Origin: Bolinopsis microptera
Lineage: Eukaryota > Ctenophora > Tentaculata > Lobata > Bolinopsidae
Direction: 5' to 3'
Length of the DNA: 64,000 nt
Assembly: GCF_026151205.1 (NCBI RefSeq)
Contig: NC_087081.1
Coordinates: 15,612,837-15,676,836 of the forward strand
Below are positions 1 to 64,000 of this stretch, in pieces. Every line of letters starts with the position of its first letter. The first letter of the stretch is position 1. The notes below the pieces were generated by a model. It searched no databases and was not told the DNA's origin. It saw nothing but the letters and a program-made list of their open reading frames with translations. A program made the position numbers and the translations under genes.

Positions 1-11
1 GGCATATTAAT

Positions 12-65
12 TGTAACGCGATGCACTACTGGGCCGCGCCGCGCATCAAATAATTCTTCTCGCAA
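12..65. repeat. Short dispersed repeat, copy 1
   Basis: A ~54 bp GC-rich block (core GCGATGCACTACTGGG, then GCGCATCAAATA and TTCTCGCAA) recurs almost unchanged at 371-423. No coding potential is seen. It may be part of a larger old element. Confidence 0.7.
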
Positions 66-370
66 GATGATCGGCGAGATGCACCATTGTGCCTCACCAA
101 GCTGCGAAGGATAGACCATCGACAATCGTGAATCAAGCATAATTAGTGTTCACATTATTTAATATTAAAAACTGATTATAAATATGAATAATTAATTTTA
201 CTTACATATTGTGATTACTTCTTTGTGCCTTGAATAAATTATCACAAACGAATATGATACTTAAATTTTTATTATGTTAGGGAACCACTACATAAAGTAA
301 ATGGCGTCGTAAACTGTTTGCAAGAGGGGAGGGCTCTCGCAAGAACTTCAATCTCAGCCGTTATACATTT

Positions 371-423
371 GTAGCGCGATGCACTACTGGGGTCGCGCGC
401 GCATCAAATACTGCTTCTCGCAA
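371..423. repeat. Short dispersed repeat, copy 2
   Basis: Second copy of the block at 12-65, in the same orientation, differing at a few bases. It sits just left of a 12-bp-arm inverted repeat at 441-476. The two copies are about 360 bp apart, so they could be the ends or internal repeats of one element. Confidence 0.7.
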
Positions 424-440
424 CCAAGTTAATTGGATAA

Positions 441-476
441 ACTGAGTAACTGCGTGCAGCGCATCAGTTACTCAGT
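441..476. other. Inverted repeat, 12-bp perfect arms
   Basis: ACTGAGTAACTG at 441-452 is exactly complementary to CAGTTACTCAGT at 465-476, with a 12-nt spacer. Function unknown. Confidence 0.6.
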
Positions 477-2080
477 GATGCAAGTGTTATAAAAAGGTGA
501 TCGCGTATTCACAGCGTGTTCAAAGCCTTAAACAGGTTGTGTAAACGGCGGTAAAACTGTCACTATTGCACTATAGAAACCTGAAAAAAAAAAGTGGTTA
601 CTGCATACTCGGAGGGAGAAGTGCCAAGATACCTGCGCTACATAGGGACGCCGTTGTCAGCACTGCACGCGCGGCGCACACGAAACCTTCCCATCGGGGT
701 GTTGGATAGATTCTTTTCATGACTTGTGAAACAAAAGCGCGCCCGAAGTGGCGCGACGAAAGCAATAGGTAGGTGAAGTTATTGTACGCTTCAAAAAACA
801 TTGCCAAAATACAAATACAATTGCAACTCCAGTAAACAAAATTCAGCCAATGCACTATGATCAGTGGTAAGAAATCCGCACAAAGTTAAAAATTGCAAAA
901 CTTTTTTCTATCACGTTGCGACTCACGGTCGTTTCACAATGTACCTTTTTCATATATCGTCCTGAGATACAGGGGGGAGCCGCGCAACTTCGTGCGCGGC
1001 TGGTCATACAACGTATGACAATATTTCTTGGTACCTATTATTGTACTTTTGCTAACACTTTCAGTTCTGAACATCACTCGAGCTTCTTGTCATAATTTTA
1101 CATGAATCTATTTATGTTCTATATGTTCGACCTATATAATTTCTTTGACAAATCAGGGGGATAAAAAAAATTTTTACAGATTATCATTTAACACCCTTAA
1201 CTAGGGCATTGGCACTATGCCAATTTAGTTTGGGTCTGTTACGTATCTTTATTTATTAGTTTAAGAGAGTGAAGATATTTCATTTATCAAGGACCAAATT
1301 GACTTTAAATTACAAATGTAACAAGATGTTAGCAAATTTAAGCAACGTTTTATATGAGCCTCAAACAAAATATTAATGTATACCCGAAAGCAAATCCATT
1401 ATTACCATGAACGACGATTAACATTAATTCGACCAAACGATGGGCAACTTGGTGGGAAGTAAAGTATATTTTGTTATGTTCAATTAAGAGGAAATCTACT
1501 TTAATCCTGATATTAATTCTGCCACGTGAGAAATGAAAACTTGTTTAATCTGACGATTTTTTTCTGGTCGAATTTTATTCAATTCCAAAACAAATGAGCA
1601 TACATGAAATGAATATCAATTCTTCTACAGTTAAAATAAACACGTGTCGCCTGTTGTTGTGGTCGAGTTGTTTAATATTGTTCAATATCATTATACAAAA
1701 GTTGGTTTTTTATAATGTAGTCGAATGTTTCCGAGTCACACTCTAGCTGTAATAATCAAAAGTTTGTGGTGAAATTAATAAATATTACGTTAAATTTTTC
1801 GACCAGCGAGTTTTCGAATTATTCTCACTACCAAACTGTAATCTTATAAAAAATCCTGGTTTCAAAATAAAATCAGCGATTGTGCACACTGTTTGAAACT
1901 TCTATGCATTTATCAACATGAGAATCGCAACTACAACCATTGGTCAATACTCCCAATTCTCTTATACTCCACTGGATTCATGGGTTTAGTTTACAGATTA
2001 AAATGAGAGGTGAATTCAATTATTAAACTGCTTCCATACAATAATATTACAAGCGGGGAAAGGAGGTCCTATAAGCGTTT
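477..2080. other. No recognisable gene
   Basis: AT-rich sequence. The short open frames, including a minus-strand one near 598-855, match no family I recognise and lack convincing splice context. A short GC-rich string near 737-758 resembles one near 57852-57870 and may be a dispersed fragment. Confidence 0.5.
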
Positions 2081-2370
2081 CTGTGGTAACCAGTTGGTAT
2101 GGTAATCAGTTGTTATGGTAACCAGTTGTTTATATGGTAACCAATTGCTGGTGGTACCAGTTGCCTGTGGTAACCCAGTTGTGCTGTGGTAACCAGTTGG
2201 TATGGTAACCAGTTGTTTATATGGTAACCAATTGCCTGTGGTACCAGTTGCTTGTGAAACAGGTTGCTTGTGGTAACCAGTTGGTATGCGTAACCATGTT
2301 GTATGGTAACAGTTGTATGGTAACCAGTTGGTATGGTAACCAGTTGAGTGGTACCAGTTGGTTATGGTAA
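2081..2370. repeat. Minisatellite, GGTAACCAGTTG core
   Basis: Irregular tandem repeat whose core GGTAACCAGTTG is separated by 2-6 variable bases (TAT, TTAT, TTTATAT, CTGT), about 17 copies. A minus-strand open frame through it is a by-product of the repeat. Confidence 0.85.
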
Positions 2371-3022
2371 TATGTTTTCTGCATTTTGGACATTTCGTAT
2401 TTTTTCTGTGTTCTACCTCTTCCTTGAGTCCATAAGTTTCTCGAACACATGAAATAAATGATATTAAGGTATCTAATTAATGGGATCATTATTTTATAAC
2501 TGATCTATCAGTGATTGTAAAAGAAAATTCGCCCCAATTAGTAGGTTATATGGTTGAAGCCTAAAATGATTATTAGAAAAAACAATATACGTAGTGTTCT
2601 CCAAGAGTTGATGGGATATTTTCTCTCCACCCATTTTGATCTTTCGTCAATGTTTCTTCTTTCTTCGTTCAGCCTTCTTCTTTCTGTTTCTCATTTTCAT
2701 TTTTGGCCCTTGAAAATTAAGGAGTTAAAAAATCAGTACAATTATAAACTAGCCATGTTTCATTACTTGAGACCTGCAACTAAAACTGTGCAGATGGTTA
2801 TAATGTTATTTCTCATTGACGATTCTGTCAACAACTTTTAAATTTCGATCTACAGAGGCCCAATTAAAACAATGGATTACTTTAAATACTCATGTTTGCG
2901 ACATGATAATCAATTCCATATTAACACCTGGCTATAATTTAAGACAATTAATAATTGTGTAAGGCTTCTCGAATTACCTTCTGCCCCAATTTAAAGTTAA
3001 CCTTACCTCTTACTTGGCATCA

Positions 3023-3410
3023 TGTAGTTAATATTACCTTGTGTCTTACATCTGCATCTGGAATTAACATTAGGTTGTGTCTTACATGTGGAGTTAACAT
3101 TAGCTTGTGTCTTAAATCTGGAGTTAATATTACCTTGTGTCTTACATCTAGAGTTAACATTTATAGGTTGTGTCCTTACATCTGAAGTGTTCACATTAGA
3201 TTGTGTCTAACATATGGAGTTAACTATTATAGGTTGTGTCTTACATCTGCAGGTAACATGTGCTTGTGTTCTTAATTGGTGTTATATACCTTGTGTCTTA
3301 CATCTGGATGTTAACATTACCTTGTGTCTAGAGTTATCATTATGTTATATAACCGTACATCTGGAGTTAAACGCTACATTAAACCTTACATCTAAAGTTA
3401 ACCATTATCC
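3023..3410. repeat. Minisatellite, ~30 bp unit
   Basis: About 12 degenerate copies of a ~30 bp unit with core TTGTGTCTTACATCTGGAGT followed by TAACATTA. Both strands stay open for 60-90 codons because the unit contains few stops; these are not genes. Confidence 0.85.
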
Positions 3411-3419
3411 TTTACCCTA

Positions 3420-5100
3420 TCATGTACCTTACATTCTTATTCGGTTTATTCGACATTCATTATTATTAATGAACTTTGCCTGATAAAACAGTGTAGTTCG
3501 CATAAAATAGAACTTTGTTTAAAATTCCAACTCCGGGGTATAAACTGAATTGCAGCGATTACAACAGAGTAGCTGTTCCTCAACTCCTGACGATAGGCGA
3601 CCTATTCAGTAGGTTCACCTAACAAATAAAATGCGTGCGGTATTCGAAAGAAAGTAGAACGTATCATAGCTTTTCATATATTTGCCCAAATGCCGAATTT
3701 AATCACGATATTTTTTCGTAATACATATGGACATATTTGAGTTTGAGGATATGGTAAATATATGTACGTGACCCTATTAGTTAACTCTTTGGCGTAAACA
3801 ATAATATTATATTACATACCACTTTATTTTAATTTTAATCATTTCTAATGAGCAGGACTCTACCCGTGGATTTCACAATTTTTAGGATGCATTTAACATA
3901 ATTCTGCTTTATTACCAGAACGAAATGACGATACAAAATTAAAACTTGAAAACACTTGTAATTGAAATTATTTCTGACACGGTTATTACTCAGGTTTAGT
4001 AACGTGTGTTAAATTAAATATCTTTTCCAGGTTACTCATGTTTAAAGCTGAGTAACAAAAGTAAAAATGAGCTATTTCTTTGAATCAAATTTATAATTGA
4101 AGAGGTGCACTGCCTTTGAAACTGCCATTAAATTATCTATATGTATTTGGTCGTATTGAAAATATGATATTTCCTGGATCCCGAAGCTAAACAGTTTTTA
4201 TTTTTGAAAGAATTCTTCTCATAACCAATTGTATTTTTTTGATTACACCTGACCGTTCATTTGGACATTTTTTAGCCTCTGTGAAAAATGAGAACCTAAG
4301 AGGAAGCTAGTAATCTGTTCGAGTAATGTTAAAAGATCCTCGTGTGAGATTTTTCAAATGTAACATACAGATAAGAAGTCTATGCAGGTACCCAGACTTA
4401 ATGACAAAAACAAAGCTTTATTCATAGGCATCGCAAACAGAGGATTAATGCTTCATTGTGGCAGCAGACCGTTGCTAACCAAGTTATACCAAGGATTTCA
4501 AAACAAAGGCCATTATGCCATTAGAAAAAAAACTATGGCATGGTGCTCAGTCATATCGACGCCAACGAACTTGTGAGAAGCTGGAGTTTGGTTTTATTTC
4601 ACAATCTTTACAGTGTGCTACCACAAGGCGTAGATGGAATTCTTGAAATGTACGTTTTGCTGTTAATATTATTCCAACTCGTTTTCTAAGCTCTCAACGA
4701 TCCAATCGTGACATCTGCTCGCAGAACAGAAAGCCATCGACTCTACTCCTGTGATTTCTGTGGAATGCCATACTATGTTTTTTTTTAATGAATACCATAC
4801 TAACTTTTTTTTATTTAATTACTTTCAAATTTTTACAGAGGTACAGCAATAGATGAATATAAATTAGAATCGTTCAAAATATCGCCCCCCAATCTGTAAA
4901 ATATGATGGGCACCCAAACCGGTAAACACATGTGAACTATGTCCGCAGTAACTTGGACCAATACTTGGACGACTTCTCCTGAATTGGTATACTTTCGGAC
5001 TTTATTTGATTGGACATTATTGGACACTGGGGCCCTTGCGTTCATTTAATTTCCGTTTAAATAAATTCTGATAAGGTAGTTAAATTACAATACTGTTCAT
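3420..5100. other. No recognisable gene
   Basis: AT-rich sequence. Short open frames at 4382-4576 (+) and 4833-5045 (-) show no known motif. Confidence 0.45.
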
Positions 5101-5120
5101 GAATGCCTTCGAAGCGTCAT

Positions 5121-5186
5121 TTTAATGTCCGTTAAAAATTATGTCCGTTCACGTAATGTCCAGTTGAGTAACGTCCGATAAGGTTT
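5121..5186. repeat. Short ATGTCCGTT-type tandem repeat
   Basis: Four or five imperfect copies of a ~18 bp unit containing AATGTCCGTT. The final copy runs into GTCCGATAAGG, a string that recurs inside the 24-28 kb array. A related cluster lies at 7974-8022, so this is probably dispersed-element debris. Confidence 0.55.
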
Positions 5187-5584
5187 ATATAGTAACTTTG
5201 TGATTATGATATGATTAGTGAGTACTGCTACAGCTTTTAAAAAATGTTTGATTATTGCCAATTTCGTCAGCAATAATCTTTATAATGCCATAATATGTGA
5301 TTCTCTGGGCACAATGGCGGAGAACCCATATCTTATTTGACACGTGACGATGATCAAACTCCAGCCATTGGCAACCAATACCTGAGATCACTGTACGATA
5401 CACTGCATCGTGCATGAAAAAACAAGCATGGACACCTTCCATCAATATACCAATCTCTTTTTGGATAAACACTTCTTTGTGTAGCATTTATATTCAAATT
5501 TTTCCAAAATAAGCATACGTTGCAACCAGAAATCCTTTCACTTGTTTAGTTTAGAAGTTACATTAGGAAAACTTCGCACGAATC

Positions 5585-5719
5585 ATGAATTGTTTCAGAT
5601 TGGAGTTTAAGGACGCAACCTCTGTTCGCCAACATGATATCGGAACTGTAACTCTGTCAGGCGATGAGGGACGTTGTATGTTACACCTCGTTAGCAAACA
5701 AATGGAGAGGAGAAGACAG
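5585..5719 (+). CDS. Possible orphan coding exon
   Basis: An ATG at 5585 opens a frame of about 45 residues ending at CAG|GTCAGT, a good splice donor at 5720; without splicing it stops at a TAG nine bases later. An acceptor-like TTTCAG also ends at 5598, so it could be either a first or an internal exon. The composition looks protein-like (VTLSGDEGRC, then LVSKQMERRRQ). I recognise no family and found no partner exon, since the next kilobase is transposon debris on the other strand. It could be chance. Confidence 0.25.
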
Positions 5720-5729
5720 GTCAGTATGT

Positions 5730-6149
5730 AGCGGGGAAATTGGCCGGTTTATTATTTAAACACGCAGACAGTTAGGTCTATTATGTCAGAACAAGAGTAT
5801 TATACACATTGACCGGCGAATGATAGGTACTTCAGAAGCAATGAAAAAATAACAATCTATTAGATAAAATGAGTCATATGTTACTTTCAGCCGGAGCCAT
5901 CATAAGTGACATAAATCTAAAAGTAGTGTGGTTGTTTCTAAATATAAACTCAAACTTGAAAAGGAAACTGCGTGAAATATGAAAACATCATAAAAGGACC
6001 AATTTATTTAAAAAAATAATTTATGGAAAGCCCCCTCAGACAAAATAAACATCAATTATGCAATAAAGGATCTTAAAAGGGTTTGTACTTTCATTCCTGA
6101 GGTGCGGAGGGAATTAAGGCATGTATATATCGGGTGCTCCTTTTAACAT
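5730..6149. other. No recognisable gene
   Basis: AT-rich sequence between the orphan exon and the decayed reverse transcriptase; no feature supported. Confidence 0.4.
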
Positions 6150-7620
6150 CTAAACTACTAGGATTTGATTTTCTAGGATACACACTGAAAACACTATTTG
6201 TTAAAATGTTCCTTCTGAGTCAGTCCATGCTCTATTATGGAGGTGGAAGTCCTACGAGTTTTGAGTCATAAATCCGTGTCCCTTTTGCACACTGATGATC
6301 TTGTATAGAATGCTCTTCTGTGTTCGCCAAACCTACCGTAGCATTCTGGTGGATTTCCTACGTATGGTTTCTCACACGTTTACATATGTCAAATATATGA
6401 TGTTGTAAGTGATGCTTTGTACCTGGGTGTGGTTTTTACCCGTTTCCCATTGAATGCTGATTTGTGTAGCACTATCAATAGACTCACACGTTGCACAGTT
6501 TTCTTTCTACACGGCCTTGTTTGACCATGCTTATTCCCAGAGCTATTTCTTGTACCTTAACCAACGGCTTTTGAGGTTTGCTTCCTGTTTTTTGACAAAT
6601 TGGAAGGAACTTTTGGCCATTCATTTTTTCTTCAAGGGTGTTACTCTGTTGTTTTGAGGTCACTCAGGTTACAAAAACTTCTAGGTCTTCTTTAAGTTAT
6701 CCTCATTACATTTCACTGTGGGTGACAATGTCAGAGTACTTCCGTAGTTGAGACACCTTATTGGTAGGATCTCTGGCTTCAGTGTGTTGTCCTGGGGAGT
6801 CTTCGTTCAAGGTTTCTTTTCGGAGTTGAGATCTTTTTTGCTAATGTTGTTCTCCATTTTTGAGGGATAAGCAGCTGCCTTGGAATGCTTGCTTAATTCA
6901 ACTCAATCTGGAAGTTTCCAGTCGTTTTGTGAGTTGCTTATTCTCCTGAGTCTGATAACTGGCTTGTAAAAACTATTCCACTATAAATGTTGGTTTGCAT
7001 CTGTGCCATACACCTGCATAACTCTCCTGCCTAGCCTCGATAGCAGCCCCCGCCACTTGGATCTACTCCGCGCGTCCTTGATATGGAGGTCAGTTTGTAA
7101 GTTTCCTCAGGGTCGAAACAAAAACTCGTATCTAGAAAAGCCACAGGGCGTGCCAACTTCCTTCCATTTGGGATGCGTCAATGAGTAGCCATATTCTTTC
7201 AAGGATTTGTTTACATCGGAAATCCATGGTCAAATTTCCTTTCAGTGCTGTTAAGAGACCTGCACCATCGTCAATGTACCGTTACAGTCCTGATCTCTTC
7301 ATCATGTCAGTGTTACTGTAAACGCATTTGTTCATTCACATAAAAACAGTTATGTTAGGCCAACTGCACACACAGGACTTCCACCTGTAGGCACTCCGTT
7401 CTTTTTGGACCGTACCACTTGTCTTCGAAGCATCAATAGAGGAATCTAGATGATTATCAACGAGGGTCGACCAGCCAATCACTGAGTGCTGGTGTTCCAG
7501 TCTGGTCTGGTGGTAGGTATTCATTGCATGATGAACGGCTTTGTCGAACATTGGATACCCTGTTAAAGAGGGTGGATTATGGGTGTAGAACCGAGCTACA
7601 AATTTGTTTCAAAGTAAGTT
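6150..7620 (-). pseudogene. Decayed reverse transcriptase (retroelement remnant)
   Basis: Read on minus, this stretch keeps two hallmark reverse transcriptase motifs in order but in broken frames. A motif-B-like GVPTGGSPVCAVGLT is encoded at about 7398-7350. A motif C, RYIDDG (catalytic Asp pair), lies at about 7281-7264. The open frame at 7551-7336 just upstream carries protein-like sequence that should lie between motifs A and B. Downstream, down to about 6150, coding-like segments continue with many stops and shifts. No intact frame, terminal repeat or endonuclease is recognisable. The clade is unresolved; the motif spacing would suit a Penelope-like or related element. It differs from the intact element at 47.8-49.9 kb. 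Confidence 0.6.
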
Positions 7621-7973
7621 TGTAGTTAGTTACTATGATTATTCAAAATATTAGTGGAAAGCTTGAACGAATTTGATTTTGAAATGCATCAAGTCTGATA
7701 GATTTACTTAATTAATGTTACAGGAGTTGGTTAGATTTGAAACGGATGTACCTTTTGTAATTGAGTTTTGTGGAGTGTGACGAAGGTGATAAGAAACATA
7801 TCAGACTGTATTATATCTTGGAAATTTCTTCTTCTGTGATCACCAGAAATGATATCTGGCTGCAATGCAAAAGGTACATCGTAGTTATTATTCTTGGAAA
7901 AATAATCTGGATAATTATCGGACTTTTCTTTGAAAGGAGTCTTTATAGGGAACCCTATATGGCGTTCTTTTTT

Positions 7974-8022
7974 ATGTCCGTTCAAATATAGTCCGTTCAA
8001 ATAAAGTCCGTCCAAGTTTAAG
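7974..8022. repeat. Short GTCCGTTCAAATA tandem repeat
   Basis: Three to four copies of a ~15 bp unit (GTCCGTTCAAATA, AAGTCCGTC). Related to the cluster at 5121-5186. Confidence 0.5.
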
Positions 8023-8138
8023 TCCAAGTAACCAGTATAGGTCATTAGTATTACACCCTCTCAACGGGTGTCAGCTTCAAATGTATTGTGAGAATAGAAA
8101 TATTGTAGCTAGTTATATATATCCAATTCAGAACCAGT

Positions 8139-11100
8139 ATGCTTACATTGAAGACATGGCGGGTTTCCTCAAGTACTAATGCCCTCGCCCAGGAGGGAAA
8201 ACGAAGAGGAAGTTCAAGTGCACAACACGGAAGAGTTTTACTCTACATTGGTATGTCCGTTTTTCAGCAATGTTATTGCTCTGAGGACCCTACTAATATA
8301 AGGGCTTGTGACACAAGGTTGGACGGTTTCATGAACGTTATAGGGGATAATATATTATGTGAAAATTTATTGTGTCGGAGCGATGATTGATAGATTTAAA
8401 TAATTTCACTTGCAAGCTAAGAAAATACGCATGGCTTTGTGATGGTCAACAACACTGTGAGAATAAACATGGATGAACTGAATTGTGCAGATAAAAACAA
8501 CATTACGCAGTGGACTAGCAGTAGATCCTCGTTTATATGTAATGATATATGTGAAACTAATACCTGTGAGGACGAAGCGTATTGTAATGGTTGATTTTAT
8601 GGAATGTATTGTAAATACACAGGTTATAACTCTGTCATTCTCACCGAATTACGTACTCCTGGTGATGTATGTGTATCTTACGAAATATGATGATGGAGAG
8701 GATCAGGTTCAACTGCACAACTACTGACCAAACCAAAGAATAATTGTTAAAAGTTCATTGAGTCCTGGTAAACTTTTGCTGGTTAACATTCACCAAGGGG
8801 CACGCCCACCCCCCCCCCCTGTCCTACTAAGCAGAAAAAAATGCTCATTATTGTGCAGACGAAGATCTAAAGAAATATCAAACAATTGTACAGACCAAGC
8901 TAGGGAAGGAGGATCGTGCACTATAAATGGATACAAGGTCAACTATGTCTAAAATATGTGATTTGAACGAAGACAAGAATGTTCAAATTTGCGTTGATCA
9001 CCTTAGGAAATGAATGTAGTGACATTTCAAAATCGTGTCTAAATAACACAATACACGTGATGTGGTGAGCAACTTTCGGGATTGGCAAGACTGATTGTGA
9101 AACAAAACCCAATCTGTCACTATCAAACTGAAAAAAACACTGCCCTAAGAAAAGTTGGGAAAGCAGGCGAATTGGACGTTTTCCTTAACCTGGATACGCG
9201 GGGACGGTATAGAGGCGACTGTGTGAATGAATGGTTATTGAGAACTGGAAATTCTGGCCAACATGTGGAAAAGGTAAGTCCCGAACGAAAGATTAGTAAC
9301 AGCATAAACGTGCCGAAAAACGTTATCCTGTGCCCCTCAGGAGATCCTGGATACGTCGAATTGAACGATCTAGTGACGGAATTGAAACATTGGTAATGTG
9401 GAAACAAATGTGGTTCATTGTCCCAACTTCCTCGGACATCTTCACTTCAGTCTCAAGGCAAAGGAAATGGCTTTGTCAAGCAGCTGTCATTTTGCATGAA
9501 AGGTCTTAGGCGTATCAAAAAATCTTAAAAAAGGGATAACTGCCACACAAAGCTTTTCGATTTCCAGATCATCACTTTTTTTTGGGTGGACACGAAAACA
9601 GAGTTGCATCTCCATGAAGTAACAGATTGTGAGCATATGTTCGGGGAACAATATGTCTTTACTAGCTGCACAGAAAATTGTTAAAAACTCAGCTTGCCCT
9701 GAAGAAACCGGCCCAAAATACGAAGCCTGTCCAATCAATACCTAATAGGATAGGAACCTTGTAATAACAAATATCTGGTTTCTTCACCAAATCACGTGAA
9801 AAACGTTATTCACGAATAGTATTTTGTGTGCGATAATAATCGTCACATGCATTAAATTACTCTCTCAAGTATGTTGACTTGATTGATAATTGCGGCGACG
9901 ATCGGATGAGTAGGCATGTACCAATGGTTTTCACATGCAAACTCTGCTCGTATCATTACAAAAGTTCAAACCTGATAATGGGATATTCGATTGCTTCGAA
10001 TGTCTGACGAATGTAATCTGGAGTGCTCAAACAGATACTGGGAAATTTAGCTCTAAAAAAGTAAGTCATTGATATAGGGGGGCTTATCGGTTGTGGCAAA
10101 TTATCGTTAAGGTAAAGAATCGTAGGATCTCTAAATCATGCAGGAACATCTGTTTGCCTTGGTAACAAATCCTAATAATCTTAATATCTTTGGGAGGAAC
10201 TTCTAGTAGGTTGCTATTTATTGGGTGTTAGTACAATATGACGCAGTTATTTTCAAGAAAGATATCGTAAAGTCAACTCCGAATGGTTGGTCTAGCTTTC
10301 CGTGCTCCACGATAGGTGTTGTCAGTACCATAGGATCGATATCTTTGTTGCTATGGCGGGATTGGAGCACCATTAGGGCTAAATGGAATACAGGGGTTCA
10401 CTCAGAGTCCCAGGCGAAGTCACATTGTAAAATCTCTTTAAGGGTGCCTAGGGGTTCTTAGCATCCTTCATGACATCTTGCCAGCATTGCTATCACACAA
10501 TAATTAGTTTTATTTGAAAACTTTTTTGGAAATGGATACAAATTTGCGGCTGAGCTCAACTTTTCATCGGAACCCAAAACAATACAAGAAAGTCTCGCAG
10601 TCCTGAAGCTTTCTATGACGGATGAAAGTAAAAAAACCTGAGTTGGGAGACGATCTAAAGTGTACCGTGGATGTTCTCCCATGATGTAGGAGATCCAGAC
10701 CACACCGGCCTACGGTCACAAAGCTTGATTTCTACGGAAATGACGGAGTCTGCGTTTAAGTATTTTGTAGACAAACATGACCCCCAGAGAAACTTCGTTA
10801 TGGGCGATACTCGCAGTAACTTTGTCTGCTTCCTATCATTTCAATATCCTTTACATTCTGATAGCTATTGTCTCCAGAGATCTCAAAAAGGTCTCTTACT
10901 ATTGGCGAACAATCGACAAAATGAGTGACGAAAACGAAAATTACTCGAAGGATAACAATTTTCATCACTACTGACTTCTGTTGTTTGGTGCCTTTCATCG
11001 TTATTGTGTGTTGCACTCCCTAGAAGTTATTGATGCAACTCCATGTTACGGTGTCTCAAATGTATATCTGCAATAAAATTCCCGTGATAAACCCCATTCC

Positions 11101-11305
11101 TTTATGACGATTTGTACAGAATTATTTCAATAGCACTATTCAATCACTTTCACCAGAATGTACCTCAGCCATTTACCAAACTATCATCGCACGTCTCCCT
11201 ATGCTCACACTGAAGATATCGAGATGGAAGCAGATAGAATGTTCGAAAGAGAGAACCTGGATGCACCTACTGGTTTGTCCTCGGTACAAAACATTAAAAA
11301 GTGAC
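8139..11305 (+). pseudogene. Decayed LDLa-containing rhodopsin-type GPCR
   Basis: Fragments of one receptor appear in correct order on plus but scattered over three frames. At 8220-8390 is a Cys-rich stretch (CYCSEDPTNIRACDTR, then ILCENLLCR). Next come LDLa-like CDGQQHCEN near 8450 and CETNTCEDEAYCNG near 8560, then CTINGY and ECSDISKSCLNN by 9050. Near 9340 is GDPGYVELNDL, and near 9885 an LDLa-like DLIDNCGDD. An ECNLECS juxtamembrane motif lies near 10020. TM2-TM3-like segments follow (LIILISLG near 10180, YDAVIF and CSTIGVVSTIGS near 10235-10340). Near 10670 is MFSHDVGDPDHTG, then KYFVDKHDPQR and SNFVCF with TM-like sequence, LEVIDATP near 11030, and an acidic tail. Family knowledge: LDLa ectodomains on class A receptors occur in relaxin-receptor/GRL101-like proteins. 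Many stops and frameshifts indicate a pseudogene. Missing introns could account for a few breaks, but not all. Confidence 0.6.
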
Positions 11306-11479
11306 GGACCGTAAAACAACAGCAGATCTAGATATTCGAAGTTAACCTAGTCTTCAGGAACCAAGCTCGAGATAAAGGAGCAGAATTATCTTCAGCAATA
11401 GTACAGGGCGAGGACGGATGTGCTTGGTTGACAGAACCATTTGGTGACGTGATAGCTTGAGGTACATTATCCCATCTGT

Positions 11480-12095
11480 GCAGCAGGAGACAAAATCCGA
11501 AGTCTCTCAACCATCTACAAAGATTCCAGAGATTCACAAAGGAACAAATAAGGGTGGATTAGTGTCGGAAACTAAACACAATCACGTATTGCTGAGGTGC
11601 ATCTTCGGAAGGCGAATGAGCAAGACAATATCCCGAATTTACTCTCAAACCCATAAATAAAGCTCCAGATATTTCACAAAGGTACAAATATTGTGGGTGT
11701 TTGGAGTCGGAACTAACACAACACGATATTTTATTGCTGAGGTGCACCTTCAGGAAGGCCAGCATGGAGCAGAGACAGATCCGAATTTATCTTCTCAAAC
11801 CATCCACAAAGATCCAGAGATTCACAAAGGTACAAAAATGGTGGGGTTTAGAGTCGGAACTAACACAACCAGATTATTGCTGAGGTGCACCTTCAGGAAG
11901 GCCAGCATGAGCAGCGCAAGATCCGGAATTCATCATTCAAACTATTAATACAGATGCAGTGGTCTCAAAGATATAGCGATGTCGAAGGTTTAGAGCTGCG
12001 ACTAACGGAAAACGTTATTGCTAGGTGCTTTCTGAGGAGGGCAACACAGAAAACGAATCTGAAATTGCTCTCAAATCATGGTCAAAGAATCTGAG
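11480..12095. repeat. Tandem repeat, ~150 bp unit, 4 copies
   Basis: About four diverged copies share, in order, TCCGAATTTA, TCTCAAACCATC, CAGAGATTCACAAAGGTACA, GAGTCGGAACTAACACAA and ATTGCTGAGGTGCACCTTC. The units begin near 11489, 11625, 11765 and 11910. It follows the GPCR remnant directly. Open frames inside it come from the repeat structure. Confidence 0.8.
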
Positions 12096-12099
12096 ATTT

Positions 12100-13450
12100 A
12101 AGATCTTAATCAGAGTTAACTTCGTGGTATAGTTTCGAAAACTTTTGTGGGATATTTAGCTGAGAGTGAGTTTTTTGTTTATGTTAACTGAAAACTGTAA
12201 GTAAAGTAAAATGTATGATCTTATGCAATATGCAGTGAACCTCTTTATACTGGGCTTATAGGGGAAACGGAAAATGCACGGTACAGCCAAAAACTTGGTA
12301 TAGAGAGTTCCATGACCTAATCCCTTAACCTCAAATAACATACCATGTCTTGTTTGCAATGGATACAATTCGATATGCAGTATGACTTACATAATCAATA
12401 ATCACGAATTCTCCAACCCAGGGGGGACTTAGATCGGGGTAAAAATGAGCACGGGGTAATTGTATAGAGTTCGCGGTATAGACATTTTTACTGTGATATA
12501 TTTTTGGTTCACTGTACATGTAAGTGTTCATGCTCGTTTTAAAAGTATGGATATTCTATTTATATATAGATATGGAGTCCTGATGTCAATGACTTTCGGA
12601 AAAAACTTGATGGGAATTTATGGTTTACCGTTTTAAGAAATATGCTAAAAAAATTAGTAATTTTGAATTCCGTATAATTGATTATTTGTAATTCAATTAT
12701 TTCTTGTGTAGACGAATTTTATAAATCTTATTGAAGATTTAGGATATTCAGTTTTATCATAAAAGATAAACTTTGTAAAGTTTTATTTTGACTTGAATAT
12801 GGATCGCTTTAAGAGCAAATAACAATCAAGTTCTTATTTTTAAGTCATTGGGTTCTTCCAATCTCGAAAAGTTTAAAAGCTCATTTTCAAGTAGTATTAG
12901 TAAGCTCGTTTGAAATATAATGAAACTGTAAATATCGTGATATGCATTATGCATATGTTATAATATTGTGTATATAGAAGTTATTGATTATTTTCTTATT
13001 TTATTCCTCCTTATTCCGCTCTTTTGAAAAAATTCAATGTTTTATTTTGTTAATGACTGGATTTTTCCTTACCTGATTTGGTTTTAATCCGAAATTTTCC
13101 GAATCGGGTCCTGGTTCCGACGATCAGTGCTGTACAAAACTAAGTTTTTTAGTTTCTTTCCCTTTTTCACCACATTATTTGATTATTCTTTTTACTCCGA
13201 AAAAAACTAGACTCCTAAAAAATACACGGATAAATAACAAGTAACTGCATACACGGAAATGTGTTGTAGATCTTTAATATAGAGGGTCAGAATATAACCC
13301 GACGAAAGTAAGAAAAAACGTGTAACTGGTTGCAAGAACCAATAACTATAAGACATTTCTCAACGAAGTGTTCTTGGACGATTGTTCAGTTGTGGTAATT
13401 TTCTAAAATCTGTAGCAGAAATCTGCAGCAGATCACGGAAAAAATCCTCA
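12100..13450. other. AT-rich sequence, no gene seen
   Basis: Very AT-rich. Short open frames on minus at 12156-12531 show no family motif. Confidence 0.45.
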
Positions 13451-13467
13451 AGGATTTTGATATCGAC

Positions 13468-14710
13468 ATGGCGGAAACCGTGTTAAAATGGTGGAAGCAC
13501 CAATTTTCTTTATCAGACAACCAACCCCCTGATAACCCGGATGTGCAGAAAGGTCCGACAGAAAGGTCCGACAGAAAGGCTGCCCTCTCCAGGTCCGACA
13601 GAAAGGCTGCCCTCTCCAGAAACCATTCATTCAATTTCCGCTACCAGGAAATATTGATACGGAAGAGGAATTGAGGAGATTAAACCGTTTCGTCTCTAAC
13701 ACCATAAAGGAAGCAGAGGTCACGACTAACTTAACAACACAACAAAAGGCTGACATTAGGTCATTAAAAAGTTGGGAAAACCTACACATCTCTGTGAGCG
13801 ACAAGGGAGGATTTTGTTGTTGCTGACAAACTGGTACACAGATCCCTGACCATCAACCACATATTACCACTACAGCAGGTGTTTACAAGTGGATCCCGTA
13901 ACGGGCGTGAACAACCTGTGGCGAGACCTACAGAAATCAGTTACAACAGACAGATCAAGGCAAAAACAACCGAACTTGAGAATCTCTGTAACAAACTTTG
14001 GCATGATATTTGTGACCACCAAGAACTCGGAGATAAGATGAGACGACTGTTTTCAGCGCATAACACCAAGCTACCAACACACTACACGCTCGTCAAGACT
14101 GATCACAAGATCACAGTGGGTCAGGACATATCCGAGTTAGAGTTAGAAAGTTTCAAGATGAGACTCATCATCTCCTGCATCGGCTCTCCTACACAACCTC
14201 AGGCGTGGCTAGTCACACAGATCCTTAACCCGCTCCTAAACCACGTCCCTTCCCATCTCTCTAACATCCATTCCCACCTCCAGGTCCTATCTAGTATCTC
14301 AAATTCCTCAAGAAGAACTCTCTAATCTCTCATTCTTTTATAGTGCCGATATTGCAGCATTGTATACTAATTTAGTTGCCGAACAATGTATAAACAATGT
14401 TTTAGAATTAGCAGAGGAGCATTGCACGGGACCCATTAGAAACTTTTAATTTATCATTACAAGATTACACGACATTAGGAATATTTTAGAAGTAGGTTTA
14501 AATAATTCATATTTTACGTTTAATAATCGACTGTATATACTGTATTATTAGGTTTGTTTATGGGTTACCCTCCTAGTCCTATTTTAGCAGTAGTCAGAGT
14601 TTATTTTTTTGAGAGAAACAGTATTTATATAGACAGTCATCAGATTACCAGATATGTTAGAATATTTTATGGGAGGTACATGGATGATGCTGGCTCAGTG
14701 TCTGACTGAT
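13468..14710 (+). pseudogene. Decayed Penelope-like reverse transcriptase
   Basis: Broken reading frames spell an RT in order. 13468-13674 is an N-terminal segment containing two direct copies of RSDRKAALSR and of GPTER-type sequence. Near 13800 is VSDKGG, followed after a frame change by DFVVADK (finger region). The 148-codon frame at 13879-14325 includes LPTHYTLVKTDHKI and IISCIGSPTQP. Motif A is YSADIAALYTNL at about 14338-14375. A motif-B-like GLFMGYPPSPILAVV lies near 14550, and motif C GRYMDDAGSV near 14668-14700. Several frameshifts and stops break it. The SADIAALYTNL and YMDD pattern fits Penelope-like RTs, but it is clearly a different lineage from the 47.8 kb element. No GIY-YIG endonuclease is seen. 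Confidence 0.75.
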
Positions 14711-14804
14711 CTGCACGAGCTAGCTGTACGATGAATTGACATCGTCAATTAAAGTATGACTATGAGCATGGAGCATCTTTTTTCAGTTCGATGGAGGTCA
14801 TGAT

Positions 14805-15060
14805 TCACTCAGCCAATATCTCGCCAGGGGAGCATTTTAACCCTATATATGTCGTGGGGGTGATTTGGAATCAGCGTCCAAAAACACTTCCGCGATTCAA
14901 GTTGGTTTTTACCTAATAGTAATACCTGGGGACCACAGGCTATTATGTTCATAATAAAGATTCGGCGGAATGACAGGCTGAGCGCCGCCCAGTAAGTTGG
15001 TTTCAACTGTCGGGGGGCTCTTTTAGAAAAATCTCCAAGATTGAGTGTAGAGTGATTTAG
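14805..15060. repeat. Dispersed repeat with CTCGCCAGGGGAGCATTTTAA core
   Basis: The string CCAATATCTCGCCAGGGGAG, followed ~30-200 bp later by a GATTGAGTGTAGAGTGATTT tail, recurs at 28955-29050 (compact copy) and in part at 42765-42825. This copy carries an extra ~130 bp in the middle. Confidence 0.7.
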
Positions 15061-15061
15061 A

Positions 15062-15730
15062 TTTATTTTAGCACGCTCGCTTAGTTTTAGTGTTTACTCT
15101 CTTTCTCAGTGAAAAGAACGATCGCTGAAAGGGAGAATGATCAATGCTTATGTGTTCATAAACACAAAAATTTACCCAATCTGTCAAATTTGTGTTCAGA
15201 AATTTACATATTTGAAAATGGGACAGAGTTTGGAAAATACGGATTTTGATCGTTTTGTTAAGTTTTCTGCTGTGGGCTTCATCCGACCGAGATCAAACTT
15301 CCAGCACCTCAATCGTGTCGTATGCCCATAGTTGAATGACTAATTGGTTGCGGGTGAGAAATTCAGTCAAAACTGTAAAATTTTGGTCCTGTGTAAAAAA
15401 GCTAGGCTTAAATCAAAATTCTAAAAATGCTATAATAGCTGCGCCTGCATATCATTTTTTTGCAATCTTGCTAACTATTGCTGCGAGTTTTCAACTTCAT
15501 TTGCAAGCTGACATTGGTTCATAATCATAGTTCATACGAAAGATATTCACGTTTTGGTAACCTTTTTGTGATTTATGCCGTTTGTACTGGAAAGATCTTG
15601 TCAAAAATAAAGTGTAGATAATAGAGTTAATTGATATTTTTATAATTTTAGATGAGCATTCGGTATTATTTACTTAATACTAAATAATATAACAGAACAA
15701 ATCAAAACAGATTAATTGAATCAATTATTT
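15062..15730. other. Intergenic, nothing recognised
   Basis: AT-rich sequence on the 3' side of the SDR gene. Short plus-strand frames (15137-15524) have no family signature. Confidence 0.4.
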
Positions 15731-16913
15731 CTAATGTTCTCGAATGTTCTGGAAAGATTTCATGTACTCAAAGTTTCCAAAAATTTTAGCTAGTCGACGG
15801 AACATCTTCGAACCGTAGATATACTGAATAATGAAGTATTTTTCTACGTTTTGAGGAATCATCATTTCTTCTCGCTCTTCCTCGATCGCCAAAATTATCT
15901 GAAAATGAAATTTATAGTCATCATTCGAATAGAAATAAGTTGTACACTTATATTGCAATCGTAAAACTAAAGGAAAGGGAAAATAAAATTGTTCGTCACT
16001 GACACTGCAGATATCATTCACCTTTGTGTTATAATTATAGAAATGATATTATTATTTATTCTATTAAAATCCTAATCTGTTGATCTTAATCATTTAATTA
16101 TACCAATTAATTATACTGATTATACTAATTATAATTGATTACCTTGCTAGCAGCGTGATCAGGCTCAATTGCTGGAAACATCCTGTTGAGCTTCACCGTA
16201 CAATTGTTAAACATTCCCGTGTTCATAAGATGAGGGAATATGGTGGTAACTTTAACATTAGTGATCCCACAGCAGTCGTGCTCGTACTGCAGACCCCGGC
16301 TGAACCCCACAACGGCGTGTTTTGAGGCCCCGTAGTCTACCATCCGCGGACACGGACCCAGTCCCGCTATGGACGCAACATTCGTGATATGTCCTCCTTT
16401 TTCCAGCATGTCAGGGTAAAACACTTTGGTGAGGTGCATGGGCCCTAGCCCATTGACGTTCATAACTTTGGTATATCTTTCTATGGGGGTCTCTGAGAAA
16501 AGCTTCCCAAAAACTATCCCAGCATTGTTGATGAGGTATTCCAGATGTCCCCCTGCAGCGATGTTTTCATCCACACTTTCCTTTAACTTGGTCACACTAT
16601 CCGGGTCACTCACGTCACATTTGTACACGTGCACCGTGCAATCCTGTCTTGACCCGTATTCTTCTTTCACTTTCTCATTCAACTTATCGTTCACATCCAC
16701 ACAATGAATGGTGTTACCATCTCGTGCTAGCTTTTTCAGAAGTAAGTTCCCGATTCCTTGTCCGGTTCCTGTGATAAGAATGTGGTTGTTTTTTAGCTCC
16801 TTGCGGGGCCTAGAACGAGAGATGAAGTAGAACACTTCGAGAAGAAATGTTGATATTAGCTGAACATGAAAGATGAGAATCTCCAGCCACCAGCTAAAGG
16901 TGCTATTTTCCAT
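15731..16913 (-). CDS. SDR16C-type short-chain dehydrogenase, two exons
   Basis: NAD(P)-dependent oxidoreductase, probably acting on steroid, retinoid or other lipid alcohols at the ER or lipid-droplet membrane (family knowledge). Exon 1 is 16913-16143 (257 codons) and ends AAG|GTAATC. Exon 2 is 15898-15731 (55 codons plus stop), after a TTTTCAG acceptor at 15899-15900. The intron is 244 bp, phase 0, and the total is 312 residues, usual for the family. Visible: an N-terminal hydrophobic anchor (residues ~12-30), the TGTGQGIG cofactor motif at 48-55, CDV near 99-101, NNAG at 129-132, and catalytic Ser181, Tyr194 and Lys198 in YGASK. The exon 2 tail (MMIPQNVEKYF, then LAKIFG) resembles the membrane-proximal C-terminus of 17-beta-HSD11/13 and RDHE2 proteins. 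All key residues are present and the frame is intact. Subfamily assignment is less sure than the fold. Confidence 0.93.
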
Positions 16914-16961
16914 TTTACTTTTCGCTACAGGATATTTGTATGGTTAATCATGTTAAACAAA

Positions 16962-16968
16962 TTTTATA
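16962..16968 (-). promoter_or_regulatory. Candidate TATA box for the SDR gene
   Basis: Reads TATAAAA on minus, about 50 bp upstream of the ATG at 16913, in a place compatible with a short 5' leader. In AT-rich DNA such a match is weak evidence. Confidence 0.3.
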
Positions 16969-17064
16969 ATACAAACTATATTTTTATCCTAAATTAGAAG
17001 CCGTTCTATAAAATTACATATCTTTATAATTATAAGGAAATGTCATATCAATTATCATATGAAC

Positions 17065-17103
17065 TGTATACGCGTATAGTATACGTATAGTATACGCGTA
17101 CGG
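17065..17103. repeat. Clustered TATACG palindromes upstream of SDR gene
   Basis: Contains GTATACGCGTATAG, GTATACGTATAG and GTATACGCGTAC back to back. Each is self-complementary or nearly so. It lies ~150 bp upstream of the SDR start. It could be a repeated regulatory site or simple palindromic repeat; no factor can be named. Confidence 0.5.
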
Positions 17104-17626
17104 CAAGCAAACTGTAAAAAAAGAATCTCCGATGACCGCCGATTCATAATTCTGATGATATAATGTACGGTAAACATGTGCTATTATAGTACAGCAACGA
17201 TAAGCTGATTAATTTAAGCTCAAAATTGCAATATAATTACATTAAGAAAGGCCAAATTCTGGCGGTTGTAGTATGAGTATTATAGTCGATAAAAAGATAG
17301 TATAAACTAAGAAATTCGAAATGGTTCAACAAATCAACAGTTCAACAGGCAGAAGTGTAAGAGGGAAGGAGAGATAACAATAATTGCGACTCTGCAAGAG
17401 AGATTGAATTAGTCCATTCATGAACTTCTTTGTGTGCTATCTTATGGAAATAGTACTTCTTATCATGTCATATTATGAGATAACTTCGTTAATATTAACG
17501 ACAGTCGTAATGAAAACCACGAGATGGCTGGGGCGTGGTATCGTCAAGTATCAGTCATAAATTGCATATGAATGTTTGTACAATTTTATGTTATTATTAA
17601 ATAAATATTCAATGTAAAATAATACA

Positions 17627-17735
17627 TTATGTATACATTATTTTTGAATTACATCGAATATACATTATACATTTAATGTACATATTACATGTATAATGTA
17701 TAATGTATAATGTATATTCAATGTACATGTAGGTC
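17627..17735. repeat. ATGTATAATGTA-type AT-rich repeat
   Basis: Tandem and inverted copies of TATAATGTA and TACATTATAC, forming a local palindromic AT-rich tract. Confidence 0.7.
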
Positions 17736-17739
17736 GAAC

Positions 17740-19459
17740 CAAGTGTATGCCTAGCATACGAGAATGTGAGGACAATTTTAACGGTATAAGGAAAATGAAC
17801 AAAAGGAGAAATGTCGTTCAAATTGATTTATTCTGGCCCTTTGAAATCAAGGCTGGCAAGGTTCAACAACAATTGCATAATAATGCGGGAGAAATAACGG
17901 TCAAGTTACGCACCCGTGACAGTGCAGCATGACGTGGTAGTTCCACTTACACTGAGCATGACACTGGTAGCACGCTAGTAAATCGGTAATTCTACTTCCG
18001 ACTGATAAGTGAAACTCCGGGGCAGATGTGATACTTCCCAAACGAGTAGCATGGAAAAAAGTCAGGCAAATATAAGGAGGATACTTGGTAATTCTAAGTG
18101 AAATAATTTTAAAAATTGTTTGATTGTAACCAATCGATTATAATTTAAGTCTATTCCTAAATCCTAAATGCTATTCAAACGCAAAATTGCAATCCACAAG
18201 CTGAAGCACAAAGCTTTCAATTCGCATTGAAAATGTTCAATATGTGATAACGCCTTGTAATGCTAATCTTTTAACAGCAACATAATTTTCTGGATAACAT
18301 GGCCGACAAGATGTTTGTTAAGTGCATATCATATTATATACATGTATACACTGTATATACACTAGGTGTATAACAGTTGTAATATAAAATCATTGAATTT
18401 AAACTTTCAAGACTCAAGAATTTGACGACGAACTCCAAGTCCAATAATCAACTGGCAAATACAAAAAAATAACAGAGGACACCTTTATTTATAACAGTTA
18501 CTAATAATTGCTGATCGCAGCAACAATTGTAATTTAAAACTGACCATATCAACTATACTGCACACTCTTAACACCACGTAACAGCCTATATAACACACTG
18601 TATAACTATAAACACGTAACAAGGAGTTTCTTAACTACATTATCTGTAAAAGGGTAGTAGGTACGTGATGGGGGCCGACTTAACTACTTCCTAGGCTGGC
18701 TGCAGGTTTCTTTGCTTATCGCACTCATTTAAATGTATAATCGAACAAGTGCGTATATGATGTGCACGTGCGTATAATGTGCATCTGTGCAAGTTGTATA
18801 TCGTGTGCATATGTCTTTTATCGACATAATTTTTATGGAGATTATGCTCTTTTGATCAAACAAGTGTAGGAAATGTTTCATTCAAAACTTATGAGCTGTT
18901 TAAAACATTTTAACTACAATACCGTCCCTCGTCACCCAGAAGGAAAGTTTTAAAAAAATTTCGATCCCTCCTTCCCAATTTGTCAAACTCAAACAAATAA
19001 AACACAGTTATCCGGTTTTTTGAACTCACAATTAATGCAGATTCTGAAATAATTTCTGCACGATTGTATAGCAAAGTGAAAAGTCTTTTTTTTTGTTTTT
19101 TGTTTTTTTCTCTTTTTTCTTTGGTTTTGTATCTTTTAATCTTTTTTTTGTTTTTATGATATGGTAAAATATATTAACTGAAAATATGCAAATGTAGAAT
19201 ATCTTCGTGTGATGAAATGTATCCCTGTCTGTCCTTCTTTATCTATGTTTCTTGAAAGGATGCGTCATCCATTTCAATCATTGGTCAACTAGTGGTTACT
19301 CCATTTCCAACCAGGTTTAGCTTTGTGTAGAGGTGTAGGTACTTGTTGTACAATATTTGTATATTTCAGTTCACGTTATCTTTTCTCATAACGACACCGT
19401 TCTGTGAATTTTAAGGTTAAGTTAAAGAAAACTACTTCTTTAACAGTTTAACAGTTTAC
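17740..19459. other. Intergenic, nothing recognised
   Basis: AT-rich, with a poly-T/T-rich tract at about 19085-19155 (A-rich on minus) roughly 300-375 bp beyond the stop codon of the minus-strand gene that follows. No coding exon was identified. Confidence 0.45.
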
Positions 19460-21571
19460 CTACTCGAATAAGACCTATGTAATTGTAAAATTTTATAAGT
19501 TTATATAGTTATATAAAATTGAATTCGTGTAAGACGCTAACCTGAATAACGAAAAGATTTGATTTCAGAGGAGATTCATACAGGATAGCCCCGTCACTTT
19601 TTCGTTGAATTTGAAGAATAGGGTTTGTGCTCAGAGAATGTTCTGCTATAAGAGCTTCGTTTTTCTTTTGGAGTTTTTTGTTGGCAATGATAGTCCAATA
19701 GTTGAGACTCTTAGGTTTGCCGAATATGGACCTCCTTTTCCTGACTGCTCCTGGTCGGAACATGATCTTCTTCGCATGTTTTGGCGGGGGAGTTTGTGTC
19801 GCTAATAGAGCGTTCTTATTTTTTGGTTGTTGACGCCGAGCAGTCGTTAATGTGGACTTTGCTTCTGGACGTCGGATCTTTGGATCATTGAGCTGGGACG
19901 TGGAAGAGAGCTTTTGAGCGGCCAGTGTTACTTTATTAGGTGAGAGTTTGCGAGGACACTCTTCAAGAGGCACTGGGGTGACAGGAGAGGGGTTTGGTGG
20001 GAGGATGGCGGGAGTCGAGGATATAACATCATCTCTTTCCACTTCGATACACAGCGAGTCTCCCTTCTTTTCTACTTTCAGTGTTTCTTCTGTGGCTGTA
20101 TCCGGCACAGTCTGGTCCGTATTTCTTTTAAGATATTTTTGATTCAATCTTCTTTCCCTCGCAGACGACAGCCTATTAGCTGTGGCAAGCTTGGATCTGG
20201 TGATTTCAGGACTGACTGTGGACATTATTTCATCTAAATTGGTGATCACTCTTTCGGCTTCTGATTGTAATTCCTGGTTCTTAATCCTTTAATCTTGTGT
20301 TTAGGAGGTGGTCTTCGTGAAGGTTTCTTGGAAGAACTCTTTACCGCAAGCTTCGGGGTTAAAGTGGGCGATGTTTCTTTAACTGCGTATTGTTCCATCT
20401 TCTGTGGATCCCGACTAATCATCTCAATTTCCTGACCAGATGTTTCATTCTTTACTTTATCTTCGCCAAAAGACAGTGAAACGCTATCCGATACTTTGAA
20501 TTCGTATGGTGACCATTTGGCATTTTCGTCCCCAGAAATGAAAACAAGTTCACCAGGTTCAAGATCCTGAGGGATAAACTTGTATTTGTTGGGCCAGATG
20601 AGCTTCTTCTGATGTTTGGGGAAAGGATAGTGACACTTTACCAACTCTCCTGGGCTCAACTCCGTGTCTGATACGTCCATGGCCGGGTAAATCTGAAATA
20701 AACTTGTGGACAACTTGTCTAATTTAAGCATTTTTTTTGTCCGTCAAATTTAGTAATTTAGAAATTGGGGCGTTAAAATTAGTCAGAGAAATGTGATCAT
20801 GACCGTCCCAAAAAGGGGGAGGACCGTCCCAAAAAGGGGGAGGACTTGTACCTTTAAAGTAGTCCGCTTGTTCCTCTCGTTACGGCTTCTCAGGGGTCGT
20901 CTTCTTCGTTTTCTTTGCGAAACTTTTTCCATGCTGGTCATCTTCGCTAGCGGGTGTTCTTTTTGAGCTTCCTTCAGTTTCAATTTCATAAGCATACGCT
21001 GCTTGTGATAGTTCTTTGGTTTAAAATCGGTCTGACTCTGTGATTTTACTATTTCTTGATCTTCTTCTGGTTTCATTTCTTCCTGTAGTCCACTTTCGAG
21101 ATCTTTGTTAATGCCGTTATCTTTTTCTAAAAGTTTCGATAGTTCTGAAACCTTCTTCGTGGTCTTAACAAAGAATCCGACCATCAGACATGCTAGCAGG
21201 ATGGCAGTTAAAACAGCTATGAAACTGAGTATAAAAGCAACTTTTATTGCGGAGTCATCAGATCCGTCGATTTCTAGGATTTCGTCAATAGGCGATGCCG
21301 AAGTAGAATTGCTGTCGCTGATATTCTGAAGTTCTGATACAGTGAACGTGGAACTGGAGCAGCGGAGAGCGGCACTGTGAGTGCCCAGATGAATAGGATA
21401 ATCCTGGTCATCGAATTGAACTTGATGTGTTTTTGAAAGTTTGCTAATGTATAACTGTAAACAGTGACAGAGATTGCAACGAATATTAATGGTAAAGAAA
21501 GAATTTGATCGCGTGTAAAAGACAAGCGCGAACAGTGAAATAAATTGCGCCATGGTAACCACGGCGCCCAC
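19460..21571 (-). CDS. Single-pass membrane protein, four exons, unknown family
   Basis: Proposed exons are 21571-20852, 20692-20345, 20273-19542 and 19474-19460, all joined in phase 0, giving about 604 residues. Introns are 159, 71 and 67 bp with GT-AG ends. Exon 1 encodes a possible N-terminal signal (from the second Met, residue 7), NIS and NST sequons before the membrane, and a strong transmembrane segment at ~108-135. A highly basic cytosolic tail (KRRRRPLRSRNERNKR) follows. Exon 2 has a repeated-looking theme (SPGELV, then EPGELVF). Exon 3 is Pro/Lys-rich with RKRRSIFGKPKSLNYW. The 71-bp intron is inferred because the frame must change near 20300: donor GCG|GTAAAG, acceptor AACCAG|GAA. 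The 15-nt last exon is the weakest part. I do not recognise the family. A signal-like sequence starting at a Met near 21411 in another frame leaves the true start uncertain. Confidence 0.65.
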
Positions 21572-21740
21572 GTGCCGAATCGCGCGACGGTATGATCAGT
21601 GCGCCTTGCGCGCTGATTTAACTAAATTTATTAGTTGACGACTCTCATCAATCTCCCATGATCCCTTCAAAATAATACCACATATCACTCTTTCTTGTGG
21701 TCATGTGATCTAAAAGCTTAAAAGATGAATTATATCTCAG

Positions 21741-21881
21741 GTGTTATGTGATCTGGACAATAAACTAGCTCAGAGGAAACATTTCCCGTTTGTTGATTTG
21801 CTGATCAGTTACAGCAAGTACAAAATGACACTCGACGATTACTACGAGAAGAATTACCCAGAGATAGATCTTGATTCTTGA
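21741..21881 (+). CDS. Possible terminal exon, orphan
   Basis: After an ATATCTCAG acceptor at 21740, 46 codons run open to TGA at 21879-21881 with protein-like composition ([15 protein letters not shown], then [16 protein letters not shown]). It lies only 170 bp from the start of the minus-strand membrane-protein gene, so any 5' exons would have to lie within or beyond that gene. No partner exon or family was recognised. A short ORF from the internal ATG at 21825 is an alternative. Confidence 0.3.
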
Positions 21882-22244
21882 TTTAGTCTTTTAGTGTTTC
21901 ATAAAACTGTTTAATTTCATAAAAACCTCAAACACTTCTAAAATATTAAATGTATGTGTCTGAGATTCTTCAAAATGAGGAAGACTTGTTTCAAATCGTA
22001 CAGCTGGTTGGTAAATCTTCCTTATTTAAGATTTTGTTAAGCTAAACTTATATCGACTTACTCGACTTTATAGGGTGGCTTTATGTCCGAGCAGATATGA
22101 CCTTTATCCAAATCTGTCTATATTCAGCGTAAACTTGTTTATCATTTATCTCCCAGAGGATAAGCTTATAGCTTAATAGGTGAGAAGCTCGTCATGTCTG
22201 GCGAGATGACCGGCTAGCATCATCCTCCGCTCAGCTATCTTATC

Positions 22245-22500
22245 AGATGCTCTAATGAGTAATGAGTAATGAGTAATGAATAGACTTCGTTAGTCTGACG
22301 CTTTGACCAGTATATCTTATCAGATGCTCTAATGAGTAATGAGTAATGAATAGCAAATAGACTTCGTTAGTCTGACGCTCTGACCAGTCTATCTTATCAG
22401 ATGCTCTAATGAGTAACGAATAGACTTCGTTATAGTTAGTCTGACGCTTCGTTATACTTATAGTCTGACGCTTCGTTATATTGTTATTATATAGTCTGCC
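22245..22500. repeat. Tandem repeat, ~70-80 bp unit, 3-4 copies
   Basis: Units contain ATCTTATCAGATGCTCTAAT, repeated GAGTAATGA, then GACTTCGTTAGTCTGACGCT and CTGACCAGT. The GAGTAATGA sub-repeat differs in number between units, and the last units shrink to GACGCTTCGTTATA. Confidence 0.8.
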
Positions 22501-22509
22501 GCTCTGACC

Positions 22510-23865
22510 AATCTATGTGATATCCTCAGAATTCTCGTATAACATCCATCTATTACAAACATAGATCAACTTCAAGATGAACGCAGACATCGATCAAGAT
22601 GACAATAATCACAATTTGATATTGAATATCATTGTGGTTATCGATGGCATGCACCCCTCCACCGTCCCTCCTACAATGAAATGATGGGCACTGGGCAGCG
22701 TCTGACAAGGGAATAAAGATGTGAAGAATGTGTTAAAACGATCTTTATACAGTTATACTTATTTAAGCAAATTATTACAACTTTACAAGACAACTGTTTA
22801 TCTGGATACTGGTGGGTAATTGAAGGGTTTGATGGTCAATGCTGAGTTGATTTCTAAATCTTCCTCAACTCTCCACCTGAAGGCAGGTCAATTATATTTT
22901 TATAGTATGGTTACTTTTTCGTATATTTATTCTATTTCTTTTCTGGAAATTGTATAGTTTTTGAAAACATTTTTTTGACCCACGCATTTAATTTGTAAAA
23001 ATCATAATATTTGTGAAAAATAACTACGACCCTTATTTAATCTGATCTATAAGTTTGACCAAAAAATAATTTTCGTTTGTCCGGCACTAAATAATATGGC
23101 TACTAACTTAATTTTCGGAAAAAAATATTTTTGTTGAATGATCATAAAGTGAAGTATGGCGATAATATGGTTAAGTGGTAAGATCATGGTATCATTAGTC
23201 AATGACTCTAGACAGGGTTATTGATATGGTATGTCCACTCATACATCTATCTATCTATTAAAGTATTAACGGGTGATACTCGTAAAGACTAAAATATTTG
23301 TTCCGGCCAATACAAGACCGTCGACGAGTCCAACTCGGCACGCGTTTTGGTAGGTAGGTTATAACTTTATAATGACCCACAAATACCTACAAATACAGCT
23401 ATTATATGTAAACATATCAAATTAGTCTTTAACTCCTATAAGACTCAATAATAAGAGCATTAATCAGAGTTCTCACTTTTTAACCATCGTTAAAACTGTC
23501 TTTTTTAATTCTGGTGGTGGTATTAAACTTAAAAACACTTAAGAGTCGTTTTAGTCCTTTATCGTCCGACCTAATCTGTACGGCTTAAATTTTACGAAAT
23601 AATAAATCACTCTTACCGTAAGCAGTAATTATTAATTAGTATGCAGCCAAAGGAACATAATTTGGCCCCATCATATCAGGGCCAGTCGAAATTAGGGTTG
23701 ATATGGTGGAATGAAACAGTGTCAAATAACATGCGTAATCGGTATAGTAACTGAATGATTGAGATAATAATTAAATTCACTGCGAAATTGAATCAATATG
23801 AATAATTAGAAGTAACTGAGCAATTGAATTAATAATAATAATTAAAGTAACAGCTGATCAATTGA
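22510..23865. other. Intergenic; small fragment of a dispersed ORF
   Basis: At 22549-22640 the string ACAAACATAGATCAACTTCAAG and the codons after it match the start of the decayed ORF at 31229-31546. It gives a 36-codon frame beginning MNADIDQDDNN at 22577. The rest shows nothing I recognise. Confidence 0.45.
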
Positions 23866-23869
23866 ATTA

Positions 23870-26800
23870 ATAATTTAGGTAACTGCAAAATTGATTGACT
23901 GATTAAAGTTATTAAGTAGCTGAGTAACTTAGTTACTGAGTAGCGGAGAAAGTGAGTTGCCGAGACACAAATCAAAGTAACCCAGTTATTACCCGAATTG
24001 TTTAAGGGTACAGGGTAGCTGTGTTGGATACGCACGAGATTATGAAAACGAGACAATATTAATATTATACCAATATAACTAGCATGCTCAACTGTTCTGC
24101 AAATTAACAAGAGCTATACCTCATTTCTTTGAACTTAATTGTGGTAGCGGACACTTGGAAGCTAAACCAGCTATATAAACGGAAACCAAATAAAGTCCGA
24201 TAAGGTAGTTTTAAAGTGTTTACGTTAAAGTGTTTGTCTCAACTCTGAAATCAGTAACCTAGTACTTAAAAGGAACATTGATATATGGCCCCGCCTAAAT
24301 GTTAGGAAATAATAAATAATAAATTTAAAGTAACTGTTACTGGGTGGCGCTGATCAGCCTGTCATTCTGCTGAATCTCTGTGTTTATGAACACAGCCTGT
24401 GGTCACTAGGTAAGGTAACTGCGAAATTGATTGACTGATTAAAGTAATTAAGTAGCTGAGTTAATAAGTAACTAAGCAGCTGAGGAAGCCAAGTGAGTTA
24501 TCGACTCACAAATCAAAGGTAAAGTAACATTATCTAAGCTATTACCCAAACTGTTTGGGGGTACAGGGTAGCTGTAAGTGTACTGGATAATGCAGGCGCT
24601 ATACGCACGTGATTAATCTTACTATATATAAAGCGAGACGATATATATATATTTATTTATCTGTGCCATTTTACTGACACCACGGCATCAACTTTAACAC
24701 GACTTTCCGCAAAAACCGTAAAAGATATGCAACTGAAACTTTTTTGACTGGGTCAAATGCTTTAATGGCCTTCAAATCAGCATGAAAAAATAAAAAATTG
24801 GCCAAGAAATAGGAGTTTTAGAGCCCAAAATTTGGACCCCCAAGTGGTGTCAAAAACGCGAATTAAATAAGTAATAATTATTTTAGTCTCTTGACACCAC
24901 TTCAGGGTTAGACGGGTTCCTGCTAGTATTATGAAAACAAGACTGTATTATAAGCCTGCAAACTTGCAATAGATTTCTATAGTCGCCTTGAAAGCACTGA
25001 AAATTAACTTCTCTCCGCTGCATTTCACGAGCAGATTATGCTGGGCCTTCCTTGGTACAGTGGCACACCAACATCTCCAAATAAATCTTCTCACCGAATA
25101 TAACTTCCCCCACTCATCCTCTTCAAAATCTAAGCTCTCTACCCAAATCAGTCACAACATGAGGAAAGAATTTGTGGATGTTTGGTGTTGTCTTCGCTCC
25201 CCCTCCCCCCTCTCTCTCGCTCGATCTTTAGGTGCTCGCTCTTTACTGGACGGCGCTCATAATTGACATGACCCGGCCTAAATGCATTAGTAAATAACAT
25301 AATTAAGACTGCGAAATTGATTGAGTTTGACTGAGTAGCTGAGCGTCGAGCGAGCCAAGTGAGTTGCCGAGCGCTATAACTAGACTCTCAGTTTAACTTT
25401 AAGACAGTTATTGTCTGTTTGAGAGTAGTAGCTAATGGCAATGCCAATGCTATTTAATTGTACGTGGATACGCACGAGATTATAAAAACGAGACAACATT
25501 ATACCAATACTTATAGCATGCTCAACTGTTCTGTAAAATAATAAGAGCCATACCTTATGGCTCATTTCTCTGAACTTAATTGTGGTAGCGGACACGTGGA
25601 AACCAAATAAAGTCCGATAAGGTAGTTTTAAAGTGTTTGTCTCAACTCTGCAATCAGTAACCTACTCAAAGGGAACATTGGTATATGGCCCCGCTAGGAT
25701 GTTAGGAAATAATAAATTTGAGGGCAGTCAGCATTCTTGCTCCCCTTTCTCTCTTTCTCTCTTTGGGTACTTGCTCTTTACTGGACGGCGCTCATAATAA
25801 TTTCACTTGTTACTGTTGCTCTGTTGGTATCTCGAATTTTTAACTTTAACTAACTTCTGGTCATACATCCGGATCCCGATGGCACTCTCGTGGCACTCTT
25901 GTCACTTGTGGCACTATGGCGGCACTCTCGTGTCACTATGGCGGAAAATTGCCAACTTTCAATCATGTTCGTTCAAAAGCATAAGAGAATAAGACAATCA
26001 TTATACCTTAATCATTATCTTTTCACAATAACCACGGTGTCATAAAAGCATTACCCTTTATTTACTAGCCTTGTCGACAATTATAAATAGCAACTCTTCA
26101 ATCAATCGCTTTATCAGCATTCCAATTGTTATTTACAATCGTGATCTGGTCACGTGTCACATGCTATCAGCATGTGAAAAAATCCTGTCGCGATGAAATT
26201 GAGAGATTCTCCCAGATCTCTGGATCATAATTTTTTAAAAATTATTAAATTAAAATTAACATTCCAACATTCCAATTACCGTAGCACGAGCTACGTAGGT
26301 TGGAATGTTATTATGCGGTGGTGGTTAAATGGTGTTTTTGACTAACGTAACCTACTCGAAAGGAATATTGACATGGCCCGGCCTAAATGCATTAGGAAAT
26401 AATATAATTAAGACTGCGAAATTGATTGAGTTTGACTGAGTATCTGAGCGTCGAGCGAGCTGAGTGGGTTGCCGAGCGCTAGACTCTCAGTTTAAGACAG
26501 TTGTCTGTTTGAGAGTAATAGCTATGTACGTGAATACGCACGAGATTATGAAAACTAGACAATATTATACCAATACTAGCATGCTCAACTGTTCTGTAAA
26601 ATAATAAGAGCCATACCTTATGGCTCATTTCTCTGAAATTAATTGTGGTAGCGGACACGTGGAAGCTAAACCCTTATATATAAATGGAAACCAAATGAAG
26701 TCCGATAAGGTAGTTTTAAAGTGTTTATGTTAAATCGTTTGTCTCAACTCTGAAATCAGTAACCTACTCAAAGGGAACATTGATATATGGCCCCGCTAGG

Positions 26801-28850
26801 ATGTTAGGAAATAATAAATGATACATTTATCTCCAATTAAAGTAACTGTTAGTGTTACTGGGCGGCGCTGATCAGCCTGTCATTCTGCTGAATCTCTGCG
26901 TTTATGAACACAGCCTGTGGTCCCTAGGTAAGGTAACTGCGAAATTGATTGACTGATGAAAGTAATTAAGTAGCTGAGTTAATAAGTAACTAAGTAGCTG
27001 AGGAAGCCAAGTAAGTTATCGATTCACAAATCAAAGATAAAGTAACATTATAAAGTAAGTTATTACCCAAACTGTTTGGGGGTACAGGGTAGCTGTACTG
27101 GATAATACAGGCGCTATACGCACGTGATTAATATTATGAAAACAAGACTATATTATAAGCCTGCAAACTTGCAATAGATTTCTATAGTCGCCTTGAAAGC
27201 ACTGAAAATTAACTTCTCTCCGCTGCATTTCACGAGCAGATTATGCTGGGCCTTCCTTGGTACACCAACATCTCCAATCTTCTCACCGAATATAACTTCC
27301 CCCACTCATCCTCTTCAAAATCTAAGCTCTCTACCCAAATCAGTCACAACATGAGGAAAAAAATTGTGGATGTTTGGTGTTGTCTTCGCTCCCGGCTCCC
27401 CCCTTCTCTCTCGCTCTCTTTAGGTGCTCGCTCTTTACTGGACGGCGCTCATAATTGACATGGCCCGGCCTAAATGCATTAGTAAATAACATAATTAAGA
27501 CTGCGAAATTAATTGAGTTTTACTGAGTAGCTGAGCGTCGAGCGAGCCAAGTGAGTTGCCGAGCGCTAGACTCTCAGTTTAACTTTAAGACAGTTGTCTG
27601 TTTGAGAGTAGTAGCTAATGCTCTAATAGTCTAATGCTATGTAATTGTACGTGGATACGCACGAGATTATGAAAACGAGACAATATATTATACCAATACT
27701 AGCATGCTCTACTGTTCTGTAAAATAATAAGAGCCATACCTTATGGCTCATTTCTCTGAAATTAATTGTGGTAGCGGACACGTGGAAGCTAAACCCTTAT
27801 ATATAAATGGAAACCAAATGAAGTCCGATAAGGTAGTTTTAAAGTGTTTATGTTAAATCGTTTGTCTCAACTCTGAAATCAGTAACCTACTCAAAGGGAA
27901 CATTGATATATGGCCCCGCTAGGATGTTAGGAAATAATAAATGATAAATTTATCTCCAATTAAAGTAACTGTTAGTGTTACTGGGCGGAGCTGATCAGCC
28001 TGTCATTCTGCTGAATCTCTGTGTTTATGAACACAGCCTGTGGTCCCTAGGTAAGGTAACTGCGAAATTGATTGACTGATGAAAGTAATTAAGTAGCTGA
28101 GTTAATAAGTAACTAAGTAGCTGAGGAAGCCAAGTGAGTTATCGACTCACAAATCAAAGATAAAGTAACATTATCTAAGTTATTACCCAAACTGTTTGGG
28201 GGTATTAATATTATACGAAAACAAGACTATATTATAAGCCTGCAAACTTGCAATAGATTTCTATGGTCGCCTTGAAAGCACTGAAAATTAAGTTCTCTCC
28301 GCTGCATTTCACGAGCAGATTATGCTGGGCCTTCCTTGGTACAACTACACCAAAATCTCCAATCTTCTCACCAAATATAACCTCCCCACTCATCCTATTC
28401 AAAATCTAAGCTCTCTACCCAAATCAGTCACAACATGAGGAAAGAATTTGTGGATGTTTGGTGTTGTCTTCGCTCCCCCTCCCCCCTCTCTCTCACTCTC
28501 TTTAGGTGCTTGCTCTTTACTGGACGCGGCGCTCATAATTGACATGGCCCGGCCTAAATGTATTAGTAAATAACATAATTAAGACTGCGAAATTGATTGA
28601 GTTTGACTGAGTAGCTGAGCGTCGAACGAGCCAAGTGAATTGCCGAGCACTAGACTCTCAGTTTAAGACAGTTGTCTGTTTGAGAGTAATAGCTATGTAC
28701 GTGGATACGCCTTCGCGTGCGAAAAGTGGCATGCAACGTATGTCAACTAATGCTAGCATGCTCAATAACTGTTCTGCAAATTAATAAGAGCTATTTTGTA
28801 TTAATTTAAATTTCTCTGAACGTAAGTGCCAAGTGGTAGTTACCTTGTTA
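23870..28850. repeat. Complex tandem array with ~1.09 kb units
   Basis: A landmark, GACATGGCCCGGCCTAAATG, begins at 25265, 26370, 27457 and 28541 (spacings 1105, 1087, 1084). Each unit joins three modules. The first holds GCGAAATTGATTGA, GAGCGTCGAGCGAGC and GTAGCGGACACGTGGAAG. The second holds TGGCCCCGCTAGGATGTTAG and CGCTGATCAGCCTGTCATTC. The third holds GCCTGCAAACTTGCAATAGA, CAGTCACAACATGAGGAAA and a CT-rich run ending TTTACTGGACGGCGCTCATAA. A related but rearranged copy occupies 23870-25264. In the 25265 unit the second half is replaced by the minisatellite element (25745-26200). The ~90-residue frames in the third module (for example 24988, 27243) are repeat-derived. Confidence 0.85.
25745..26200 (+). 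mobile_element. Dispersed minisatellite-bearing element, copy
   Basis: Starts with the CTTGCTCTTTACTGGACGGC head, then GGTCATACATCCGGATCCCG-type sequence at ~25859 and a short GTGGCACTCTC tract at ~25880-25950. The internal markers CCAACTTTCAATCATGTTCG, CATTACCCTTTATTTACTAG and GTGATCTGGTCACGTGTCAC follow. The right part is missing relative to the copies at 30 and 34-37 kb. Confidence 0.7.
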
Positions 28851-28883
28851 CCTTGTTACCTTGTTAATACTTTAATATGCTGA

Positions 28884-28898
28884 AACCCTAACCCTAAC
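28884..28898. other. Short telomere-like CCCTAA motif
   Basis: AACCCTAACCCTAAC, about two and a half TTAGGG-type repeats on minus. It is too short to call a degenerate telomere; it could be chance or debris of telomeric insertion or repair. Confidence 0.4.
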
Positions 28899-28954
28899 GA
28901 GAAATTAGACCAACTTCCTTATATGGTCATATCATTATTATCATCACGTGATCG

Positions 28955-29050
28955 AGACAGTTTTTCGCCAATATCTCGCCAGGGGAGCATTTTAATTATA
29001 TATCAATGAGTTAGAACAATCTCGAAGATCGAGTGTAAAGTGATTTAGCA
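28955..29050. repeat. Dispersed repeat with CTCGCCAGGGGAGCATTTTAA core, copy 2
   Basis: Compact copy of the repeat at 14805-15060: CACGTGATCGAGACAG, CCAATATCTCGCCAGGGGAG and a GATCGAGTGTAAAGTGATTT tail. Confidence 0.7.
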
Positions 29051-29117
29051 CAATTGGGAAAATCCGCCATTATTTTTACCCGCTATTATTTTAACCCGTC
29101 ACAATATGCCATGGGGT

Positions 29118-29222
29118 GAGCGTCGTTGACGCTCAGCTAAGGGTTCCGTTGCACCTATGCAGCCCCCGGTCTACTCAGTCGAATGCTCGACTGAGTAGAC
29201 CATCGTAGTCCCTCCTACGATG
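29118..29222. other. Cluster of three perfect hairpins
   Basis: GAGCGTC-GTT-GACGCTC at 29118-29134; a 15-bp perfect stem at 29168-29201 (arm GGTCTACTCAGTCGA, loop ATGC); and CATCGTAG/CTACGATG at 29201-29222 with a 6-nt loop. Three strong stems within 105 bp suggest a structured element end or an RNA. No tRNA cloverleaf fits. Confidence 0.6.
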
Positions 29223-29349
29223 AACCAGAATATTATATAAGAATGCAAGATCAGTTGGCAGTTGTTCCCCTGATCATTACACTAATAATCTGTTTTATTC
29301 CGGTTCGCAGCTCGTTGGTTTACTGGGTATTGTCCTCGTTTTCTTCGCT

Positions 29350-29490
<141 letters not shown>

Positions 29491-30039
29491 TTAGGTGCTT
29501 GCTCTTTACTGGACGTATAGTAAGTCACAGCTCCTCTTAGTAATTAAATGTAATCAATATTGAGCTGTGTTTGCCCTAATGACTTGGTCGGAAAGCAGCT
29601 GATTAATATGTTTCTAAACTCAGATGATGTAATATTAAACCACGATAAACCTGCCAATTACTTAAATAGATGATCACCTATAGAGTATAGGTGCCTGCTC
29701 TGTGCAGTTACTGGACGCCGCTCATAATAATTTTACAGTAGATACTTTTATAGCCCTCTTTTGTGCGTAGAAGTTTAGCTTTTCTCAGCTCCTCAGCACT
29801 CAGCAGCCATATAATCAGAGATATTCACATAATTGCATATCAATTTCAATTCCCCCATTCAGTCCTAAGATCTAGATGTGCGTGTGAGGTAACTAAAAAA
29901 AGTGGTTCTACTTCTAACGAGCTACGGTTGGAATGTTGTGTCACGTGGGCAGTGAGATGAGAGGAGCGTGTCAGCAGTCAGCAGTCAGCAGTGGTACACT
30001 TACGCAGCTCCTTTACTTCGGTTTACTAGATTTCGTCTT

Positions 30040-30820
30040 CGCTCCCCTTTCTCTCTCTCTTTTGGTGCTTGCTCTTTACTGGACGGCGCTCATAATAATT
30101 TCACTTGTTACTGTTGGTATCGTGAATCTTCAACTTTAACTAACTTTTGGTCTCGTGAGTCGTGGCACTCTGGCGGCATACTACCAACTTTCAATCATGT
30201 TTGTTCAAAAGCCTAAGACAATCATTATACCTTAATTATCATCTTTACGCAATAACCACGGTGTCATAAAACTAAAAGCATTACCCTTTATTTACTAGCC
30301 TTGTCGAAGCCTTGTGATTTACAATCCTGATCTGGTGACGTGTCACATGCTATCAGCTTATGGGCGAATTGCAATAACATTCCTGCAGGATACATTAAGG
30401 TATAGCAATAACAAGTCCCACGTGCATTGTTTAGCTGTTTTAGAATCTGGATTGGTATGACGTAGGTATTAACTTGACGTGAGGTGTTTCATATGAATGT
30501 TGAACCATGCAATCATGTCATTGTCACAGAATATGGCATATAAGACGAGGTCCATAGGGAAATAGCATCAGTGATGTTTCATACTTCCCGATCTTTCGAG
30601 TATGCCAGCTACGACGAGATCATGAGATGTTTTCATGATTGAAAGTTGGCACTGTGCCACTAAAGTGCCGCCATAGTACCACGAGAGTGTCACCATAGGC
30701 ATATTGCCGCGACAGTGCCGCCATAGTACCACGAGAGTGTCACCATAGGCATAGTGCCACGACATGAGTGCCACGAGAGTGCCACGACAGTTTCCATCAG
30801 AATCCGGATGTATGACCTTT
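30040..30820 (+). mobile_element. Dispersed minisatellite-bearing element, near-complete copy
   Basis: Head with TTGGTGCTTGCTCTTTACTG, then GGTC and a very short GTGGCACTC tract near 30165. The internal region follows (CCAACTTTCAATCATGTTTG, CATTACCCTTTATTTACTAG, GTGACGTGTCACATGCTATC, CAGGATACATTAAGGTATAG, TGGATTGGTATGACGTAGGT, CATATAAGACGAGGTCCATA). It ends with the inverted end: ATGATTGAAAGTTGGCACTG, a degenerate inverted GTGGCACT tract at 30640-30795 and AATCCGGATGTATGACC at 30801-30817. It has no coding capacity, so it is non-autonomous. Its unexpanded 12-bp site (GGATACATTAAGGTATAG) is the place where the 43.6 kb copy has its minisatellite. Confidence 0.75.
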
Positions 30821-30822
30821 CC

Positions 30823-31013
30823 GGTCATACATCCGGATCCCGATGGCCTTTTATGTACGACCCTTTTATGCAGTACCGTGGTTATTGCGAAAAGACAATG
30901 ATGAATGTATAATGATTCTCTTAGAGTCGTAGGCTTTTGAACATTGAACAAACATGATTGAAAGTTGCCGCCATAGTGAAAGTGGTGCCATCGGGATCCG
31001 GATTTATGCGACC
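30823..31013. mobile_element. Compact TIR-bounded relative of the minisatellite element
   Basis: A 191-bp segment bounded by inverted repeats, GGTCATACATCCGGATCC at left and its near-complement GGATCCGGATTTATGCGACC at right. It keeps fragments of the element interior (ACCGTGGTTATTGCG, AACATGATTGAAAGTTG) in inverted order. It abuts the previous copy end to end with TTTCC between. No clear target duplication. Confidence 0.65.
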
Positions 31014-31228
31014 TAACTTTTATATAATAAGGCGCGTTGTGCGACCAATATACCTAAAAACTTTACTCTCAATTGTTTAAATATGCGTGCCAGATTTCTC
31101 CATTTATAAACTGTCCAGTTATTCCGTTACTATTACTATTACTAATATGTTTTATGTTAGTTGGTCGGACTTAATCATATTTTATTATAATCTTTTGCGC
31201 ATGTACTCGTTATAGGATACAAACATAG

Positions 31229-31546
31229 ATCAACTTCAAGTCCAATCAAGATGACAATATGATGTTGAATATCAGTCGGGTTATCGATGCTCAAACTGAT
31301 GCTATTTTAAAAATAATGTTTCCCGATACAGAAAATACGTATGTCTTCCGAGAGCTATAAAAAACGTTGGTAGCAAATCCAGTATTGGGTTATATTGTGG
31401 GGACGCGCATGACCGACTTGCCGAATTTTAGAATCCTTATAAAATTCAAAATTAAATCCAACCCTAAAAGATCGTTAACATTAAAAGAAAATCAGGAAAA
31501 AATAGTGAAAACTACCTTAGAAAACTTAAAGAGGATAAGTAAATAA
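31229..31546 (+). pseudogene. Decayed ORF of unknown dispersed element
   Basis: About 105 codons open in one frame except a TAA at 31358-31360. It begins after a stop at 31226 with no Met at the start. Readable segments include QDDNMMLNISRVIDAQTDA, MFPDTENTYVFREL, VGTRMTDLPNFRILIKFKIK and QEKIVKTTLENLKRISK. Its start resembles a short frame at 22577, so it is a repeated sequence, probably transposon-derived. Family not recognised. Confidence 0.4.
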
Positions 31547-31713
31547 GTTACGTACAAATACGCGGTACACAGAATTATAAATGGACTTGACCTGAATCCA
31601 ACATATAAAGTTCGTCTAATTCAATGTATTGAATACGATGTATGATAAATTAATATATAAATATTAAAACAGTCTATAGTTGTATTGATATACACAGTAA
31701 ACTGTAGTGGCAA

Positions 31714-32082
31714 CTAGTGCCTCCTCCGGTCCCTGTCTCTGTTCCTATCCTTGTCTCTGAAGCTATCCCTGATAGTATTATGAAGTTAAGTTCAATGTGT
31801 TTATACGTATATCGTGTAGTCTGTCAATTTAAAAACAGCAGACTTCTTTCTCATTCATAGTGAACTGTAAAAAACGAGACAAGCTGGAGAATAGCTTGAG
31901 CGATGTAGTAACCACACACTTACCGACTGTCATGACCACCACGTGACCCCCACCCTCCGCCGCCTCCTCCACCTCCGCCGCCTCCTCCACGACCACCACC
32001 GCCTCCTCCTCCGCCGCCTCCTCCGCGGGGTCCTCCTCTACCGCCCTTGTTCCAATCAGTGAAGTGCTGCACTGTTCTCACT
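31714..32082 (-). CDS. 3' end of an RGG-box, RD-rich protein (last two exons)
   Basis: Exon 32082-31924 follows a CTATTCAG acceptor and reads RTVQHFTDWNKGGRGGPRGG, then long Gly runs broken by RGG, ending GGHDSR at a CG|GTAAGTG donor. A 155-bp intron leads to exon 31768-31714 (acceptor CTATCAG), reading DSFRDKDRNRDRDRRRH and a TAG stop. Both junctions are phase 2 and the Arg codon is completed correctly across the intron, which is strong support for a real spliced gene. RGG boxes bind RNA, and RD/RS-like tails are common in splicing and mRNP factors (family knowledge), so a nuclear RNA-binding role is likely. Upstream exons were not found; the preceding intron would contain the 11-bp minisatellite at 32107-32350. 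It could also be a fragment carried by the repeats. Confidence 0.65.
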
Positions 32083-32106
32083 CTGAATAGAAATTAATAT
32101 TAACTA

Positions 32107-32350
32107 TAGTGGCACTATCGTGGCACTATCGTGGCACTATCGTGGCACTATCGTGGCACTATCGTGGCACTATCGTGGCACTATCGTGGCACTATCGTGG
32201 CACTATCGTGGCACTATAGTGGCACTATCGTGGCACTATCGTGGCACTATCGTGGCACTATCGTGGCACTATCGTGGCACTATCGTGGCACTATCGTGGC
32301 ACTATCGTGGCACTATCGTGGTACTATCGTGGCACTATCGTGGGACTGTC
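32107..32350. repeat. Minisatellite, 11-bp GTGGCACTATC unit
   Basis: About 22 almost perfect tandem copies of GTGGCACTATC, drifting to GTGGGACTGTC at the right end. The 11-nt period keeps several frames open for 100 or more codons; these are not genes. The same unit is expanded at 33652-34000 and seeded in every copy of the dispersed element. Confidence 0.95.
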
Positions 32351-32456
32351 GTGGTAGATTTAACCTACCGAACATGGAATCCCTTGCTCGGGTGGTACAA
32401 CGCAGTAGAGCCAAGGCTCCGGATCTGCACAGCACAGAAGAATTCATCCTTCCCCC

Positions 32457-32587
32457 AATCCAGTTGTTGAGTACAACAGCTGGATTGCAGACGGCACGTT
32501 TTAAATCGCCCCGAATATATTCAAATAAGTACTGCCTAGTCTTTACAGCCCGGAACCAATCCAGTTGTTGAGTACAACAACTGGATT
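32457..32587. repeat. Duplicated 30-bp palindrome
   Basis: Two copies, 32457-32486 and 32558-32587, of a hairpin with arms AATCCAGTTGTTG and CAACAACTGGATT around AGTA. The second is perfect and the first has one mismatch. Each is followed ~25-30 bp later by TCGCCCCGAATATATTCA, so a ~100 bp segment is tandemly duplicated. Confidence 0.75.
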
Positions 32588-32599
32588 AGTTTACGGGCT

Positions 32600-33540
32600 G
32601 TTAGTGTTACGTCGCCCCGAATATATTCACCCAGAGCTATACGATTCATGCTGTAATTGACTAGCCTTTAACTCTTTAATGACCTGGTCGGACGACGGAC
32701 CTGGTTCTGCAATTATAGCAGCTAATTAATGTTTCTAAACGCGAATGATTTGCCTGCTGCTGTGCTCACACGTCTAAAAATCTAAATTGTTTAAATAATA
32801 ATATGTGTGCCTATCTCCGTTTAACTGTCCAGTAATACCATTACTAATATGTTTTATGTAAGTTGGTCGGACTTACCCACTCTATTTTATTATTTTTACG
32901 CATGTACTCGTTATAGGATGCAAACATAGATCAACGTTTAGCTTTTCTCAGCACCTGAGCTGCCATATCTGATATCAGAGCTATAATTCAGAGAGAGCTT
33001 AGTTATAGGTCGTGATGTGTCGACTCTTCTCAGACCAACTCTACAATGCAGTCCCGTAATGAAGGTTTCTCATTTATCTCACCAAGAACTTCAGCAACTT
33101 TGTTTTATAACTGCTCACCGTTGGATTAACTTATTCCATATATTACGACGTTCCTGCTTCTTTCGTCCTTTTCAGCTATTGTCTTAACTGCACTACAAAT
33201 CTACTTTGGTGTAAGAGCAGCTGCAGGGCAAAAGAATACACCAGATTACACAGGATTAAAATTGAATCAAAGTTCTTCGTCCTTGTTATGTCATGTCATG
33301 TTATGTTATGTCATGTGCTGGTGGTCTGACAATGAGTCCCTTTTCCCCTCTTCATTGTGCACTAAATAATTATAACTATTAGTACATAATCATAATAATA
33401 GTATAACAGTATTTGGTGTTATTCCAGTTCGCAGCCCGTTTAAAAGTTGTAGTTTGATTGTCCCCGGTAACCGGAGACAACGTCTCGCCTCTAGCTAGCT
33501 CTCTGTATGGTGATCAGTTTACCAGTTGCTGTCTCTCTCT
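32600..33540. other. Repeat debris, no gene seen
   Basis: Contains a segment (32838-32938, with AGTTGGTCGGACTTA and CGCATGTACTCGTTATAGGA) that also occurs at 31143-31240, and short ATGTTATGTCATGT repeats near 33290. No coding exon recognised. Confidence 0.5.
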
Positions 33541-34215
33541 CTCTTGAGGTGCTTGCTCTTTACTCATACTGAACGTCAATCATAATAATTTCACTTGTTC
33601 CTGTTGGTATCGTGAATTTTTAACTTTGACTAACTTTTGGTCATACATGGCACTGTCGTGGCACAGTCGTGGCACAGTCGTGGCACAGTCGTGGTACAGT
33701 CGTGGCACAGTCGTGGGACTGTCGAGGGACTGTCGTGGGACTGTCGTGGTACTATCGTGGCACTGTCGTGGGACTGTCGTGGTACTGTCGTGGTACTGTC
33801 GTGGCACAGTCGTGGGACTGTCGTCGAACTGTCGTGGGACTGTCGTGGCACAGTCGTGGCACAGTCGTGGGACTGTCGTGGTACTGTCGTGGAACTGTCG
33901 TGGGACTGTCGTGGCACTGTCGTGGGTCTGTCGTGGCACTGTCGTGGCACTGTCGTGGCACTGTCGTGGTACTGTCGTGGCACTGTCGTGGCACTACGAC
34001 GGCACTATGGAGGCACTCTGTCGGCAAAGTGCCAACTTTCAATCATGTTCGTTCAAAAGCCTAAGACAGTAAGACAATCATTATACCTTATTTATTATCT
34101 TTTCACATTAACCAAGTAGTCATAAAAGCATTACCCTTTATTTACTAGCCTTGTCGAAAATTATAAATTGCAACTCTTCAATCAATCGCTCTATCAGCAT
34201 TCCAATTGTGAATTA
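33540..34215 (+). mobile_element. Dispersed minisatellite-bearing element with large expansion
   Basis: Head GAGGTGCTTGCTCTTTACTC, then CTAACTTTTGGTCATACATG. A 350-bp 11-bp-unit minisatellite (33652-34000) follows, then GCCAACTTTCAATCATGTTC, CATTACCCTTTATTTACTAG and CATTCCAATTGTGA. The right half is missing or replaced. Confidence 0.75.
33652..34000. repeat. Minisatellite, 11-bp GTGGCACTGTC unit
   Basis: About 32 copies with variants GTGGCACAGTC, GTGGGACTGTC, GTGGTACTGTC and GTGGAACTGTC. Overlapping open frames on both strands (up to 160 codons) all arise from this unit and encode only 11-residue repeats. Confidence 0.95.
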
Positions 34216-35190
34216 GAATAGTTAGCTTCTGTTGAAAACATCCCATGATTTCGATACTACTATTTCCCTATGCAAATTTAGTTCTAAGATTACAAGCAGG
34301 GCTAATGAGTACACTGCACAGTCAAACAATCAACTAGGTAACTTTTGAATGCTCTCCTTTCTTCCACTGATCTGTCCAGGCAAATGTAGATACTTTTATA
34401 GCCCTCCTTTGTGTGTATAAGTTTAGCTTTTCTCAGCACCTCAGCAGTCATATCAGAGATATTCATATATATTATATTACATGTCAATTTCGATTCCCCC
34501 ATTCGGTCCTAAGATTACGAGCAAGTGAACTATAGGTGTGCGTGTAAGCTAAATAAAAAAAGTGGTTCTAAAATTGGCAAAAGCAACGGTTCGAATGGTG
34601 TGTAACGTGGGCAGTGTAGACCATAGAGATGAGAGGAGCGTTGTCAGCAGTATAACTTTGTAAGCAGTCAGCAGTATTGCTCCCCTTTCTCTCTTTCTCT
34701 CTTTGGGTGCTTGCTCTTTACTGGACGGCGCTCATAATAATTTCACTTGTTAATGTTGCTATCTCGAATTTTTAACTTTAACTAACTTTTGGTCAATGGT
34801 CATACATCCGAATCCCGATGGCACCTTCGTGGCACTATCGTGGCACTCTTGTGGCACTCTCGTAAGTCGTGGCACTCTGGCGGCATACTACCAACGTTGA
34901 ATCATGTTCGTTCAAAAGCCTAAGACAATCATTAGGTATACCTTCATTATCTTGTCACAATAACCACGGTGTGATCATTAAAACATTACCCTTTATTTAC
35001 TAGCCTTGTCGAAGCCTAATTGTGATCTGGTGACGTGTCACAAGCTATCACCTTATGGACGTTGCGCGGATAACATTCCTGCAGGATACACTTACTGATA
35101 CTTTTAGGTAACACATAGCAATAACAAGTCCCACACGTGCAATGTTCAGTTGTTTTAGAATCTGGATTGGTATGACGTTGGTATGAGGTA

Positions 35191-36760
35191 TAGGGTTTGC
35201 ATTATCGGTCCAAAATTTTTTATCGCCGATAACCGATAATAATTTTTCAATTATCGGCGATAACGATAATTATCGGCGATAAAATTTGGTCAGAACAATT
35301 AGCTTATTTTCCATCGATTCAGTGGCTTAATTAATCATACGTTCATGATTTATAACTTCCGTGATTGAGGGTCATGAATTCCCGAGATATCGTACACAAA
35401 TTGTAAACGCGTAATTTCAAAATAGTCAATTAATTGAAAGTGAAGATCCGATATACTTTACAGTGAACAGTCAGTGACAATAACAATCTTACACAAAGTG
35501 GAACGCGTAATTCCAAAATTGTAAATTAATCAAAAGTGAAGTGGTATTAACAATCTCCCCCTATTTGTAATGTGTGCAAAGTTAGAACTTGCTACATGAG
35601 TAACTACTTAGAAGCTTTATTAGCAAAATAGTATTTCAAAAAAATCAACATATCTAAAGATTTGTCAGATAGTCTACATCTTAATTTCGTGAGAAAGAGT
35701 CCACTTGCACTCAAGGTCCGCTCTGCCTCAACAGACGTGGGCGATGATGTTCAAAATACGGAATGTTCATGGCATCTCTGATGAAACTGCTGGTTGCAAT
35801 TTGATTAAATGAGAGTCGGCTAAACGGCTATACATTTCGGCTTGAGTTTTCTTTTCGATGTAAGATACTATTAGGGACTGATTTTTTAGTCGCTTGACTT
35901 TGGGGGATGCCGAAGATTTATCATTATTAGCAGCTGCATTTTTTATACCGTGTTTAACTCTCAAGTGGTACCAAAGACTAGTGTAAGACCTTTTGGCTGT
36001 TGTGCTGAGAAAAGACTTGTCACATTGCATGCAGGCCACGTTGTCCCCATCTTTTGTGAAATGTTTCCAGATCTCGTTGGTTGACATATCAAGATTAACT
36101 AGTTTTCCGAGACACAACAGAAAACAGATAACAACTGATACGTGTAACGTAATCAATCAACGATTTAAGCAAATGAGCGACCCAGGCAAGTTAATCATCG
36201 GCATTTCTCAGGGGAGGGGCGTGGAGTGTGGACTGTGCAGAAGTGTATTGTGTTGTTATGGTGTGTACTGTGTCGGGTTCAAATTATTACCTTATACGGT
36301 TGTAACTGAATTGATAGTTTGAAGTGAACAGCTTATCTGTAATAGGGTGGGGCGAAACTACGGGATACTTATTACAGATTTACCGTTTAAACTTTAATTC
36401 CGTTGAATTCAAATATGCAACTATCCCATGAAATGTGAATACTTTTACATAGTACATACCTTGTTTCACCAATCAACAGTGATAAGATAACATTGCAAAT
36501 CTTGCTGATTTAAGTACTTAAGTAGCAAATTCAGATGTTTTGATCAGTTTCACACATATCTTATGATCAATCTAGTGAAAATGGGAGGTAAGAATCTGCG
36601 AGTTAGCTGTAAAGTCTCGAAAATTCCGAAATTATTTTTGAAAATAAATTTCTGAAATTATCGGTTTATCGGTCAGAAATTATCGCCGATAACCGATAAC
36701 GATTTTACTACGAATTATCGCCTATAATTTTATCGCCGATATTATCGATTGCAAACCCTA
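35191..36760 (-). mobile_element. Internally deleted hAT DNA transposon, nested
   Basis: The 1570-bp element begins TAGGGTTTGCA and ends TGCAAACCCTA (11-bp perfect inverted ends). It is flanked by the 8-bp direct repeat ATGAGGTA at 35183-35190 and 36761-36768, the length hAT transposases create. Both ends carry subterminal palindromic clusters of TTATCGGCGATAA. The coding strand is minus: a BED zinc finger near the right and a hAT dimerisation segment near the left, with the catalytic core missing. It interrupts an older repeat whose empty version is at ~30451-30475. Confidence 0.93.
35604..36087 (-). pseudogene. hAT transposase remnant (BED finger plus hAT C-terminal domain)
   Basis: From the Met at 36087 the frame reads MSTNEIWKHFTKDGDNVACM, then CDKSF and LWYHLRVKH: a BED-type CxxC...HxxxxxH zinc finger that binds transposon DNA. 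It continues through a basic linker to a stop at 35767. After a frame change, 35732-35604 reads VEAERTLSASGLFLTKLRCR, then LSDKSLDML and a stop. This is the conserved hAT C-terminal dimerisation motif. The RNase H-like catalytic domain between them, normally several hundred residues, is absent, so the element cannot move itself. It could be cross-mobilised by a full-length relative (inference). Confidence 0.88.
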
Positions 36761-37261
36761 ATGAGGTAGGTATGCAAGTATGACGTTATAGGTATTAACA
36801 TGTAGGTATGACGTAGGTATTAACTTGACGTGTGTGACGTGTGTCATGTGAATTTCAAAATCAATGTTTCTGCAATCAAACAATTACTAATGAGTTCTAA
36901 AAATGTCCAACAAAATCTTTATAAAGTTATAGCATCAGTATATATTTTTCGGAAATATTTTCGTCCATCCTCAATACCTACTAAAGTGTAAAGATAAAAT
37001 GGGGTTGTCATGTGAATGTTGTACCTTGCAATCATGTCATTGTCACAGAATATGTACAATAGTGGCATATAAGACGAGGTCCATAGGGAAATATCATCGC
37101 AGTGATGTTTCACACTTCCCTTTCGAGTATGCCAGCTACAATCACGAGATCATGAGATGTTTTCCTGATTGAAAGTTGGTACTGTGCCACTAGAAAGCCG
37201 CCAGAGTGCCGCCATGCCCATAGTGCCACGAGAGTGCATCGAGAGTGCCTCGACAGTGCTG

Positions 37262-37552
37262 CACGCCGCCGTTTTTTTTTCAAAACGGCGGCGGCGTGGT
37301 TAAAATCGTCGTCGGCGGCGGCGTAATCGACGTAAGGTCACGTGATTTCGCAGATTAAATTTTCTTCTAGAATAATACTGCATGTGGAGAGCAATTTTTA
37401 ACAGTTTTGAATTTTGACACGATCAGGTTCGTAATCATGATATAGTGAGGGCTAGTTGAACGCATTTTTGCCACACTTTTGCCACACTTTTGCCACAAAT
37501 TCAAGACGTCATAACTCAAAGATCTTTTCAGATATAATTCTAAAATTTTGAC
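37262..37552. other. GC-rich hairpin then unique sequence
   Basis: 37262-37330 holds CGCCGCCGTTTT and its complement AAAACGGCGGCG around a T-run, followed by GTCGTCGGCGGCGGCGTAAT. It stands out in AT-rich DNA and could be the end of another DNA element. The rest leads into the satellite. Confidence 0.5.
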
Positions 37553-40500
37553 AGCCATGTCCGGTTCTAAACATCGAATCTCCCTAATTTTTGGACAGTC
37601 ACCATATTTTAGGGCATTATTGATACCTACCAAGTTTCAGACAAATTGGTCGCTTACTTTCGGAGTGGCACCGATCGCAACTGGCACAAAATATATTCTT
37701 GTGTTTGACTTCATATCTCATCTCCTAGACATAGAAATTTCTTTGAACTTTGCAGGAACACCTTAAAAGGTGTGCTAAGGGTACTGACAAAATTTAAAGA
37801 AAATCGCTCTAGCCAGTTTTGAGCAATAGGCGACTCAATTTGTGGCAAAAATGAATTTTGACTCTGAACATGGCCAAAGTGGCCACATCCTTAATTTGCT
37901 GTTTTTGGCCCATATCTCCGGTTCTAAACATCGAATCTCCCTAATTTTTGGACAGTCACCATATTTTAGGACATTATTGATACCTACCGAGTTTCAGACA
38001 GATTGGTTGCTTACTTTCGGAGTGGCACCGATCGCGATAGGCACAAAATATATTCTTGTGTTTGACTTCATATCTCAGCTCCTAGACATAGAAATTTCTT
38101 TAAACTTTGCAGGAACACCTTAAAAGGTGTGCTAAGGGTACTGACAAAATGTAAAGAAAATCGCCTGATTCAGTTTTGAGCAATGAGCGACTCAATTTGT
38201 GGCAAAAATGAATTTTGACTCTGAACATGGCCAAAGTGGCCACATCCTTAATTTGCTGTTTTTGGCCCATATCTCCGGTTCTAAACATCGAATCTCCCTA
38301 ATTTTTGGACAGTCACCATATTTTAGGACATTATTGATACCTACCGAGTTTCAGACAGATTGGTCGCTTACTTTCGGAGTGGCACCGATCGCGATAGGCA
38401 CAAAATATATTCTTGTGTTTGACTTCATATCTCAGCTCCTAGACATAGAAATTTCTTTAAACTTTGCAGGAACACCTTAAAAGGTGTGCTAAGGGTACTG
38501 ACAAAATTTAAAGAAAATCGCTCGAGCCAGTTTTGAGCAATAAGCGACTCAATTTGTGGCAAAAATGAATTTTGACTCTGAACATGGCCAAAGTGGCCAC
38601 ATCCTTAATTTGCTGTTTTTGGCCCATATCTCCGGTTCTAAACATCGAATCTCCCTAATTTTTGGACAGTCACCATATTTTAGGACATTATTGATACCTA
38701 CCGAGTTTCAGACAGATTGGTCGCTTACTTTCGGAGTGGCACCGATCGCGATAGGCACAAAATATATTCTTGTGTTTGACTTCATATCTCAGCTCCTAGA
38801 CATAGAAATTTCTTTAAACTTTGCAGGAACACCTTAAAAGGTGTGCTAAGGGTACTGACAAAATGTAAAGAAAATCGCTCGAGCCAGTTTTGAGCAATAA
38901 GCGACTCAATTTGTGGCAAAAATGAATTTTGACTCTGAACATGGCCAAAGTGGCCCCATCCTTAATTTGCTGTTTTTCGGCCCATATCTCCAGTTCTAAA
39001 CATCGAATCTCCCTAATTTTTGGACAGTCACCATATTTTAGGGCATTATTGATACTTACCAAGTTTCAGACAAATTGGTCACTTACTTTCGGAGTGGCAC
39101 CGATCGCGAATGGCACAAAATATATTCTTGTGTTTGACTTCATATCTCAGCTCCTAGACATAGAAATTTCTTTAAACTTTGCAGGAACACCTTAAAAGGT
39201 GTGCTTAGGGTACTGACAAAATGTAAAGAAAATCGCCCGATTCAGTTTTGAGCAATGAGCAACTCAATTTGTGGCAAAAATGAATTTTGACTCTGAACAT
39301 GGCCAAAGTGGCCACATCCTTAATTTGCTGTTTTTCGGCCCATATCTCCAGTTCTAAACATCGAATCTCCCTAATTTTTGGACAGTCACCATATTTTAGG
39401 GCATTATTGATACTTACCAAATTTCAGACAAATTGGTCGCTTACTTTCGGAGTGGCACCGATCGCGAATGGCACAAAATATATTGTTGTGTTTGACTTCA
39501 TATCTCAGCTCCTAGACAAAGAAATTTCTTTAAACTTTGCAGGAACATTTTAAAAGGTGTGCTAAGGGTACTGACAAAATTTAAAGAAAATCGCTCGAGC
39601 CAGTTTTGAGCAATAAGCGACTCAATTTGTGGCAAAAATGAATTTTAACTCTGAACATGGCCAAAGTGGCCCCATCCTTAATTTGCTGTTTTTCGGCCCA
39701 TATGTCCAGTTCTAAACATCCAATCTCCCTAATTTTTGGTAAGTCACCATATTTTAGAGCATTATTGATACTTACCAAGTTTCAGACAAATTGGTCGCTT
39801 ACTTTCGGAGTGGCACCGATCGCGATTGGCACAAAATATATTCTTGTGTTTGACTTCATATCTCAGCTCCTAGACGAAGAAATTACTTTAAACTTTGCAG
39901 GAACACCTCAAAAGGTGTGCTAAGGGTACTGACAAAATGTAAAGAAAATCGCTCGAGCCAGTTTTGAGCAATAAGCGACTCAATTTGTGGCAAAAATGAA
40001 TTTTGACTCTGAACATGGCCAAAGTGGCCCCATCCTTAATTTGCTGTTTTTCGGCCCATATCTCCGGTTCTAAACATCGAATCTCCCTAATTTTTGGACA
40101 GTCACCATATTTTAGGGCATTATTGATACTTACCAAGTTTCAGACAAATTGGTCGCTTACTTTCGGAGTGGCACCGATCGCGATTGGCACAAAATATATT
40201 CTTGTGTTTGACTTCATATCTCAGCTCCTAGACGAAGAAATTTCTTTAAACTTTGCAGGAACACCTTAAAAGGTGTGCTAAGGGTACTGACAGAATGTAA
40301 AGAAAATTGCTCGAGCCAGTTTTGAGCAATAAGCGGCTCAATTTGTGACAAAAATGAATTTTGACTCTGAACATGGCCAAAGTGGCCACATCCTTAATTT
40401 GCTGTTTTTCGGCCCATATCTCCGGTTCTAAACATCGAATCTCCCTAATTTTTCAACAGTCACCATATTTTAGGGCATTATTGATACTTACCAAATTTCA

Positions 40501-42143
40501 GACAAATTGGTCGCTTACTTTCGGAGTGGCACCGATCGCGATTGGCACAAAATATATTCTTGTGTTTGACTTCATATCTCAGCTCCTAGACATAGAAATT
40601 TCTTTAAACTTTGCAGGAACACCTTAAAAGGTGTGCTTAGGGTACTGACAAAATGTAAAGAAAATCGCCTGATTCAGTTTTGAGCAATGAGCGACTCAAT
40701 TTGTGGCAAAAATGAATTTTGACTCTGAACATGGCCAAAGTGGCCACATCCTTAATTTGCTGTTTTTCGGCCCATATGTCCAGTTCTAAACATCCAATCT
40801 CCCTAATTTTTGGTAAGTCACCATATTTTAGAGCATTATTGATACTTACCAAGTTTCAGACAAATTGGTCGCTTACTTTCGGAGTGGCACCGATCGCGAT
40901 TGGCACAAAATATATTCTTGTGTTTGACTTCATATCTCAGCTCCTAGACAAAGAAATTTCTTTAAACTTTGCAGGAACACCTTAAAAGGTGTGTTAAGGG
41001 TACTGACAAAATGTAAAGAAAATCGCTCGAGCCAGTTTTGAGCAATAAGCGACTCAATTTGTTGCAAAAATGAATTTTGACTCTGAACATGGCCAATTAG
41101 TGGCCCCATCCTTAATTTGCTGTTTTTCGGCCCATATCTCCCGTTCTAAACATCGAATCTCCCTAATTTTTGGACAGTCACCATATTTTAGGGCATTATT
41201 GATACTTACCAAGTTTCAAACAAATTGGTCACTTACTTTCGGAGTGGCACCGATCGCGATTGGCACAAAATATATTCTTGTGTTTGACTTCATATCTCAG
41301 CTCCTAGACGTAGAAATGTCTTTAAACTTTGCAGGAACACCTTAAAAGGTGTGCTAAGGGTACTGACAAAATTTTTAAAAATCGCTCGAGCCAGTTTTGA
41401 GCAATAAGCGACTCAATTTGTGGCAAAAATAAATTTTGACTCTGAACATGGCCAAAGTGGCCCCATCCTTAATTTGCTGTTTTTCGGCCCATATCTCCGG
41501 TTCTAAATATCGAATCTCCCTAATTTTTGGACAGTCACCATATTTTAGGGCATTATTGATACTTACCAAGTTTCAGACAAATTGGTTGCTTACTTTCGGA
41601 GTGGCACCGATCGCGATTGGCACAAAATATATTCTTGTGTTTGACTTCATATCTCAGCTCCTAGACATAGAAATTTCTTTAAACTTTGCAGGAACACCTT
41701 AAAAGGTGTGCTAAGGGTACTGACAAAATTTAAAGAAAATCGCTTGAGCTAGTTTTGAGCAATAAGCGACTCAATTTGTGGCAAAAATGAATTTTGACTC
41801 TGAACATGGCAAAGTGGCCCCATCCTTAATTTGCTGTTTTTGGCCCATATCACCGGTTCTAAACATCGAATCTCCCTAATTTTTGGACAGTCACCATATT
41901 TTAGGGCATTATTGATACTTACCAAGTTTCAGACAAATTGGTCGCTTACTTTCGGAGTGGCACCGATCGCGAATGGCACAAAATATATTCTTGTGTTTGA
42001 CTTCATATGTCAGCTCCTAGACATTGAAATTTCTTTAAACTTTGCAAGAACGCCTTAAAAGGTGTGCTTAGGGTACTGACAAAATTTAAAGAAAATCGCT
42101 CGTGCCAGTTTTAAGCAATAAGCGACTCAATTTGTGGCAAATT
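37553..42143. repeat. Satellite array, ~357-358 bp unit, about 13 copies
   Basis: Monomer landmarks in order: CATATCTCCGGTTCTAAACA, CTCCCTAATTTTTGGACAGT, GGAGTGGCACCGATCGCGAT, TTCTTGTGTTTGACTTCATA, ACACCTTAAAAGGTGTG (a 7-bp-arm palindrome), CAGTTTTGAGCAATAAGCGA and GAATTTTGACTCTGAACATG. Units 37842, 38199 and 38556 are nearly identical and exactly 357 bp (119 codons) apart; later units are mostly 358 bp and more diverged. Each monomer leaves an 88-93 codon plus frame and a 60-80 codon minus frame open, but there are stops between units and no start, splice or family evidence, so I do not call them genes. Confidence 0.95.
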
Positions 42144-42144
42144 C

Positions 42145-42890
42145 TGATTTTATGTTTTTATTTGTGCTTTTGAGGCCCTATAAGTCTTTTTGCTGCAACA
42201 TGGAACTTTTTGAGACTCTCAACATATTTGCTGAGGTAATTAGACTACTCCTTGAACTCCTAGTAGTCGGTATGAACGGTATGGTTTGAGTCGCGAGAAG
42301 TTAAAGTTGGTGTAAATCTGCGCCGAGGGAGTGAAGCAGATTTGTGGCAGATTTGCGCTCAACTATATAATAGTTCTTTATAATATCAAGCTGACAGCCA
42401 ACCGACTATAACCAAGTTATTGTTAGCAAAACCACTGCGCGCGTGCCGAGTTATTCATATTGTTACTCGATTAGAGCTCGCGTTTGCGTTGCTCCATGTC
42501 TCGTGACGTAGTTATAGCATGACGTAGCTAGTATATTCCTTAAACATGTGCATAGATCATCATCAACGGGAAAATATCGACGTTAGCGATGCCTGCTACA
42601 GTATCTACTCGTGTACAAATTATATAGAAAATAATATGGTCTGAAATATTCATGGATTTCGTTCAACAAATTCTTGCCAAAATTACGAACCACTATAAGT
42701 CGAGTGCCGCCAGAGTGCCGCTATAGACATAAATAAACAGGTTCACGCCGTGTTCACCGTTTGAAAATCACGTGATCGAGACAGGTTTTCGCCGATATCT
42801 CGCCATGAGGGGAGCATTTGTGTAGTACAGTACACAGTACAGTACTTCGATAATCCCCCTCCCCACTGGCAGGGAGCAATATATAACGCA
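42145..42890. other. Intergenic with partial dispersed repeat
   Basis: Contains a partial copy of the CTCGCCAGGGGAGCATTT repeat (42765-42825, with an ATGA insertion) and a short AGTACAGTACAC repeat near 42835. No gene recognised. Confidence 0.5.
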
Positions 42891-42894
42891 TATA

Positions 42895-43300
42895 AGGCAA
42901 AAGCATTACCCTTTATTTACTAGCCTTATCAAAGATTATTAATTGCAACTCTTTAATCATTCACCCTATCAGGCCTATCAGCATTCCAATCGTGATTTAC
43001 AATCGTGATCTGGTGACATGTCACACGAACGTGCAATGTTCAGTTGTTTTAGAATCTGGATTGATATATGACGTAGCCCGTAGGTATTAACATGACGTGA
43101 GGTGTGTCATGTGAATGCTACGTTGTAAATTGCAATTTGCAATCATATCACAGAATTTGGCATATAACTATAAGTCGAGCTCCATATAAGGGAAATAGCA
43201 TCAATGATGGTTCACACTTCCCAATCTTTCAATAACGACAGCTACGAGGAGTTTCGAGATCATGGGATGTTTTCAACAGAAGCTATAAGCTATTTGCATC
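42895..43300 (+). mobile_element. Dispersed element, interior fragment
   Basis: Interior markers only, in order: GCATTACCCTTTATTTACTA, CAATCGTGATCTGGTGACAT, AGTTGTTTTAGAATCTGGAT, TATTAACATGACGTGAGGTG, then GAGATCATGGGATGTTTTCA. It lacks the minisatellite ends. Confidence 0.65.
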
Positions 43301-43499
43301 TTTGTATGCAGTTCGTCGAACTTGGCTGCGGTTAGCATTTACATCTCAAGTTCCTGCCTCTTTGTCATCTAGCGTCAGATAGCGACATTGAAAGGGTACC
43401 CGACAGTAGCTGATCTCTACAAACGGGTTATTTGCAAATACCACGATCCGAACAGCCGAAGCCGCCAACCTGTTCCAGAGATCCGGAAGACTGGGAAGA

Positions 43500-44500
43500 A
43501 CTTACGTCATCGTCATACCAATCCAGATTCTAGAACAACTAAACATTGCACGTGAGACTTGTTATTGCGATGTGATTAGTATACCTCAAGTAATACCTCA
43601 AGTAATACCTCAAGTAAAACCTCAATTATACCTCAAGTAATACCTCAAGTAATACCTCAAGTAATACCTCAAGTAATACCTCAAGTAATACCTCAAGTAT
43701 TACCTCAAGTAATACCTCAAGTAATACCTCAAGTAATACCTCAAGTAATACCTCAAGTAATACCTCAAGTAATACCTCAAGTAATACTTCAAGTAATACC
43801 TCAAGTAATACCTCAAGTAATACCTCAAGTTATACCTACCTCAAGTAATACCTACCTAAAGTAATACCTACCTCAAGTAATACCTCAAGTAATACCTCAA
43901 GTAATACCTCAAGTAATACCTCAAGTTATACCTCAAGTAATACCTCAAGTAATACCTCAATTAATACCTCAAGTAATACCTCAAGTAATACCTCAAGTAA
44001 TACCTCAAGTAATACTTCAAGTAATACCTCAAGTAATACCTCAAGTAATACCTCAAGTAATACCTCAAGTTATACCTCAAGTAATACCTCAAGTTATACC
44101 TACCTCAAGTAATACCTACCTAAAGTAATACCTACCTCAAGTAATACCTCAAGTAATACCTCAAGTAATACCTCAAGTAATACCTCAAGTTATACCTCAA
44201 GTAATACCTCAAGTAATACCTCAATTAATACCTCAAGTAATACCTCAAGTAATACCTCAAGTAATACCTCAAGTAATACTTCAAGTAATACCTCAAGTAA
44301 TACCTCAAGTAATACTTCAAGTAATACCTCAAGTGTATTCTGCATGAATGTTATCACAAAGCCCAAAGGCTGAGCATGTGACACGTTTCCAGATCACAAT
44401 TGGAATGCTGATATAGCGATTGATTGTTGACTCATGTTACTCGTATAAATTTCTTCGAAGTAGCGCTAGTAAATAAAGGGTATAATGCTTTTATGCACTG
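43500..44500 (-). mobile_element. Dispersed element, inverted copy carrying 12-bp minisatellite
   Basis: On minus the order is GCATTATACCCTTTATTTAC, CAATTGTGATCTGGAAACGT, GATAACATTCATGCAGAATA, then the minisatellite, then CGCAATAACAAGTCTCACGT and AATCTGGATTGGTATGACGA. These are the same interior landmarks as at 30-31 kb. The minisatellite sits exactly where other copies have GGATACATTAAGGTATAGCA. Confidence 0.75.
43585..44332. repeat. Minisatellite, 12-bp AATACCTCAAGT unit
   Basis: About 60 copies of a 12-bp unit. A variant block with TACCTACCTCAAGT and CCTACCTAAAGT occurs twice, 264 bp (22 units) apart at 43831 and 44095, showing a higher-order duplication. The LLEVLLEV-type minus frame through it is repeat-derived. 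Confidence 0.95.
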
Positions 44501-44549
44501 GGAGACTTTGGGACCGGAAACTGATTCGGCCCCCAAAGAGGGGTCGATC

Positions 44550-44569
44550 ACGTCACCAATCAGTGACGT
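44550..44569. promoter_or_regulatory. Candidate CRE/CCAAT promoter element
   Basis: ACGTCA-CCAATCAG-TGACGT: two inverted CRE half sites flank a CCAAT box, about 65 bp upstream of the geminin-like start codon. CCAAT and CRE boxes are common in cell-cycle promoters (family knowledge); the link to this gene is inference from position. Confidence 0.4.
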
Positions 44570-44634
44570 ACAATTGCATTTTCAATATCCAGCTGTAAGA
44601 TTAATATATCCCTATATATCCCAATAGTCCAATT

Positions 44635-45105
44635 ATGAGCAATTCATCAGAAGTAAGTTGTGGTACATCGGATAATGCTGCTGAGGAAATGATTTCTGCC
44701 TTGACTGGTGGACCGTTAAATGAGACTTATTTTGAAGGCTTAGCTGAACAGCGCAGAGAGGCTTTGGAAATTGCCATAGAAGAAAATGAAAAACTATATC
44801 GTAAGTGGACACTATTTACTGCTCATTTTTTGATATTTCGTCTTAAAACGATAGTGTTGCTGCTTGATAAAACTTTAAATTAAATTCTAATAGATCTGTG
44901 TGGCAGTTATATCATGAGTTTACTATAAGAAGATAAGAGTATAAGAATGATTTCATAAGCACCTTCTATTTTAGTCGTATGATTGTTAATAATATTAATG
45001 ATTGTTCTTTCAGAAAAGATAGAAGAGCTGAATATATTACTGACAGCAGCTACCAAACGTGCTGAAGAGGCCGAACGCCAAGTTCAACTCATTGTTGAAA
45101 AGTGA
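44635..45105 (+). CDS. Small geminin-family coiled-coil protein, two exons
   Basis: Exon 1 is 44635-44800 (55 codons plus one base, donor TATC|GTAAGT). Exon 2 is 45014-45105 (acceptor TTCTTTCAG, stop TGA). The intron is 213 bp, phase 1, and the product 85 residues. Residues ~32-55 read YFEGLAEQRREALEIAIEEN then EKLY, and continue into exon 2 as QKIEELNILLTAATKRAEEA. This Y-xxx-AE-x-RR-x-AL...ENEKL...IE pattern is the geminin/MCIDAS/GEMC1 coiled coil, which mediates dimerisation and, in geminin, binding of the licensing factor CDT1. It is far shorter than typical geminin (~200 residues). The N-terminal part has no RxxL destruction box or basic region, and the coil ends early. No upstream coding exon was found. 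It could be a minimal paralogue, a truncated retained copy, or lack a 5' exon. Confidence 0.82.
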
Positions 45106-45178
45106 AAATATTGAAATTAGTGACAATTTTTATAAAAATTAGTTCATTATACGTGTAATGTAATTTGACCATAACCCA

Positions 45179-45562
45179 TTTCATTCTCGGTATCAATTTG
45201 CATTTGCGGACGGTTCCTCGAATTAATATCATGTCCTTTTATTTGGAAAAGAGAGACAGTGGCAGTGGTTCACTCTACCCATGATTATGGGTTTTGGTCA
45301 AATATCATCTCTTTTTGATTATAATGTCAGAATAATTTACACAGTCGAAACTTCATTAATAAGGAGGTAATTTCATTCTCGGTATCAATTTGCATTTGCG
45401 GACGGTTCCTCGAATTAATATCATGTCCTTTTATTTGGAAAAGAGAGACAGTGGCAGTGGTTCACTCTACCCATGATTATGGGTTTTGGTCAAATATCAT
45501 CTCTTTTTGATTATAATGTCAGAATAATTTACACAGTCGAAACTTCATTAATAAGGAGGTAA
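45179..45562. repeat. Identical 192-bp tandem duplication
   Basis: 45179-45370 is repeated as 45371-45562 with no difference I could see, starting 74 bp after the geminin-like stop codon. Either a very recent duplication or an assembly artefact. Confidence 0.9.
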
Positions 45563-46467
45563 TTTCAACGTTTTCGAAATTTTACCTTTGAAAACGTTTC
45601 CTTGTGTTAAGGTAGGCATATCTGTCGATAACAGACTGAATATGGCACTTTTTACTCATTCAAGTTGGCATTAAATTCCTATATAATGCCATTTAAATAT
45701 CGTGGGAAAGCAGAATATATTCGAAACCACGAATGAGCAAAATTCTCACCTTTCGCACGTGCAAACTTTGAGCGGACGTTGCGTGCGCATAAAATATTGA
45801 ATCACCATAAATTTTTGCATAGTGTTATTTTATATATAGTTTAATAAGCATGCAAAGAGATTTCAACAAGAACTTGGATCACAACGGGACTCCAAAGTTG
45901 ATAAAAATTGTGAAAATAACAATTTTAAGTGATTTTAGCAATTTTAAATCAATTTGGGCGTGTCCCCACGTGTGCAACTTTTCTATTTTCAACTTTAAAA
46001 CTAGCCTATAACACAATTTAGACCTTTAGAAAGCAGAACTGAGCTCCACAACCCAAGGCATGGCCCAACACCAAAGAATACTAATTCACAACTTTTGTGT
46101 TTTTATAAAATTATTCTCCAAAAAAGCACTAACTTCAATAGCGAACATCTTTATGAAGGAGTAAGGTAGGAAAACTTTCCGGTAGATTTTCACAATGCTT
46201 GAACAATTATCTAAGGTATAAATGTCCTCAGATTTTGAATAAAATTGCTTCTTAATGGTGTAAAATCGATTTGAAAAGTTGTTATTTTGTCAAAAATCAA
46301 GTTTTCAAAACACCTAATTTGATGACGTCATCAAGTGTTGATGATGACGTTAAATTATTTTTTAATATAGTGTAAACAGAAGTGTAAACAATTATCTTTA
46401 AAACCTGTGGTTCGGGATTACTGTATCTTTTATACTTTTGAATTTACGGACACCTGCAGATCTCTGA
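45563..46467. other. Intergenic, nothing recognised
   Basis: AT-rich sequence without a recognisable exon or repeat landmark. Confidence 0.45.
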
Positions 46468-46740
46468 CTCATTTTTTCCTCTTCACCCTTTTGAAAAAAG
46501 GCAATAGTGAAAGGTTACGAATGGACGTTTTTGCAGAAAAACGTGGATTTTGGAGATAGCGGTAGGTGGGTCAAATATATGTCGTGTTCCTTACTTGCTT
46601 CCGTTCGTTACCATGTCAACTTGCCGCGCGCACGCGCACGGGGATTGCTTGCGGAGATGTGGTGTATAGCTAGTCTGTGGTCAATGAATGCGCGGCACGA
46701 TCGTATTTTAATGTATACTAGTAATGTATAGTATTTTGTA
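46468..46740. repeat. Dispersed repeat, copy A
   Basis: About 270 bp with CTTCACCCTTTTGAAAAAAG, GGCAATAGTGAAAGGTTACG, GCAGAAAAACGTGGATTTTG, a CG-rich GCGCGCACGCGCA stretch and TGAATGCGCGGC. It recurs at 59823-60104 in the same orientation. Confidence 0.8.
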
Positions 46741-46882
46741 ATAAGCCCAACTTGAATGTGGCAAGCGTAGTCTACTGATGTTTCAATATTATTATTATAA
46801 GGTGAGCTGATTAGAGCTTATATTAATAGTTATAGTGAAATGGAAATCTAGCGTCCGCCAAAACGAAACAACGGGCGCAATT

Positions 46883-46932
46883 CAGCGGGAAAACAATAAC
46901 AAGACACGGTGATTTTTATTGTTTTCCCGCTG
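46883..46932. other. Inverted repeat with 17-bp perfect arms
   Basis: CAGCGGGAAAACAATAA (46883-46899) and TTATTGTTTTCCCGCTG (46916-46932) around a 16-nt loop. It overlaps the left copy of a direct repeat whose right copy (51570) retains only the right arm. Confidence 0.75.
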
Positions 46933-47015
46933 TTGGTCTTACTCTTTCATGTACCTTTGTACTGCTGTCCGCTGATCAGCTCGCCGTTTTTTTGTGGTAA
47001 GCTGACGGCTGTTCA
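46898..47015. repeat. Direct repeat flanking the Penelope-like region, left copy
   Basis: Shares with 51570-51690 the order AACAAGACACG, TTTTATTGTTTTCCCGCTG, CTTTCATGT, TTGTCCGCTG-type, CAGCTCGCCGT and TTTTGTGGTAAGCT. The copies are same-oriented and ~4.67 kb apart, with the RT ORF and a TIR element between. Confidence 0.7.
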
Positions 47016-47057
47016 AGAAATTCTAGTAGAATTGGACGGCCATTCTAGAATTGGAAG

Positions 47058-47107
47058 ATCACAATGTTGGCAAGCACGACTGCAGTCGTGCTTGCCAACA
47101 TTGTGAT
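47058..47107. other. Perfect 50-bp palindrome without spacer
   Basis: Each 25-nt half (first half begins ATCACAATGTTGGCAAGCAC) is the exact complement of the other, centred on CTG|CAG. Long perfect spacerless palindromes are unstable, so this is either very recent (fold-back duplication) or an assembly feature. Confidence 0.9.
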
Positions 47108-47109
47108 GG

Positions 47110-47800
47110 TGACGGTGTTTGCATATTTAGATAGTTCTTGTTGATCGTTTTTCTGTTGCCATAGCACAGTTATCAAACTCCAATTCGGCATTCTGGCTAT
47201 AATTATTCTGGCTATTATATGTTCTGAGTGGACTGAAGATCCTAAAAGTACTTCTGAAGCTGTGTGCTACTTTATGTGTGTGTATTGTACGATATACAGA
47301 AAAACTGGCTCCGATACGATACAATAGTGTTTTTAATTACTTATTCTTTTACTCAACACTGTATAATATTAATATAAACAAATAATTCTTCAAGTAACAT
47401 ATCTGCCCTTGAAACCACTTATTTAATCGAAATGAAATTATTGGAAAACCCGTAATAACATTATTGCAACTCTATTTATTAACAAGTGAAAGGCTTAACT
47501 GAGGTCCACAAACTTTAGATTGTGCATTGGCGACTTATACAAGTATTACTGGCCAAACTATCATCTTTCCCTCACTTTTCTCCTAAAATATATTAATAAT
47601 TTAATTACCAAAAATCATACGTTCATAAAGTTATACGTTCATAAAGCTACGATAAACAAAAATAATAATAATTACAAAAGAACAACTTCAAACACGACAG
47701 CAGGGGATTCCAACAAAACACAGCACACAAAACTAGTGTAAACTAACAACCACAGTCACCTTCCCAGTTCCAGTACTACACCGCTACACGTCATGCATCA
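47110..47800. other. 3' flank of the Penelope-like ORF
   Basis: Unique AT-rich sequence downstream (minus sense) of the RT stop codon. I see no second ORF and no GIY-YIG endonuclease coding segment. Confidence 0.45.
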
Positions 47801-47810
47801 CAATGTAGAA

Positions 47811-49922
47811 CTAGGAGCTAGAAGTGAGGTGACGGGGTAATCGGTTCTCAAACAAGTAGTCAAGTGTACTGATCATGTCAAACTTCTCCTGAAATCCATG
47901 TTTTTCAGCTATTCGTCGGAATTTGTTACTCAACAGCTTCCTATCAAAACCTAATTTAATAAACGCGTTTAACATCAGTTCAACCCGTTTCCTAAAACTT
48001 TCAAACTGATTACAAATTCTAAAAAATCTGACTAGTTGCGACCCAAAAACTCCAATAAGTACATCTCTGGACATATTACTACATTTAGGGGCATATTGGA
48101 CTATATTAAAAGGGAAATCGTCCCGTTTATCATAAACTTCTACAATAAAATAACCTTCAACTATAGAGATATTCAAATCTAGGACATGAGCACTAGTGTC
48201 CTCGGTGTTCTCCTTATTAAGAGTTAAACTATCAGGATAAATATTGGCTACATGCTCCTGGAAGACACCATCAGAATTAATAGTAGTAATGTCATCAATT
48301 AACCTAAACGTGTTATTAAGTCTCTTAGCGCTATAATAATCAATCCTATAGAGTTTATCTAAATATTTATACTCATAATAAAAAAGTGTAAGATTAGCAA
48401 TAAAGGGTCCTGGGTTTACCCCAATAGGGACACCAATAATCTGTCTAAAAGTCATATTCCCCATGCTAAAATATGAATTATCTAAAATAAAATCAATAGT
48501 ATTAATAAGAGTATCCACGTTAAAACGGAAGGTGTTTTCACGTGGATTCTTGACCCATGCAAAACCACTTTCATATATTGAAATATACGGACACTTACTG
48601 TGTTTAAAGGCTAAATTAACGACATCTTTAAGAGCTACTTTGATCTCATCATGTCTGAGATTAGTGTACAAAGTCGAAAAGTCATAGGTTTGGACATTAC
48701 GAGCCCTATCAGACTCCATATAGCTATTAAAACAATCTAAAATAGGCGCATTATTGTCGATAATCCAATTACGCTTAATCCCAGTCACTTTAAACAGCAT
48801 GCGTGAATAACTACAAATTTGACTGTAGACAGCTTTAAGTCCAAGAGTAAGGCGCTGTGCAATTGGTTTAACTGTACAGCAAGCGTAAGACACTACAAAC
48901 CGCTGAGAAAACTTGGGTTTATGGAATTTAGGGAAAAGTACTATATGGGGTAAAACATCGTCCTTATTCGTATCATCAATATTTAACACATCCTTCATAA
49001 AAGTTTTCTGTATCTTACAAATCTCCTGGGTATTGGATTCCGTGATATGAGAATATGAAATAGAATTAGTCATACATTCATTCAAAATGGTATCTAAATA
49101 AAAACGTTTACAAATTATAGCGACATTTTTCGATGCCTTGTCCACGGGACAAATAACAAAATATTTATGAAAATATTCCAGCTCCGCTTCAACAAATGGG
49201 TCAGAAAAGACCGAAACCACATCACTGCTACGTTTATATCGCTTTTTTAAACAATCAACGGCATCAGTTAGTAATTCTCGGAATTTCTCCTTCCACCCAT
49301 CAAAGCAGACTAAAGCTACTTTCTCCTTTTCACTCCAACTCTTAACAAACTTATCTAAATTCTCTAAAATAGTACGTTGAGCAAAATTAAAATCTAGAAC
49401 TGCGGGTTCCTTGAAACTAGGCCCTTTAGAAATAATATTCCTTAGCATTTGATTACTAATAATAGAAACATCCCCTGTAGCGACATGATTACAATCGCCG
49501 TTAATATATTCCTCATGCTTATTACATATACAATCATAATCTTCAATACACTTAAAATCGTTAACCGTATCATTATAATTAAATAATTTACTAGATATTT
49601 TAGGCGTGTTAGTGAATACAACTGAAGGTTCATTAATATTACATTGGCTAATATAGGACTTTAAAGATTTATCCCTGAAAATTCTGGGTAAATTTATCAT
49701 ATCAATAGCCTTATTAACAAATTTAACTTTAAACATGAATTTCTGTTTCTTTTTAGAAACTTTAGGGCATTTCCATACATTAAACGGCTTAATTTTATAC
49801 ATTAAAAGATCTGTAATCACAAAATGGGCATGTCTGCGTAGAATATCATGCTTCAAAACATTATCATTAAAAACATTATCTAAATATAATTCTCTGACTT
49901 TATTCAGTTTATCACGTTTCAA
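47811..49922 (-). CDS. Intact Penelope-like reverse transcriptase, 703 aa
   Basis: Uninterrupted ORF of a retroelement polymerase that would copy element RNA into DNA. Landmarks: a Cys-rich CICNKHEEYINGDC (131-144), then HVATGDVSII and KGPSFKEP (166-173), which resemble the conserved N-terminal core of Penelope-like RTs; CPVDKASKNVAIICKR (258-273, finger region); motif A YDFSTLYTNL with Asp414; motif-B-like GVPIGVNPGPFIANL (497-511); motif C RLIDDIT with Asp543-Asp544; LDLNI and YDKRDDFPFNIV in the thumb region. No GIY-YIG endonuclease follows motif C or is fused in front, so it may be an endonuclease-deficient type or use an enzyme in trans. The full frame suggests recent activity. A TIR element lies 55 bp upstream of its start and related direct repeats flank the region. 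Clade placement is by motif only. Confidence 0.85.
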   Translation of the reverse strand: MKRDKLNKVRELYLDNVFNDNVLKHDILRRHAHFVITDLLMYKIKPFNVWKCPKVSKKKQKFMFKVKFVNKAIDMINLPRIFRDKSLKSYISQCNINEPSVVFTNTPKISSKLFNYNDTVNDFKCIEDYDCICNKHEEYINGDCNHVATGDVSIISNQMLRNIISKGPSFKEPAVLDFNFAQRTILENLDKFVKSWSEKEKVALVCFDGWKEKFRELLTDAVDCLKKRYKRSSDVVSVFSDPFVEAELEYFHKYFVICPVDKASKNVAIICKRFYLDTILNECMTNSISYSHITESNTQEICKIQKTFMKDVLNIDDTNKDDVLPHIVLFPKFHKPKFSQRFVVSYACCTVKPIAQRLTLGLKAVYSQICSYSRMLFKVTGIKRNWIIDNNAPILDCFNSYMESDRARNVQTYDFSTLYTNLRHDEIKVALKDVVNLAFKHSKCPYISIYESGFAWVKNPRENTFRFNVDTLINTIDFILDNSYFSMGNMTFRQIIGVPIGVNPGPFIANLTLFYYEYKYLDKLYRIDYYSAKRLNNTFRLIDDITTINSDGVFQEHVANIYPDSLTLNKENTEDTSAHVLDLNISIVEGYFIVEVYDKRDDFPFNIVQYAPKCSNMSRDVLIGVFGSQLVRFFRICNQFESFRKRVELMLNAFIKLGFDRKLLSNKFRRIAEKHGFQEKFDMISTLDYLFENRLPRHLTSSS

Positions 49923-49977
49923 AGGGAATAAAATACGTTTAGTTTTAGTAATACATGATGTATGAAAAGGTTCATTA

Positions 49978-51241
49978 CGGGTAAATGCCTCACAGAATGG
50001 CTAGCCTCACAGAATGGCCAAATTTGTAAATGTTTTTGTAACTTATTTTTCATAAAAGACTGGTAGGTTTTGTGGATACCATATGAAACAAAAGTCTTCT
50101 GGCAACACTTCCTGTGGTGAAATCATTAACTAGGACCACATTTTCTGGCATAAATATGACTGTTTATGTAGAAATTTTGAGCACTGAAAAATTTGTTTTC
50201 AAATTTTTGAACTAAGTTTACATTTTGGTGAGAACTTCTGGCACCAGTATGACAGAAGATGTTCAAAGAATAGTATTCATCAAACAAAACGAACATTGTT
50301 CAATATAGGAAGAAAAAAATGCCAAAATGGCTACACGCCTCACAAAATGGCCAAAATATGCCTCACAAAATTTGTTTTCAAATTTTTGAACTAAGTTTGC
50401 ATTTTGGTGAGAACTTCTGGCACCAGTATGACAGAAGATGTTTAAAGAATAGTATTCATCAAACAAAACGAACATTGTTCAATTTAGGAAGAAACAAAAT
50501 GTTAAAATGGCTAAACGCCTCACAAAATGGCCAAAATATGCCTCACAAAATGGCCAAAATTTAAAACTCCTTTTATTCAATGAAACCATAAGTCTAAAGT
50601 ATTCACAAGCTATTTATCATACAATAACACCCCAGATGGAGTGTTTTTACAGCCGAATGAAGGTTATAAATCATGAAATCAGGGAATATGAACAACGCCA
50701 CACAAAATGGCCATTTTTGGTGTAGGAAATTATGCCCTTTTTATTCAGTTCTAAGAAATTTCACCTATATGGGGGTGTTGACAAGGCATATTAATACCAG
50801 CAGCATGCCTGAAACAAGAGCCAAAGGTTTTAGAAAAATAAAATTTTCTCGTTTTCTTCTTTTTTTTGCCATTTTGTCAGGCATTTTTTCTTTTTTGTGA
50901 AATAATTTTTCACAGCTCAGTTTTTTCGTGAGTTTTAGGTTATTACCCCATTCCTTAATAGGTTTTCTAAGAACGTGTGGTGATAGAAATTTAAAAAGTA
51001 TCTCCATCAACAAAATTATAGAAATTCAGATTTGGCCATTCTGTGAGGCATGTTTTTTTGGAGGAAGATTTTCCGGCCAATTTTTCTCAAAGAAAAAATG
51101 GTTATGAGATTAAATGAACCCCCGGGAAGAAAAATATGAGTGTCAACTTAGCTTCTTATGAGATAAAAACTGGAATAAAGTGTGTTTTGTGACTTTGAGA
51201 GACCTTCCTTTTTTTTGGCCATTCTGTGAGGCAAATACCCG
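49978..51241. mobile_element. Non-autonomous TIR transposon with subterminal repeats
   Basis: Left end CGGGTAAATGCCTCACAGAA, right end (complement) CGGGTATTTGCCTCACAGAA: about 24-bp inverted ends with two mismatches. TA dinucleotides at 49976-49977 and 51242-51243 fit a TA target duplication as in Tc1/mariner-type elements. The motif CCTCACAGAATGGC/CCTCACAAAATGGCC recurs at least eight times inside. Includes a ~179-bp tandem duplication. No transposase frame. Confidence 0.75.
50190..50547. repeat. ~179-bp tandem duplication inside the TIR element
   Basis: 50190-50368 and 50369-50547 share TTTGAACTAAGTTTRCATTT, GAGAACTTCTGGCACCAGTA and ATTCATCAAACAAAACGAAC, each ending in CCTCACAAAATGGCC motifs. 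Open frames here are repeat-derived. Confidence 0.8.
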
Positions 51242-51569
51242 TAACAATCAATAGTAAACTATTTACGATATTTAAAACATCGATACTGCCAGACCCACTA
51301 CTCCAAGACCTCCTTCTCCTGCTCTTCACGGAAGTAAACTTAGCAAAGTTACGCGACTAAAGATCACGCATGTGGATTGACGTCACTGCAACCCGCCGCG
51401 TGATTAGTCTGAGTCACTAATCTAAATATTCACGCGCGGTGGTCGGTATGCTGACGTGTATTTATATAGTGTCTGATCTCTGAACGATAGGAACTAAAAC
51501 TTCGCCGTTGCAAAGAAAAAACCGCTTTGCGTGCGGACTGCAGTTAATATCATAAATGTAGTATGAACA

Positions 51570-51690
51570 AGACACGTTGATTTTATTGTTTTCCCGCTGC
51601 TCGGCTGTTAGTCTTTCATGTGTTTTTGTACCCTTGTCCGCTGGTCAGCTCGCCGTCTTTTGTGGTAAGCTCAGCCGAGCGCAATTCTTG
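51570..51690. repeat. Direct repeat flanking the Penelope-like region, right copy
   Basis: Partner of 46898-47015 (see that entry). Ends at TTTTGTGGTAAGCTCAGCCG, and the shared GTGGTAAGCT could also be a splice donor. Confidence 0.65.
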
Positions 51691-53050
51691 TTTATGTTGT
51701 TCATGAATTTGTGATGTTTTTATTTCGGAAAAATAAATTCAGGTTTCTCGCTAATAAATTAAATTCACGTTTGGCTGAAAGTGTTCCTCACGTACGACAA
51801 GACCAGTGCCCACGTCACTCGATACCCAAATATTTAGGTTAAGCAAATTGTTCCCAGGAAAGGTACACGAAGCAGCTCTAAAATTCGTCTTCCCTCGCAT
51901 TCCTAGCGATATCATGGCAAATGAATGGGCTATACGATCACAATTAATACGATCACGAAAATAATCGAATTTTGTCTCCTGTAAAGTGTAAACAAAGATG
52001 GTGCTTGTTTATTCTTGTATTGTTTATTTTTGATTTTCAAGCCATATTTTGGATTTCTTCTGTTTTCACTTTTTTAATCTTATCTATCTATTCCAAATTT
52101 ATTTAATGTGATCGTCGACCGTTTTTCTTCAAGCATTTGCTTCACAGAAATGGTAAGCAAAGCAATTTAGATCTGGATGCTCGATTTATGGAATGTCGAT
52201 CGGTCAATGCTGCAGAATGTTGATTGGCTCAAATTGCTGTCATGAGAGAGACTATTATGACAACGAGTTCTATCATTGGTTTCTATAGTTTTCATTTCGT
52301 TGCAGACAGACGACACTTTCATCGAAGTTTTATCTAGCTGGAGTAGGTGCAAATTGCAATAAGTTCACGTAAGCACAACATAAGATCGTACAGTTGAAGA
52401 GGGTACAGTTTTGAAATCCGGACGAATTTTAAATCTAAACATTTTCGGTCCCACCAAATTACTCGCCAAAGGGTTTTTAATTTTGTTTACAGAAGGGCCC
52501 TGAGCATATTGTGAAATTAGCTCCATACGATGTATGTAACGATGCTAATTCTGTTTAACTATTCTATTTCCCCATTCAATTTACATTTTAATGTCGCTTG
52601 TTCACCCTTCTTGAATATTTCTGCCGCGTTATACTGTCCTCCACTGCATCATTCGTTAGTATCTCAGTTAAATGAGGTGGGCGGGATCATACGCCGGCTA
52701 AAATATTTCTTTTTCGGGAATAAAAAGCTCTGTTAATCTTTAAAATGACATATTTTACTTCCTTGCACATTGGAATTCGGGGTCTTGTTGATATAGACAA
52801 TAATCCAATTACCTTCAAATTAGGAGAATAATTAGATCTTTACCAATGAACAAGGAGCCGAATTCCAAAGGTCTAGGAACTAAAATATGTCCTGGTATCT
52901 CTCACCATTATTCCAGTGGGTACTGTCAGAGGTTAGCGATATACTTATAGTTGTGTCGGTCGTTAGCCATATAATTCTATTTATAAAAACAGCAAGGACG
53001 GCCGCGTCGGCTGACGTTTACAAAATTAATAAATCATTCTATATATGTGT
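51691..53050. other. Intergenic, nothing recognised
   Basis: AT-rich region upstream of the SRCR/CCP gene. Short frames at 52167-52736 have no family signature. Confidence 0.45.
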
Positions 53051-53055
53051 GTTTT

Positions 53056-53062
53056 TATAAAA
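53056..53062 (+). promoter_or_regulatory. Candidate TATA box for the SRCR/CCP gene
   Basis: TATAAAA 59 bp before the ATG at 53121, which would give a 5' leader of about 30-35 nt. Plausible by position only. Confidence 0.4.
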
Positions 53063-53120
53063 TATAAATCCATTTCACACAAACAATCTTTTAAAGATCA
53101 GCGACTGGTCCCAATTAGGT

Positions 53121-56100
53121 ATGAAGTTAATAACATTGGTGTTGATCACCTTACTGGGTACTGTCTCCTGTCAAAGTACTCAAACAACCTGCAAGACATG
53201 CGCAAATATGGACTGGTCCGACTCAACGATGTTCCAAAATGGGATTAAATATGAAGATTGGGATCCGAGTGTGATGCCCGATGAACATAAAAATGTTGAA
53301 GGATTCGGTAAGTGTTAAGCAAAGTTGTGAGCAAAAGAAGCTGTATGCCTAGATTAGGGCATACGTAGTACTAGTAAATTTGCTAGCTTGGATTGGTCAC
53401 AAATCGACAATTATTAAATCGATCATACTTCACAAAAAGGGTAAAGGCCGAAATATTGCAATTTATAATGTTAACCCATTACTCAATGTGAGTAGTAATA
53501 TAAATAAGTGAATTGTCAACTGAAAACTCGAACATTATGTGATATATCCTATTTATGGGACATATCACATATTATGTCTTGTTAAACATCAAAATTACGA
53601 ATAATATGATCTGGATCGTTGACTTGAATTCTTTTCAAGTTTTCACAGATCTTGATATAAAACCGCAAACTTTCAGATTCCTGTGTGAATCAGGAATGAC
53701 TCAATGCGGATCTATTCACTGGGAAATGAGGTAAATATTCATACAATACAGGAACTAATTTCACAATAACTGCTCAGGACTATCATTGTGGATTCGTGAT
53801 ATGTATTGGACTGAAACAAAATATAAGGCTTGCTTGATAATTTTCATGCACATGTTAAGAAATCATAAAAAAATAAAACGTTTGTAAGCTGCACGAATTT
53901 TAAACTTCGACCAACTTAAAATAACGATTATTAGCGAAGCTCAAACTATCAATTAAATTCAAAATATGCGACTAAAAATTACACTATTTTCTTAGTGTGA
54001 AGAACGAAGAAGGTGGAACTGTAACTACCTTTGAAAGGGTAAAAATAAGCATGCTTGGCTGTTTGCCGATGGACTCGATGGCCACGTGCGACACATACAT
54101 GCCTCATTTCGTTGTTCCTGAGGGCGGAAAGAATTCAAACTGTGAGTTTGTATTGAAATACATTATTACCTTTATTAACATCATTAGTACCTCATTAGTA
54201 CCTCATTAGTACCTCGTTAGCCTCATTATTACCGAGCCTAGTTATAACTAAAACCCCTTTATAACCTTTAACGCGGTTTTTTGGTATAATTTATTTCTTC
54301 CCTCGACGCACATTATAGCAAAGTCCTTCGGTAGAGTATTGTACATATTTTTGCAAATTTTTGAAAAGTCGTCTTTTCCTTCGTATTCATTCTTATATCC
54401 CTCATTTTTACCTGAATACTTAAAACATGTTTTCAGGTGTGATAGAAAAATGCGATGAACCATTGGTTGACAATTGTGTAGAACATGATAGATCGGATAA
54501 GGAATATGTATATAAGAAAGACGACGATAAAGACGATGAGAAAGATGAAGAGCCAATCACGAGTTGTCCACACTGTGGGGAAGTGGACTTCTCTTCTGCT
54601 ACATTTTACGATGGTGAAGGAACTGAACAGCAAATGCCTGAAGTAGATGTTGAGTGGAAAAAAGTCACTGGATATGGTAAGCCGTGAATTTATCAAACGC
54701 TACTCCCTGAAACAAATTAGATTATCCAGTTGTCACATATTTGATATTTGTTATTGCTACAAACCATGACGGTATGTAATTTCAGCACTTTGTTCCGGCA
54801 GCGATACCGTAGAACCAAAAGAGTGCGTTGCTTCAGGTTGGAGACCGAATGTATGCGCCAGATTTCACTTCACAATGGGGTAAGATCTTGAAACTCATAT
54901 TAAGCTAATAAAGTGATAAGGTAATAAGGAGAATTTATTTAAAAAAGTGTATCAATATGTTGAAATTTGGTGTTGGCATTTTACCAACTAAAATCCGATA
55001 AGTAGAGGTAAGTAAAGGTAAATCCATTAAATATATATAAATATATTTATCCAGTAAAGGTATAAATCATTAAAGTCATTTTGTCATCATTAAAGTCATT
55101 TTGTCTCAGAATTAAAGGAGAAGACACAAACGGAGATAAATACGCGTTTGAAGGAACAAAATTAGAAATTAGGGATTGCTTGCCTGAAGGAACTACCTGT
55201 GCGGACGTTACTGCAAAAATTGAGAATATCGCGAAGGAAGGCGGCATGGATTTCACTTATTCAGACTGTAAGTTGATTAAAATGTAAGCTTTTTAATGTC
55301 ATAACTGTCAATAACACCTTCCACAATGCATTTTTAGGTAGTATTTTTAAGTAGCAGATCGGCACTCGGCACTTGGTATATCAAACACAATTCTTCCGTG
55401 GACTAAAAATTCCCATCTCAGGCGAACTAGAAATATGCGACCGTGACGGAGAGAATTGTAAGGTACAGGACGATTCTCCTAAAGCAGGAGAGTGCCATTT
55501 CCCTGATCTCATTTGGGGTGGGTACAAAGTCTTGGAGGGTGAGCACGAAGGAGAAAAGTATGCCATGTACATGTGTCACCCACCCTTTGTAATGACACCA
55601 AACAGGCATTCCTTCAAGGGATACATGGATGCTTACAGCAAAACTCCCAGTGAAGCATACATGGACATGGCCTACACTGCTGGCTGTTATGAAGGATATG
55701 CATATGTTCCAGAATGCATGGAACCCATTGAAGGAGGCCATTGTGGTATTCCTATTTACATTGAGAACGGCCATGCAGTTGAAGTTATGATGAAAGATGA
55801 TGAAGACAAATGGGACAAAATGGACGAAGATAAAGAAGGAGATAAACCCAGTCCCAATGCGTTTGCATTTAAGTTTAACATGGATGTCGACTCAGGCTCT
55901 CAAGGCTCTGAGTACATGGAAGATGAGAGTAAGATGAGTGAAGAAGAGTGGAAGTTCATGTCAATGATGCCAAGGGGAGCTAGATACGAGTGTGACGCTG
56001 ACTATGTGATGCACCATACCGTCAAGAAGGACTGGGGCTGGTGTCGACCAGACGGTTCTTTTGAGGTACCCCGATGTGAGCACAAGGACACCTTTTACAA

Positions 56101-57224
56101 TTTAGAGTTCAGGCTCAATAGTGGAGGTGAGAAAAAACTAGCTGGAAACGGCGGGATTGTTCAAGCTAGGATGATAATGGAAAATGGAGATGTAGGAGAT
56201 TGGGAGTACGCCTGTAACGATGGTTTTAATGACAATGCAGCCGGAGCTATTTGCAGAACTCTCGGATTTAAGACTGGAGCTAAAATACCCTCTTCCAAAA
56301 AGATGGATATGAGTTTGGATTCGATGAGTAATGGTGGTTTTGGATGGACACACTTCAGTTGTGATCACGACGACACACTTCCACAAAGGTAATTGTGTCT
56401 ATAATAGTGCTTAACTAGACTTACTTCTTCATTATAAACTATGTATAGTAGGCTTAATGGATGAATTATAACAGCACACACCACATATAACCGTGAAGAA
56501 TTGTTTAAAACAATCGGAGAAGTAACAAAATGAACCATTCAAAATTACAAATAAAACAATTTATAAAATTTCAGTATGGGTTGTCGGGCAATAAAATACG
56601 AAGAAGTTAAACAGTCGAAGGAACATGCAATGAAATGGCACTGCTTTGATTTTGAAAAAATGGCAGTGAGATGTTTCGACCACAGAATGTTCAACGTGGA
56701 AGTGGATTTGGAAATGTCTAAGAGGAGGGCCACATGTGGTGTTCAGGTGAGTTGGAGGGTTCATTAACAAAACACAGAATACTTGGTTCATGCGCACTTT
56801 ACGCACCTTTAAAACACAACACACTTTTCCTGAAAAATTTACGAACGAACCAACTTATATGGAACACAGTGCAATGCTGTATGAATTTAAACTGTTTGAT
56901 TTTAACCAAATACAATTATTACATTCTTGTAATTTAATCTGCAGGACACGGGACAGCTCCAAATTAAAAATCAACTAATTTCAGGCACAGAAAAAAGAAG
57001 TCCACATGCAACTGAACCATCTGGGCGAAGAAGTAAGTGTGACGTGGATGTTGGACGATGTGGAGACAGAGTTACCCACCAAATCCAACAAAAGGAGAGG
57101 ATTCATGGTCAGGGGTAAAGATCTCAACAATAAGGATTTTAAGTGCATAGGATGCCAGATTCATATGGGAAGAGACAAGGTCTTGTTAGGAGAAGCCAAG
57201 GTCTGCGAGGAGGACTCCGACTAG
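53121..57224 (+). CDS. Secreted SRCR/CCP multidomain protein, nine exons
   Basis: Exons 53121-53307, 53649-53730, 53996-54141, 54437-54676, 54786-54879, 55110-55267, 55422-56388, 56575-56746, 56985-57224; all GT-AG, frames continuous, 761 residues. Residues 1-17 are a signal peptide (MKLITLVLITLLGTVSC). Exons 1-3 and 4-6 encode two copies of one Cys-rich module: CKTCANMDWS...EGFG against CPHCGEVDFS...TGYG, then GCLP..ATC against DCLPEGTTC. Their splice phases match (1, 2, 1). Exon 7 starts a third similar segment (CELEICDRDGENC) and encodes two CCP/sushi-like modules (Cys327-Cys401, and Cys410-Cys521 with a long acidic insert; C-RPDGSFEVPRC). Exons 7-8 give an SRCR domain (~530-660; CNDGFNDNAAGAICRTLGF, Cys567, 580, 616, 628, 648, 658). 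The C-terminal ~100 residues may be Ig-like. Such proteins act outside the cell in adhesion or immune recognition (family knowledge). Confidence 0.88.
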
Positions 57225-59495
57225 AAACATGAACTCGCCATCTCATGGTGACGTCTTGAGGACTTGATCGGACTGTTTTGATTCAAAATGTGACAATGTC
57301 AGTGCATGTATCTAGTAATGAATAAGTGGTATAAATAATTTATAATTATTAGTTATTAGTTATTATTGGTTTTTAGTTATTAATTATTAATTATCAGTTA
57401 GCTTCATGTTGAGCATATGTTAACCTGTAAGTAATAATTAATTAATTTCACTTTAAATCATTCACCTTTTCCTATAGATATAATTGTATGTTTATATTTT
57501 AGATTGTATTGAAATGTTATGAACCATTGAAGAAAGCGAATATTCTCCCTTGTCTAATGAAATTATAAGTATAACTTGTTGGTCTAAATTGGCTCTCCAC
57601 AGAGGCAACATATAATTGTGGATATGTAATGGCTAATAGTTATACCGAACTTTTTCACACCATCTGCCGCTATTAATTTTATCAGATTTGTATACTTGGT
57701 ATTACTGTGTACAATAAGAAAATATTGGCATACCCTCACTAGGTCAAACGTTTTTTCATGACGAAACATCAACAACATTTTTAGTGAAATCAAAAATAGT
57801 GAACAGAATTTTCACAACAAATGTTGCTCTATCAGGATTCCAGAGCAAACAAGCGCGCCCGCAGTGGCGCAAAAGTACATGGTTAGGCGAACAACAAATG
57901 TAAGCAGTAGGAGACATTCATAGCTATAAGTATAACAACAGTGAAATTTGGGTCTCGGAAAGCTGAAATTTGAAAATTTAAAAATTTTCATTCCATAGGC
58001 ATAATCCATCATTAAGTTTTTTTCCGGATATACTGCTTCCTGGCTTCCAGTACTTTAACTACTTGTGTTACTTTCATTTTGACCTCACTGATTGAGTGAT
58101 TGGTCACTGGTCAAAAATTTGTCGCACATAAAACAAATTACGCTTGTGCAGATTGCAGAATCGCACTATTTACAAATTGAAATACAATACACATTACACA
58201 ATATATTAAATTACCGCACTTGTATTTTGCTTTTGGATCTATGAACGAAGCTCTGAAACTGCGCGGGTTAGAGCCAGAGGGCCTGGTTCTGAACGCGGCA
58301 GATGATGAGTAGCCGGACGAGACGTGTATTGAGCAGTCAGGGTGGATGCCTGAAGTGTGGGCAGATCTATTATGGGTGATTGACATGTTGCGGATATGCA
58401 CAATGATGGGGCCATGCTAGCTTGGAGGGGTGTGGCCTGAGTAGCAAGTTGAAGTGGTGTTAGTTGTTACTTATATGAGGGAAATCTCCCTTGGTATATT
58501 GGTTATAAGTATTACTATTAAGCTATTAGATATTGATTTGCAGTACAATAAACTGTAATGTAATTAAGTTGTGAGGTGTTACGAGCACTAAGGTTTTATA
58601 AGTTAAAGTATGAAATTATGAAGTCATGAGATTTTTCCATGTTATGGTGGTGCCGGGCACGAACCCTTTTCGTTGAGTAATTGTTGATTTCAGCAAAATT
58701 AGTTTAAATAGAAGTCTCTTTAGTATTATTTATTAAACACAGGCATGAGTAATACTCAATATTGAGTATCCTTAAATTGTCTGACATGATCATAGTTCAT
58801 CTAAAGTATGATCATAGTTTTAGTATTTTACTATTATATCTGTATGTGATGTCCTCTTATCATTACTGATCATGTTACTGTCCAGTTCATATGAAACATT
58901 GTTAAGAATATATTAAGTTACAAACTTGTACGTCATCTTGAAATTGAGTCAGATCCTTTGCCATGTGATCCTTGTTTCACTGTTTTTCTTGTCATAATGA
59001 ACCAATACACCATTCCAAAAATGTGATATGTCATATCTTATTCTTAGAAAAATGAGATACTGATAGATCATGACATAATTGAAAATATCATCACATATTT
59101 TCAACGTTAATACTAATAGCATCAATAAAGTTATTCAAATTTGCAATGATCTAATAAATATCGAAACTGATATTTGATGCTGTGTTATTTAAAACTTTAT
59201 GTATCATCATGATTTGCACGCGTAGCGCATTCCAATGTTCAAGCAGCTAGCACGTGATACAATTCAGCCAACCAGAGTACTGAAATCTGCAAAGTTAAAG
59301 TTGCAAACTTTTGATCGGCCCGAAATGACACTTTTCTGGAGATTTGAAGATAACTCAAAATCTACGTTGTCTTAAATTCTCCCCGTGGTGGGGGGGGGGA
59401 CGTTACTTTTACAGAACGAACATGTTGCAAAAAACCGGAATTCGCTATCTCTTTTACACTTTTGAAGTTAGGCCCTGGCCAGTAAGGTTTCCTGG
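57225..59495. other. Intergenic, mostly nothing recognised
   Basis: AT-rich 3' flank of the SRCR/CCP gene. At 58643-58662 TGGTGGTGCCGGGCACGAAC resembles a tRNA-complementary primer-binding site (see findings). A G-run lies at 59390-59399. Frames at 57584-58401 (-) show no family motif. Confidence 0.45.
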
Positions 59496-59499
59496 GTTT

Positions 59500-59826
59500 A
59501 ACTTGAACAGTGACAAATTTTAATTTAATTTAAATTTATCATAGATCATAGTAACAAATTGAAGTGTAGCACAGTTTACCTACCATACTATAAGTTATAT
59601 TTTGATGCAAGCTAGTATTAGTAAGGTATCTTGATGCAAGCAAGCTACATTAAAATTCTTTTTTGGACTGCCTTATATAACTTGAACAGTGACAAATTTT
59701 AATTTATTTTAAATTTATCACAGATCATAATAACAGACTGAAGTGTAGCACAGTTAACCTACCATATTATAACTATAAATTAAATCTTGATGCAAGCTAG
59801 TATTAATAAGGTATCTTGATGCAAGG
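59500..59826. repeat. ~179-bp tandem duplication
   Basis: 59500-59678 and 59679-59826 share AACTTGAACAGTGACAAATT, GAAGTGTAGCACAGTT and TCTTGATGCAAG landmarks with a few percent divergence. Confidence 0.8.
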
Positions 59827-60104
59827 AATTTTTTCCTTTTCACCCTTTTGAAAAAAGGCAATAGTGAAAGGTTACGAATGGAGGTTTTTGCAGAAAAACG
59901 TGGATTTTGGAGAACGAGATAGGTGGGTTTAAATATGTCGTCAGTCCTTTCGTTAGTTACCATGCGACGAAAAAGTTGCGCGCGCGCGAGGATTGTTTGC
60001 GGAGATGTGATGTATAGATAGCCTGTGATCTATGAATGCGCGGCGCGACTGTGTATTAATGTATATGATGCATGTAATGTATAATATTACCATTAGGTAA
60101 TACG
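59823..60104. repeat. Dispersed repeat, copy B, running into gap
   Basis: Second copy of the 46468-46740 repeat, ~85-90% similar by eye. The assembly gap begins where this copy ends. Confidence 0.8.
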
Positions 60105-60204
60105 NNNNNNNNNNNNNNNNNNNNNNNNNNNNNNNNNNNNNNNNNNNNNNNNNNNNNNNNNNNNNNNNNNNNNNNNNNNNNNNNNNNNNNNNNNNNNNNN
60201 NNNN
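60105..60204. other. Assembly gap (100 N)
   Basis: Exactly 100 N, a common placeholder for a gap of unknown size. It lies between two repeat-rich segments. Confidence 0.98.
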
Positions 60205-60447
60205 CATTCTTCGCTATTGCAGTTCACACGATATTTTCAAAAAGAAAAATGTTCCTATCCGGAAAATGTTATGATTAATTATTTTTAGTGTTATGATTAA
60301 TTATTTTTAGAACATGTAGTTCTGAATTTAACAACCAAAAAACATGATTCCTTGGTATTTAGCAATCAATGGCTTATTAGACATGAAATATGCATATGAA
60401 TTATGCTCACATGTATTTATTTTTGACATCAAAATTTCGTTAAGATC

Positions 60448-61042
60448 CTAGAAGTGAGCCTTTGACGATGCTGCACTCGCTATCAGTTCAGTTTTATAAC
60501 ATTGAAGTCGAGCTTTGAATGCGTCTACTGAACTGGCTTCTTTAACCGAACTTGGTACTTTGTTCCAGTAATTGTTAACACGGTTACTGAGGACCTGATT
60601 TCCTCTTTTATCTTAATTAGAATCTTGGTACCGCTACGTGATATCCTGAAAAGATCTTGTCCATAGTCCACTTTACCCGTCGTTATTTTAAAGGTTTCAA
60701 AAAGATCACTCCTCATACGGCGCTCCAGTAGTGTTGTTAACTGAAGGATTCTCAATCTCTCATCGTATGGTAGAATACCAATCTCGTCGATTATTCGTGT
60801 AAGTTCTCTCTTGAACATCTTCTTAATAGTCTTAATACTTTAATAGTTCTCCAGTTTCTGTGCTCTGCTGGTAGATTCCACACTTGCACAGCGTATTCGA
60901 TGTGAGGTCGAACTAGAGTTCGGTAAACATTCAGCATAACAAATTTGTTACGGCAGATCAAGCTTCGTTTGATCCAGCCTATAACAGACTTTGCTTTTTT
61001 CACGGACTTGTCTACCTTACAAGACATATTTATGTGGATCAT
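60448..61042 (-). pseudogene. LINE (CR1/Jockey-like) ORF2 C-terminal remnant
   Basis: On minus, 61042-60791 reads AKSVIGWIKRSLICRNK, then YRTLVRPHIEYAVQVWN, the conserved post-catalytic segment of CR1/Jockey-type LINE reverse transcriptases. After a frameshift near 60810, 60818-60600 reads LPYDERLRILQLTTLLERRM then DLFETFKI. After another near 60600, 60590-60448 reads SNRVNNYWNKVPSSVKEASS and AFKARL to a stop at 60448. This is the usual C-terminus, so the remnant is 5'-truncated and broken twice. Family-level call is firm, clade is not. Confidence 0.85.
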
Positions 61043-61049
61043 AATTAGC

Positions 61050-61170
61050 GGGGATCGAAATTATGGGGGAACGAAAATATGGGGATTTTTTTCAGAAATA
61101 CAGTAATTCAGTACGAAATTTCAGAATTCAGTACGAAAATATGGGGATTTTTTCCAAAAATCCCCAAATT
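61050..61170. other. Palindromic GGGGATTTTT block
   Basis: ACGAAAATATGGGGATTTTT is repeated directly and then inverted as AAAAATCCCCAAATTTCGT, forming a hairpin of about 15 bp near 61130-61176. Possibly a small palindromic MITE. Confidence 0.55.
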
Positions 61171-61179
61171 TCGTACCAT

Positions 61180-61719
61180 TTAATATGTCTCTTAAGGTAT
61201 ATGGAAATGTTATACTTATTAAGAAAAGCCGGTCCCGCCTAGCCTCCTATCATAATGAGCCAATGTTGCGATTGTACAATCAATACTTTAACACGTCACG
61301 TCATCGTATAATTGCTTATCATTTTATTAGCTCTTCGGAAGGAATATTGAAATGGCCCTGCTGCTTACGTCAACTTTTGTTTGTTTGTTTGGGGACCAGC
61401 TTTTGGTACATTCATGGTTAATGTTTACTATAATATAATTTCAAAGTATTACATGTAGAGTAATTACATAGAATTAGATAAATATGAATTTCTTTTGCTT
61501 AGGATATACCAATATGATATCCAAAAATGAAACGATGTACCTTACGCTTCGCACACAACACAACTGGTATAGGTAGTTGTTCCTCAAAAAAAGAGCCCTA
61601 TATACATAGCTAAACCTGGCCTGGGTGAGACCTGCATCACGATTGCTATTCAGTGATGTGTGTTCTACAAGTCATCACATACCTGAGTTACAATCACGAT
61701 TGTAATATAATGATACTTA
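61180..61719. other. Nothing recognised
   Basis: AT-rich sequence between the two LINE remnants. A 78-codon plus frame at 61185 has no family motif. Confidence 0.4.
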
Positions 61720-61729
61720 TTACTTTCCT

Positions 61730-62430
61730 TCATTTTTACAATAAGTTCTGATGAGCTGCTTCTCCTCCCTATTTCTGTCAAGGTGTGATGAACCACGTAT
61801 ATGGTACGCTGCCCATTTAGATTTCTTCAGGTTTCTTGATCGAGCAGCAACCATTTTGACTGATCCCATGCAAGCCAATGTCACTTTTATCGGTCTCGGT
61901 TACCACTATCTGCATGTTTTTTAATCCTGATCAAATTTTCTGTCACCAATTCAGGATCACACTACCGATGATTCCCAAATCTCGGTGATCACTTCTTCTG
62001 CCACTATATGTGGATCACTGCCCTAATTGTCTGGTACACCGTATACAATGAAATTCTTTCTGCGGACGTTTTTAACAGCTGTCTTTATACTGTCTTAATC
62101 GACGGAGCACCGGTAGTTGTTTCACAGCCCTTTCACAGTTCTCCTTGACGATGTCACACCAAGTTTTTTCATCTCAGTTTGTACAGTTTGCTGGACAGAG
62201 TCGAGCTCTTTCTGTTGCTGTTTGAACTGATCCTTCTGATAATTAGGCTGCGCTGATACCAGTCTGTCTCGTACTGGCCGCAGATTTACATAGTTCAATA
62301 TTGCCTGTCATCAATTTAGAAAGATTTTCAACAGCATGAGTAGCCAAGGGGTCTTTCGTTATACCCATCAATCTCGAATGATTCAGCTTTGTTAACGGTT
62401 TGAGTTTTCGAGAGTTACAAAGTTCCATAC
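61730..62430 (-). pseudogene. Decayed LINE ORF1-like protein
   Basis: Minus-strand coding-like sequence in several frames. 62428-62243 is open (61 codons, LTKLNHSRLMGITKDPLATH). Near 62160-62090 is DIVKENCERAVKQLPVLRRL. Near 61860-61730 is ARSRNLKKSKWAAYHIR, then LDRNREEKQLIRTYCKNE. The last piece matches the end of the RRM region in L1/CR1-type ORF1 proteins (…LKKS…PDRT..ER…). Those proteins bind element RNA. It lies upstream, in transcription sense, of the ORF2 remnant at 60448-61042, so both may come from one internally deleted LINE. Confidence 0.55.
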
Positions 62431-62639
62431 TTTATTGTTAGTACTTTGGTCCGAGACATCAATTTTGTATGAAAAGCATTAAGACATCGGCAGCGATAAC
62501 TCTTTTTCAAGTTTGTTCAAATTTTCCACAGAGTTGAACTCTATAGTACAAAGACAAGCTGATTAGCTCGGCGTGTCGATGTAAATCTGAGAATAACTGA
62601 TTGTAACTCAACTTCTTCATGTGCTTTTTATGCTGACTT

Positions 62640-63010
62640 AGAGGTGCATTATTCTCCAGCATATATCTCGAAATATATGCCTGCGTTCCGCTAGAAACCG
62701 CCATTTTGAAATATTTTCTTGTGTTTGAAGTCATATCTCAAGTTTGGCATATAGAAACTCGCCCAAAATCGCACAGATTATTCCTCTGATAGCCATACAA
62801 CTGTCTGGAAAGTTTAGAGAAAAATCTATCATTCAGATCTCTAAATATATACCTGTGTTCCGCTAGAAACCGCCAATTTGGAGATATTTTCTTGTGTTTG
62901 AAGTCATATCTCCATTTTGGCACATAGAAATTCTCCCAAACTCTCACACATTATCTGTCATATAGCCATCTAACTATCTGGAAAGTTTGAAGAAAATCTG
63001 TCATTCAGAT
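62640..63010. repeat. Two-copy ~190-bp repeat related to the 357-bp satellite
   Basis: Units contain GTTCCGCTAGAAACCGCCA, ATTTTCTTGTGTTTGAAGTC and ATATCTC, then CATAGAAA and GGAAAGTTT...GAAAATCT. The string TTCTTGTGTTTGANNTCATATCTC plus ATAGAAA also lies in each 357-bp satellite monomer at 37.5-42.1 kb, with similar spacing. Confidence 0.75.
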
Positions 63011-63019
63011 CTTGTGAAA

Positions 63020-63595
63020 ATCAAAAATATATTCTAAGTTATTCACTAAAACACTCGATTTTCGAACTTTTTATTTGGAACAGATTTGTCGAAAGTCCTG
63101 ACCTGTTCTGCAGACACTTTCGCGCTTGTGCAGTAGCGCGCGACAGCCATTTGGCGTAAACCCATCGTCAGATGGGCCAAAATTTGCAAATGTGCTCAGA
63201 ACTAGCATTGTCTGACCATAAAAGACCACTTAAATTGCACTTTTTGAATAAAAAGTATATCCTGTTAACATTTCTGAAACTCTATCTAATTTGCAACGTA
63301 CGTACACCACATAACAGTGTGATAAGTGTTGTGCGCAAACATAATTTGAGCCGAATACAGATAGCACGACCACTGTTCACGAACAGGTGTTCGTGATAAA
63401 CTTATGATATGATGGTTACCAGATCATATGACTGCCTAATAACTTGCTTAGGATGATGTGAACCCCTCGACAGCTTGACACAGAATCAAGTAGGTTCACA
63501 TTATCGCAAGCACTGTACTCCTCCTGGACTGGACCATTCTCTTATCTCTAGGGGGGCCGTGGGTCCATTAATTTCGTCTAGACGGGAGAGTACCA
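63020..63595. other. Intergenic, nothing recognised
   Basis: No supported gene. Contains the inverted pair CACGAACAGGTGTTCGTG near 63378-63395. Confidence 0.4.
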
Positions 63596-63599
63596 TGTC

Positions 63600-64000
63600 A
63601 GCAGTGGTCGACCGGGATCGAAATTCAGTACCGGCCGGGACCGGGCCGGGATGAATGTCATCCCGGCCGGGACCGGGATTTTCCAATATTTCTCAATCTC
63701 AGTAAAATGAAACAATGTTATATGTTAAATAAAATCTTCCAGAACAAACTGAGGTATGTCAAGTTAAAATTGACAGTAAGTAGTAGTAACTACTCTATCT
63801 CTCTCTAATCTCTATCTCTCTATCTTTCTCTATCTCTCTCTTTATCTCTGACATAGAGAGCGCGAGCGCTCTCATTGGTGGATCGACCATAGCGTGTCAC
63901 AAATTATTATTTGATATATTTCATCAGATGAAGAAGCTGATGAGGGCGAGGCCCCTGACTCTTGAGTATTTCTAAGTTTGTTCGGACTTCAGCTTTCTTC
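63600..64000. mobile_element. Possible hAT-type element terminus, runs off the window
   Basis: CAGTGGTCGACCGGG at ~63601 resembles the CAGNGG ends of many hAT elements. It is followed by inverted and direct GGCCGGGACCGGG copies (63631-63678) around TGAATGTCA, a GC-rich island in AT-rich DNA. CT repeats near 63798-63848 and a GAGAGCGC/GCGCTCTC palindrome at 63857-63874 follow. No transposase motif is visible and the other end is not in the window. Confidence 0.4.

Follow-up and report, generated by a model that had tools for sequence, protein, structure and literature searches.

An 85-residue geminin-family frame on the forward strand of the 64,000-nucleotide stretch of Bolinopsis microptera DNA analyzed here (hereafter, the window) is, judging from sequence, almost certainly a DNA-level copy of part of a full-length geminin gene on another contig, intron included, rather than a stand-alone short member of the family. 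The original prediction had read it as a short geminin relative; descent from geminin stands, and the independent short gene does not, since the frame is a partial duplicate of the geminin on contig C11. The features of the locus and its flanks are as follows (window coordinates; window GC content 37.6%):

43581-44334, no strand assigned: 12-bp ATACCTCAAGTA tandem array, upstream.
44496-44575, plus strand: 5' end of an interspersed repeat (starting CACTGGGAGACTTTGGGACC), 88-96% identical to at least 39 further places, distributed over one small contig and 12 of the 13 large ones.
44550-44569, no strand assigned: CRE-CCAAT-CRE palindrome ACGTCAC-CAATCA-GTGACGT, part of the interspersed repeat, 65 bp before the ATG.
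44635-44800, plus strand: first exon of the geminin copy; its initial 12 nt, which include the ATG, belong to the new site, and from 44647 on it matches the second half of parental exon 1.
44647-45108 (end approximate), plus strand: duplicated segment, colinear with C11:1188391-1188645 and C11:1191117-1191304 (blastn identity 91.0% and 80.7%).
44801-45013, plus strand: intron of the geminin copy, at the position of parental intron 1, without the parental 2.47-kb inverted-repeat element.
45014-45105, plus strand: exon 2 of the geminin copy; its stop TGA stands against parental TCA, where the parent reads on, and 6 bp in frame are absent from the parent.
45174-45700, no strand assigned: high-copy downstream element with inverted ends, starting at about 45174 and reaching at least the end of the searched stretch.

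The frame opens with an ATG at 44635, its first exon running to 44800 and its second spanning 45014-45105 including the TGA stop (45103-45105). Splicing, predicted from the splice signals and from the parent gene, would remove a 213-bp GT...AG intron (donor GTAAGT, acceptor TTTCAG) and leave an 85-aa translation. The two-exon model proposed in the original prediction holds at these coordinates, and the profile check suggested there placed the translation in Pfam Geminin (PF07412; hmmscan E = 1.9e-6; score 28.2 bits, cut-off 22.2), with the runner-up family at 14.5 bits, under its own cut-off. PDB geminins 2zxx, 1uii, 4bry, and 2wvr were the top phmmer matches (E = 1.5e-4 to 3.3e-3), and the next chain followed at E = 1.2. 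Like geminin (GMNN), the product has the YxxxxAExRRxAL...ENEKL signature, the coil core residues, and the stretch before the coil; unlike geminin, it is a partial duplicate of 85 aa beside a full-length gene. The predicted lack of a destruction box was borne out, as a motif scan of the 85-aa copy found neither a KEN box nor an N-terminal APC/C degron (D-box), and its sole RxxL is a REAL within the coil that parental geminin also has. By its profile match and by common descent, read from colinear DNA homology that includes the intron, the 85-aa frame is a member of the geminin family.

The genome searches covered 264,652,675 bases in 232 contigs, including thirteen large contigs (C1-C13), with the window lying in C10 and the copy at C10:15657471-15657941. 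RNA-seq and Iso-Seq reads both went into the annotation of the B. microptera assembly (PMC10232365). A protein search with the copy found one other locus, with exon 1 89% identical and exon 2 downstream (four of four candidates scored), and a DNA search with the copy returned only itself and two pieces of the parental gene. A full-length geminin, whose presence elsewhere in the genome had been proposed as a check, lies at C11:1188220-1191528 (exons C11:1188220-1188544, 1191216-1191325, and 1191442-1191528) and is the only one found by these searches. Its translation, read from the DNA, is 173 aa long, which confirms that the product in the window, at 85 aa, is below half the normal length. The parental protein starts MSDNANKENV...SRAPLTTITN, with, by motif, a KEN box at residue 7 and an RxxLxxxxN D-box (RAPLTTITN) at residue 15. 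Searching the genome with the 173-aa parent gave its own three exons, the two exons of the copy, and two further matches at E > 2. By protein and DNA search, copy and parent were the only loci matching with E below 1, with the exon boundary placed alike. A PF07412 profile search of the whole genome gave no match, nor did any of its 14 controls, though the protein search found both genes; the empty profile result therefore carries no weight. A Cdt1-like gene is represented on C1 by three overlapping or neighboring matches (C1:21136032-21137547), two of them stop-free.

Homology of the coil also connects the copy with Idas/MCIDAS and GEMC1, which can pair with geminin in vertebrates. MCIDAS and GEMC1 carry a C-terminal TIRT domain that binds E2F4/5-DP1; unlike them, the 85-aa frame ends with the coil and, by reading, has no room for such a domain. 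Because the DNA of the copy is 91% identical over 267 bases to the geminin of the same genome, the copy is not an MCIDAS/GEMC1 orthologue. Genome searches with an MCIDAS coil query, which misses even geminin, and with a TIRT-like query, run with no positive control, gave no match. In the accessible part of one report, a glass sponge yielded neither Mcidas nor GEMC1, and ctenophores are noted to have multiciliated cells (PMC10280926).

Homology between copy and parent begins in the middle of parental exon 1 (44647) and stops within exon 2 (about 45108), and the breaks are sharp. The parental KEN box and D-box, both outside the duplicated piece, are missing from the copy, as is the C-terminal tail. 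The new site contributes residues 1-4 of the 85-aa frame, residues 5-46 are identical to parental geminin, and the stop lies at the edge of homology. Retention of the intron points to a DNA-level copy, and a retrocopy origin was rejected on that ground. We infer that a geminin piece of about 460 bp, with its intron, was copied at the DNA level into repeat-rich DNA of another contig, where a local ATG would supply the start and the homology edge the stop codon. A possible target-site duplication surrounds the inserted piece (by eye). Parental intron 1 contains an element of ~2.47 kb (L005/L006, C11:1188646-1191117) whose inverted ends are identical over the 59 bases compared and whose flanks show, by eye, a duplicated TA; in the window copy the corresponding site is empty. 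Most simply read, the element entered the parental intron after the duplication.

It is very improbable that the window holds a normal geminin whose other exons were missed. One assembly was read, and upstream exons unlike those of the parent are conceivable, but a tblastn search of the entire window with the full-length parent returned the two exons and four other matches, all with E of at least 0.89, and found no remaining geminin exons. In the genome search, the N-terminus and the last exon of the parent had matches at C11 alone, and the sole N-run in the window lies at 60105-60204.

The DNA upstream of the frame has a separate history. A CRE-CCAAT-CRE palindrome had been noted ~65 bp upstream; the palindrome exists, and a regulatory role specific to this gene is not supported, because it lies within an interspersed repeat (best 40 of 181 candidates scored, 40 of 40 matched, the window included). 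Among 25 other repeat copies aligned (L008-L012, L019-L038), 20 keep the palindrome with one middle base free, and all 25 begin CACTGGG(N)GACTTTGGG, with upstream flanks that mostly differ. An upstream flank common to L022-L024, and one common to L010 and L011, indicate that the insertions are not all independent. On its 5' side the repeat ends sharply, and its 3' ends vary, two of them (L026, L030) by eye carrying short tandem tails like those of retroposons. Neither TGACGT nor ACGTCA occurs in the 520 bp upstream of parental geminin, and the pattern used for E2F-like sites found none at either geminin gene. From these alignments the palindrome most likely arrived as part of the repeat. It might nonetheless serve as a promoter, but it says nothing about geminin regulation; a geminin-specific promoter was rejected, the palindrome belonging to a dispersed repeat. 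The high-copy element downstream of the frame includes a perfect 192-bp tandem pair at 45178-45567 (best 40 of 1817 candidates scored).

Further repeats in the window include a 358-bp tandem satellite at 37560-42141 (12.8 copies, 96% matches) and two arrays of 11-bp units at 32103-32354 and 33648-33995 (ACTATCGTGGC / TGGCACTGTCG), the latter with long repetitive open frames on both strands. Other open frames are a 729-aa frame on the minus strand at 47811-50000, with no Pfam match at E <= 0.1 and with reverse-transcriptase-like blocks (GVPIG..., IDDI) by eye; a plus-strand frame at 55355-56392 that contains an SRCR-like domain at 22.8 bits, short of the curated cut-off (26.1); and a short-chain dehydrogenase frame on the minus strand at 16125-16943 (adh_short, 141.9 bits). 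Rfam and tRNA searches of the window gave no matches.

We compared the predicted product with human geminin in a register that pairs residue i of the copy with human residue i+66 along the coil; S96, R106, and I124 (PMC3814758, accessible part) served as its anchors, and heptad counting set the rest. The geminin heptad core (R106, L110, N117, L120, I124) is present as R40, L44, N51, L54, and I58, and the further human core residues A103 and A113 are kept as A37 and A47. The copy has Leu at the equivalent of human 131 and Ala at that of 134, and ends at 151; core positions d3 and d6 are Thr in the parent and Ala in the copy. What it retains by counting, the coil and the stretch that precedes it (about human 71-151), has boundaries similar to those of the human peptide Gem76-145 (PMC12695944, accessible part). 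Unlike that laboratory construct, the ctenophore product is predicted and has Leu, Ala, and Ala at d5, d6, and a7 where the human protein has Lys, Leu, and Asn.

Studies of vertebrate geminin delimit what such a piece could do. Of the protein, PMC4488664 calls nothing but the coil and the sequence immediately preceding it necessary. In the accessible part of PMC12695944, the minimal Cdt1 binder is human Gem96-135; Gem76-145 and Gem82-145 inhibit MCM loading, leaving 25% and 30% of loading, respectively, against 11% with the full protein, and also inhibit DNA synthesis in Xenopus extract, while Gem96-145 binds Cdt1 without inhibition. The coil had been described as cut short. Some shortening is present, but it is mild, since the coil reaches the equivalent of human 151 and the parental coil is scarcely longer by eye; functional truncation was not borne out, as the length exceeds both the Cdt1-binding (96-135) and the inhibitory (76-145) human peptides.

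With residues 5-46 identical to the parent, the copy carries, without the degrons, whatever surface the parent may present to Cdt1 there. If translated, it should, by analogy with the human peptides, be a degron-free Cdt1 inhibitor. The retained module would correspond to the part sufficient in human geminin to inhibit Cdt1-dependent MCM loading, with the KEN box, D-box, and C-terminal tail absent. If transcribed and translated, a degradation-resistant dimer, or a heterodimer with full-length geminin, would bind Cdt1 and, as its most likely action, block licensing outside the normal geminin window; such a block could be tolerated only if the level were low or the cells did not divide. We consider transcription and translation of the copy somewhat less likely than not. 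Several residues speak against inhibition. At the equivalent of human L134 the copy has Ala; the parent has Thr there, so copy and parent need not differ in this respect. In the human protein, the I131A/L134A double change left about 40% inhibition, where about 85% had been seen before (PMC12695944, accessible part). The YWK site of vertebrates, at which the AWA mutant binds Cdt1 and loses inhibition (PMC4488664), is YFE in both ctenophore proteins. The stretch before the coil is only weakly similar to human residues 82-90 (aligned by eye), so that its equivalence rests on parental identity.

The suggestion that a minimal dimer might act as a dominant partner of full-length relatives is altered by these comparisons, for the module that remains points no less strongly to a licensing inhibitor that resists degradation. 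A copy that pairs with full-length geminin and lowers its activity, as Idas does in vertebrates, seems improbable. The coil core is present, the Ala residues in place of parental Thr at d3 and d6 would make mixed dimers plausible, and the Idas-Geminin heterodimer offers a precedent (PMC3814758, accessible part); against this, the copy matches the parent exactly ahead of the coil and through the first heptads, so a mixed dimer should still bind Cdt1.

Divergence from the parent bears on whether the copy has been selected at all. Differences number 5 of 154 bases in exon 1 (P = 0.10 at 0.06 per site), 9 of 86 plus one 6-bp gap in exon 2, and 27 of 194 plus three gaps in the intron, where the alignment is ambiguous in its second half (three gaps by script, four by eye). 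Over 79 codons, pairwise Nei-Gojobori comparison gave 6.0 synonymous and 8.0 non-synonymous differences (dS 0.124, dN 0.045, ratio 0.36). Under a model of a neutral copy and a constrained parent, the probability of no more non-synonymous differences than observed was 0.04-0.46 over six settings, and 49-61% of copies were stop-free. The simulations started from the parental sequence (dN/dS model) or from either sequence (profile test), the ancestor being unknown. The copy scored 26.7 bits on the Geminin profile and the matching parental piece 22.8. Of 20 simulated neutral descendants with an open frame, ten started from each of the two sequences, one reached 26.7 bits (at 28.7 bits, among those started from the copy; none started from the parental piece did), and one had no Geminin match at all. 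A47 and K53 of the copy agree with vertebrate geminin at positions where the parent differs. The profile fit is a weak hint that the copy is constrained or that little has changed along its branch, but gene conversion or an intron that evolves quickly could give the same pattern. A dN/dS of 0.36 is compatible with neutral drift. Of the points against drift in these sequence comparisons (the profile fit, A47 and K53, and the low divergence of exon 1 relative to the intron), none is decisive by itself.

We rank drift as likelier than function, which is a live alternative: the copy is probably an intact but drifting fragment with no selected function yet. A dead fragment, the outcome that the original prediction had named as refuting it, is still plausible. 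That the copy is instead a functional degron-free mini-geminin, transcribed at its new site, selected, and acting in certain cells as a long-lived inhibitor of Cdt1, we consider unlikely. Its frame is open, the donor and acceptor are kept, the only coding indel is in frame, the family fit is above the parent's, and the equivalent of the human inhibitory peptide is retained; yet neutral drift stands unrejected, Ala occupies the 134 equivalent, and the nearest AATAAA, at 46238, lies more than 1.1 kb past the stop (TATAAA occurs at 45131 and ATTAAA at 45670). Moreover, degron-free geminin is expected to be harmful in cycling cells, from work on D-box mutants, which counts against a functional mini-geminin. 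A naturally expressed, degron-free mini-geminin, trimmed by a chance duplication to about the human inhibitory peptide and acting as a constitutive licensing block in a ctenophore, for example to keep differentiated cells from entering S phase, is slightly less probable again.

Duplication of geminin between chromosomes has a parallel in the Z-linked copies of Lepidoptera, described in the accessible part of PMC10658929 as gene movements with expression data; that part describes no degron-free partial copy. The open-access literature searched, as far as its texts were accessible, yielded no study of a ctenophore geminin and, preprints being outside its scope, no natural degron-free partial geminin copy.

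On the analogy with the human peptides, the 85-aa frame is best filed as a partial geminin duplicate with latent inhibitory capacity. Licensing control depends on the destruction of geminin once per cycle. If the copy is expressed, a geminin without destruction signals would amount to a standing experiment on such a protein in an animal. If it is not expressed, the locus would illustrate how a repeat-rich genome makes gene fragments that resemble mini-genes, and that promoter-like motifs near them can be repeat-borne.
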